A DNA stretch of 41,428 bases. Source: Candidatus Hydrogenedentota bacterium. GTDB lineage: Bacteria; Hydrogenedentota; Hydrogenedentia; Hydrogenedentales; JAJRTN01. Each line of letters starts with the position of its first letter. Within the stretch, counting starts at the first letter, position 1. Below, piece after piece: positions 1-41,428 of the stretch. Location: NCBI GenBank assembly GCA_024278275.1, contig JAJRTN010000036.1:1-41428 (forward strand), written 5' to 3'. A program made the position numbers and the translations under genes. The notes beneath the pieces are model-generated. The model was not told where the DNA came from. It ran no database searches and saw only the letters and a list, made by a program, of their open reading frames with translations.

Positions 1-114
1 CTCAAACAATCCGGCATGGAGTGGACCGTACGCGGTGCAAACGCAATCACCGCACTGCGTTGCGTCATTCAATCAGGACGGTTCGAGGAATACTGGGAGC
101 AGCGCGCCGCATGA
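1..114 (+). CDS. ISKra4-family transposase, C-terminal fragment (5' end outside window)
   Basis: The open frame runs in from the left edge and stops at TGA 112-114, giving 37 residues that end ...EYWEQRAA. The segment GMEWTVRGANAITALRC followed by GRFEEYWE closely resembles the C-terminus of ISKra4-type DDE transposases, which characteristically end with a 'W(T/S)V.GANAI.ALR...GR(F/W)E.(Y/F)W' block. Only this tail is visible, so it cannot be said whether the element is complete upstream. No further element gene follows; the next 400 bp are non-coding. Identification is from recalled family pattern. Confidence 0.72.
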   Translation, partial: LKQSGMEWTVRGANAITALRCVIQSGRFEEYWEQRAA

Positions 115-521
115 AAACCCCCAAAATTGACGCAGGCCCACACGGCCCGTTTTTTTCCGGGGCATTTGCTCAATAGAGGATTTGCAACGTTTTCGGGAGT
201 GACGTGGTCTATTGCGGCAAGCCCGGCACTTGTCCGGCCTTGAAGCAAGTGGCGAGTGCCTTGGGAGACGGGGTTATGGCCTGCCGCTCGGCCCCGTCGT
301 CCTGTGGGTTTCCGTAGTGGGACGGGGCAGGGTGGACCTTGGCCCACCATGGCCTTTCTTTCAAGGGAGGCTGTTTCGTCGTCAAGGTTTCAGTCTTGGT
401 GGGGCAAGGCCGTACTTCCCATGATGTATCGAGCATCTCCCGCAAAGGCCGGGTTTTTTCCGGCCGCGCCCCTTCGACGGGGACTTCCGGTAAACTGCAC
501 GGCTAATGTTTACCCATAATC
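115..521. other. Gene-free stretch with repeat blocks and small hairpins
   Basis: No convincing gene. It may begin with the outer end of the ISKra4 element. It holds one copy of the GGTGGGCC-NN-GGCCCACC palindrome (331-348, one mismatch), a 40-bp block (358-397) repeated at 12871-12910, a GGCCGG/CCGGCC hairpin (447-465) and a GGTAAAC/GTTTACC hairpin (489-514). The last lies just beyond the stop of the minus-strand gene that ends at 522 and could help terminate it, though no U-tract follows. Confidence 0.6.
358..397 (+). repeat. 40-bp dispersed repeat, copy 1 (pairs with 12871-12910)
   Basis: The block starting CTTTCAAGGG and ending GTCTT matches 12871-12910 at 38 of 40 positions (differences A/C at 368 and A/C at 392). 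In both places it follows a GGTGGGCC palindrome, so the two modules travel together. No coding function is apparent. Confidence 0.8.
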
Positions 522-3461
522 CTACTCTTCGTCAACACCGGGTGTTCCGCCGCGAATCAAGCTGGTCCGCCATCCCTCCGCCAGGGACCACTTGTCGGGC
601 GATTGTGCCGGGTCCATGACCGTCAGTGAGTAACCTCCGCCGTCGGTTTCGGGATACCAGGCGTCGTCGAAGTGGAAGTCCTGGATGATGGCGCCGGCGG
701 CGTCTTCGAGGACCAGGCGTTCGCCCCCGTTGTTAAGACGTCCCTCATAGGTCCCAATCACGTTGGGAAGTCCGCCGTACACGGCCGCGAAAGCAGTTTC
801 GTCGGCCACGATGACCACCCGTTCCCCGGGGGCCAGGGGGCTGTCGGGAAACTCATACCGGATACCGTCGGTGAAGCGCGTGAAGCGCGGATTCACAACA
901 TGATCACTCACGTTCATCACCTCGACAAACTCCGCCAGCGGATTGCCGTCCGGGGCATCCGGCGGGTGATACATGATCTCCGTCACGCGGAGGGCGTCGC
1001 CCACGGTTTGCACGGCGAACACCGCTTCCGCCAGGGGGGTCCATCGCCCGCCGGACAGGGCACGGGCGCGCACCCGTACCGTTTCGTTCAACACCACGGG
1101 CCCGGTGTAGCGCGCGGCGGCGCTGGACACACCGCCGGGACTGCCCGTAATGCCGTCCGGCGGGGTATCGTAGCGCGGCACGCGGGGGTCCGTGCCGTCC
1201 AGGGTATAGTAGAGGTCGCCCCGGCCCCAGGGGTTGGTCATGGTCAGTTGGAAACCGGGCGCGATGGTTCCCCCGTCCCGGCTGAATACCGGCGCGGGCA
1301 GGATCTGCGCATCAATCCAATTCAGCCGCGCTTCGAGCCAGTCCCGCATCCACTGGACTTCCTTGGCGTAGGTGTCGCGCTCCTCGAAACCGGGCGCCTC
1401 GCGCGGGTCGGGCGTTTGCCAGACCGACTGTCCCAGCACGGGCCAACGCGTGTAGTTGCGTTGTTGTCCTTCTTCCAGCAGGGCCGCCGTGGCGTCGATG
1501 TCCCCCAGGAGTCGCTCCGAGGAGAGCTTGTCCTTACGGAGGGCGGTCCACCGGTCCTCCCAGGCCAACTGGTAGTCGGGATCGTCATCCAGCCGCCCCC
1601 ACCACTTGGCCCAATGCCCCAGTTCATCCATGTAAACCCGGTTCCAGCCATCGGTCTCCCAGCCGTGTTCGTCATTGAAGAGGGAGGTCATGCCCAGGGA
1701 CTGGTTGTAATCCCAGAGGGGTCCCATGGTGATGGGGCCGTTCCGGTCCTTGGAGAAGTAGGTGCTGGCGCCGTCGATGTTGCGTGTCAACTCGCGCATG
1801 ATGTCGTAGTCGATATGGGAAGGCACATCGATGTAGTGCCGGTAGCCGGTCACGGGGTCGGTGAAGTCTGGACCATAAAGGGTGGCCTCGAAGTCATCCA
1901 GGTACTGCTCGATCCAGGCCTTGTGCAGCGGCAGGTCGTCGGAGACCTTGGGCTCCTCGAACTTGAAGAACACCCCCGTGTTCGTGGTGAAGTGTTGCAG
2001 GATGTTGGTCGTCTGCAGGATATAGCCCCCCGTGATTTCCGGTGCCGCCAGGGCCGCGGGGTCGGGGGCCTGAATATCGACGCGGTCGCCGTCGCGCTTC
2101 ACGCTTTCCGTGAGCACGTAGACCCCGACATAGTCGTCCATGGTTACCGCGCCGCCGTCCATGTTGATGAAAACCTCGATGAGTTTCGTCCGGGGCGACC
2201 AGTATCCCAGGCGCTCCCACCAGCGGTAGACCAGGTGATTCCGCATGAGGGTCTTATCGAAGTAAGGCGCATTGAGAATCCAATCCGACTCCCTGGGCAT
2301 GCCGAGGAGGGAGGCGTTCTTGTCATCGTGGTTTTCGTCCCAGACCTCGAACTTATACTGCTTCTTGGGGTAGGTGGCCGAACTGGCCCCGCGAACGTGC
2401 ATCCCGGCGCGGCCCGCCCAGTCCGTGGCGCCCAGGATGGAGGCGCGCCCCGTGTCCGCCGTATCGAGGAAGACGGAATACACCTCCTCGTAGGGGTAAT
2501 CCCCAGTGACGTTGTCGTCCCGGCTGAAGTCATAGCCCAGGGAATCCACCACCACGAGGGGCAGATTGGAGTCGAAATCCGCCAGACCGGCATCAACCTG
2601 CACGTAGACTTCCGTGGCCACGGGCCCGGGCTCCTGTCCGGGCGGGAAAACCCGCGCACTCACCGCCAATGTGCGGGATACGAAAAGCGGCCCCGAATAC
2701 AGGGAGGACGACGCGTCCGGGATGCTTCCGTCGGCGGTAAAGCGTATCTCCGCATCGGGCGAAACACCGCCCAGGGTAAGGTTGAAGCCGGTGGTGAAGG
2801 TGCCCCCGCCCACGGAGAAAAGCGGCACGGGCGAATAGACCGTTACCGGGGAGAAAGAATGACTGTCCGTCCCCAGGGCGTTCGTGACAGTCAAGGTTAC
2901 CGTATATTCGCCGGGGTTTTTGTAGGTATGCGCGGGGTCTTGCGCGTCGCTGGATTTACCGTCGCCAAAATCCCACCGCCAGGCCGTGATGGGCGCGTTG
3001 CCGGGAAGCGACGTATCCGTGAAGACCACCTCAAGCGGAGCGATTCCGGTGACGGACGAAGCGGTGAACCTTGCCGTGGGCAGGTCGCCCTCCTGGAGCG
3101 CGCCCGGCGCGAAGCCGTCCTCCGTGCGCGCATCGGGATGGTAGCTCCCCGCGTTCATGAGTTGCACCACGCGCACCACCTCGGAAAGACTGAAGCGCCA
3201 ATCCCGCGGTGCATAGTCCCCGCTATGAGGCGTACAGCCCTGGTTCCCCGCCCCCGGCGTGTAGCCATCCGCCGTGGCGGCATCGCAGGCATAAGCGCCC
3301 CCCCGGTAAAGCTGAATCACACGCAGTAACTCGGGAACCGCGATGGCGGCGTCATGGTCCACGTCGGCGCCATGGTAGGGCACCCCGGCACAAAGCGGCG
3401 CGAACAGGACAAAAGAAACCAACAGGGCAACACCAACGGGCTTCATGACTTGGCACGGCAT
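522..3461 (-). CDS. Secreted CotH-kinase protein with dockerin-like, PKD, chitobiase-type and lamin-tail domains
   Basis: 979 residues from the ATG at 3461, chosen because GAGGAG lies 6 nt upstream and a signal peptide (about 1-26) follows at once; a longer frame to 3680 lacks both. Order: two EF-hand/dockerin-like modules with ELLRVIQ and EVVRVVQ helices (about 32-120), a PKD domain (about 128-208, WRWDFGDG), a chitobiase/hexosaminidase C-terminal-type domain (about 212-288), the CotH kinase-like core (about 298-720, including GMHVRGASS, KKQYKFEVWDE, WILNAPY, YVGVYVLTE and LWDYNQSLG), a second chitobiase-type domain with YYTLDGTDPR (about 722-815) and a lamin-tail domain (about 820-935). CotH-family proteins are atypical kinases; the substrate here is unknown. 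Export and extracellular or surface location are inferred from the signal peptide and adhesive modules. It stands alone and is divergent from yhbY. Confidence 0.9.
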   Translation of the reverse strand: MPCQVMKPVGVALLVSFVLFAPLCAGVPYHGADVDHDAAIAVPELLRVIQLYRGGAYACDAATADGYTPGAGNQGCTPHSGDYAPRDWRFSLSEVVRVVQLMNAGSYHPDARTEDGFAPGALQEGDLPTARFTASSVTGIAPLEVVFTDTSLPGNAPITAWRWDFGDGKSSDAQDPAHTYKNPGEYTVTLTVTNALGTDSHSFSPVTVYSPVPLFSVGGGTFTTGFNLTLGGVSPDAEIRFTADGSIPDASSSLYSGPLFVSRTLAVSARVFPPGQEPGPVATEVYVQVDAGLADFDSNLPLVVVDSLGYDFSRDDNVTGDYPYEEVYSVFLDTADTGRASILGATDWAGRAGMHVRGASSATYPKKQYKFEVWDENHDDKNASLLGMPRESDWILNAPYFDKTLMRNHLVYRWWERLGYWSPRTKLIEVFINMDGGAVTMDDYVGVYVLTESVKRDGDRVDIQAPDPAALAAPEITGGYILQTTNILQHFTTNTGVFFKFEEPKVSDDLPLHKAWIEQYLDDFEATLYGPDFTDPVTGYRHYIDVPSHIDYDIMRELTRNIDGASTYFSKDRNGPITMGPLWDYNQSLGMTSLFNDEHGWETDGWNRVYMDELGHWAKWWGRLDDDPDYQLAWEDRWTALRKDKLSSERLLGDIDATAALLEEGQQRNYTRWPVLGQSVWQTPDPREAPGFEERDTYAKEVQWMRDWLEARLNWIDAQILPAPVFSRDGGTIAPGFQLTMTNPWGRGDLYYTLDGTDPRVPRYDTPPDGITGSPGGVSSAAARYTGPVVLNETVRVRARALSGGRWTPLAEAVFAVQTVGDALRVTEIMYHPPDAPDGNPLAEFVEVMNVSDHVVNPRFTRFTDGIRYEFPDSPLAPGERVVIVADETAFAAVYGGLPNVIGTYEGRLNNGGERLVLEDAAGAIIQDFHFDDAWYPETDGGGYSLTVMDPAQSPDKWSLAEGWRTSLIRGGTPGVDEE

Positions 3462-3636
3462 GGAACACTCCTCGTCCAGTACGTCAAACGCTCCCCATTC
3501 CCGCATTTCCGTATCCATAGTATCACGGTTCCCGGCGGATTCAAAAAATCCGCGCATCGGAGCGGTCCCTTGTTCGACGGGCGCGGGTAGCGTATGATCA
3601 CGCCCGTCATACGCCCGTTTTGGAGGAGCCCCATCC

Positions 3637-3939
3637 ATGGCAACCATCAACAGCAGCCAGTGCAAGCAACTACGCGCCATGGCCCATCACCTTGATCCGC
3701 TCATTCTCGTGGGTAAAGAGGGCGTCTCCGACATGCTCGTCCGGGCCACGTCCGAGGCCCTGGAAAACCACGAACTCGTCAAGGTGAAGTTTAACGAATT
3801 CAAGGACGAAAAGAAGGCATTGATCGGACGTATCGCCCACCGCACCGCCAGCGATCTGGTCGGCATGATCGGCAACGTGGCCATTCTCTACCGCCGTCAG
3901 CCCGACGAGGAAAAACGGAAGATCAACCTCGACCGCTGA
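3637..3939 (+). CDS. yhbY: Ribosome assembly RNA-binding protein (CRS1/YhbY domain)
   Basis: 100 residues, the usual size for the family. One CRM domain fills it: an N-terminal helix (LRAMAHHLDPLILVGKEG) with the GxxG-like loop VGKEG, the conserved helix and strand VRATSEALENHELVKVKF, and a C-terminal block with IGNVAILYRR. Family members bind rRNA and act in large-subunit assembly in the cytoplasm. A strong ribosome site GGAGGAG precedes the ATG. It is monocistronic, divergent from the CotH gene, and followed by a repeat-bearing gap. Confidence 0.95.
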   Translation: MATINSSQCKQLRAMAHHLDPLILVGKEGVSDMLVRATSEALENHELVKVKFNEFKDEKKALIGRIAHRTASDLVGMIGNVAILYRRQPDEEKRKINLDR

Positions 3940-4009
3940 ACGCCATTTGCGAAAAGGCGAAACCATGCCGTCAAGCGCGAAGCCCCGTGTTCGCGGGGAT
4001 GACGGTAAT

Positions 4010-4115
4010 GTAGAAGCGGCTTCCAGCCGCTTTGAAGAGGCTGGAAGCCTCTTCTACTTTGCCTCGGAACCACGGTTCTCCGTGGAGACGATGCTTGGTT
4101 CCGGCTGCGCCGGGA
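4010..4115 (+). repeat. Dispersed hairpin repeat A (A1 palindrome plus A2 block)
   Basis: A1 (4010-4057) is a long imperfect palindrome: GTAGAAG, then GGCTTCCAGCC, a short loop, GGCTGGAAGCC and CTTCTAC. A2 (about 4065-4113) begins CGGAACCACGGTTCTCCG and ends in a GC-rich CCGG stem. A1 and A2 recur together at 20361-20460, A2 alone (reverse) at 12771-12823, and A2 with a shrunken A1 at 40863-40931. The remaining gap to 4212 shows no gene. Confidence 0.85.
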
Positions 4116-4212
4116 TAGGTTCATTTTTCAAATGCCTCCCGGGGCCCCCGAAGGTTCTAATCGGCGTATTGACATGTCTCGGTGTCGCGACAGGAAAGAC
4201 ACGGGAGGGTCA

Positions 4213-5274
4213 TCACGTTGCCGAGGCCAAGACCTCCGCGCAGTCCTGGAGCAAGGCATCCACGTCCACGTCCGCCGTGTCCCAGGAACACATGAAGCGG
4301 GCGCCGGTCTCGCCGATGAACTCATAGAAATACCATCCGCGTTCACGCAGTTCTTCGGCCCATTCGGGCTTAAGGGACACGAACACGGCGTTTGATTCCC
4401 GGGGGTAACGTGGCGGCAGGCCCAATGCTTCCAGGCCCGCGGCCAGCCGAGCCGCCGCCCGGTTGGCGTGGCGGGCGTGGCGGGTAAAGGCCCCCGATTC
4501 GAACATCCCCACCCAGGGAGCGGCGAGGAAGCGCATCTTCGACGCCAACTGGCCGGCCTGTTTGCAGCGATAGTCGAATTCCGCGGCGAGGGTCCTGTCG
4601 AAAAACACGACGGCCTCGCCCACGGGCATACCGTTCTTCGTGCCGCCGAAACACAACACATCGACACCGGCTTCCCACGTGATGGAACGGGGCGGCACTT
4701 CCAGGGTGGCGAGGGCGTTGGCGAAACGCGCGCCATCCATGTGAACCCGCAGGCCGTGCCGGCGCGCAAGGGCCCCCGCCGCATGAAGCTCATCGACGGT
4801 GTAGACGGTGCCCAATTCCGTGGACTGGGTCAGGCTCAGCACCTTGGGCCTGGGGTAATGAATGTCGTTACGGCGGTGAATACGCTCTTCAACAGCCTCC
4901 AGGCTTACCTTGCCGAGTTTGCCGTCCACGAGAAGGACCTTGGTTCCCTTGGAAAAGAACTCCGGGGCGCCGCATTCATCGGTTTCCACGTGGGCCAGGG
5001 CATGGCAGACGACACTGTGGTAACTCCGGCAAAGCGAGGCCAATGCCAGGGAATTGGCCGCCGTGCCGTTGAACGTAAAGTACACCTCGCAGTCGGTCTC
5101 GAAGAAATCACGCAGCCATTCGCAGGCTTTCTCCGTGTACGGGTCGTCGCCGTAGGCGGGACAATGGTCCCGATTGGCGGCTTCCAGGGCCGCCCAGGCC
5201 TCCGGGCAGATACCCGACCAATTGTCGCTTGCGAAATTGCGTGCCCGCGCCGGCGCGTTTGGGTTTTGTCGCAT
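4213..5274 (-). CDS. Threonine-aldolase-like PLP enzyme (beta-eliminating lyase family)
   Basis: 353 residues, fold-type I PLP enzyme. The N-terminus has FASDNWSG, the family's typical substrate-binding start. His95 in AHVETDE should stack on the cofactor, Asp180 in VHMDGARF pairs with the pyridine nitrogen, and Lys213 in CFGGTKNGM is the Schiff-base lysine. Family members split L-threonine or L-allo-threonine to glycine and acetaldehyde in the cytosol. A ribosome site AGGGAG sits 8 nt before the ATG. It is slightly atypical for ltaE proper (for example WSGICPEA in place of the more usual target region), so a related beta-eliminating lyase acting on another hydroxy-amino acid is possible. It is not in an operon with its neighbours. 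Confidence 0.85.
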   Translation of the reverse strand: MRQNPNAPARARNFASDNWSGICPEAWAALEAANRDHCPAYGDDPYTEKACEWLRDFFETDCEVYFTFNGTAANSLALASLCRSYHSVVCHALAHVETDECGAPEFFSKGTKVLLVDGKLGKVSLEAVEERIHRRNDIHYPRPKVLSLTQSTELGTVYTVDELHAAGALARRHGLRVHMDGARFANALATLEVPPRSITWEAGVDVLCFGGTKNGMPVGEAVVFFDRTLAAEFDYRCKQAGQLASKMRFLAAPWVGMFESGAFTRHARHANRAAARLAAGLEALGLPPRYPRESNAVFVSLKPEWAEELRERGWYFYEFIGETGARFMCSWDTADVDVDALLQDCAEVLASAT

Positions 5275-5377
5275 GGCCGATTCTCCCTGCCCTGGTAAAA
5301 GCCGATCCCGCTTTCCTTGATACTACCCTCAATATGCGCAGGTTGATCGGCGCGTGGAAAGCTGGACCGGCGCGGAC

Positions 5378-5415
5378 CTGCACGGGCAGGATTACCCGGC
5401 TCACGGTCCGTGCAG
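5378..5415. repeat. Inverted repeat downstream of the Arg-rich secreted protein gene
   Basis: CTGCACGG (5378-5385) is complementary to CCGTGCAG (5408-5415). It lies between the minus-strand gene ending at 5444 and the start of the threonine-aldolase-like gene at 5274, so it may fold in the transcript end. There is no U-tract, so termination is only a guess. Confidence 0.4.
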
Positions 5416-5443
5416 ATCCGTGCGGGATGGTGTGCGTCCGCCC

Positions 5444-6163
5444 TTATCGTTGGACCAGCACCATCCGCTCCTCGTAGCGGGGGGGAACCCAGCGGGTGCG
5501 TGTTTCATGGTACCCGCCATCCATTTTTTCGCCCGTGTGGCGGTCATAAACGGGTTCAATATAAACCTGGTACCGCTCGTAGTGCCCTTCCTCAACCAGC
5601 ACTTGGCGTATCTCATGGACCGGCGGGGCGGGAACGTAGGCCCGAGGCTGCCGCCGGGCCGAGGTCACCATACCCACCACCTGGACCACGGCATCGGCAA
5701 TCAGGGCGTCCCGTTGAGCGCGGTACCGTTGGTCTTCGTGGGAACGGTGGCGGCGGTCACGCTGCGCGTAGTCGATGTAGCGGCCCAATTCCGACAGGAT
5801 ATCCCCATAGCCCCCCGAACCATAGGCGCCGCGGCCGTTGTAACCCGAGCCAAGACCGTTGGCCCGCCCGGCGAGGGCGGAACCCAACGCCTGCCCCAAC
5901 GCGCCGGATGCCGTGGCGCGGTCGCCGCCGTTGAATCGGTTTGTCGAAGGGGATGACGCGCGGTTCGGGCTTGTACGGAATCGGTGTCCCGCCCTGGCAC
6001 CGGACCGGATGTTGGAACGTACCGAAGGCGCGGAACGAGCGACCGAGCGCGAGGGCGTTCTCGTTTTGATGGTTGGGCGCGGCCCGGCGGCGGCCTCGGA
6101 CCACACCCCTTGCGCCAACACCAGCGCCAGGGCCAATCCCCATGTTACCGTCCATTGCTTCAT
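5444..6163 (-). CDS. Arg-rich secreted protein of unknown function
   Basis: 239 residues, not recognised. A signal peptide covers about 1-25 (hydrophobic WGLALALVLAQGVW, then SEAAAGP). Residues 26-130 are basic and low-complexity, rich in Arg, Ser and Gly (SGYNGRGAYGSGGYGD). A short region (about 135-175) may be helical with IADAVVQVVGMVTSA. The C-terminus (about 178-239) is a compact segment with repeated Tyr-Glu-Arg and V-x-I-E-P-V-Y-D patterns and an R-x-R-W-V-P-P-x-Y-E-E-R ending, which looks like a small beta-domain. GGAGG precedes the ATG by 7 nt. Its composition suggests binding to an acidic polymer or an envelope role, but that is a guess. Confidence 0.75.
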   Translation of the reverse strand: MKQWTVTWGLALALVLAQGVWSEAAAGPRPTIKTRTPSRSVARSAPSVRSNIRSGARAGHRFRTSPNRASSPSTNRFNGGDRATASGALGQALGSALAGRANGLGSGYNGRGAYGSGGYGDILSELGRYIDYAQRDRRHRSHEDQRYRAQRDALIADAVVQVVGMVTSARRQPRAYVPAPPVHEIRQVLVEEGHYERYQVYIEPVYDRHTGEKMDGGYHETRTRWVPPRYEERMVLVQR

Positions 6164-6311
6164 GGGAGTACCTCCGTTGCGGCCGCCGAGGGCCTTTCCC
6201 GACCCTTCCGGCGACGCCTTGTCGTTTGCTTCGCGCCGCCGCTCCGGTCACCCACCGCGTGCCGGCGCTTTCATGGTCACTACGGCAGACAAGACGAGCA
6301 AAGGCCGAGGG

Positions 6312-7322
6312 CTATTCACTCTTCGGCGCTGGTTTGGACAATGGCACGGCAATCTCGTGTATGCCCGCGCCGATGCGCAGAAGACGCCACGGAATGCCGG
6401 ACGTGCCGGGGGGGAGGGGGAACAAGGCCGTGTGTCCCCAAGGCGCCGTGGAAAGGGGATGCCCTTCATACGAAGGCACGGTCGAAGAAAGCAGGGCGTC
6501 CAGGGGATCATCGACCAAAAGGGTGAGTTGGGCACGGATTCCCATGGCATGGGAATAGTATTGCGTCAATCCAATGCTCCAGCGGCTATCGCGGATTCGG
6601 CGGCGGACACGATAGAGCCACGCCGCCTGCGGTCCATTTTCGTCCGCGGGAAAGGGACCTGTCGTGTCAAAGGCCAGGTAGCCGTCGGCGCCGAATCGAA
6701 AGACATAGCCCCCCCGCCCCCAAAAGGTGGCCGCCACGGGTGAAGCCGCCGTTTCGGGACATGTAAAAACGGGGATGGGAGCGGTCGAAAGGAGTTGAAC
6801 GATTGGACGGTATATGCCGGCGGTCTCTTCGGACGCAAGGCCGCCCGTGATGACGGCGAACACGGCCCCGGCGGCCTGTGCCTTCTCCAAAAGCGTCCGT
6901 ACCCTCGTGAATGAGGCCTCGTCATCCCCACGCAGGTCCAAAGCGCCGATTTGGGCGATGGTGTACGTATCGGGAAAGTTCTCGACAACATGAACGACGC
7001 CGCGATTCGCGTCGGTCGCGCCGGGCGTAACGGCTTCGAGCGTGTAATCCCCGGGGATCAGATCACCGGGAAGCCTGCATCGTCCTGTTGGCAGTCCCCA
7101 TTCCCGGCCGGTCCATCGGGTTTCCAGGGGCAACCGCGTTTTTTCCGAAACCAGAAACAGTTCCGCCTTCTCCCGAAGACGGACGGAAAAGGCACCGCCC
7201 GGCGTGACCATGGCGGGAGCGCCGCAATTGGGATACTCGATAACCGCGAGTGTCCCGTCGGCGTTGCGTGCGGCCGCGGGCAGCGTGATGGCAATCGAGA
7301 CAAGCACAAGAACGCGTATCAT
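6312..7322 (-). CDS. Secreted metallophosphoesterase-fold protein lacking metal ligands (predicted pseudoenzyme)
   Basis: 336 residues with a short signal peptide (about 1-18). An N-terminal beta-rich part (about 25-110) precedes a region that follows the calcineurin-like phosphoesterase pattern in order and spacing. The expected D-x-H motif reads IGALDL, the GD motif reads TGGL, the GNHD motif reads CPET, the next histidine position reads TQYY, and the GHxH position reads SSTV. Flanking fold signatures persist (YVFRFGADGYLAFDT, SRWSIGLT, QLTLLVDDPLD and GHPLSTAPWGH). The protein is therefore probably catalytically dead and may bind a ligand or partner. Its ATG overlaps the stop of the upstream propeller gene (ATGA), so the two are translationally coupled. 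Confidence 0.75.
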   Translation of the reverse strand: MIRVLVLVSIAITLPAAARNADGTLAVIEYPNCGAPAMVTPGGAFSVRLREKAELFLVSEKTRLPLETRWTGREWGLPTGRCRLPGDLIPGDYTLEAVTPGATDANRGVVHVVENFPDTYTIAQIGALDLRGDDEASFTRVRTLLEKAQAAGAVFAVITGGLASEETAGIYRPIVQLLSTAPIPVFTCPETAASPVAATFWGRGGYVFRFGADGYLAFDTTGPFPADENGPQAAWLYRVRRRIRDSRWSIGLTQYYSHAMGIRAQLTLLVDDPLDALLSSTVPSYEGHPLSTAPWGHTALFPLPPGTSGIPWRLLRIGAGIHEIAVPLSKPAPKSE

Positions 7323-8419
7323 GGCCTGGCCTCCGGGCGCCAGGCGGGCGCGGCCACGCCCGGTGAAGGCAGGGAATAATCGATCGGCGGGGTTCCCTCT
7401 TCCACCGCCTGTATGCGAAGACCGGAACGGGCGCCTTCATCAACGACACAGGCCAGCCATTTCCCGTCGGGTGACCACGCCGGGGACCGTGCGTCAAAGT
7501 CGTCACCCGCGACGACGGGCCGCACGTTGGCGGTCTTGGTATAGACAGCGTAGACGCCCTGGCGTCCCCCCCGGAATGATTCAAAGGCCAGCCAGTTCTT
7601 GCGGGGCGACCAGACCGGGTTCCAGTCCGCGTGACGGTCATTGCTGAGGTTGACCAATCCCCGGCTGCCGAGCATATAGATCTCGCGGTCGCCCCCGTCG
7701 TTGGACTCGAAGGCCACCTGGCGGCCCTTGCGGTCCACGGCGCACCCCCACTCCACGAAGCGTTCGCTGTCTTCGGCGATCATGTCCAGCAGGAGCGGCA
7801 TGACCTGGGTCTCGGTGACCACGTAAATCTCCGTGGAAATCCGGCCGAGAGCGCGCGTGGTCCCCACGGCCAAGACTGCCCCGGACACCTCGGCCTCGGC
7901 CCAAAGCCGCCCCAGGTCCACGCCTTCGATGCTCAGTTCATGGTCGGGATCCAGAAACAGGCGAAGGTCGAGGTTGGGCAGCCAAACCGGGCGGAACAAG
8001 CCCTCCCGGCCGCCGCCCCAAAGGATTTCGCGGCCCGTGTGGAAGTCATGGACGGCGAGACGGGGCAGCGACCCGGCCCCGGGGGAAACTTCATAGGCGA
8101 TGGCCGAACCATCACTCGACCAGCGGGGATGGGTATTCCAGGCATGGGCGCCCGGCAGCTTTTCAAACGCCGCCGTGTCGGGGGATACGATGGCGATCCG
8201 CCGGGTATCGCCCGCGGCGGTGGAGAAGGCGAGACGGTCCCCGCCGGGCGACCAAACCGGCGCGCCGTCCTGCGTGCCCGTCCCCACGGGGCGCGTGTCC
8301 CCCGATGCGAGGTCGAGCATGGCCACCTGCCTTGCCCCTTCGCCCAGGGCCAGGTAGGCAATTTGTCCCGAAGGCGGGGCGGCAAGGGCTGTTACCGTTA
8401 CGAGGACGCACCAGAACAT
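7319..8419 (-). CDS. TolB-like WD40/PD40 beta-propeller protein, exported
   Basis: 366 residues with a short hydrophobic N-terminal signal (MFWCVLVTVTALAAPPSGQ). Repeated PD40-type blades are visible: GAPVWSPGGDRLAFST, THPRWSSDGSAIAYE, WNPVWSPRKNWLAFES and SPAWSPDGKWLACV. In such propellers each W-S-P-D/G-G-x-x-(L/I)-A-(F/Y) block is one blade; they usually mediate protein-protein contact in the periplasm. A central stretch (about 130-240) does not show clear blades and may be a divergent insert. CGGAG precedes the ATG by 6 nt. Its stop overlaps the start of the phosphoesterase-like gene by 4 nt (ATGA), implying a stoichiometric pair. It is not the Tol-Pal TolB, as no tol genes are near. Confidence 0.82.
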   Translation of the reverse strand: MFWCVLVTVTALAAPPSGQIAYLALGEGARQVAMLDLASGDTRPVGTGTQDGAPVWSPGGDRLAFSTAAGDTRRIAIVSPDTAAFEKLPGAHAWNTHPRWSSDGSAIAYEVSPGAGSLPRLAVHDFHTGREILWGGGREGLFRPVWLPNLDLRLFLDPDHELSIEGVDLGRLWAEAEVSGAVLAVGTTRALGRISTEIYVVTETQVMPLLLDMIAEDSERFVEWGCAVDRKGRQVAFESNDGGDREIYMLGSRGLVNLSNDRHADWNPVWSPRKNWLAFESFRGGRQGVYAVYTKTANVRPVVAGDDFDARSPAWSPDGKWLACVVDEGARSGLRIQAVEEGTPPIDYSLPSPGVAAPAWRPEARP

Positions 8420-8499
8420 GGAAAACTCCGTGCGGTCAAAGCTTCGCCGCCACGCGCTTCCACGTGACGGCGAAGGGAATGCAGGCTCAATGTCCGGGA

Positions 8500-11400
8500 C
8501 TACAGCACGAGGGCTTCATTCACGACCAACTGAAGATCCGTGGTGTTCACCAGGCCATCGCGGTTGACATCGGGGTTGAAGGTGCTCTTGAGTCCTTCGG
8601 TCCGCAAGATGGCGTTCAGCACAATCTGAATGTCGAGGGCATCGACCACCGTGTCGTTGTTCACGTCGGCGATGACCAGCACCTCATCATCGCCCACGTA
8701 GGTATAGGCGTTCTCCAGGACGATCTCACCCACGTTGGTTCGGATGCGGATGTCCACCGTCGCCGGCGGATGGAGCGGGGTGGTCACCTCAAGAACGTCG
8801 TAAAGCTCGCCGTTTTCGGTCACGGTTCCCGCGTTGCGCCAGAAATCGACCTGGGTTTCGTTGAAATAAACCCCGATGAGACCGTCGAAATCACGGCCCG
8901 TAATCCGAACCGTCTCGCCGCCTTCCTGGCGGCCCACGTTCGGCGTCACACTCAAAATCAGGGGACTGCCGTCGATGGTGATGGTGGGCGACACGGCGGA
9001 ATCACCGTACAGGAGCCAACCCGCGGCGGGGTCGGGGTCAAGGGCCACGGGCGTGACAGTGTAATTCCACGTATCACCACCCCGGGTCATGCCGGCGGGC
9101 ACGGAAAGCTGGTTCTGCAAACCGGGAACCACCTGGCCGTTCCGCATCCAAAGCAGGGTGGTGTCGCCTTCGGGGAAACCCAAGGCGTGATAAAAATCAT
9201 AGGCCGCCAGCAGCCCCTCATGGGTGCTCACGGTACGGTCAGCCGCGGCCGCGGCGTCATCGGCGGCATTACCGGGTGTTTCACCGTCCATGTAAACACG
9301 CAGGTTACGGGCTTCGGGATAGACAAACTCCGGAAGCACCTCCACGGCCACCGACTGGAAGGCCGTGGCATCACCCAACTGGGCACGCACCCGCACGGTG
9401 TAGGAGCCTTCGTCTTCGAAGGTGGTTTGCCAGGTGAAACGCCCCGTTCCATCCCCGTTATCGGCGAAAGGCACCGGACCGACACCGTTCCAATCCGCCG
9501 TCAGGATGGGCGTCCCGAAAGCGTCGGCGGGTGCCAGGGCGATAACCGTAAAGTCAACGATGCCTCCCATGCCGACTGATTGTGGCGCCGTGGGCAGCAG
9601 GGTAAGGCTGGCCGGCGCTGTGGGCGCCTGGCTCAGGTCAACCCGGCTCATCTGGTCGGTGAGGAAGGTGGTGACTTCGGATGGCCGCCCGGGTTCGCCC
9701 AATCCGTCGGAAAGACCGATAATGGCCTCGGGGACCCCCACGTTGAGATAGGTGATACGGATATGGCCGCTGAAGAAGAGTTCGACCTGCACCGTGTTCA
9801 ACGAGACCAGCGTCTCCGCAAGCATGGGCTGCGCGTCGGGTACGTTCTCCTGCGTGATGACCAGGCGATCATCCATGGGTTTGATCCACATTTCCCCGCC
9901 CGCGCTCGGGTTGAGGTCGGAGAAAAGATAGGAGATGCGCGGCACGGCAAAGTGATTCGCCAAACTCGGAAACTGGACATCGCCCGCGAAGGGGAAATTC
10001 AACGGGTCGGACGATTCCATGGGCTGGAAGGTAATATAGCCGTTAGCGCTTATGTACAGCGTGTCATAACGCTGGCCATAGAAAGGAAACTCCAGGTTCC
10101 GGGCGAAGCGGTACGTAACCACCGTGTCATCCGTCATGGCAACCTGGAACGCGTCAAAGGAACCGTCATCACGGGCGACGGGAAGGTGCGTGACCCCCCG
10201 CACAATGGAGGCTTCATACCCCCCGTTACTCGCCACGGTCACACCCGGCACGGGACTGTTTGATTCCGCGCCCGTGGTGGGCGAAAAGGTGATCTGCCGG
10301 TTGGCGATATCGAGGGGCCGGTTCACCGGATTGCCATCCTCCCCAAGCCCGCTGCCAAAGGCCTCCGCCAGGATGGTAATGGGTTCGTCATTCACCGTGG
10401 CATTCGCGAAGGCCGGCACATCGTCATACCAGACTTCAACGGGGTTGACAAACATGGTGTAGAAGTATTCGATACCGGCCTGAACATTGAAGTCCAGTTG
10501 TATCTCGGGCATGTCTTCCACGGCAACATTTCCGGCGGCCGTAAAGGAGAACATCTCCGTTCCCTCATCGCCGCTGGTGGCGAAACTTCGCACGGCACGC
10601 ACGATGCGAATGTCCCGGAAGGCGGGTTGACCGTCTTCGTCGACCGGGTTTTTCCAGGTAAGCATCACCACCGGGTTGCCCTGCCCGTCGCGCGCCGGGG
10701 CGGCACGGAAATCGGGCTGTACATCGGCCACGAGGAATGTGGCTATGTCTGGTGCAAACGTCGTGGTACGTTGCATTTCCACCCCGAAGGTGCTGTCATC
10801 GGGGATAACGTTCGACACGAAGCAGTCGCCCTGAATAACATAATGATCAATAAAATCGCTGCCACGAACCAGGATGCCCTCGACGAGTCCCGTCGCGGCG
10901 TCGATGACGGGCGATCCGGAGTTCCCGCCTAAAGCGTCCGTGTTGGCCGTAAAGTAGTAAGGGTGGTCGTTCTCCTGGACGCGCGTGGCCTCCGAAAAAA
11001 CAACCTTCGTGGGCAAGCCGTTGGGGTGCCCAATGACACCCACCGGAATACCATCGGCCACCTTGCCCTCCGTTCGAATGTCAAAGGGCACGACACCGCT
11101 CATTTCCACGGGCCGGTCAAGAAGGAAAACGCCGAAATCACGGCCATCCGCGAAGAAATCCAGGGCGTGGGTGACCATCGCCACGGGCCGGTACACCTGG
11201 TCCATGCTGAACTGGGTGACTTCACGCGTGGGGCTTTCCATGTCGAAACCGAAAACAAAATAAGTGCTCTCCATGTCGAAGTTGCCCGTGATGCAATGGC
11301 CCGCCGTGGCGACCAGGTTGGGCGCGATCAGGAAGCCCGAGCAGAAAGCGGCGGTTTCCTGGTTGCCGAAGGGCTCCTCGTCGCACGCCGGAACAAAGGT

Positions 11401-11685
11401 TATGCCATCGGCGGTTTGGACGTAGGGGAAGGTGAACAGGTTGTACTGCTGTGACTGTTCATCGAAAGGAAGCTGCCAGTCGGCAACCAGGGCGCAGGTC
11501 GCGGCGGCCCAGGTTATCTGGTCGGGATCGGTCAGTTGATACACATCCTTGCGATCATCCTGGCCGAAAATAATCTTGGAATCATCCCCCGCGGCAAAGG
11601 CCGACCCCAAGGCTCCCACGGTCAGCGTCAAGAGTGCCGCCATGACCACCATGCGCTTAACGTGTGTCGATTGATTCAAACTCAT
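8500..11685 (-). CDS. Secreted trypsin-like serine protease with TIG and dockerin domains
   Basis: 1061 residues from the ATG at 11685. An upstream extension to 11766 is rejected because the signal peptide (VVMAALLTLTVGALGSAFA, ending about 32) would be internal. The S1-type protease domain (about 35-310) has His130 in TAGHC, Asp183 in GRDFGVFLLD and Ser256 in GGNSGSP, a complete triad. A long beta-sandwich-rich middle follows, with fibronectin-like and Ig-like stretches. Then comes an IPT/TIG domain (about 905-990, SVTPNVGRQEGGETVRITG) and a C-terminal dockerin-like pair of calcium loops (DVNNDTVVDALDIQ and DVNRDGLVNTTDLQ). It likely acts outside the cell on proteins; the dockerin may tether it. 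It is monocistronic, with a TATAAT box about 100 nt upstream. Confidence 0.9.
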   Translation of the reverse strand: MSLNQSTHVKRMVVMAALLTLTVGALGSAFAAGDDSKIIFGQDDRKDVYQLTDPDQITWAAATCALVADWQLPFDEQSQQYNLFTFPYVQTADGITFVPACDEEPFGNQETAAFCSGFLIAPNLVATAGHCITGNFDMESTYFVFGFDMESPTREVTQFSMDQVYRPVAMVTHALDFFADGRDFGVFLLDRPVEMSGVVPFDIRTEGKVADGIPVGVIGHPNGLPTKVVFSEATRVQENDHPYYFTANTDALGGNSGSPVIDAATGLVEGILVRGSDFIDHYVIQGDCFVSNVIPDDSTFGVEMQRTTTFAPDIATFLVADVQPDFRAAPARDGQGNPVVMLTWKNPVDEDGQPAFRDIRIVRAVRSFATSGDEGTEMFSFTAAGNVAVEDMPEIQLDFNVQAGIEYFYTMFVNPVEVWYDDVPAFANATVNDEPITILAEAFGSGLGEDGNPVNRPLDIANRQITFSPTTGAESNSPVPGVTVASNGGYEASIVRGVTHLPVARDDGSFDAFQVAMTDDTVVTYRFARNLEFPFYGQRYDTLYISANGYITFQPMESSDPLNFPFAGDVQFPSLANHFAVPRISYLFSDLNPSAGGEMWIKPMDDRLVITQENVPDAQPMLAETLVSLNTVQVELFFSGHIRITYLNVGVPEAIIGLSDGLGEPGRPSEVTTFLTDQMSRVDLSQAPTAPASLTLLPTAPQSVGMGGIVDFTVIALAPADAFGTPILTADWNGVGPVPFADNGDGTGRFTWQTTFEDEGSYTVRVRAQLGDATAFQSVAVEVLPEFVYPEARNLRVYMDGETPGNAADDAAAAADRTVSTHEGLLAAYDFYHALGFPEGDTTLLWMRNGQVVPGLQNQLSVPAGMTRGGDTWNYTVTPVALDPDPAAGWLLYGDSAVSPTITIDGSPLILSVTPNVGRQEGGETVRITGRDFDGLIGVYFNETQVDFWRNAGTVTENGELYDVLEVTTPLHPPATVDIRIRTNVGEIVLENAYTYVGDDEVLVIADVNNDTVVDALDIQIVLNAILRTEGLKSTFNPDVNRDGLVNTTDLQLVVNEALVL

Positions 11686-11789
11686 GTGACCCACAACCTT
11701 TCTGTCCCACGGCCCTGCCCGGAGAACATCCTCCGAGACCCACCCCGGCCGAACCGCGAGTACCACGGGTTCCGCCCTGTGCTGTCGAA

Positions 11790-11818
11790 ATTATACCCGG
11801 ACTTTCACAAGCCCACCA
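11790..11818 (-). promoter_or_regulatory. Possible promoter for the secreted protease gene
   Basis: On the minus strand there is a perfect -10 box TATAAT (11795-11790), about 100 nt before the ATG at 11685. At a 17-nt spacing the -35 position reads TGGTGG, which is poor, so an activator may be needed or the box may be chance. Around it, GGTGGCGCCACC (11853-11864) is a perfect 12-bp palindrome that could be an operator. Confidence 0.4.
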
Positions 11819-12090
11819 TGTTTCGGATAACCACGCGATGATACCACCCCAAGGTGGCGCCACCGCCGTCCGGAAAACGCCCCTGGATCCCGATGGGAAA
11901 CAGCGTACCCAAGACGGTTCATCCTCGCTGCAACGGGAAATCCCGTCACAACGGCTCCAACCCTAAGAAACACTTCTACTTAACCTAGTCCGTTTTACAC
12001 TAGCCCGTCGGAATAAGTCAAGGAAAACCTTAAACGCAGAATGGGCAATATGCGTAAAATAATAATTAAGCATGAAAAACGGTATGGCCG

Positions 12091-12118
12091 TCAAGCGGAA
12101 GGACGGCCCTGCCGATAA
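12091..12118 (+). promoter_or_regulatory. Sigma-28 (FliA)-like promoter
   Basis: GCCGATAA at 12111-12118 equals the flagellar sigma-28 -10 consensus. TCAA at 12091-12094 sits 16 nt upstream, close to the usual TAAA-N15 arrangement (TCAAG variants are known). The start site would fall near 12125, leaving about 43 nt before the ATG at 12169. The -35 side lies inside the inverted repeat GGCCGTC...GACGGCC. No flagellar gene is in the window, so the match stands on sequence alone. Confidence 0.5.
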
Positions 12119-12168
12119 ATAACGTGGAATCACGCTGTTTCCGGCGCCCGAGAGAGGTTGACACAACC

Positions 12169-12492
12169 ATGACCACCCTATCCATCCCGTCAAGTCAAAC
12201 CGACCGGTTCTCTTCCGTCCATGGGCGCGCCTTCGGCGCGATTTCGGAGGCGCTGGATTTGTCTTCGGGGGGACGCGATCCGGTGGAGAATGCCACGGCC
12301 CTCTCCGGCGAAGAGCGAGCCATTTTCCTCAAGATGCTCGCCCGACTCCTTCAACGGGGCGTGGTGGGCACGGAAATTCTTCACGTAAATGGCCGCCCCC
12401 GGGAAACCTTCGTTTCCACCCGAATGGCCGATCCCGAACTGGCCCACGCCCGGCCCTATCGTCCGGGCGAACACCTGGACCGGCGTGTCTAG
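12169..12492 (+). CDS. Small protein of unknown function under a sigma-28-like promoter
   Basis: 107 residues from ATG 12169, preceded by GAGAGAGG. A longer frame from 12124 would start upstream of or at the predicted transcript start. It is not recognised. No signal peptide or membrane span. The N-terminus is Ser/Thr-rich (about 1-35). A central amphipathic helix (about 45-65, EERAIFLKMLARLLQRGVVG) is followed by a short strand region with TEILHVNGRPRETFVS, and the end is basic. It is flanked by gene-free stretches on both sides and has no operon partner. If the sigma-28-like promoter is real, a motility- or chemotaxis-linked role would be expected, but nothing in the protein itself shows it. 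Confidence 0.65.
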   Translation: MTTLSIPSSQTDRFSSVHGRAFGAISEALDLSSGGRDPVENATALSGEERAIFLKMLARLLQRGVVGTEILHVNGRPRETFVSTRMADPELAHARPYRPGEHLDRRV

Positions 12493-12546
12493 CCGGGTAT
12501 TTCACCGGCCTCCTGTTGCACGCGTATCCCGGCCGTTTCAACCTGG

Positions 12547-12582
12547 AAACGGCCGTTGCGCCCTTATCGCGGAGAATTCTAC
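12547..12582 (-). repeat. Dispersed repeat F, reverse copy
   Basis: Read on the minus strand it starts GTAGAATTCTCCGCGATAAG and ends CGCAACGGCCGTTT. It matches 20161-20197 and 27036-27072 with a few substitutions. The other two copies have a second conserved block about 25-70 nt upstream that is not obvious here. Confidence 0.8.
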
Positions 12583-12770
12583 TCGTTCTATCCCGGTAAC
12601 CCTTCACCCCATTTATGAACTTCAACCACCTTGCCTTCAAGGTAATTTTTTTACCACGGAACACACGGAATACTCGGACATTCATACTCCTTTTGTCCGT
12701 GTTTTCTGTGTTTTCCGTGGTTCTGTTCTTCATTTGATTATTCTCTCGATAGTCGCTTTGGGATAATCCC

Positions 12771-12910
12771 TAACCCGGCGCAGCCGGAACCAGGCATCGT
12801 CTCCACGAAGAACCGTGGTTCCGAAAAAAGGGATATGGTGGGCCAAGGCCCACCCTACGAATTGAGGCCCCTTTCAAGGGCGGCTGTTTCGTCGTCAAGG
12901 TTTCCGTCTT
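12771..12910 (+). repeat. Compound repeat: A2 (reverse), GGTGGGCC palindrome, 40-bp block
   Basis: 12771-12823 is the reverse complement of the A2 module seen at 4065-4113 and 20417-20460. 12837-12854 is a perfect GGTGGGCC-AA-GGCCCACC hairpin. 12871-12910 repeats 358-397 at 38 of 40 positions. The modules occur in other combinations elsewhere, so this is a mosaic and not one fixed element. Confidence 0.8.
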
Positions 12911-13002
12911 TTCTTATGTGGCACAGCCGCTCCCGGCTGTGGGCCGCACTCAATTCCGTGAAACCGGGATGCCAACGGGGCCTCGTCGTCGTGAAGGGTT
13001 AC

Positions 13003-14355
13003 TCATCGCACGTAGATCGGATTGGATAAAATCCAAAGCCGCTCTTCGCCATCAATGGTGAGCCAACCCTCGATGCGGTAAACACCGGGAGTTTGGGGCT
13101 CGTAACGGATTTTCGCGGCTTCATCCGTCCGGAGCCGTCTCCCGTTTTTAATGATGTGAACTTTGCAGGCCACCGGGAAGGCGGCCTCCAGCGCGGTCAC
13201 TTCGGCCAGTGCAACCTCCTCCCCCATCACCGCGACACGGCCCTTCTCGCCCACCGCCTGGTAGGCGAAGCCGGTGGGGTCGCACATCCAGTCGAAACTC
13301 ACGTAGGCACGGCCTTCGCGCAGGGCGGCGCGCACCGCCTTTTCCGTCAGTTCCTCCGCCAGGATATGGGTGCTCATCACACGGAAGGAATCGTAGTACG
13401 TATCCAGGTCGAGTTGGGCCACAACATCCCCCGGCGCGTGGTCCTTCATTATCTCCAGGATGCCGGGACGCACGGTCGCGGGAATCTCCCGCATGTCCTC
13501 ATCGGCATCGACGTTGGTCCCGAGGAGTGCCGTCCGGGCATCCTTCATTTTCAACACAAGAATGTTATTGTGATGACAATCAATGGCGCCTACGCCCGTC
13601 AGCCGGCGGCGCGGTGTTTCCCGGTCCCACTTCTTGAGATAGACCGCCGGGTAGTCCAACTGGCAGGCCAGAAAGGCCTCGTGAAAATCCTTCAGCGCGG
13701 CCTGCACGACCGGCAGTTCGGCCGGGTCGGTCAGGGCCATGCTCAACGGCAGAAGAATGGCCATGTCGTCTTCGGCGTCATAGTGGCGGTTGTAGATCTC
13801 CATGCCCGAGAGGCCCGCCATGTCGTGGTCGAGCCGTCCCTCCACATGGGAGAGGAACAACAACGCCGTTCCGGCCCCTGCCGCCTCGATGAGGGCCGCT
13901 TTGGTCCCGTTCATGTGTTCCATGACCGAGGCATCGGGATAGATCAGGAATCCCTTGCCTTCGGAGCCGGGAATGAACAGCACCCCGTCACGCAACCCGC
14001 GCCACCCGTCCATGAAGTCCCGGGGCGGGCGGTAGTGATCGCTCAGCATAACGATACGTACGTCCGCCCGCTTCGCCTCCGCCAGCAACTCGTCCAGCGT
14101 GCCCCCCGTATGACTCGAATCGCTTGCGTGAACATGGATGGCCGCGCGAAAATCCCGCAACGGTGCCAGCAGGTCCCGTTCCACCCGGGCCGCTTCATAA
14201 CGGGCCGCATCCGCCGAAGCCGCTTCGAGCCGTGCGGGCTCGAGGCGTTCCGTGGAACTCCGGGTCCGGCCCGGGGACTGTCCGGGCGGCGAAGCCAGGG
14301 CGGACATCATGAACAACAAGGCCAAGAGCAGGCAGGGTACAGGGTTTCTTCGCAT
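13003..14355 (-). CDS. Secreted PHP-domain (polymerase and histidinol phosphatase type) metal-dependent hydrolase
   Basis: 450 residues from ATG 14355, which has an AAGGA-rich ribosome site; a GTG at 14379 is the alternative. A signal peptide (about 1-22) is followed by a charged helical linker (about 33-65). The PHP core has HVHASDSSHTGG (His74, His76), a TLDELLAEAKRADVRIVMLSDH segment (Asp106-His107), a glutamate in GSEGKG, the LFLSHVEG histidine and AIDCHHNN further on, the usual spread of metal ligands. A C-terminal beta-rich domain (about 360-450) resembles an Ig-like add-on. Family members hydrolyse phosphoesters; the substrate is unknown. Exported PHP proteins of this kind are common in large-genome environmental bacteria. 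Confidence 0.83.
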   Translation of the reverse strand: MRRNPVPCLLLALLFMMSALASPPGQSPGRTRSSTERLEPARLEAASADAARYEAARVERDLLAPLRDFRAAIHVHASDSSHTGGTLDELLAEAKRADVRIVMLSDHYRPPRDFMDGWRGLRDGVLFIPGSEGKGFLIYPDASVMEHMNGTKAALIEAAGAGTALLFLSHVEGRLDHDMAGLSGMEIYNRHYDAEDDMAILLPLSMALTDPAELPVVQAALKDFHEAFLACQLDYPAVYLKKWDRETPRRRLTGVGAIDCHHNNILVLKMKDARTALLGTNVDADEDMREIPATVRPGILEIMKDHAPGDVVAQLDLDTYYDSFRVMSTHILAEELTEKAVRAALREGRAYVSFDWMCDPTGFAYQAVGEKGRVAVMGEEVALAEVTALEAAFPVACKVHIIKNGRRLRTDEAAKIRYEPQTPGVYRIEGWLTIDGEERLWILSNPIYVR

Positions 14356-14442
14356 CGTCCTTTTCCTTACACGTTTCACAATCGTTCACGGCCCGAGACA
14401 CCATAATACCGGTTTGCCCACACGGGTCCGCAAAACAAGGGG

Positions 14443-14466
14443 CAGACCGATTTCCCGGGCGGTCTG
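14443..14466 (-). terminator. Hairpin after the SLBB/HhH gene, likely terminator
   Basis: CAGACCG pairs with CGGTCTG around a 10-nt loop. On the minus strand it follows the stop at 14471 and is trailed by CCCCTTGTTTTG; on the plus strand it is trailed by TTTTCT. It separates the SLBB/HhH gene from the PHP gene. Confidence 0.5.
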
Positions 14467-14470
14467 TTTT

Positions 14471-15253
14471 CTATCGCACCCGAATATAGGGCCGGAGACT
14501 GGCAATGGTCTTGGCGCCAATCCCCCGTACGCGTGCCAAATCGTCCAGGCTGCTGAAAGGTGCCTCGGAACGGGCGGCCAGGATCCGCCGGGCCAATACC
14601 GGTCCGATACCGGGAAGACGTTCCAGCGTGGCCGCATCGGCGGTGTTGACATTAACCAGGCCCGATGAAACCCCCGCGCGGACATCTCCGCCGCCCTCCA
14701 CGGGAGCGGACGGCGCAGGGGTCCAACCGGAGATCGTGTACTGTCGGGGATTCATCACGGGGGCACGTCCGCCGCCACGGAAACGCGCCCCCGAATCGGC
14801 CGGCTTCGTGGGAATGGTTAAGGTCGTGGCATCCTGAAGATGGGCGCTTATGTTGATATCCGTCATGTCGGCGTCGGCCGTCACGCCACCCGCTTCGCGC
14901 AACAGGTCCTGGACCCGCCGGCCTTCATCCACGTAGTACAGGCCCGGCCGTGCCACAGCGCCTCGCACGGCGACTCCAATACGTTTCGGGGGAGACGGCG
15001 GGGGAAGAGACACGGCCTTCGGCACATGGGGCGCCGCCACTTCCCGAAGGACCCTGGTACTTTGCCCGCCAACGGCGGACGGCTCATGCGGCACGGGCGT
15101 GACCCGCGTGGCAACAGGATCGTCCGTGGCGGGCACAACCGCACCGGAATCCTCTTTCCCGGTCAACAGCAACACTATCGCGCCCAAGATGATGGCCGCC
15201 GGAATCACGGCCAGGATTACCTGTTCCCGTATGGTCAACAGACGACTCAGCAA
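14471..15253 (-). CDS. Membrane-anchored SLBB + helix-hairpin-helix (ComEA-like) protein
   Basis: 260 residues. It starts at TTG 15253, with AGGAGG 12 nt upstream; no ATG lies nearby in frame. One N-terminal membrane span (about 12-31, VILAVIPAAIILGAIVLLL) is followed by a Pro-rich linker (about 35-90) and an SLBB domain (about 91-150, VAVRGAVARPGLYYVDEGRRV). After a second linker comes a tandem helix-hairpin-helix domain (about 198-260, VNVNTADAATLERLPGIGPVLARRI and LARVRGIGAKTIASL). This is the standard ComEA layout: in competent bacteria ComEA binds incoming double-stranded DNA at the outer face of the membrane. No comEC or pilus genes are in the window. It is divergent from the coiled-coil/MshEN gene. 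Confidence 0.88.
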   Translation of the reverse strand: MLSRLLTIREQVILAVIPAAIILGAIVLLLTGKEDSGAVVPATDDPVATRVTPVPHEPSAVGGQSTRVLREVAAPHVPKAVSLPPPSPPKRIGVAVRGAVARPGLYYVDEGRRVQDLLREAGGVTADADMTDINISAHLQDATTLTIPTKPADSGARFRGGGRAPVMNPRQYTISGWTPAPSAPVEGGGDVRAGVSSGLVNVNTADAATLERLPGIGPVLARRILAARSEAPFSSLDDLARVRGIGAKTIASLRPYIRVR

Positions 15254-15419
15254 GGTATCCCAAGTCCTCCTTTGGCACGCGTGAAACCGGCCGACACGTT
15301 CAACGCGGCTATCTTAGCATATTGGTGCCGGCGCCATTGAAGCGCGGACATGGGCCGCCTATAATCATCCGGGCAGGCCACCGGCAGCATGAGACAACGG
15401 TGGTACGGGATGGAGCGGT

Positions 15420-17312
15420 ATGGAGCAGCAGGGATCCGAGCTTTCCACGCGCCTCGCCACCACGGTGGAGGACTGGAAGCATGAAGTGGGTACGGCGCAA
15501 CAGGCGCTCGTCGCCCAATTCGATACGTCCAACCGGCAGTTGGGCCGGTTGCTTCAAGTGCTCACGGCACGCCAGGAGCAGGCCACCGCCCTCGCCGCTG
15601 CCCGCGAGGAACTGGCCCGGCTTCGCGCCACGCAGCCCGCCAACGCGCTTCCGCCCGGCTCGGTTACGGACTACGGCGCTCCCCTTTCCCCGGAAACCGA
15701 GGCCATGGGGCGCGACCTCGCGAAGCTGATGGAGAAACTCGCCGCGACGGTGCGTGCGTGGACCGCCGAAGTTACCCAGGCCCACGTCACGGTCAACGCG
15801 CAAATCCAGCGTATGGGAAACACGCTCGATGCCCTCATGGCCGCCATGGAGCCGCGCGAATCCCATGCGGCCGTGGACCCCCAGTTGACGGAAGCGGTGA
15901 ACTCCCTGCGCGAAGAATTGGCGGCGCTTCGCGATACCGAGGCCCGCCGTGAAACGGAAGCCGGCGCCCTGCGCGCGGAAAATGATGAACTGAAAGAGCG
16001 AATCGCCGTCGCCGAGACCACCTGCCAGGCAGCGGAGGCGCGGGCCGACGAGGCCGATGCGGCTCTCGGCACGGCGACCACGAAGCTCGAAGAGACGGAA
16101 AAGACGGCCCGGGAACTGCAAAAGCAGGTGGATGAGGCCCGGGCGGCCGCGGATGCCGCCGCCGCGGAACGGGACCGCCTTCGTGTCACGCTGCGGGAAC
16201 ATGAGGAGGTGGTCACCACGCTGGAATCGCAAGTTTCAGAGCTGATGCATGCCCGCCGCGCCGTGGATTCCCCCCCTCCTCCGGAAGAACGGACAAACCC
16301 GGAAAAGGATTTCGAGGACCTCCACCTGGAACTTGAAACCATGAAGGCGGAGGCCCGTGTCGCCCAGGATGAAAATGCCCGGCTTGAACTGGAATTGCGG
16401 GAGCTGAAGGCAGCCCTGACGGAGCGTGAGGCCGCGTTGGAAGAAGCCCAAAGCCGCGCGGCCCAATTCGAGGCCCGGGCGGACCATTCGCTGGCCCAGG
16501 CGGAAGCCGCGCGTGAATGCCGCGAGCAACTCAACACCGCCGAATCGTGGATTGAGGAACTCGAACGCCAAGTGGCCGAACTCTCCGGGGCGAAGGAAAC
16601 GCCCACCGCGAACGCCGCCGAAGAAATCGGCCGGCTTGAGGCGGAACTCGCGGAGAAGGAACAACGCATCGCGGCGTTGGAGCGCCGGGTGATCGAGGCC
16701 CAGGGCCGAAATTCAACGTCCCCTGCTACGCTTGATGCCTTCCTGGATTCGCTGGAGGATGTTGAAGCGACGGACACCACCGCCCGGGAGGACGAGGCGG
16801 CGCTCATGGAAACCGTTTTGGCCCTGCTCCCGGAATCCGAAGCGGCAGACCACGCGCCGGGAAGCCCGGAGGGGGACGAAAGCCGCATGCGCCTGGGCCA
16901 AGTCCTTATCGAGGCGGGGGCCATCACGGAGGAAGAACTCCAGGTTGCCTTGCTCGAAAAGCAGCAGCGCCCGGACATCCCGCTGGGCACGCTGCTTCTG
17001 AATCATGGCTACATTTCCGAGGAGGGCCTCGCGGAAGCTCTCGCCAGGCAGCTTGGGCTGGCCATGGCCGATCCCACGAAAGAATCCATCGACCCCGCGG
17101 CCGCGGCCTGTGGCGAGCGCGGTCTCTGCACATGGCATGTGTGCGTGCCCCTCCGTATCGAAGAGGGCAAACTGATCACGGCCATGAGCAATCCCCTGGA
17201 CGAAGAAGCCATGGTGCGCCTCGGTCAACGGGCGGGTATGGAAGTCGTGCCCGTGGTGGCCACCGCAAGCCGGATTCTCACCGCCATCGAGCAGGCCTAC
17301 GGGGTATTCTAA
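15420..17312 (+). CDS. Long coiled-coil protein with C-terminal GspE-N/MshEN domain
   Basis: 630 residues. About 1-470 are Glu/Arg/Ala-rich heptad helices, with two short breaks (about 75-95 and 280-300), and no signal peptide or membrane span, so it is cytoplasmic. About 490-630 form a type II secretion GspE N-terminal (MshEN-like) domain: RLGQVLIEAGAITEEELQVA, then PLGTLLLNHGYISEEGLAEA, then VPLRIEEGKLITAMSNPLD and a final AIEQAYG helix. In MshE-type ATPases the two RLG motifs bind cyclic di-GMP; here the second Arg is Pro and the first motif's last Gln is shifted by one, so binding is uncertain. No ATPase domain follows, which is unusual. It is first in an operon with a 40-aa peptide 2 nt downstream and a polytopic membrane protein. 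Confidence 0.88.
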   Translation: MEQQGSELSTRLATTVEDWKHEVGTAQQALVAQFDTSNRQLGRLLQVLTARQEQATALAAAREELARLRATQPANALPPGSVTDYGAPLSPETEAMGRDLAKLMEKLAATVRAWTAEVTQAHVTVNAQIQRMGNTLDALMAAMEPRESHAAVDPQLTEAVNSLREELAALRDTEARRETEAGALRAENDELKERIAVAETTCQAAEARADEADAALGTATTKLEETEKTARELQKQVDEARAAADAAAAERDRLRVTLREHEEVVTTLESQVSELMHARRAVDSPPPPEERTNPEKDFEDLHLELETMKAEARVAQDENARLELELRELKAALTEREAALEEAQSRAAQFEARADHSLAQAEAARECREQLNTAESWIEELERQVAELSGAKETPTANAAEEIGRLEAELAEKEQRIAALERRVIEAQGRNSTSPATLDAFLDSLEDVEATDTTAREDEAALMETVLALLPESEAADHAPGSPEGDESRMRLGQVLIEAGAITEEELQVALLEKQQRPDIPLGTLLLNHGYISEEGLAEALARQLGLAMADPTKESIDPAAAACGERGLCTWHVCVPLRIEEGKLITAMSNPLDEEAMVRLGQRAGMEVVPVVATASRILTAIEQAYGVF

Positions 17313-17314
17313 CC

Positions 17315-17437
17315 ATGCGCGACGCACTGCAACGGGTCCGTCTCGAACGCCGTCTCGCCCTGGCGATTTTCCTCCTCTTCCTCCTCACCGGCGCCATCAT
17401 TCATCTGGCGGCGACCGGGAACTGGATCCCCCGTTGA
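17315..17437 (+). CDS. 40-residue single-span membrane peptide
   Basis: This open frame starts 2 nt after the stop of the coiled-coil gene and its TGA overlaps the TTG start of the next gene (TTGA). It has a basic N-terminus (RVRLERR), one hydrophobic span of about 20 residues (LALAIFLLFLLTGAIIHLAA) and a short tail, so Arg-rich-side-in insertion is expected. The tight spacing on both sides argues for translation as part of the operon. It resembles septal or secretion micro-proteins in shape only; no family is recognised. Confidence 0.62.
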   Translation: MRDALQRVRLERRLALAIFLLFLLTGAIIHLAATGNWIPR

Positions 17438-19236
17438 TTTCCCGGCCCCACGTCGGCGCGGGGCCGTTGCTCTGCCTGTCCGCCTTCCTGGCACCACTGG
17501 GTTCGTCGGCCTCCGTGCCGATACTCGGTCTGCCCCTGGCGGCTTTTCCGCTGGCCGCCCTGGTTGTTCTGGCCCTGGTGGATTGGCTTCGAGGCATCCG
17601 CCCGAGCATTCCCTTCGACCTGGCCTGGCCGGCCGTGTTGCTCCTCCCCGCCCTTCCCATGGCGCACGGGGCCATGGCGCTCAAGCTGGCCCTGGCCGTC
17701 CCGGTTTTCCTGGCGACGCTGCACTTCGCGGTCACGCGCCCCCTTATCCTTCGCGCCCTGTGGTATTTCTGCTGCGCGTCGGGCATACGGACCATCCTGG
17801 AACTGGCGGCGGTACACACCTCCTTCCTCGACGGAAGCCTCCCCATGGCTTTCGCACCGGAATCGGGTGTGGCGTGCTTTTTCAGCACCAACGGGTCGGC
17901 GGCCTTCACCGAAGCCGCTTTGGCCGTCGCCTTGGTCGTGGCACTGCTTTTTTCGCGCGATCTATCCATCGGAAAACGTCTTTGCCTCGCGTCAACGGCA
18001 GTTCCCCTGGTACTCTGGCTGATCCATGCAATCCCCCCGACGGCCCAAGCCCTGCGGGCCACGGGCATCCCCGCCCTCCCCGGATCGGCCCACCGGTGGA
18101 TACCGGCCCTGCTCCTTCTCTGGATCGTTGCCCGCGTGCTCGCACGGCTCCTGGTCGCCCGCCTGGAGGACAAGCCCGGCATCCACCTTGGCCTGGTGGC
18201 CGTCCTGGCACTGGCCCCGCCCTTGGTCCTCCTGCCCAATCTCCAACTGTCGTTGCCCATGGTGGTTCTTTTCACGCTCCTCGCCGCCTACGCCCGGCCG
18301 CTCCAAACCCAAAACGCTTCTCCCGCCATGAAAAAGCCCCTCGTGGCCGGCGCCGTTGCGGCCGTGGCCACCCTGGCCGCGTTGCATGGCGGCTTCTATG
18401 GAACCTGGACCGCCCCCGCCAACCTCATCCGGGCCGAGGCGCATCTTGCCACCCTCAAGACCGGCGGACCGGCGTGGGCGGTCCGAAACTTCCTTCTTCT
18501 CTCGAAGCACTACAACCCGGCGGCATCCCATTTCTGGAACGCCGAATTAGCGCTGGAACGGGGCGCGCCCCTGCCCGGGGCGGAGGCCTTCGCCCTTTCC
18601 CTCCAGGCCCGTCCGTCCGACAACGCGACAACCCTTTTCGGAGAAGAACGCATCGCCGCCTTCCTGGAGCGGCTCCGCGATGTCTGCTCCGCCGTGCCCA
18701 TGCGAAACCGGGGCGTGGCCTACGAGCGGGCGTTGATCGCCTGCGGCAAACAACCCCTCGCCTTGGCGTCGCTCAAGCTTTTCGCCCGTGCAAAACCCCG
18801 CCCGGCACCGGACGCCCGGCCCCTGGCGAAAGCCCTCGCCATGCTGTTGGGTGACGCCACGGTGGAGAAAGAACTTGTAACCTGGGGCGGGGAAACGCTG
18901 CTCGGTGTGTTCGAGGGACTGGGCGCAACCATCTGGAAGGACACATCCCAGGATTCCACCATCGTACTCACCGCCCTCGCCATGAACAACGGCCTTCTGA
19001 TCCGGGGCGTCTCCGAAGCGGGCCGTTTTGGCGGGTGGCGAAAAGGGGAGGCCCGGAAACGTTACGGGGAAATCACCGGCTGGCGAAACACACCGGCACG
19101 GGCCTCCCTGATAAACGCCCAGGGGGAAAGGGTGGTAACGGTACGCGTCGACAGCGCGCCGGAGGTCCGATTTCTCCAAAAGGAGGATGCATCCTTTCAC
19201 ACCCCCGGCCTGACCCTGACCGTGCGCGTTCCCTGA
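17434..19236 (+). CDS. Polytopic membrane protein with soluble C-terminal half
   Basis: 600 residues starting at TTG 17434, which overlaps the preceding stop. About ten hydrophobic spans lie in residues 1-340 (for example LPLAAFPLAALVVLALV and WIPALLLLWIVARVLARLL). The C-terminal half (about 345-600) is soluble, first helical (RAEAHLATLKTGG, WAVRNFLLLSKHYNPAASHFW, which hints at TPR-like helices), then beta-rich. The layout and the SGVACFFSTNGSAAFTEAAL segment remotely recall O-antigen ligase/polymerase proteins with a TPR tail, but the usual motifs are not clear, so function is left open. Translational coupling to the 40-aa peptide and the MshEN protein suggests one membrane complex. Confidence 0.8.
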   Translation: MISRPHVGAGPLLCLSAFLAPLGSSASVPILGLPLAAFPLAALVVLALVDWLRGIRPSIPFDLAWPAVLLLPALPMAHGAMALKLALAVPVFLATLHFAVTRPLILRALWYFCCASGIRTILELAAVHTSFLDGSLPMAFAPESGVACFFSTNGSAAFTEAALAVALVVALLFSRDLSIGKRLCLASTAVPLVLWLIHAIPPTAQALRATGIPALPGSAHRWIPALLLLWIVARVLARLLVARLEDKPGIHLGLVAVLALAPPLVLLPNLQLSLPMVVLFTLLAAYARPLQTQNASPAMKKPLVAGAVAAVATLAALHGGFYGTWTAPANLIRAEAHLATLKTGGPAWAVRNFLLLSKHYNPAASHFWNAELALERGAPLPGAEAFALSLQARPSDNATTLFGEERIAAFLERLRDVCSAVPMRNRGVAYERALIACGKQPLALASLKLFARAKPRPAPDARPLAKALAMLLGDATVEKELVTWGGETLLGVFEGLGATIWKDTSQDSTIVLTALAMNNGLLIRGVSEAGRFGGWRKGEARKRYGEITGWRNTPARASLINAQGERVVTVRVDSAPEVRFLQKEDASFHTPGLTLTVRVP

Positions 19237-19363
19237 GGTATTTGCGGAACGGGGGTTCTTCTCACCTGTCTCGCAAAAATCATCTATCCCGCAAAGGCAT
19301 CCAGGACACCAGGACATCGACATCTTGAACCACTCCCTGGCGAAGTGTCAGAATACCGCTTTG

Positions 19364-19384
19364 GGGCCGTCGGCCCTGCTTTTC
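19364..19384 (+). terminator. Hairpin with T-tract between the membrane-protein operon and clpP
   Basis: GGGCC-GTC-GGCCC is followed by TGCTTTTC. The stem is short (5 bp) but GC-only. It lies 128 nt after the stop at 19236 and 26 nt before the clpP ATG, so it could end the upstream transcript or act in the clpP leader. Confidence 0.45.
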
Positions 19385-19409
19385 AACACAGCCCATTCGA
19401 GGAACCACC

Positions 19410-20000
19410 ATGCCCCTGTTCAACGCAGAGAAGCAATGTGACCAGGAAGAAGCGAAACAGGATGGTTTTATCGCGAAACTGATGAAATCGCGTACCGTTC
19501 TGGTGACGGGTCCCGTGGAGCAGGACTTGGCGGAAAAGGTGATGGCCCAGCTCCTGGTGCTTGACGCGGAATCCCACGAAACCATCCGTGTGATCATTTC
19601 CTCGCCCGGCGGACACGTGGATTCCGGCTACGCCATTTACGACACCATGAGGTATATAGAGTCCCCCATCATCACCATTGGCGCGGGATGGGTGGCCAGT
19701 ATCGCCGTGCCCATTTTCTTCGGCGGCGACAAGGGGTCCCGCCTGTCCCTGCCCAACACGCGCTTCCTCCTGCACCAGCCCAGCGGCGGTGCCGGCGGCC
19801 AGGCCTCCGACATCCGCATCGAGGCGCAGGAGATCCTCAAGCTCCGCGGGCGTATCAATGAGATGGTGGCCGAGGAAACCGGCCAATCCGTCGAAAAAGT
19901 GGCGCAGGACAGCGACCGTAATTTCTGGATGAATGCCCGGGAAGCCCTGGAATACGGCCTCGTGGACAAGATCATCACTTCCGTGAAAGAGGTCAAATAG
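19410..20000 (+). CDS. clpP: ATP-dependent Clp protease proteolytic subunit with Ser-His-Asn triad
   Basis: 196 residues, normal for ClpP. The Ser97 loop reads GAGWVASIAV instead of the common GQAASMGA; His122 is in LLHQPSGG, 25 residues on, exactly as in E. coli. The triad Asp position, 49 residues after the histidine, is Asn171 in DSDRNFWM (E. coli DTERDRFL). Listeria ClpP1 has the same Asp-to-Asn change and depends on a partner ClpP for full activity. ISSPGGHVDSG, the handle-helix residues (ILKLRGRINEM) and EALEYGLVDKI are all present. It degrades unfolded or tagged proteins in the cytosol with ClpX/ClpA-type unfoldases; none lies next to it. GAGGA precedes the ATG. A second clpP elsewhere in the genome is expected but not visible here. 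Confidence 0.93.
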   Translation: MPLFNAEKQCDQEEAKQDGFIAKLMKSRTVLVTGPVEQDLAEKVMAQLLVLDAESHETIRVIISSPGGHVDSGYAIYDTMRYIESPIITIGAGWVASIAVPIFFGGDKGSRLSLPNTRFLLHQPSGGAGGQASDIRIEAQEILKLRGRINEMVAEETGQSVEKVAQDSDRNFWMNAREALEYGLVDKIITSVKEVK

Positions 20001-20065
20001 GCGCGTCACGGGAGACGAATGGCCGGACAACGCCAAACCTTTCCATGAACGTAAAAACGGCGATT

Positions 20066-20197
20066 AAATCGCAGGATTGGTCGTAAGTCACTGTGGATTT
20101 CAACAGCCGCGCCATGGAGAACAGTCGATATACGTCAATGCTGCATGGCGAAAAAAATGAGTAGAATCCTCCGCGATAAGGGCGCAACGGCCCTTTT
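20066..20197 (+). repeat. Dispersed repeat F, two-block copy
   Basis: The first block (20066-20090, AAATCGCAGGATTGG then TCGTAAGTCA) matches 26987-27011 at 24 of 25 positions. The second block (20161-20197, GTAGAATCCTCCGCGATAAG then GGCGCAACGGCCCTTTT) matches 27036-27072 and the reverse copy at 12547-12582. The spacing between blocks differs (70 versus 24 nt). Confidence 0.82.
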
Positions 20198-20247
20198 CAG
20201 GTTCAGCCACGAAATACACAAAATACACGAAATGAGAAGCTTCGCTT

Positions 20248-20265
20248 GGTGGGCCCTGGCCCACC
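20248..20265. repeat. GGTGGGCC-NN-GGCCCACC palindrome
   Basis: One of five copies in the window: 331-348 (one mismatch), 12837-12854, 20248-20265, 40955-40972 and 41021-41038 (one mismatch). The arms are constant while the two loop bases vary (TT, AA, CT). All copies are intergenic. Confidence 0.8.
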
Positions 20266-20297
20266 CTACCCACCACGCTCTGCATGGGAACGAGAGA

Positions 20298-20460
20298 ATC
20301 TGCGTTCATCTGCGCAATCTGCGGATACATGATCATGGAGCCCCGCCTTCGCGGGAAAACGTAGAAGCGGCTTCCAGCCGCTTTTGAAGAGGCTGGAAGC
20401 CTCTTCTACGTTGCTTCGGAACCACGATTCTCCGTGGAGATGATTCCCGGCCACGCCGGG
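20298..20460 (+). repeat. Compound repeat: block C, A1 palindrome, A2 block
   Basis: Block C (20298-20347) contains ATCTGCG repeated three times with variations, followed by GATACATGATCATGGAGCC; it matches 41071-41120 almost base for base. A1 (20361-20409) and A2 (20417-20460) match 4010-4057 and 4065-4113 in the same order and orientation. Confidence 0.82.
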
Positions 20461-20539
20461 TTAGGTGTTCAAACGGGCGAAGCCCACCTCCGTCCCGTAG
20501 CGGCCATGCCGCTTCGTCCCGTAGGGCGGTTGACAATAG

Positions 20540-20559
20540 CCCAGCACTTCAGTGCTGGG
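20540..20559. repeat. Hairpin H (CCCAGCACT-TC-AGTGCTGGG)
   Basis: A perfect 9-bp stem with a 2-nt loop. A related but changed copy near 40698-40715 keeps a GGCACT-TC-AGTGCC core. In both places it lies just before element G. Confidence 0.75.
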
Positions 20560-20583
20560 AAAAAGGGAAAACTATATCCCCAG

Positions 20584-20661
20584 TCCCGTAAGGGACGATT
20601 GAACCTGTGCTCGAGCCTGACTCCTTAGCGCATGGAAGGCTTTCAATCGTCCCTTACGGGA
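20584..20661 (+). repeat. Element G: 78-bp element with 20-bp perfect terminal inverted repeats
   Basis: TCCCGTAAGGGACGATTGAA at the left is the exact reverse complement of the right end. The 38-bp centre matches, in inverted orientation, the centre of a second copy at 40740-40810 at 33 of 38 positions. The terminal arms differ between copies, yet each copy stays self-complementary. This resembles REP/BIME-type elements mobilised by RAYT-like transposases; none is in the window. Confidence 0.85.
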
Positions 20662-21023
20662 ACTGACGTGGGCTTCGCCCACGGGACGAAAACGTGTTCT
20701 GCCGCGCGTTCCCACGTGACCCGTTCATGGCGCTTATTGAACGTAAGAGCGCATTGGTGTTCCAATGATAACGACACGACACCCCTGAAACAGGGGCGTT
20801 CCCCGTTGTGAACGGATACCCTTTCCAGGAGACGGAGTGTCAACCCTTCGCGGAGGCGTATCGTTATCTCAACGGATTTCAACAAGATAAGACGCCTTCG
20901 CGGCCTCTTCCTTCCCCTGAAGCAGGTTGTCCGGACACGGTTCGGGCAGTCTGCTTTTTTGTAAGCGGTCACGGAAGTCTCCACGGCGAATCCTCCTCCC
21001 CGACAGCCCCCAAGAAGCACCGC

Positions 21024-21839
21024 TCATCGTCCCCATCGGTTCAGCAGCCGCCGCAGGCCAAGACCGATCCCGCCCTCCAGGTGGCGCAGCAAATCGAGCT
21101 GTCCCGTGACCTTGGCGCGAAACATGTCCATGTCATCGGTGACGTCGATCCAGATGCGCCGAAGTTGCCAGCGGTTCGCGACAGGCGAATTGATGCCGTA
21201 GCGGTTCGACACGGCACATGTAAAACCGGCGGCCCGGGCCAGGGTGATGGTGGTTTCGTCGTAGTCCGTGGCCGCGCCATAGGGGTAGGCCAGGTGCCGG
21301 ATGGGATGACCCAGTTCCGCCTCGATGTCCGCCTTGCAGCCCCGGATTTCCGTCTCCTGCTCTTCCGGGGAGAGGCTGGCGAGGCGGCGGTGACGGCGCG
21401 TATGCGCCCCGATGGTCACGCCCAGTTTTTCTATCTCACGAATATCTTCCCAATCCATCAAGCCACCGTGTTCGGGGTCCGGCTCGTCGGCCAGCACGGA
21501 TCCCACGCGGCCCGACACGATGAAGACCGTGGCGGGAAGTACCAGTTCGCGGAGCACGGGCGCGGCATGGACCAGGTTATCCCGGAAGCCGTCGTCGAAG
21601 GTCAGCGCCACGCCGGGCACGGCCCGGGCCGCATCGTCGAGGGAAATGACGGGCCGGTGTTTCGCCAGCCACCGCACCTGTTCCTCAAAGGCCGCCGGCG
21701 TCACGTTCATGTCGTGGTCACGGCAGCCCACGCTGTGGTAGGTGAGGATGAGGGAACGGCCGGCCGCGGGGCGGCACAACGCGCCCGCCATGCGGGCCGC
21801 CCGCTTCACGCCGCGTTTAAGGGTTGCTTTAAGACGCAC
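21024..21839 (-). CDS. Polysaccharide deacetylase (NodB homology domain)
   Basis: 271 residues from the GTG at 21839, which has GGGAG upstream and overlaps the end of the glycosyltransferase gene by 11 nt; a longer frame to 21887 is possible. An N-terminal basic helix (about 1-25) precedes the NodB fold: TYHSVG, the catalytic TFDDG (Asp82-Asp83), the zinc-binding H-x3-H (His146, His150 in AHTRRHRRL) and the YPYG loop. These enzymes remove N-acetyl groups from chitin-like, peptidoglycan or exopolysaccharide chains. Coupling to a GT2 gene supports surface polysaccharide work. There is no clear signal peptide, so location (cytoplasmic face or exported) is unsure. Confidence 0.9.
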   Translation of the reverse strand: MRLKATLKRGVKRAARMAGALCRPAAGRSLILTYHSVGCRDHDMNVTPAAFEEQVRWLAKHRPVISLDDAARAVPGVALTFDDGFRDNLVHAAPVLRELVLPATVFIVSGRVGSVLADEPDPEHGGLMDWEDIREIEKLGVTIGAHTRRHRRLASLSPEEQETEIRGCKADIEAELGHPIRHLAYPYGAATDYDETTITLARAAGFTCAVSNRYGINSPVANRWQLRRIWIDVTDDMDMFRAKVTGQLDLLRHLEGGIGLGLRRLLNRWGR

Positions 21840-22689
21840 GGTCCATCTCCCGCGCGGTAAACAGGCCCCAGCCATAGCCGAAGGCATAGCTGGTGTAGGC
21901 GATAAAACGCATGAACCGGCCCCGCGCCAGGGCCTTCAGCAGGCGCAGGGGGAAGCGGGCCAGGCGGTAAACAAGAGACGTGCGCGGGCGGAAGGTCGCG
22001 TCGTGGAGTGCTTCGTGGGTCTCGTAGACGCTGTCGGGCCGGAATCGCCGGGCATAGGCGGATCCGTAGCCGTTGCGGAAGAAAATGCGGACCAGGTTGC
22101 GCCAGCCGTCGGGCATGGGGTGATAAATCCGGGCATGGGGAACGAGCACCACCCGGTAACCCGCCGCGCGAAGCCGCACACGAAGGTCGGGGTCGAGACC
22201 GCGCAGGATATCCTCCCGCTCCCGGCCCACCTCCTCGAAGACCTTGCGCGGAAAGGCGCAGCACCCGTGGCAGGCCAGATCGCTGTCGGTGATGGTGTCC
22301 ACCACGGGAGTCTGGAAACGGGGGAACTGGGCGGCGGCCCGGCGCTGGAAGGGCGTGGCATCCGGCGCCACCACGATGCTGGCCCCCGCCATGCCCACCG
22401 TGGGATTCTTCCGGAGGGTCTCCACCAGCGCGGCGAAAACCGTCTCGTCCGCCACCTCGCTGTCATCGTCGAGGATGAGGAGGATTTCACCGCGCGCCAT
22501 GTCGGCGCCCCGGTTGATGGCGCGGCCCTGGGGCGAGACGCCCTTCACAACATGCACCTCGAAATCCTGGAAAGTCTGGCGGCGCACGCTTTCCAGCAGC
22601 CGCGGTACCGCCCCGTTTCGGTGACCATCGAGGGAAGGGATGATCACGGAAACCAGCGGGGTGCGTTGGTGTTCGGCTTCGGGTACCAT
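21829..22689 (-). CDS. Family 2 glycosyltransferase (GT-A fold)
   Basis: 286 residues from ATG 22689; a longer frame to 22749 lacks support. The start VSVIIPSLDG is the GT2 nucleotide-sugar strand, Asp74-Asp75-Asp76 in LILDDDSEVA is the DxD-type metal site, and the EDILRGLDPDLRVRLRAAGYRV region is the acceptor side with the catalytic-base zone. The C-terminal 60 residues are hydrophobic-basic (RFIAYTSYAFGYGWGLF) and may sit at the membrane. It adds a sugar to a growing glycan or lipid carrier; donor and acceptor are unknown. It is followed directly, with overlap, by the deacetylase gene. Confidence 0.92.
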   Translation of the reverse strand: MVPEAEHQRTPLVSVIIPSLDGHRNGAVPRLLESVRRQTFQDFEVHVVKGVSPQGRAINRGADMARGEILLILDDDSEVADETVFAALVETLRKNPTVGMAGASIVVAPDATPFQRRAAAQFPRFQTPVVDTITDSDLACHGCCAFPRKVFEEVGREREDILRGLDPDLRVRLRAAGYRVVLVPHARIYHPMPDGWRNLVRIFFRNGYGSAYARRFRPDSVYETHEALHDATFRPRTSLVYRLARFPLRLLKALARGRFMRFIAYTSYAFGYGWGLFTAREMDRAS

Positions 22690-22740
22690 GGTGTGGCAGT
22701 ATAACTGCCGGAAGAAGCCCGGCAAAAGACCGTGGCCACA

Positions 22741-22767
22741 GTGGACCAAGTGAACCAGGTGGACCGC
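22741..22767 (+). repeat. 9-bp periodic GTGGACNNN repeat, site 1
   Basis: Three consecutive 9-mers GTGGACCAA, GTGAACCAG and GTGGACCGC lie in the divergent gap before the CocE-type gene. The same 9-bp period occurs at 32561-32649 and 33608-33641. Confidence 0.7.
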
Positions 22768-22824
22768 GCATAACGTCCGTCATGTCCACTGAATCCGCCC
22801 CTCCAAAAAGAAGGAGCTCCCGCC

Positions 22825-24447
22825 ATGAAACATCGCTTCCGGTTCGGTGCGCCGGCCCTGGGCCTCCTGCTGATCGCCCTTCCGCTTCAGGCGGAAACCG
22901 TGCAGGTCGCCATGACGGACGGCACGAAGCTGGCCACCGACATCCACCTGCCCAAGGGCGACCCGCCGTTCCCGGTGGTGCTGCTTCGGAGTACCTATGG
23001 CCGCGACCTCACCCCCGAACACCTGGTCAAGGCGGGCTACGCCGTGGTGGTGCAGGACGTGCGCGGCATGGGCGACAGCGAAGGGAAGCCCTATGTCTTC
23101 CACTACGAAGGCTGGCGCGAGGGCCTCACGGACGGGGCGGACACGGTGGCGTGGATCCACCAACAGCCCTGGTGCGACGGCAAGGTGGGTTCCTATGGCG
23201 GATCGGCCCTGGGCATTACGCAGGTGCTTCTGGCGCCCGCCACGAAGGGCCTCCGTGCCCAATTCATCCAGGTGGCCCCCGGTGATTTCTACCGTTTCGC
23301 CGTGTACGAGGGCGGGGTCTTCCGCAAGAACATGCTGGAACAATGGCTGACCCTCGTCAAACAGCCTCACATAATCCCCATCTACAAGGCCCACCCCCGC
23401 TACGATGATTTCTGGTCCTATTACAACGCCGACGCCCGCGCCGGGGAGATCACCGCGCCCGCCCTCTTCCTCGGCGGCTGGTACGACATCTTCCAGCAGG
23501 GCATCATCAACGCCTTCCAGGCCCGCGAGGCCCGGGGCGGGGAGGGCGCGCGCGGCAAGAACCGGCTCATCCTTTCCTGGGCATCCCACGGCCCCGACAT
23601 CACCGACGACTACGGGCTGAAGGAAAACCGTTTCGAGGTGAAACCGCAGGCGATCTACGTCGCTTTCCTGGATCGCTATCTTCGGGGAAATGAGCATGCC
23701 CTGGACGGTATCGCCAAGGTGTATTACTACGTCATGGGCGACGACACGGACCCGGAAGCGCCGGGGAACGAATGGCGCACGGCGGAGACCTGGCCGCCCT
23801 TCCTGACCCACGAAACCCCCTTCTACCTCGGGGCCGGGGGCGCCCTGTCCACCACCTGCCCCACCGTGAAGCACGGCACCCTTCAATACACCTTCGACCC
23901 GGCGCATCCCGTGCCTACCCACGGCGGGGCAAACCTCTTCCTGCCCTCCGGCGCCTTCGACCAGCGCCAGGTTCGCCAGGGCCGGGACGACATCCTGGTC
24001 TTCGCGGGCGAAACGCTCGAAGCGCCCCTGGAGATCGCCGGCCGTGTCCGGGTGAAGCTCTTTGTCTCTTCCGATGCGCCCGACACGGACTTCACGGCGA
24101 AACTGGTGGATATCTTTCCCGCGGGCGACGACCGGGAGATCCTCATGCTCGACGGCATCCAGCGGGTGAAAGCGCGGAAGAGCCTCGCCGAAGCCGCGCC
24201 CCTGCTCAAGGGCCTCGACGATGTGGTGGAACTGGATATCGACCTGTGGAGCATTGCCTGGGTTTTCAACAAGGGGCACCGCATCGGCCTGCACGTCTCC
24301 AGCAGCAACTACCCCCGCTTCGAGGTCAACCCCAACACGGGCGCCGACTACCCGGTCGAGGGTGAACCCATGCGGAAGGCCCTTAACCGGGTGCATATGG
24401 ACGCGGCCCATCCCAGCCGGCTTATCCTGCCGGTGCGGCCCCGGTGA
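22825..24447 (+). CDS. CocE/NonD-family hydrolase (X-Pro dipeptidyl-peptidase-like), exported
   Basis: 540 residues with a signal peptide (about 1-23, ending LQA). The alpha/beta-hydrolase part (about 25-310) has the oxyanion region LLRSTYGRD, Ser127 as likely nucleophile in SYGGSALG, an acid in LGGWYDIF and His in SWASHGPD. The C-terminal jelly-roll domain (about 345-535), typical of CocE/X-Pro peptidases, includes FTAKLVDIFPAGDD and GLHVSSSNYPRFEVN. Family members cleave esters, amides or acyl groups (cocaine esterase, glutaryl acylase). AAGGAG lies 8 nt upstream of the ATG. It is single and divergent from the glycosyltransferase gene. Confidence 0.92.
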   Translation: MKHRFRFGAPALGLLLIALPLQAETVQVAMTDGTKLATDIHLPKGDPPFPVVLLRSTYGRDLTPEHLVKAGYAVVVQDVRGMGDSEGKPYVFHYEGWREGLTDGADTVAWIHQQPWCDGKVGSYGGSALGITQVLLAPATKGLRAQFIQVAPGDFYRFAVYEGGVFRKNMLEQWLTLVKQPHIIPIYKAHPRYDDFWSYYNADARAGEITAPALFLGGWYDIFQQGIINAFQAREARGGEGARGKNRLILSWASHGPDITDDYGLKENRFEVKPQAIYVAFLDRYLRGNEHALDGIAKVYYYVMGDDTDPEAPGNEWRTAETWPPFLTHETPFYLGAGGALSTTCPTVKHGTLQYTFDPAHPVPTHGGANLFLPSGAFDQRQVRQGRDDILVFAGETLEAPLEIAGRVRVKLFVSSDAPDTDFTAKLVDIFPAGDDREILMLDGIQRVKARKSLAEAAPLLKGLDDVVELDIDLWSIAWVFNKGHRIGLHVSSSNYPRFEVNPNTGADYPVEGEPMRKALNRVHMDAAHPSRLILPVRPR

Positions 24448-24480
24448 GTGGAGGGCATTCCATACCCCGCAATCACGTTC

Positions 24481-24511
24481 GGATAGGGAGCGTACGGACG
24501 CATCCCTATCC
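24481..24511 (+). terminator. Strong hairpin after the CocE-type gene
   Basis: GGATAGGGA...TCCCTATCC with an inner GCGT...ACGC makes a 13-bp stem with one bulge and the loop ACGG. It lies 34 nt after the stop. No T-run follows (ACAAATATG), so it may act as an RNA-stabilising stem instead of an intrinsic terminator. Confidence 0.5.
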
Positions 24512-24632
24512 ACAAATATGATAACCTCGTTCAAGGGCGTGGCCGGTTCGTTGTGTCGTCCGATTCAAGAAAACACGAGTCCCGGCCGGTCCCATTGAGC
24601 CCCATGAAAGGCCATCACGGAAAGTATACACC

Positions 24633-25682
24633 ATGACACAACGCATCGAGCATGAACCGGATTTCACCCAGTTCGAACGGGCCCTGCTGCGCAAGGAACG
24701 CCCCTCCCATCTGCCGTTTTACGAGCACATCGCCAGCGGCGGCTTCATCGGACGACGCACGGGAACCGACTTCAACCACATGCCGCCCGCCGAAGACGCA
24801 TACTGGGCAACCTATGTCGATTTCTGGATGGGCATGGGCTACGACGAAGTGCCCATGGAGGTGCCGCCCAACTACCCCGTGGTCCGTCGCCAGGCGGGTT
24901 CGGGAAAAGCCTCCCACGGTTCGGAGTCGTCGGTCATGTTCAGCACGCCCGAGGAATACGAGGCCTACGCCTGGCCCGACCCCTACGCCGTCATGGACTA
25001 CGGCCATTTCGAGCGCGCGGCGAAGCACCTGCCCGAAGGCGCGAAGATCGTGGGCGGCGTGTGCGCGGGTCCCTACGAGTGGGCCACGAACCTCATGGGC
25101 GTGGAGGGGCTTTCGCTGGCCATCTACATGCAGCCCGACCTGGTGCGGGACGTGTTCGACCGGATAGGCACGCTCCACACCACGGCGCTACGGAACATCG
25201 CCTCCATGGATTGCGTTGGTGCCTTGCGCCAGGGCGACGACCTGGGCTTCAAGACCTCCACCTTCCTGCCGCCGGAGGAGTTGCGCAAGTATGTCTTCCC
25301 CATCTACAAGCAGATGGCCGACATCGCTCACGAGCACGGCAAGCCCTTCATTCTCCACTCCTGCGGCAACCTGGCGGAGGTCTATGACGATATCATCGAC
25401 GGCTGCGGCATTGACGCCAAGCACTCTTTCGAGGATGTCATCCTGCCCGTGCCGGATTTCAAGGCCCAATACGGGGACCGGGTTACGCCACTGGGCGGAC
25501 TGGACGTGGATTTTATCTGCCGCGCCGATGAGGCGGAACTGAGGGCCTACACGCGCCGCATGGTGGAAGCCTGTTTCGACGACGGATTCTGGGCGCTGGG
25601 CACGGGCAATTCCCTCACGGACTACATGCCCGTGGAAAACTATATGATCGTGTTGGATGAAGGGGCGAAGATGGCGCGGTAG
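24633..25682 (+). CDS. Uroporphyrinogen-decarboxylase-family protein (methyltransferase-like)
   Basis: 349 residues, URO-D TIM-barrel family. It has the conserved ILHSCGNL (Cys at about residue 242), which in MtaA/MtbA-type corrinoid methyltransferases supplies zinc ligands. Substrate-strand motifs GGVCAGPYEWA, GDDLGFKTSTFLPPE and LGGLDVDFIC also fit this group. The N-terminal Arg-rich substrate pocket typical of true HemE is not evident, so heme synthesis is unlikely. Such proteins are amplified in anaerobic and planctomycete-like genomes and probably move methyl groups from methoxylated or methylated substrates to a corrinoid. No corrinoid protein gene is adjacent. It is 66 nt upstream of pdxB on the same strand. 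Confidence 0.9.
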   Translation: MTQRIEHEPDFTQFERALLRKERPSHLPFYEHIASGGFIGRRTGTDFNHMPPAEDAYWATYVDFWMGMGYDEVPMEVPPNYPVVRRQAGSGKASHGSESSVMFSTPEEYEAYAWPDPYAVMDYGHFERAAKHLPEGAKIVGGVCAGPYEWATNLMGVEGLSLAIYMQPDLVRDVFDRIGTLHTTALRNIASMDCVGALRQGDDLGFKTSTFLPPEELRKYVFPIYKQMADIAHEHGKPFILHSCGNLAEVYDDIIDGCGIDAKHSFEDVILPVPDFKAQYGDRVTPLGGLDVDFICRADEAELRAYTRRMVEACFDDGFWALGTGNSLTDYMPVENYMIVLDEGAKMAR

Positions 25683-25748
25683 GGGGCCGGTTGGACGGAA
25701 ATCAGGATCGGTCACAATCGGTTGGAAAGGAGACCAGGGGAGTATCCC

Positions 25749-26888
25749 ATGCGAATTGTCGTTGACGAGAATGTCCCTTACGGTGTTGAAGCCTTTGGCG
25801 GGCTGGGAGACGTGATTACCGCGCCGGGCCGGAACATCACCCGCGCCACCGTGGCGCGGGCCGATGCCCTGGTGGTGCGGTCCATCACCCAGGTGAACCG
25901 GGAGCTGCTGGAAGGCACGCCGGTGCAATTCGTCGGCACCTGCACCATCGGCGAGGACCACATCGACAAGCCCTACCTGGCGGAACGGGGCATCGGTTTC
26001 TCCAGCGCGCCGGGCTGCAACGCCAACAGCGTGGCCGAGTACATCGTGGCGGCCTTGCTGGTGCTGTCGGAGAAATACGGTTTCGCCCTCCCCGGCAAAA
26101 CCCTGGGAATTATCGGCGTGGGCAACGTGGGCCGGCGGGTGCTGGCCAAGGCGGAAGCGCTCGGGCTGACGTGCGTATTGAACGATCCGCCCCTGGCCGA
26201 ACAGACGGGCGACTCACGCTATCGGCCCCTGGAAGAAATCCTTGCCTGCGACATCATTACCTGTCACGTCCCCATCGAAAAGTCCGGCCCCCACCCCACG
26301 TGGCATCTCGTGGATGAGGCGTTCCTGAAGGCCATGAAAGACGGGGCCATCCTGTTCAATTCCGCGCGGGGGCCGGTGGTGGACAACGCGGCGTGCCTCG
26401 CCGCCCTCACCTCCGGGAAACTGGGGGCCTGTCTGCTGGACGTATGGGAAGGCGAGCCGGAAGTGAACGAAGTCCTGTTGCGGCGAGTGGATATCGCCTC
26501 GCCCCACATCGCGGGCTATTCCTTCGACGGGAAGGTGAACGGTACGCGCCAGATCCATGACGCGTTGGCGGCACACTTCGGCTCGGAAAAAACCTGGGAT
26601 CCCGCGCCGCTCCTTCCCGCGCCGGAAGTGCCCGCGCTAGCCGTGAACGCCGGCGACCCCGCCGCACTGTCCACCGCGGTACGGGCGGTGTATGACATCA
26701 TGGCAGACGATGCCGCCATGCGGGGGCTCCTGGACGTGCCGAAGGAAGAACGACGAGCCTTTTTCGACCGTCTTCGAAAAGAGTATCCCCGGCGGCGCGA
26801 GTTTCAGAACACCAAGGTGACCCTGGTGGGGGAAAATGACGCCCTGCGGAAAACATTGACCGGGATTGGTTTCCCGGTGGAAGCATAG
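25749..26888 (+). CDS. pdxB: Erythronate-4-phosphate dehydrogenase
   Basis: 379 residues from ATG 25749, which has AGGGGAG upstream; an in-frame ATG-less extension is not supported. D-2-hydroxyacid dehydrogenase family with PdxB features: MRIVVDENVPYG start, CTIGEDHID, SSAPGCNANSVAEY, the NAD loop GVGNVG (about 123-128), LNDPP after the second strand, the catalytic Arg in NSARGPVVDN, Glu in VWEGEPEV and His in SPHIAGYSFDGK, and the C-terminal dimerisation domain. It oxidises 4-phospho-D-erythronate in the deoxyxylulose-5-phosphate-dependent pyridoxal phosphate pathway. It sits after the URO-D gene and may share a transcript. Confidence 0.93.
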   Translation: MRIVVDENVPYGVEAFGGLGDVITAPGRNITRATVARADALVVRSITQVNRELLEGTPVQFVGTCTIGEDHIDKPYLAERGIGFSSAPGCNANSVAEYIVAALLVLSEKYGFALPGKTLGIIGVGNVGRRVLAKAEALGLTCVLNDPPLAEQTGDSRYRPLEEILACDIITCHVPIEKSGPHPTWHLVDEAFLKAMKDGAILFNSARGPVVDNAACLAALTSGKLGACLLDVWEGEPEVNEVLLRRVDIASPHIAGYSFDGKVNGTRQIHDALAAHFGSEKTWDPAPLLPAPEVPALAVNAGDPAALSTAVRAVYDIMADDAAMRGLLDVPKEERRAFFDRLRKEYPRRREFQNTKVTLVGENDALRKTLTGIGFPVEA

Positions 26889-26986
26889 CCTTGCAGCGAG
26901 GGAACCAGGGGGCATTGAGGCAAAACGTTTATTCGATATGACACGGTGCACTGCCGGTCTCGTGATCAACCTGATAAAGGGCAGTC

Positions 26987-27072
26987 AAATCGCGGGATTG
27001 GTCGTAAGTCATTGCTCCATAGCGAGATGGAACGGGTAGAACCCTCCGCGATAAGGACGCAACTGCCCTTTT
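26987..27072 (+). repeat. Dispersed repeat F, two-block copy
   Basis: The first block (26987-27011) and second block (27036-27072, GTAGAACCCTCCGCGATAAG onward) match 20066-20090 and 20161-20197. The copy lies in the 207-bp gap between pdxB and the convergent giant protein gene; nothing else is seen in that gap. Confidence 0.82.
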
Positions 27073-27095
27073 GGGGATCAAAGTAGTGGCCGCCA

Positions 27096-30000
27096 TCAGG
27101 CCCGGCGAATGTACCTGCTTCCGCCCATGAGTGCGACGAGAATCAGCAGCAGTACCCAATTCCCACCTTGCCGACTTGGAGGAATTGATTCGCCGCTGCA
27201 TCCCACGCCGCCCGAACCCACGATGGCCTCCAACTCGGCCTCGGACAGGAGGCCGTCGTTGTTGGCGTCCAAGTCGCGGAACTGCGCAAGCGTAAGGTCC
27301 ACCACGCCGGACTGGGCCTCGGCAAGCCCCAGGAAGTTGTTGTTATCGAGGTCAATAGCACCGAAGGCGTCCAGGAGATCCTGTGCCACTTCCACCAGCG
27401 GCCGCAGTTCACCCTCACCCTCGCCTTCACCCTCGCCTTCACCCTCGCCTTCACCTTCGCCCTCGCCTTCGCCTTCGCCCTCGCCTTCGCCTTCGCCCTC
27501 ACCCTCACCCTCGCCCTCGCCCTCGCCTTCGCCCTCACCTTCGCCGGCTTGCATTCCCGTCCCGCCAAGGCTGACGCTCACGTTGGGCTCGTCGGGGTCG
27601 TCGCTGGACACCTGGAGCGTGGCCGTGAACACGCCAACGTGGTCGGGGTCGAAGGCCACCTGCACGGTGCGCGTGGCACCGGGCGAGAGGGAAGACTGTC
27701 CGGAATCGGCCTGTATACCAAACTGGTCGGCGTTAGTCCCGCCCAGCGTGACGGATGCAATGGTCAGATCGGCGTTACCGGTGTTGCTGATGTTTACGTT
27801 CTGGTTGGCGGTGAGGCCCGCGTCGATATCCTGCTCGCCAAAGGCCAGCGCGGCGGGACTGATGGCAATGTCGGGCGTCCCCGGTAATACACCGGTTCCT
27901 GCGAGCGCAATGTCCACGGTCGGCTCGTCCACGTCATCCGACGCGACGCGCAGGATGGCGTTTTTGTCCCCCTCCGAAGCGGGGTTAAAGGCCAGGCGCA
28001 CGACGTGGGTGTTTCCCGGCGTCACAATAGCCGGGTCGCCGCCGCTCTTAATGACGAAGTCGGCGGCATTCGCGCCGGTAAGGCCGATGCTGGACAGGGT
28101 AAGATTCGCACCGCCGTCGTTCACGACGGAAACAACCTGCTGCGAGGTTTCGCCGGCATCGATCAACTGCCGGCCAAAGTCCACGCTGAGCGGTGTTATG
28201 TCTATCTCGGGCGCGGGGAGTCCTTCGCCGCTGAGGGTGATCGTCAACGTGGCTTCATCCGCGTCGTTGGACGCGATGTCGAGGGAGGCGCTCTTCACGC
28301 CCGCCGTAGCGGGATTGAAGGTCAACATAAGGGTTCGTTCGGCTGCGGGGGCCAGTGTCGCTTCGCCGGAATCAAAAGAAATGGCGAACTCGGCGGCATC
28401 CGCGCCGCCCAACCCCAGGCTGTGCAGGACCAGGTCGGCCGTTCCGTCGTTCGTAATGACGATGGTCGCGGGGCCGCTCTCGCCGTTATCGACGCGCCGG
28501 GCGCCGAAATCGACGGAAGCCGCGCTGGGCGTGATCTCCGGAACATTCGCGGCCACCGCGGTTCCCGTCAACGCCACCTCGAAGGGATCGGGGTCCGTGT
28601 CGTTGGAGGAAACGGAAAGGGCCGCCGTAAGCGCGCCGACCCGGTCGGGATCAAAGACCACGCTCACGGTACGGTCCGCGCCGGGCAACAGGGTGGCCTG
28701 GCCCGTGTCGAGGACAATGGCGAACTGATCCGCGTCGTCACCGGTGATGGTGATGGAAGCGATGATCAGGGGCTCCGTGCCGGCGTTGGAGAAGGTCACG
28801 GCGAGGGCGCCGCTCTCGCCGTCATCCACGTCCCACTCGCCGAAATCTAAAGATTCCTTTGACGCAACCACGTCCGGTCCTTCCGCGGTGGCCGATACCT
28901 CCGCGCGGAATGCGCCTCGCCCGTGGGTGAAAACGAAGAGGGTGGATTCGTTGATGAACTCCATGGATTCCACCACCACGTTCGCGAAACCCGGTGCATT
29001 GGCGGAGGCCCAGGTCGCTCCGCCGTCGGTCGAGACGAAAACACCCAGGTCGGTGCCGAGGAAGAGGTTCCCGGCGATACCGGGCTGCACCACGAGACAA
29101 TGGGCCGGGATATCGGGCAGGTTGGCGGTGAGATTGCTCCAACTGTTTCCGCCGTCGGTCGTGCGGAAGAGACGCTGCCCGCCAAAGGAGGAGTTCGTCA
29201 CGTAGACCGTGTTGCCCGAAAGGTCGTTCGGATCAATTTCCACCCAACTGATGTACTGTCCGGCGGAAAAGGGAGGGGTCACGGTGGACCAGGTAGTCGT
29301 GGCGGAGGAGGAGAGGCCGTTGTCCACACGGGCGACGCGCCCGAAGTCCGTCCCAAGCCACACATTGTTGCCGTCGTGCGGGTCGATGGCCCACGCCGAG
29401 ATGCTCTCGCCCGCGGTGAAAGCGCCGCCCGCCTGAACCCAGGTGACGCCGTCCGCGGAAGGGGAGGAAACGGCGTTTGTGCTGCGCCACGGGATGTTGC
29501 CGCCATACCAGATAATGTTGGCATTGCTCGGATCCTGGCGGAAGGGCGCGATGAAGAGGAAATTGAAAGGGGACTCGGAGATTCCGCCCGCGATGACCTC
29601 GTAATCACTGCCGTTCACGGAACGGGACAGGGAACTGAAGGTGTCCTCGGCGAAGAGAACACCGGTGTTCGCGGGATCGAAGCCCACGTAGCCGCCGTCA
29701 CCCGACCGGATCTCGTTCCAACCGTTGACCCCGCCCGCGTTGGAGCCCGAGATCGTGCCATTGTCCTGGGTGCCGCCAAAGTAGGTGGCGCCATCGGGGT
29801 AGGGACGGCCATGATAAAACTGGACGGTGCCGTAGCTGTTGTTCAGGCTGGTCCAGGCGACCTCAGTGGCGATATCGGGCGCGTTGTAACAAATGCCCGA
29901 ATCGGTGCCACCGGCCACGGCGGCCAGGGCGTTGTCCGTCCGAAAAATGCCGCCATCATTACCCACGATCAGGGTGGTGTTGGTAGTACCGTCCCAACCG

Positions 30001-31454
30001 GGATGGAAAGCAATGGCATGCTGGTCGGCGTGGACGTACTCCTGCAGGTTCGAGCCGATCCACCAGTAGCTGATGATGCCCCATGACTGCCCGCCGTCGT
30101 CGGAGCGGAACAGATCAATGCCGCCGGCGAAAACCACGTTGGGGTCCGTGGGTGACACGGCGATGATATTGTCGTACCAGCCCTGGCTGAGCAGGCCGCT
30201 GGGACCAAAACCGAAGCAGGCCTCCAAGTTGGCCTGGACGCCGTTGGTGAGCAGGAGCCAGTTTGGATTGGACTGGTCGAAGGCCCCGCTCAGCCGCGCG
30301 CTCCAGGTGGCGCCGCCATCGACACTGCGATAGACGTTCAAGAGACGGTTGCCGCCCTCGACACTGTTATCCGCCGAAAGGGCGTACATGGTGGTCTGAT
30401 CACTGGGTGCGATGGCCAGGTCGGATCGGCCCAGGTTGGCCGTGGTGAACACGCGGGACCACGAGGCCCCGGCATCGGTGGTGCGGTAAATGCCGTCCGT
30501 GCCGAAAAGGTTGCCCGCGCCGGCGATAAGGGTATCCGTCGCCAGGTCGGTACGAATCTCCAGGTCCGTGATACCGCCGCTGGTGTTTACCTGCGTGGCG
30601 TTGGCGCCGCCCGTGCCATTGTTGCGCAGGGTGGCGGACCAGGACGCGCCGCCGTCGGTGCTGACCCATATCCCCGTGCGCGTGGCCGCGTAGACGGTGT
30701 TGGTGTTGTTCGGGCTGGTTACGATCTTGCTGACATAATGGAAGTCGTCCGTGGCGGTGCCGGCGAGCCGCGTCCAGGTCAAACCCGCGTCGGTGGATTT
30801 GAAGATGCCCGCGCCCCGGACGGCATCGCCACTGAAGAAGCCCTCCCCCGTGCCGGCGTAGAGGATGGACGTGTCGACAAAGGGCGTGCCCTGCCGCGCG
30901 AAGGCCAGGGTGGTCACCGCGAGGTTCGCCATGAGGTCGTCCAGGGGCGCCCAACTTGTGCCGCCGTTGGTGGACTTCCAAACGCCGCCGGAAACCCCCG
31001 CCGCGTAGAGAATATCCGGGTTGCCCGGGTCGATAAGCAGGGCGCGGGTGCGACCGCCGATGTTGCCCGGTCCCAACTCCACCCAGTTGCTCACCTCGCC
31101 GGTGGCCTTGGCGCCGGGGGGCAGTATCTCTATGCCCTTCGGTCGAAACGCCGCGGTGGGCATGGCCTTCATGGCGGTCTTGGCTTTTTCATACCACGCG
31201 TAATCCAGGGCATCCCGGTCGCCGGCGCGCTGACGCACGAAGAAGTCAATGGCTTCCTGGGGATATTCATACGACTTGGGTTGTTTTTTCAGTTTGCGCG
31301 CGACCTTCGGCGGAAGATTCCCGGGATGGACCCGCGAGCGGTCATTGGCTCCGGGCGTGTCGTCGGCAGAAGCCGGCGCTACGCCCATCAACAAGACAAA
31401 CGTCACCACGCCAAAACACAGCATTCTTGCATGAAGTTTCAACGCAGAAATCAT
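27096..31454 (-). CDS. Giant secreted Asp-box (sortilin/BNR-type) protein with choice-of-anchor-D repeats, Gly-Glu linker and C-terminal sorting-like signal
   Basis: 1452 residues from ATG 31454, chosen for GGGAG 7 nt upstream and the signal peptide (about 1-29). About 100-860 form a propeller with at least eight Asp-boxes (STDGGASW, TTDAGASW, SVDGGATW, SDDGGQSW and others), as in sortilin-like and glycosidase-like propellers. About 868-1300 hold four ASPM/HYDIN-like (choice-of-anchor D) repeats of about 108 residues, each starting near L/V-x-F-G. Then come 23 Gly-Glu pairs (about 1304-1349), two EF-hand-like loops (DLDNNNFLG and DANNDGLLS) and a C-terminal GNWVLLLILVALMGG span with a basic tail, a typical surface-sorting or anchoring signal. 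Extracellular glycan binding or degradation is plausible but unproven. The gene is convergent with pdxB. Confidence 0.93.
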   Translation of the reverse strand: MISALKLHARMLCFGVVTFVLLMGVAPASADDTPGANDRSRVHPGNLPPKVARKLKKQPKSYEYPQEAIDFFVRQRAGDRDALDYAWYEKAKTAMKAMPTAAFRPKGIEILPPGAKATGEVSNWVELGPGNIGGRTRALLIDPGNPDILYAAGVSGGVWKSTNGGTSWAPLDDLMANLAVTTLAFARQGTPFVDTSILYAGTGEGFFSGDAVRGAGIFKSTDAGLTWTRLAGTATDDFHYVSKIVTSPNNTNTVYAATRTGIWVSTDGGASWSATLRNNGTGGANATQVNTSGGITDLEIRTDLATDTLIAGAGNLFGTDGIYRTTDAGASWSRVFTTANLGRSDLAIAPSDQTTMYALSADNSVEGGNRLLNVYRSVDGGATWSARLSGAFDQSNPNWLLLTNGVQANLEACFGFGPSGLLSQGWYDNIIAVSPTDPNVVFAGGIDLFRSDDGGQSWGIISYWWIGSNLQEYVHADQHAIAFHPGWDGTTNTTLIVGNDGGIFRTDNALAAVAGGTDSGICYNAPDIATEVAWTSLNNSYGTVQFYHGRPYPDGATYFGGTQDNGTISGSNAGGVNGWNEIRSGDGGYVGFDPANTGVLFAEDTFSSLSRSVNGSDYEVIAGGISESPFNFLFIAPFRQDPSNANIIWYGGNIPWRSTNAVSSPSADGVTWVQAGGAFTAGESISAWAIDPHDGNNVWLGTDFGRVARVDNGLSSSATTTWSTVTPPFSAGQYISWVEIDPNDLSGNTVYVTNSSFGGQRLFRTTDGGNSWSNLTANLPDIPAHCLVVQPGIAGNLFLGTDLGVFVSTDGGATWASANAPGFANVVVESMEFINESTLFVFTHGRGAFRAEVSATAEGPDVVASKESLDFGEWDVDDGESGALAVTFSNAGTEPLIIASITITGDDADQFAIVLDTGQATLLPGADRTVSVVFDPDRVGALTAALSVSSNDTDPDPFEVALTGTAVAANVPEITPSAASVDFGARRVDNGESGPATIVITNDGTADLVLHSLGLGGADAAEFAISFDSGEATLAPAAERTLMLTFNPATAGVKSASLDIASNDADEATLTITLSGEGLPAPEIDITPLSVDFGRQLIDAGETSQQVVSVVNDGGANLTLSSIGLTGANAADFVIKSGGDPAIVTPGNTHVVRLAFNPASEGDKNAILRVASDDVDEPTVDIALAGTGVLPGTPDIAISPAALAFGEQDIDAGLTANQNVNISNTGNADLTIASVTLGGTNADQFGIQADSGQSSLSPGATRTVQVAFDPDHVGVFTATLQVSSDDPDEPNVSVSLGGTGMQAGEGEGEGEGEGEGEGEGEGEGEGEGEGEGEGEGEGEGEGEGEGEGELRPLVEVAQDLLDAFGAIDLDNNNFLGLAEAQSGVVDLTLAQFRDLDANNDGLLSEAELEAIVGSGGVGCSGESIPPSRQGGNWVLLLILVALMGGSRYIRRA
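27408..27545 (-). repeat. Hexanucleotide repeat encoding 23 Gly-Glu units
   Basis: A 138-bp run of 23 six-base units (GG-x-GA-x on the coding strand, synonymous variants mixed) encodes (Gly-Glu)23 between the anchor-D repeats and the EF-hand region. The varied third bases show that selection or conversion keeps the peptide while the DNA drifts; slippage in units of six would change length without frameshift. Confidence 0.95.
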
Positions 31455-31653
31455 GGAGAATCTCCCGTATGCACCGAGCCACACCCTCGTCGATAAATTA
31501 AAGAACACGACCCCATAAGCGTATTTTTCACCAAAACATTCATTTTGACCTGTCGGCATTGTACCCGGTGCGCCGTAATACCGCAACGACTGCAACATGC
31601 GGCGCGCGGGATTATGGAGAACTGTGAAAGGGTGTATGCGGGGACGGGAAAGC

Positions 31654-32103
31654 ATGAATCTCAAGGAATTGGCGCGAGGCGAGACCTGGATGACGGAGAC
31701 GGAACGGCGGCTGACACGACGTTTCATCCGCGGCATGGAACCGGTCCTTGCCGAACGTGGCGTGGCCCATACCCCGCTGCTGGCCCTTCGCGTACACGAC
31801 GTACTCGTGAGTTATGTCCTGGTGCGCCGCCTCGAAGCGGGACTGTTTCCCGGCACGACGGCGGAACACGGGGATGAACGGGCCGTGGCCGCGGTGGTGG
31901 AAGCCGTGAGCCGGGCACGGGAAAGGATGCGAAAAGCCATGAAGGAACTGGAAGATGCCTGCACGAAGGCGGGGACTCCCATCGACACGGGGCTGGCGGA
32001 CGTGGTGAAACCCCTGTTGCGGGCCACGGCGGGCCTGGCCGAGGAGGCCGAGGCGCAACGCAAGAAAGAAGACACTGGAACTCGCCTCCCCGCGGCGGGA
32101 TAA
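31654..32103 (+). CDS. Small helical protein, coupled to the 3D-domain lipoprotein gene
   Basis: 149 residues from ATG 31654; ATG 31636 (with AAAGGG upstream) is an alternative, and the frame extends to 31597. No signal or membrane span. Mostly charged helices: TETERRLTRRFIRGMEPVLAE, then a hydrophobic helix (ALRVHDVLVSYVLVRRLEAG) and a basic RARERMRKAMKELEDA helix. The stop TAA (32101-32103) shares a base with the ATG of the next gene. Its position near a terminase-like gene and its helical make-up suggest a terminase small-subunit or regulator-like protein, but it shows no clear HTH and I do not recognise a family. Confidence 0.7.
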   Translation: MNLKELARGETWMTETERRLTRRFIRGMEPVLAERGVAHTPLLALRVHDVLVSYVLVRRLEAGLFPGTTAEHGDERAVAAVVEAVSRARERMRKAMKELEDACTKAGTPIDTGLADVVKPLLRATAGLAEEAEAQRKKEDTGTRLPAAG

Positions 32104-32546
32104 TGGGTGCCATGAAAAACATACTCTTACTGTCCCTGGCCGTATTGCTCCTGGCGGGCTGCGCCACGGGCATCCGACCGCCGCGGGGCGCGCGGATGGT
32201 GGAGCGCCCAATGGTGACCACGGGATACTGTAAGTGCGGCAAGTGCTGCAACTGGCGCCGCACTATTTTCGGGCGGCCCGTGATCGCCGGCGGCCCGCAT
32301 AAGGGCGAGCACAAGGAGGTGGGGCGTACGGCCTCGGGCACGAAAGCCCGGCCCGGCACCATCGCGGCGGACACCACCCGCTACCCCTTCGGTACGGTGA
32401 TGTACATACCCGGCTATGGCTACGGCCGGGTCGAGGATCGGGGCGGCGGAATCCAGGGGCAGCACATAGACCTCTTTTTCAAGCGTCACCGGGATGCCAT
32501 GGCCTGGGGGAGGCAGCGCAAGACCGTCAAGGTCTGGCTCAGGTAG
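32103..32546 (+). CDS. 3D-domain lipoprotein
   Basis: 147 residues; the start at 32103 overlaps the previous stop (TAATG), with a second ATG at 32112. A lipobox LLAGC at about 16-20 predicts a lipoprotein. Then TGYCKCGKCC, a cysteine cluster seen in some 3D-domain proteins, and the 3D (three-aspartate) core: GTIAADTTRYPFGTVMYIPG, VEDRGGGIQGQHIDLFF. 3D domains form a double-psi beta-barrel as in MltA and resuscitation-promoting proteins and act on peptidoglycan in several systems. Coupled to the small helical protein, it may form a two-gene unit that acts at the cell wall. Confidence 0.9.
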   Translation: MGAMKNILLLSLAVLLLAGCATGIRPPRGARMVERPMVTTGYCKCGKCCNWRRTIFGRPVIAGGPHKGEHKEVGRTASGTKARPGTIAADTTRYPFGTVMYIPGYGYGRVEDRGGGIQGQHIDLFFKRHRDAMAWGRQRKTVKVWLR

Positions 32547-32560
32547 GGGGTGTGGGCATA

Positions 32561-32649
32561 GTGGACGAAGGGGACGGAGGGGACGGAGGGGACACGGGCC
32601 TCGGTCATCCCCCCCGTCCACTGTGTCCTCTTCGTCCACTATGTCCACC
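32561..32649. repeat. 9-bp periodic GTGGACNNN repeats, site 2, arranged as an inverted pair
   Basis: Four 9-mers (GTGGACGAA, GGGGACGGA twice, GGGGACACG) at 32561-32596 face four complementary-type 9-mers (GTCCACTGT, GTCCTCTTC, GTCCACTAT, GTCCACC) at 32616-32649, so the whole can fold into a long hairpin. It lies between the convergent 3D-domain lipoprotein and esterase genes and could serve as a bidirectional terminator. Confidence 0.75.
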
Positions 32650-32662
32650 GCCCCCACGGCCC

Positions 32663-33562
32663 TCAGGGCAGATAGAGCTCCAGGAAGTCCAGGGTGAGTT
32701 CCGCCAGGTCCTTGCCATCCACCTTGGCGTCCCAGGCGGAGTGCCCCTCGCCGGGAAGCAGGTGGTACACCACGGGGATACCCGCGTCGTTGAGGGCGTC
32801 GAGGGTGACCAGGGACTCGGGAAAGGACACACCGGCGGTAAAATCAAGCGTTCCGTGAACCATCATGACGGGCGGGTCGTTGGCGTCGAAAGCGCCGATG
32901 GCCAGGCTCCCGCCCCCCCAAAGGTCGACAACCGCCGCAACGGACACGTCGAGACCGGGGTTGTTCTCCGGCGGCACGGAAAAACCGGGGCCGTCGTCCT
33001 GGAAGGTGTCGGAACCATACATGGCGATGTTGAAGGCCGTCACGGAACCCGCCGAGGCCCCGCCCGCGGCGATGCGGTCCGGGTCCACGCCGTAGGTTTC
33101 GGCGTTGGCGCGGATGTAGCGCAGGGCGGCGCGTGCGTCCACGGCGGCGGCGTGGATGGTGGCGGTAAGGGGAACGCCGTTCCATTGCTCGGGCGCGGGG
33201 GGCGCTTCACCTTCGAGGCGATAGTCAATGAGGAAGCACACGTAGCCCGCGGACGCCACGCGGCGGGCGTAGCGCACGAGGTCGTTACGACCACGGCTGC
33301 CGCCGGTGAATGCTCCGCCGTGCATCACGAGAAAGGCGGGACGGTCCGCGGCCGGGCCATCGGTGGGGATGAGCACGTCCATGAGCAGGTCTTTGAGCAC
33401 GTAGGTATGTTCATCGCGGGGGGCATCGGGGTTTTCCGCGACATAGCCCCGGGCATAGACCAGGCCGCCGATGGACTCGACATTCGCGACCTCCGGGCAA
33501 CCGGCGAGCACGAGGGGAAACATCGCCATGAGGACGACGCGCGGGACGATGCGGCACGACAT
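32663..33562 (-). CDS. Lipoprotein alpha/beta hydrolase (esterase, BD-FAE/Hsl type)
   Basis: 299 residues from ATG 33562, which has GGAGG 5 nt upstream; a longer frame to 33643 would place the lipobox too deep. Lipobox LVLAGC at about 17-22. Oxyanion motif MHGGAF, nucleophile elbow GGASAGS, acid near HGTLDF and His in GEGHSAWD complete an esterase/lipase-type triad. The insert RLEGEAPPAPEQWNGVP is typical of this subgroup. It should sit on the membrane's outer face and split ester bonds, perhaps on acetylated glycans. It faces the 3D lipoprotein gene and is divergent from the terminase-like gene. Confidence 0.92.
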   Translation of the reverse strand: MSCRIVPRVVLMAMFPLVLAGCPEVANVESIGGLVYARGYVAENPDAPRDEHTYVLKDLLMDVLIPTDGPAADRPAFLVMHGGAFTGGSRGRNDLVRYARRVASAGYVCFLIDYRLEGEAPPAPEQWNGVPLTATIHAAAVDARAALRYIRANAETYGVDPDRIAAGGASAGSVTAFNIAMYGSDTFQDDGPGFSVPPENNPGLDVSVAAVVDLWGGGSLAIGAFDANDPPVMMVHGTLDFTAGVSFPESLVTLDALNDAGIPVVYHLLPGEGHSAWDAKVDGKDLAELTLDFLELYLP

Positions 33563-33607
33563 AAGCACCTCCAGGTAACATTGCCGGAAAGTGTAGCACA
33601 TCGTTCC

Positions 33608-33641
33608 GTCCACTGCGTCCACGCCTGTCCACTCGGTCCAC
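33608..33641. repeat. 9-bp periodic GTCCACNNN repeats, site 3
   Basis: GTCCACTGC, GTCCACGCCT (10 nt), GTCCACTCG and GTCCAC run head to tail in the divergent gap between the esterase and terminase-like genes. Same motif and period as the other two sites. Confidence 0.7.
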
Positions 33642-33671
33642 AAAACACACCACGGGGGGAGAAGAACTATC

Positions 33672-35138
33672 GTGAATTGGGATACGCCCTGGTTGAACGC
33701 GCGTTTGCGCGAGCGGGGGCTTTCGGAGGAAGAATGCCGCCAATGGATCGACTTGCAGTGCCGGGAGACCTTTGCGCGAAACTACCTGCGCGACCGCCAG
33801 GGGGCACCGTGGCGCGTGCGGGATTATCAACGGGCGTCGGCTGAATCACGCGCCCTGCGCAAGGTCCATTGCGACGGCCGCGACGTGGGCAAGACGAGCG
33901 AGATCGAGATCATCACGGCGTGGGCCATGGTCATGTGTCCCGACTCGGAGATGCTCCTGGCCACGCAGACGGAGAACCACCTCTTCCCGCTTATGAACCG
34001 CCTCGCCCGCCGTTTCCAGGCCACGCCCGAATTCGCGCCCTCCCTCGTGGAAATGCGCCGGTCCCCTTCGTGGTTTCTCCGCTTTTCCAACGGCTTCGTG
34101 TTGTGGGGACGCATCGCCGGGCCGCGGGGCATCAACTTCCAGGGCATGCACGTGGACTGGCAGATCGTGGACGAAGCGCAGGAGATGACCGAGGCCGGTT
34201 GGGGCGAGCTGTACCAGGCGCTCAACGGCGGCGGGCGGCGCTGGGTCTACGGCGTGCCCAACGGTCTGCGCAACAGCTTTTATCGCATGACGCAACTGCC
34301 CGATGCGGAGCAGTACAACTGGCCCAGCGCGCTCAACCCCGAATTCGACCGGGCAAAGGATGAAGAATTGGCGCGCCTTTATGGCGGGCGCGACACGCCG
34401 GGCTATATCCACCGCGTGCTGGGGAAGCATGGCGCACCCATGCACGCCGTGTTCAATCTCGACGACTACCTCGCCTGTGTGCGGGCCGACCTTGATTTCC
34501 AGGATGTCACGTTGCGTGGTGAGGAACGTTTCGACGCACCGGAGGGGATACCGCGCGGGCGCTATTACCTCGGTTGCGACCTGGGTTACGCCCGCGATCC
34601 CTCGGAGTTCGTGGTGTACCGTTGCGAAGCGCCCTACCTGGTCAACGTGCTGCGGCTGCATCTTGAAGGCGTGGATTACGCGCGGCAGCAGGCCATCATC
34701 GAGGCGCTGGACCGGGCCTACGGCTTCCAGGCCGTGGGCATCGACACCGGAAACAGCGGGCGCGCCGTGGCGCATCAGATCCTGGCCGCGAGCGAACGGT
34801 GGATCGGACGGCTGCACGCCTTCGAGTTCGGCGGGGCCATCGCCGTGGGCGAGCTGGCCGACGGCTCCCCCGCGCGGCGGCGGGTCAAGGAGTTCATGAC
34901 GGAGCTGCTCCAGCGCCGCATGAGCGAGGGGACGATTTGCTTTCCACCCATGGCGGACCGGGAAAGCCAGTACGCGGCCCATACCTACGGCATCAGCGCC
35001 CAGGGCCACGTGGTCTACGAGAAGGGCAACGACCACCTCATCGACGCCGACCGCTGCGCCGTGCTCTGCCACCACCTCGACACCCTGGAAGGGGAAGCGG
35101 CGGCGCCCAGCCTGGGCGTGGCGGTGGGGTTCTGGTAG
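33672..35138 (+). CDS. Terminase large-subunit-like ATPase/nuclease, isolated from other phage genes
   Basis: 488 residues starting at GTG 33672, with GGGGAG upstream. Walker A is GRDVGKT (about 69-75), a C-motif region lies in MLLATQTENH, and Walker B with catalytic Glu is WQIVDEAQ (about 163-170). The RNase H-like nuclease has Asp in GCDLGYARDPSEF (about 300), Asp in VGIDTGNSG (about 355) and Asp in HLIDADRC (about 455), so both active sites look complete. TerL normally packages phage DNA as part of an ATP-driven motor and cuts it. No portal, capsid, protease, tail or integrase gene is nearby, so this is either a prophage remnant with good conservation or a domesticated terminase. It is convergent with dapA. 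Confidence 0.88.
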   Translation: MNWDTPWLNARLRERGLSEEECRQWIDLQCRETFARNYLRDRQGAPWRVRDYQRASAESRALRKVHCDGRDVGKTSEIEIITAWAMVMCPDSEMLLATQTENHLFPLMNRLARRFQATPEFAPSLVEMRRSPSWFLRFSNGFVLWGRIAGPRGINFQGMHVDWQIVDEAQEMTEAGWGELYQALNGGGRRWVYGVPNGLRNSFYRMTQLPDAEQYNWPSALNPEFDRAKDEELARLYGGRDTPGYIHRVLGKHGAPMHAVFNLDDYLACVRADLDFQDVTLRGEERFDAPEGIPRGRYYLGCDLGYARDPSEFVVYRCEAPYLVNVLRLHLEGVDYARQQAIIEALDRAYGFQAVGIDTGNSGRAVAHQILAASERWIGRLHAFEFGGAIAVGELADGSPARRRVKEFMTELLQRRMSEGTICFPPMADRESQYAAHTYGISAQGHVVYEKGNDHLIDADRCAVLCHHLDTLEGEAAAPSLGVAVGFW

Positions 35139-35144
35139 GGAAAG

Positions 35145-35169
35145 GGCGGACGGAAACCGTGGCTCCGCC
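35145..35169. terminator. Hairpin between the convergent terminase-like and dapA genes
   Basis: GGCGGA-CGG-AAA-CCG-TGGC-TCCGCC folds into a near-continuous stem. It sits at the meeting point of two convergent genes (stops at 35138 and 35169), so bidirectional termination is plausible, though no T-run is seen. Confidence 0.45.
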
Positions 35170-36038
35170 TACATCTTGACCAATCCCTGGATGATCGGGT
35201 CGAGCCGCGCACTGCTTTCGGGGGTCATGGGAACCAGGGGCAGGCGGAGGTGGTTCTCGATGAGGCCCATCCTGGCGAGCACGGCCTTAACGGGCATGGG
35301 ATTGGTCTCCATGAAAAGGCCGTGAAAAAGGGGCAACAGGCGGTAGTGTGTCTCCCGTGCCGCGGCGTAGTCGCCATCGAGGGCGGCGGCGCAGAGGGCG
35401 GCCACCGCGGCGGGTGCCACGTTCGCCGCCACGGAGACGACGCCCGACGCGCCCACGGCGATCATGGGCAAGGTCAGGGCATCATCGCCCGAGATGACAC
35501 TGATATCCGATTGGGCGAGAATCTGCGACACCTGGTCCACGCTGCCGCAGGCTTCCTTGATGGAGACGATGTTGGATGTCCTGGCAAGCTCGGCAATGGT
35601 CTCGGGGGTCATCTTCGTGCCGGTGCGTCCGGGCACGTTGTAGAGCATGATGGGCATGTCCACCGCTTCGGCGACGGCGCGGTAGTGGGCGAGCTGGCCG
35701 GCGGGGGTGGGCTTGTTGTAGTAGGGCGTGATGAGCAGCGCGCCGTCGCAGCCGACTTCCTTCGCATAGGCGGTCAGGCCAATGGCTTCTTTGGTATTGT
35801 TCGAGCCCGTGCCCGCCACCACGGGAACGCGCCCGTCGACGCGCTCGGCCACGAAGCGGATGGCGGCTTTTTGTTCCTCATGGGACAGGGTGGCGGCCTC
35901 CCCCGTGCAGCCACAGGGGACAATACCGTTTGTGCCCTGGTCGAGATGGAAGTCCACGAGACGGCCGAGGGCTTCGAAGTCCACTTCCAGATCGGCGCGG
36001 AATGGTGTTACCAGCGCTACGAATGAACCCTTGAACAT
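35169..36038 (-). CDS. dapA: 4-hydroxy-tetrahydrodipicolinate synthase
   Basis: 289 residues from ATG 36038. Class I aldolase TIM barrel. Schiff-base Lys161 in SIKEA, Tyr133 in YNVPGRTG and Tyr107 in PYYNKP align with E. coli. The GTTGE motif reads GCTGE, so the proton-relay Thr44 is Cys44, unusual for the family. It condenses pyruvate with aspartate semialdehyde, the first step unique to lysine and diaminopimelate. It follows dnaB by 71 nt on the same strand and may be co-transcribed with the ribosomal operon, or have its own promoter in that gap. Confidence 0.93.
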   Translation of the reverse strand: MFKGSFVALVTPFRADLEVDFEALGRLVDFHLDQGTNGIVPCGCTGEAATLSHEEQKAAIRFVAERVDGRVPVVAGTGSNNTKEAIGLTAYAKEVGCDGALLITPYYNKPTPAGQLAHYRAVAEAVDMPIMLYNVPGRTGTKMTPETIAELARTSNIVSIKEACGSVDQVSQILAQSDISVISGDDALTLPMIAVGASGVVSVAANVAPAAVAALCAAALDGDYAAARETHYRLLPLFHGLFMETNPMPVKAVLARMGLIENHLRLPLVPMTPESSARLDPIIQGLVKM

Positions 36039-36109
36039 AACTTGATCCCCGTAATCGGTTTTAGGCTCCCGCGAGCCCATGCCACCAGCTTAACACAACG
36101 GCGCTTCGC

Positions 36110-37573
36110 CTAAAAGGGCGTTTCACCGTCGTCGAATGGTATGTCATCGTCCTCGTAGCTCGCCACGTCGAAATCGGCATCGAAACTCGATTCGGGCGGC
36201 GCATAGGCCTCGGCACTTCCGTCCAGGTTGCGGAAACGCTGAATGTTCTTCTCGAAAAGCAAGTCGCAGAAGCCCGTGGGGCCGTTTCGCTGCTTGGCCA
36301 CCGTCACGCGGATGAGGTTGTCCCTGCCCTCGGCTTCATGGGCGGGCGGCCTGGAGAGCATGAGTACCACGTCGGCGTCCTGCTCGATGGCGCCCGATTC
36401 CCGCAGATGAGACAGCTTGGGCGCTCCTGTATCGTCTTTCTCGGCCTCGCGGCTCAGCTGCGACAAGGCCAGCACGGGCACCCTCAGCTCACGGGCCAGG
36501 CCTTTAATGGCCCGGGAAATCTCGGAGATCTCCACCTGCCGGTTCTCGACCCGTCCACCGCCGCTCATGAGTTGAAGGTAGTCGATGATGACCATGTCCA
36601 CGGGATTCTGCGCCGCGTGACGCCGTGCCTTGGAACGCAGTTCGAGCACGCTGATATTGGGGGTGTCGTCGATATACAGCGGCGCCCGGTGCAGCACGTC
36701 GTAGCCGCGCTGCAACTTGGGATACTCCCCGTGGGCCAGATAACCCGTGCGCAGTTTCTGGGCGTCCACTCCGCCTTCCATGCAGACCAACCGCTGCACC
36801 AACTGCTCCTTGGCCATTTCCAGGCTGAAAATGAGCACGCCCTTCTCGTGCCGTGTGGCCAGGTGGGAGGCGATGTTGAGCGACAGGGCCGTCTTGCCCA
36901 CGGAGGGCCGGGCGGCCAGGACGATCATGTCGGAAGGCTGAAAGCCCGAGAGCATCTCGTCGAGCCTGGTCATGCCCGTGGGCAGGCCGCTGATCCCTTT
37001 CGACCGCATCTGCTCTTCGATGCGCTGAATCGCGGCTTCGAGCAGGTCCGATACCTTGTGTATGGGGTTGACCTGCCGTTGCTCGGCAATGCTGAAGATG
37101 TCGCGTTCGGCGCGGTCGAGTACCTCCGCCACGCCCTCGCTCGCTTCATAAGCCTCGCCCACCACGCGGCTGCACGTGGAGATGATTTTCCGCAGCAGTG
37201 CCGCCTCAAGAACGATGCCCGCGTAGTGCTCGATATTCGCCGAGGTGGGTACGGCCTCGCTTAATTCAGCGATGTAGGTTACGCCGCCGACCGCCTCCAG
37301 GGTCTTATCCCGCGTGAGCTGTTCCTGGAGCGTGACAATATCCACGGGCTTGTCGTTGCGAAAGAGGGTGACAATGCCATCGTAGATCTTCTGGTGGGCC
37401 GAGACATAAAAAACATCTTCGCCCGTTTCATGGAGCACCTCGATCCCGGCGCCCACGGCCTCGGGATTGAGAAGCATGGCCCCCAGAACCGACCGCTCGG
37501 CGTCGATATTCTGCGGCGGTGCGCGGTCGAATAGCTGGGCGGCACGGCCTCCGGGCTCGCGCCGCGTGGCCAT
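36110..37573 (-). CDS. dnaB: Replicative DNA helicase
   Basis: 487 residues from ATG 37573, one base after the rplI stop; longer frames overlap rplI. N-terminal DnaB domain (about 15-120, PPQNIDAERSVLGAML), linker, and RecA-like C-terminal domain (about 190-455): Walker A ARPSVGKT (221-228), FSLEMAKEQL, Walker B VIIDYLQLMSG, DLRESGAIEQDADVV and the arginine-finger region VTVAKQRNGPTG. No intein. It unwinds the fork as a hexamer. The last residues read SYEDDDIPFDDGETPF, which includes DDIPF, the same as the tail of the SSB encoded upstream. Confidence 0.96.
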   Translation of the reverse strand: MATRREPGGRAAQLFDRAPPQNIDAERSVLGAMLLNPEAVGAGIEVLHETGEDVFYVSAHQKIYDGIVTLFRNDKPVDIVTLQEQLTRDKTLEAVGGVTYIAELSEAVPTSANIEHYAGIVLEAALLRKIISTCSRVVGEAYEASEGVAEVLDRAERDIFSIAEQRQVNPIHKVSDLLEAAIQRIEEQMRSKGISGLPTGMTRLDEMLSGFQPSDMIVLAARPSVGKTALSLNIASHLATRHEKGVLIFSLEMAKEQLVQRLVCMEGGVDAQKLRTGYLAHGEYPKLQRGYDVLHRAPLYIDDTPNISVLELRSKARRHAAQNPVDMVIIDYLQLMSGGGRVENRQVEISEISRAIKGLARELRVPVLALSQLSREAEKDDTGAPKLSHLRESGAIEQDADVVLMLSRPPAHEAEGRDNLIRVTVAKQRNGPTGFCDLLFEKNIQRFRNLDGSAEAYAPPESSFDADFDVASYEDDDIPFDDGETPF

Positions 37574-37574
37574 G

Positions 37575-38081
37575 TTAATGCTCGTCCGCGACGGGCTCAG
37601 TCTCGGCTTCTTCCTCGACCGGCGCCGGCTCTTCATCTTCGATACGGCTCACCCACACCTTGATCTCGGCCTCAATGCCGCCGGGCATCTTGACCGGAAC
37701 GTTGAAGATACCGAGGGTCTTGATGGGCTCGGCCAGGCGAATCAACTTGCGGCCGACCTCGAAGCCCTGCTCCGCGAGCTTTTCGGCGATGTGGCCCGTG
37801 GTTACGGAACCGAAGATCTTGTCCCCTTCGCCGGCGCGCACCTGCACCTCGACGGTGACTTCTTCGAGTTTCTTCGCCAAGGCGCGCGCCTCGGCCCGGC
37901 GCTTTTCCTCACGCTTCTTGATAATGCGCATCTCGTGTTCGATCTGCTTGGCGCTGGCCGAATCGGCCGCCACGGCCAGCTTCCGCGGAATGAGGAAATT
38001 GCGGGCGTAGCCGTCGGCCACGTTAACCGTCTGTCCCATCTCGCCTAAATTGTCGATGTCGTCGCTCAGGATGACTTTCAT
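37575..38081 (-). CDS. rplI: 50S ribosomal protein L9
   Basis: 168 residues from ATG 38081 (MKVILSDDIDNLG). N-terminal L9 domain with GYARNFLIPRKLA, long connecting helix (IEHEMRIIKKREEKRRAEA), C-terminal domain with GSVTTGHIAEKL. The final 20 residues are an acidic Glu/Pro tail beyond the usual length (about 150). It binds 23S rRNA and holds the L1 stalk base. It lies between the DUF2232 gene and dnaB, 1 nt before the latter's ATG. Confidence 0.96.
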   Translation of the reverse strand: MKVILSDDIDNLGEMGQTVNVADGYARNFLIPRKLAVAADSASAKQIEHEMRIIKKREEKRRAEARALAKKLEEVTVEVQVRAGEGDKIFGSVTTGHIAEKLAEQGFEVGRKLIRLAEPIKTLGIFNVPVKMPGGIEAEIKVWVSRIEDEEPAPVEEEAETEPVADEH

Positions 38082-38165
38082 CAGTACGTCTCCAGTTTCC
38101 CCACCGGGCGCGCCCGCGCTGCCGGTGCGGTGTGTTCTCTCCATCTCGGGCCGGGTTTTCCGGCC

Positions 38166-39122
38166 TCAAGATTCACCGTCACGGTCCGACTGTCCTGCCC
38201 GGCGTGCCTCCGCCCATCGGTCGGCCTTGCGCCGGAAGTCCAGCCACGTATCAAACAAGCCGAAAAAGGTGATGGCCCGGCTGAACAGCATGAACACCAG
38301 CACGACCAGCATGGCCTGATACCGGGCCGAACCTTTCACCAACACGCCCACCGCGTAAATCACGATGGACAACCCGTTCAGCCCATACACCCATTCCAGC
38401 GCCTGGGCCATGTTCCACGACACCACCCGCATGGCGGGATAATGCCATTGCTGGTCCGCCATGAACAACAATGCCGTGGCGATAACCGGCCACACCACCC
38501 ACTCGGGCGTCCGCATCTCGCCGAAGCGGCCCGGCGGTTGTTTACCCTCCGGCGCCAACCGGCGTGACACCGCCACCACCAGAAGCACCGCCACCACCAG
38601 CACCAGGCCGAAGGCCAGGCCGAAACCCAGGTTGAGCAGGTTTTCTCCCAGCCAATGAAACCACTGGGCCATGCCCTGCATGGGCGATTCCGCGTCGCCG
38701 GCCGCCTCGAATTCCTTCACCCGCGCAGCCATCCATATGGTACACAACTTATGTACCGCCGGGCCGTTCACCGTCAGGTAGATTCCCGTAAACACGGTGC
38801 CCACGAAAGTCAGGACCGTCACACACTGGCCGAAGGTCAGCCCTTTACGGATAAGCATGCCCAGCAGCGCGCCGAAAGCCGCCACCACCAACGCGATGAA
38901 AGCCCAGGGCAGCGACCGGGTGACCGCGAGCAGCACCAGCCCGGAAAGGGCCGCCAACACCACGCCAGGCCCGCGATCGCCGCGCACCCAATGCACGGCC
39001 ACCGGCGCGGGAAAGAGCATCACCGCCAGGTAAGGCATGTCCAGTGCCGACAGACACGCGGCAAACAGGGTCAGCCACAGCACCTGCCGGGGAAAACCCG
39101 GTATGGCCGGCGTCGCCGCCAT
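38166..39122 (-). CDS. DUF2232 (YybS-like) integral membrane protein
   Basis: 318 residues from ATG 39122, 11 nt after the rpsR stop. About eight hydrophobic spans, including VLWLTLFAACLSAL, VVLAALSGLVLLAV, ALIVAAF-type repeats and YQAMLVVLVFMLFSRAITFFGLF near the end, with the C-terminal DxRRKADRW-type basic tail. DUF2232 proteins are regularly found between rpsR and rplI and resemble S components of transporters; function is unknown. Position in the S6-SSB-S18-L9-DnaB operon supports the assignment more than any motif. Confidence 0.85.
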   Translation of the reverse strand: MAATPAIPGFPRQVLWLTLFAACLSALDMPYLAVMLFPAPVAVHWVRGDRGPGVVLAALSGLVLLAVTRSLPWAFIALVVAAFGALLGMLIRKGLTFGQCVTVLTFVGTVFTGIYLTVNGPAVHKLCTIWMAARVKEFEAAGDAESPMQGMAQWFHWLGENLLNLGFGLAFGLVLVVAVLLVVAVSRRLAPEGKQPPGRFGEMRTPEWVVWPVIATALLFMADQQWHYPAMRVVSWNMAQALEWVYGLNGLSIVIYAVGVLVKGSARYQAMLVVLVFMLFSRAITFFGLFDTWLDFRRKADRWAEARRAGQSDRDGES

Positions 39123-39132
39123 GGCCGGCGGG

Positions 39133-39417
39133 TCAATCAGCCGCGTAAGGCAGCAGGGCAATCTGGCGGGCCAACTTGATGGCCCGCGTCAACATGCGCT
39201 GATGCTTGGCGGTAGCGCCCGTGATGCGGCGCGGAATGATTTTACCCCGTTCCGTCACGTAGTGCTTGAGCATGGCAACATCCTTGTAATCGATGTATAC
39301 CACGCGATCCACGGTCAAACGGCATACTTTCTGCCGTAAGGTCTTTTTCTTCTTGTTTTTTCTGCGTGACCGCTTGGCGCGGATCTTTGCTTTGGCTTTT
39401 GCCGATACTTTCGCCAT
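39133..39417 (-). CDS. rpsR: 30S ribosomal protein S18
   Basis: 94 residues with a Lys/Ala/Arg-rich extension (about 1-28) and the S18 core: [44 protein letters not shown] in order, ending RQIALLPYA. It binds 16S rRNA with S6 on the small-subunit platform. It lacks the N-terminal zinc-cysteine set, having only one Cys. Third gene of the rpsF operon. Confidence 0.96.
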
Positions 39418-39511
39418 GAATCTATGGACTCCTTGGTCGCGTTAATCTGGAAGGCATTCGTGAAATCGAGGCGTTGGCTTCACGCCCAGGATCTCCATTT
39501 CACAAATGGCG

Positions 39512-40000
39512 CTAGAAGGGGATATCGTCCTCGGGAACGGGTTCCTCAATGGGCCGTGGGGGCGGCGGGGAAGAGGGCGAAGCGTCGGCCCGGGACGGGC
39601 CATCATAAGCGCGGCCGCCACCAGGGCCTCCCGAACCCGGCCCGCCACCTTCCTCCCAATCCAGGGGGACGATGCGCTGCGCGGAGATCTCGATCTTGGT
39701 GCGTTTCTGCCCGGTCGTCTTATCTTCCCATTCATCGCTCTTGAGGCGCCCTTCGATCAGCACGGGGCGCCCCTTCTTGATGCGTTCACCCACGAATTCC
39801 GCCTGCTTGTCCCAGCACTTGGCATCGACCCAGCAGGTTTCCTCCCGGCGCTCGCCGTCCTTGGTGCGATAGTAGCGCGTGTTCGCGATGCGGATGCGGC
39901 ACACCGCCCGCCCCGAACTGATATACCGCAACTCGGGATCAAAGGCCACCCGTCCGGCGATGATCACCTTGTTGAGGTCCGGTAGACGAAGGTCGCTCAT
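39512..40000 (-). CDS. ssb: Single-stranded DNA-binding protein
   Basis: 162 residues. OB fold about 8-112 (LNKVIIAGRVAFDPELRY, CRIRIANTRYY, ETCWVDAKCWDKQAEFV, GRPVLIEGRLKSDEWED, and the closing IEISAQRIVPLD). A Gly/Pro/Ser-rich linker (about 115-152) and the acidic tip EDDIPF follow; the tip recruits replication and repair partners. Between rpsF (18 nt upstream) and rpsR (94 nt downstream), as is typical. Confidence 0.96.
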   Translation of the reverse strand: MSDLRLPDLNKVIIAGRVAFDPELRYISSGRAVCRIRIANTRYYRTKDGERREETCWVDAKCWDKQAEFVGERIKKGRPVLIEGRLKSDEWEDKTTGQKRTKIEISAQRIVPLDWEEGGGPGSGGPGGGRAYDGPSRADASPSSPPPPRPIEEPVPEDDIPF

Positions 40001-40018
40001 CTCGCCCTCCTTTTCCCG

Positions 40019-40489
40019 CTATTCATCGCCGTCACCGTCCCGGTGCCGGGGACGGCGTGGCATGTCGTCCTCGTCGTCATCACGACGCCGCGGCCGGCGC
40101 GGGCCGTCCTCGTCCTCGTCCTCGTGGCGCGAAGAAGAGGCCGCGGAGTTCCGCATATCCTCCTCGCGGCGGCGCTGTTGCTCCGCCTCGATTCGCAAGG
40201 TGTGCTCGTCGAAATGGACTACCTGATAACGGAGAACCGATTCATTCAGCCGGAAAGACCGTTCCAGCTTCGCGACAAAGTCCGGTTCAGCCTGAAAACG
40301 AACCAGAATGTACGTGCCCTCGGTCTGTTTCTTGACCGTGTAGGCGAGTTTCCGTTTTCCCCAGATCTCCGAGCGCACGATAGAGCCACCGCTCTCGGTA
40401 ATGAGCGTCTGGACCGCTTTGTCTACCGTCTGGATCCCATCGTCATCCAAATCCGGCATGACGATGTAGAGCGCTTCGTAAGTTCTCAA
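40019..40489 (-). CDS. rpsF: 30S ribosomal protein S6 with long charged C-terminal tail
   Basis: 156 residues. Residues 1-100 are S6 (MRTYEALYIVMPDLDDDGI, WGKRKLAYTVKKQTEGTYILVRF, FRLNESVLRYQVV). The last 45 residues are runs of Asp/Glu alternating with Arg/Pro (for example RRPRRRDDDEDDM), longer than in most S6. GGAGG lies 9-13 nt before the ATG. First gene of the six-gene operon; S6 pairs with S18 and the pair often represses its own mRNA. Confidence 0.95.
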   Translation of the reverse strand: MRTYEALYIVMPDLDDDGIQTVDKAVQTLITESGGSIVRSEIWGKRKLAYTVKKQTEGTYILVRFQAEPDFVAKLERSFRLNESVLRYQVVHFDEHTLRIEAEQQRRREEDMRNSAASSSRHEDEDEDGPRRPRRRDDDEDDMPRRPRHRDGDGDE

Positions 40490-40526
40490 GACAATGCACC
40501 TCCTTCACTTTCAAGTGTGGGGTTAG

Positions 40527-40549
40527 GCCAATCCCCGAACGGGATCGGC
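40527..40549 (-). promoter_or_regulatory. Leader hairpin upstream of rpsF (possible S6:S18 autoregulatory site)
   Basis: On the minus strand GCCGATCCC pairs with GGGATTGGC around GTTCG, giving a 9-bp stem within the transcript leader, between the promoter and the rpsF ATG. S6:S18 leader elements are known in this operon and use a stem with a CCG triplet; a CCG is present here. The full consensus was not verified. Confidence 0.4.
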
Positions 40550-40563
40550 ACAGCCGACGAAGT

Positions 40564-40592
40564 AGCATAGCAAATTCCCACCCCGTTCTCAA
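40564..40592 (-). promoter_or_regulatory. Sigma-70-type promoter of the rpsF operon
   Basis: On the minus strand: -35 TTGAGA (40592-40587), spacer 17 nt, -10 TATGCT (40569-40564) with an extended TG in front of it. The transcript would start near 40557 and lead into rpsF at 40489. Confidence 0.7.
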
Positions 40593-40739
40593 GGAGCATG
40601 TCCAGGATTCGATGACTCGGGGGGCCGTGTGGTTTGTTATCCCTTCACTGCAAGGGACTTGCACCCCCTGCTTCTTGCCGACTTATACCGGTGCTTCGGG
40701 GCACTTCAGTGCCGGGATAATCAGTATTATCTCGCCCAG

Positions 40740-40810
40740 TCCCGTAGACATTGAAAGCCTTCCATGGGCTAAGGAACCCGGCTCGGGCACAGGTTCAATC
40801 GTCTACGGGA
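40740..40810 (-). repeat. Element G, inverted copy with altered terminal arms
   Basis: Ends TCCCGTAGACATTGAA and TTCAATCGTCTACGGGA are reverse complements of each other apart from a 1-nt difference in length. The centre matches 20584-20661 in reverse at 33 of 38 positions. Compared with the first copy, both arms changed together (AAGGGACG/CGTCCCTT replaced by AGAC/GTCT), keeping the pairing. Confidence 0.82.
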
Positions 40811-40862
40811 CGAAGCGGCATGGCCTCCACGGGGCGGAGGTGGGCTTCGTCCGCTTGAACTT

Positions 40863-40931
40863 AACCCGGCATAGCCGGAATCATCTCCGCGAAGAACCGT
40901 GGTTCCGAAGCAACGTAGAAGCGGCTTCTAC
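40863..40931 (-). repeat. Repeat A2 with minimal A1 hairpin
   Basis: A2 (40863-40908) matches 20417-20460 in reverse. Next to it GTAGAAG-CGG-CTTCTAC (40915-40931) is a perfect short hairpin that equals the outer ends of A1 with the middle of the palindrome deleted. Confidence 0.78.
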
Positions 40932-41070
40932 GTTTTCCCGCGAACGCGGGGAAGGGTGGGCCTTGGCCCACCAAGGCTATGTGTTTGAGGCGATACCGTC
41001 TTACCATGAGGGAAGGTTATGGTGGGCCAAGGCCCTCCCTACCCGCCACGCCCTGCGTGGGAAGGGGAGC

Positions 41071-41120
41071 ATCTGCGTTCATCTGCGCAATCTGCGGATA
41101 CATTATCATGGAGCCCCGCT
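41071..41120 (+). repeat. Repeat block C, second copy
   Basis: Matches 20298-20347 nearly base for base (one or two differences: ATTATC versus ATGATC). Preceded as there by a GC-rich palindrome and the GGTGGGCC module. Confidence 0.8.
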
Positions 41121-41209
41121 TTCGCAGAGATTTTTTGAAGGGGTTTAATTTTCTTTCATTTTAGCAAGGGTGGCAATCCCAAGGGCACCCAAAAGGGATT
41201 AGTATACTT

Positions 41210-41343
41210 AATTATGGCGGTATTTTATTCGAGTAATAATGATGACGAGAAGCTGGTGCTGATATAAACTGTGCAAACAGGATGCACGGGGAATCTTACG
41301 CCATTTCGCCTGTGTGTCGTGAATTTAAAGTACCGCCATAATT
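41210..41343. mobile_element. MITE-like element, 134 bp, AT-rich, with about 20-bp inverted ends
   Basis: The left end AATTATGGCGGTATTTTATTC and the reverse complement of the right end AATTATGGCGGTACTTTA agree over the first 13 bases exactly and further with two or three differences. There is no open frame between. Its AT content differs from the surroundings. Flanks do not show a clear target duplication, so mobility is unproven. Confidence 0.5.
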
Positions 41344-41357
41344 GATTAGACTTTTGG

Positions 41358-41428
41358 CCGGGTTGTGTGTTATCCTGAAGCAGGAAAACCCGGAGGATGG
41401 CGTTATGTGCGGCGAAAACACCAAAGAA
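41358..41428 (+). CDS. Start of a gene running off the right edge, with RBS-covering hairpin
   Basis: ATG at 41405 follows GGAGG (41392-41396) by 8 nt and gives MCGENTKE before the window ends, so only the start is seen. CCGGGTT (41358-41364) can pair with AACCCGG (41387-41393), which partly covers the ribosome site. Coordinates include this leader; the coding part is 41405-41428. No identification is possible. Confidence 0.45.

Follow-up and report, generated by a model that had tools for sequence, protein, structure and literature searches.

The MshEN domain, a component of the GspE/PilB/MshE ATPases, also acts as a c-di-GMP receptor outside secretion ATPases: it is found in NfrB, EpsG-type kinases, FrgA, response regulators and Ser/Thr kinase fusions (PMC5013675, PMC8669469), and Wang et al. 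2016 reported many MshEN fusions that have no ATPase (PMC5013675). In NfrB the MshEN domain stands at the C terminus, and the exopolysaccharide synthase that it controls has a TPR-rich partner (PMC5013675, PMC8669469). A second set of described proteins, the WaaL/Wzy/PglL superfamily (PF04932), also bears on the locus presented here. In E. coli WaaL the catalytic residues R215, R288 and H338 are carried by the Wzy_C segment (PMC3643930). Wzy–Wzz copolymerase complexes (PMC10030265) are a further described case, in which a Wzy-type membrane protein is regulated by a membrane partner.

We analysed a window of 41,428 nucleotides from a Candidatus Hydrogenedentota bacterium, in which a first-pass annotation had described a three-gene membrane operon: a 630-residue coiled-coil protein with a C-terminal MshEN domain and no ATPase, a 40-residue single-span peptide 2 nt downstream, and an overlapping 600-residue polytopic membrane protein. 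This description holds. The three genes lie on the forward strand at 15420..17312 (gene 1), 17315..17437 (gene 2, the peptide) and 17434..19236 (gene 3, the polytopic protein, with start codon TTG), and a codon-usage gene caller picked each of them independently. Two nucleotides separate the stop of gene 1 from the peptide ORF, and the polytopic start overlaps the peptide stop by 4 nt. Because homologues of all three genes are conserved in relatives, these features are well beyond chance. A candidate sigma-70-type promoter (TTGAAG-17 nt-TATAAT, 15337..15365, forward strand) stands 55 nt upstream of gene 1; it is a consensus match only, at 10 of 12 positions, and is the one such candidate within 15200–20400, against 0.7 expected in shuffles. 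We found no convincing terminator between the three genes.

The gene 1 product is a heptad coiled coil with a C-terminal MshEN domain and no membrane span. Hydrophobic residues recur strongly with a period of 3.5 over residues 1–480 (power 0.77; shuffles gave 0.16 ± 0.045). The first-pass annotation had called for a profile search of the MshEN region, and this region does match its families above the curated cut-offs. NCBIfam NF053729, the c-di-GMP motif of MshE-related proteins, matches residues 491–544 (E 1.7e-14, 53.4 bits, cut-off 38), and Pfam MshEN (PF05157) matches the C-terminal subdomain, residues 545–628 (17052..17303, forward strand; E 3.2e-15, 56.3 bits, cut-off 23.1). The protein ends two residues past the latter match and contains no T2SSE or GspE/PilB-type ATPase domain. 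That gene 1 might be a fragment of an ATPase gene is ruled out by its complete ORF and by orthologues of the same architecture. Its PADLOC matches proved to be coiled-coil noise.

In its strict form, the MshEN criterion is two 24-residue motifs, (R/K/L)LGxx..G..L...L..Q, with a 5-residue spacer. Gene 1 falls short of this form, and both of its motif copies fit the relaxed motif of PMC5013675. Motif I (residues 491–514, RLGQVLIEAGAITEEELQVALLEK; 16890..16961, forward strand) departs from the strict pattern at position 11 (A) and position 24 (K for Q). Motif II (residues 521–544, PLGTLLLNHGYISEEGLAEALARQ; 16980..17051, forward strand) has P for R/K/L at position 1 and Y at position 11, and the spacer between the two is 6 residues instead of 5. 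Perfect motif conservation may not be required for binding (PMC5013675), and c-di-GMP binding by gene 1 is plausible, though its motif is imperfect. Motif II is more degenerate in most gene 1 orthologues; with the imperfect motif seen here, this means that binding may be weak or lost. There are 10 GGDEF matches in this genome.

Gene 1 resembles the non-ATPase receptors in that MshEN would be its c-di-GMP input with no GspE-type ATPase attached, and its C-terminal placement of the domain is that of NfrB. It differs from these receptors in that MshEN is joined to a long coiled coil and to no enzymatic domain, and in that the strict binding motif is not fully kept. The NfrB model matches the gene 1 product over the MshEN part only (residues 487–627), and the GT2 domain has no counterpart there. 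The GspE/PilB/MshE ATPases share the MshEN domain with gene 1, but gene 1 lacks the ATPase domain and carries MshEN at its C terminus. The absence of an ATPase had been taken as unusual, but it is not: 10 of the 17 MshEN proteins of this genome are alike in this respect, as are the many published fusions. Moreover, two further proteins of the same genome join a coiled coil to a C-terminal MshEN domain, and this architecture is recurrent in Candidatus Hydrogenedentota.

The peptide and the polytopic gene are a firmer discovery than gene 1. In 31 of 31 genomes the best peptide match sits immediately before the polytopic gene and in the same orientation, within ~150 nt as measured from match to match, and 4-nt stop/start overlaps of the two recur in relatives. 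The peptide family was not found in genomes without the polytopic gene. We assessed its conservation by deep conservation across families, and the peptide profile recovered 10 of 13 held-out loci at E ≤ 2e-4, two of the ten being close relatives of profile members. All this sequence evidence points to the peptide and the polytopic gene as the conserved functional unit. Family members have an invariant R-x-x-x-E-R followed by one membrane span; the window peptide has a cytoplasmic R-x-x-x-E-R-R tail and is predicted to be N-in. Neither the peptide nor the polytopic protein has a match in Pfam, NCBIfam or PADLOC. The pair can be likened to Wzy and Wzz. Wzz, however, is far larger and has a periplasmic domain, whereas the peptides are ~40–85 residues long, with one span and a charged cytoplasmic tail.

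The polytopic protein comprises a predicted ~11-span WaaL-fold domain (residues 9–322), TPR-like helices (328–495) and a C-terminal β region (511–580). The positive-inside pattern predicts that the protein is N-in and that its C-terminal domain is periplasmic. The fold assignment comes from the AlphaFold model (pLDDT 86, pTM 0.88) of the membrane domain of a homologue, a domain that shares 26% identity with its counterpart in the window protein. In Foldseek the model's top PDB match is WaaL 7tpg_B (probability 1.00, TM 0.55/0.45), and the next matches have TM ≤ 0.24 among the matches listed. The E-value for WaaL being 0.09, we base the assignment on the Foldseek probability, the TM-score gap and an independent sequence link. 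That link is given by the A1 profile, which matches three Wzy_C+TPR proteins (E 5e-11, 8e-10 and 2.5e-5) over spans 1–7, and in one of them over the TPR as well; it matched no other polytopic protein among those tested. As modelled, then, the membrane domain of the family has the WaaL O-antigen-ligase fold. A full-length model of the window protein (pLDDT 75) gave no significant Foldseek match in the PDB or viral sets, an hhalign comparison of the family with seven Wzy proteins from the genome, alongside 27 membrane proteins as controls, was no more than suggestive, and a PDB sequence search returned weak TPR matches only. Across the relatives set of 195 genomes, matches of the polytopic protein are confined to the Candidatus Hydrogenedentota phylum.

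Beyond the modelled fold that it shares with the WaaL/Wzy/PglL superfamily, the polytopic protein has N-terminal sequence similarity and a TPR tail in common with the Wzy_C+TPR proteins of its own phylum. It differs from WaaL and Wzy in having no Wzy_C segment with the catalytic Arg/His, and in being paired with a small single-span peptide. Pfam Wzy_C (PF04932) has no match in 21 of 21 family members, and the segment with the loop Arg and His of the Wzy-TPR relatives has no counterpart in the family, judged at segment level. The O-antigen-ligase superfamily would gain from this uncultured phylum a member without the catalytic segment, and with it a strictly paired small membrane protein; we know of no such peptide partner for any WaaL or Wzy.

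The first-pass annotation had treated the three genes as one system, and their distribution speaks against this. Among 68 genomes, the coiled-coil/MshEN gene occurs in 13 (window genome included) and the peptide–polytopic pair in 39; both are present in only 5, against ~7.5 expected by independence. The scaffold stands without the pair in eight genomes, and the pair stands without the scaffold in 34. Therefore neither needs the other, and an obligate three-protein system is not supported. The gene order, which had been proposed as a search in related genomes, does recur: coil, peptide and polytopic gene, then a second ClpP paralog, stand in this order in four genomes (G000, G002, G010 and G014) from three families. 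These are four of the five genomes that have both; in the fifth, G026, contig ends kept adjacency from being shown. The ClpP paralog (19410..20000, forward strand), with its active-site Asp replaced by Asn, is a frequent conserved downstream neighbour. Three more genomes lack the membrane pair and have the coil gene immediately next to this paralog; together with the full order in three families, this suggests an ancestral four-gene block.

We favour, at a probability of about 0.45, the reading that the locus combines two modules that stood as neighbours in an envelope-glycan locus of an ancestor of Candidatus Hydrogenedentota, and that c-di-GMP perhaps couples them here. The first is a translationally coupled pair, an N-in single-span peptide and an 11-span WaaL/Wzy-fold protein without Wzy_C. 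It may serve an envelope-glycan step by binding or handling lipid-linked glycan, or the ligase or polymerase that partners it; the peptide would be an obligate small subunit and the predicted periplasmic TPR domain would dock periplasmic partners. The second is a cytoplasmic coiled-coil scaffold with a terminal MshEN domain, whose assembly or docking c-di-GMP binding may alter. The weakest step is the next one: in lineages that keep both as neighbours, the scaffold would reach the membrane pair from within the cytoplasm and modulate it, with the peptide's arginine-rich tail and the cytoplasmic loops as possible points of contact. The outcome would be an envelope-glycan process tuned by c-di-GMP. 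If the coil-MshEN neighbour does act on the pair, a ligase-fold protein would receive a c-di-GMP input, and this mode of control would differ both from NfrB and from the control of synthases by PilZ.

A tenable alternative, to which we give about one chance in three, is that the coil/MshEN protein and the pair do unrelated jobs and that their adjacency is inherited synteny. The coil protein would then be one of several c-di-GMP-reading scaffolds of the phylum, perhaps directed at type IV pilus/secretion ATPases or other cytoplasmic targets. The lack of any excess co-occurrence fits this account. So do the other two coil-MshEN genes of the genome (L156 and L157), which stand among unrelated genes with no membrane pair, and the position of the pair in most genomes, behind other genes that read from their sequence as, for example, peptidase-like, PabB-like or PAS/receiver-type. 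Less easily accommodated is that, of the five genomes with both, four have them adjacent and in the same order, across three families.

It is unlikely that the polytopic protein is an active glycosyl-ligase, polymerase or protein O-glycosyltransferase that uses other catalytic residues, with the peptide as small subunit. The WaaL fold argues for such an activity, as do residues of the membrane domain that remain conserved, among them an Arg in span 8 that is nearly invariant. However, the segment that holds R215, R288 and H338 in WaaL (PMC3643930) is matched by Pfam in 0 of the 21 members, and the family lacks the long periplasmic loop that the Wzy-TPR relatives have. A longer shot is that the WaaL-fold protein without its catalytic segment and its obligate 40-residue partner could be a new kind of envelope-glycan device, one that senses or gates lipid-linked glycan without enzymatic activity, has a periplasmic TPR platform and is switched from the cytoplasm in some lineages by the c-di-GMP-binding coil.

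We consider it improbable that the MshEN scaffold is the sensor subunit of a dedicated c-di-GMP-controlled device in which it, the peptide and the polytopic protein form one obligate complex. The operon-like spacing (2 nt, then a 4-nt overlap), the one candidate promoter before gene 1 with no convincing terminator between the genes, and the order kept in three families would all suit it, but 34 of the 39 pair genomes have no orthologous scaffold and 8 of the 13 scaffold genomes have no pair. That the scaffold serves the ClpP paralog in c-di-GMP-dependent proteolysis, the membrane pair being incidental, is very improbable: the coil–ClpP neighbourhood in three genomes without the pair and the near-universal presence of the paralog in the phylum favour it, but in 11 genomes the paralog adjoins a pair that has no scaffold next to it, many genomes carry the paralog and neither scaffold nor pair, and the coil protein has no adaptor-like feature that we could see.

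The gene facing the locus on its other side (14471..15253, reverse strand) is not a conserved part of it, lying near it in only one other genome, G007; it does encode a ComEA-like SLBB/helix-hairpin-helix protein, as first annotated.

The peptide and the polytopic membrane protein form an obligate gene pair. The window genome (5.35 Mb, 96% complete), from which the window represents contig C190, encodes here three consecutive forward-strand genes: a 630-residue coiled-coil protein ending in an MshEN domain (15420-17312), a 40-residue single-span peptide (17315-17437) and a 600-residue polytopic protein (17434-19236). All three exist as the first-pass annotation described them, each being picked independently by a codon-usage gene caller, and a consensus match to a promoter-like site lies 55 nt upstream of the first. 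In many relatives, small open reading frames of the same pattern precede the polytopic gene, and the 4-nt overlap between peptide stop and polytopic start is recurrent. A profile built from 20 such frames picked out the peptide (E <= 2e-4) at 10 of the 13 polytopic loci that had been held out, and coil genes without a polytopic neighbour had no match downstream of them. Across the 68 genomes of our phylum comparison set, all within one order, the peptide was found in 31; by coordinates, the best match in every one immediately precedes the polytopic gene and shares its strand. Genomes without that gene yielded no peptide. Peptide residues R7, E11 and R12 are invariant across all 15 aligned copies. 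This pairing is the best-supported functional link of the locus. One extra marginal profile match (E 0.006) occurs at G000:C18:54100-54201 in the window genome, away from any polytopic gene.

The polytopic protein has a WaaL-type fold minus the catalytic segment. Its family is present in 39 of the 68 genomes (E < 1e-30); matches among 195 genomes searched were confined to the phylum, and no Pfam family recurs among members save weak TPR matches. When the family profile was searched, filters off, against every called protein in the fetched regions, its own members ranked first, followed by three Wzy_C + TPR proteins (E 5e-11, 8e-10 and 2.5e-5) whose Wzy_C identity was confirmed separately; other polytopic proteins there gave no significant match. 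The AlphaFold model of the membrane domain of one homologue (from genome G051; 30 sequences, pLDDT 86, pTM 0.88) has as its top Foldseek match in the PDB the O-antigen ligase WaaL (7tpg_B, probability 1.00, TM-scores 0.55/0.45, E-value 0.09), the remaining listed matches having TM-scores <= 0.24. Sequence and fold are independent lines of evidence, and on both the domain belongs to the O-antigen-ligase superfamily. The segment SRSS ... GTG ... TLHSVPxKLLLETG of the Wzy-TPR relatives is absent from the family; in WaaL the catalytic Arg and His (R215, R288, H338) sit in the Wzy_C region (PMC3643930). Loop charges predict an N-in protein with 11 spans and a periplasmic TPR + beta region, and we would propose an envelope-glycan role. 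Same-phylum Wzy_C + TPR proteins at L143:240-2450, L146:381-2612 and L145:1598-2911 look like catalytic-type relatives of the polytopic family.

The first gene encodes a real MshEN coil protein, which is soluble. Heptad periodicity in residues 1-480 is 13 standard deviations over shuffled sequence, two copies of a helical motif, W-x-x-E-V, near the N-terminus are kept in orthologues, and Pfam and NCBIfam profiles between them identify residues 491-628 as an MshEN domain. Genuine orthologues, scoring 179-240 bits against 148 for the next best, come from 13 genomes belonging to families f1, f2, f3, f8, f9 and f11. Coil-MshEN orthologues in named records carry the label Candidatus Hydrogenedentota or Hydrogenedentes.

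Is this a three-gene system, as the first-pass annotation proposed? The order coil, peptide, polytopic, ClpP does recur, in four genomes (G000, G002, G010 and G014) from three families (f1, f3 and f11), but of the 68 genomes 5 carry both a coil and a polytopic gene, no excess over a chance expectation of 7.5. This distribution is explained by an ancestral four-gene block that later lost one part or the other, and not by an obligate complex. In three genomes without a polytopic gene (G037, G015 and G007) the coil gene directly adjoins the same ClpP paralog. Given how fragmented most of the genomes are, some of the absences could be false negatives. The idea that the coil protein acts through two membrane partners may still be right for some lineages, in which it would modulate the peptide-polytopic pair, the weakest step of the mechanism.

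The ClpP paralog (19410-20000, forward strand) is additional to a canonical ClpP on contig C186. Nearly all copies have Asn (SDRNFWM) at what we take, from E. coli ClpP, to be the active-site Asp position, and the paralog carries Trp in GAGWVASI. Homologues occur in most of the 68 genomes and adjoin the polytopic gene in 15, by coordinates. The facing ComEA-like SLBB gene (14471-15253, reverse strand) has a 37% homologue, in another family, at L074:4260-5219 (G007:C317), where the coil-MshEN and ClpP genes lie ~3 kb upstream of it; this link was not seen in other relatives.

Binding of c-di-GMP by the MshEN domain, part of the proposed mechanism, is plausible from its sequence, not assured. 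Both 24-residue motifs fit the relaxed but not the strict pattern of Wang et al. (extended consensus in PMC11731258), and both retain their LG pairs. Among orthologues, motif I mostly retains its final Gln; motif II has lost its central Gly in most, and Ile/Val replaces Leu. The window genome has 10 GGDEF and 8 PilZ matches, so c-di-GMP signalling is likely present.

An MshEN domain without an ATPase is not unusual: 10 of the 17 MshEN proteins in the window genome lack one, against 7 with it. Wang et al. (2016) described fusions to receiver, HD-GYP, CheA, CheX, cyclase, kinase and glycosyltransferase domains (PMC5013675), and E. coli NfrB binds c-di-GMP through a C-terminal MshEN (PMC8669469). 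Three of the ten in the window genome, on the window, C51 and C1, combine a coiled coil with a C-terminal MshEN. Pfam was run on these coil proteins only; the rest, labelled by reading their sequences, comprise three HDOD-fusion-like proteins, one each resembling a Ser/Thr kinase, a cyclic-nucleotide-binding protein and DnaA, and a membrane protein resembling a spermidine synthase. The C51 and C1 coil proteins (L156:5462-6931 and L157:5781-6974) each lie amid unrelated genes. The kinase-like protein (L012, G000:C197:35698-38922) has its MshEN at the C-terminus, and the spermidine-synthase-resembling polytopic protein (L015, G000:C88:60209-63427) contains a partial one. In L008 (G000:C193:40105-43365) an N-terminal MshEN precedes a part that reads as a DnaA-type AAA+ ATPase, making c-di-GMP input onto a DnaA-like protein possible.
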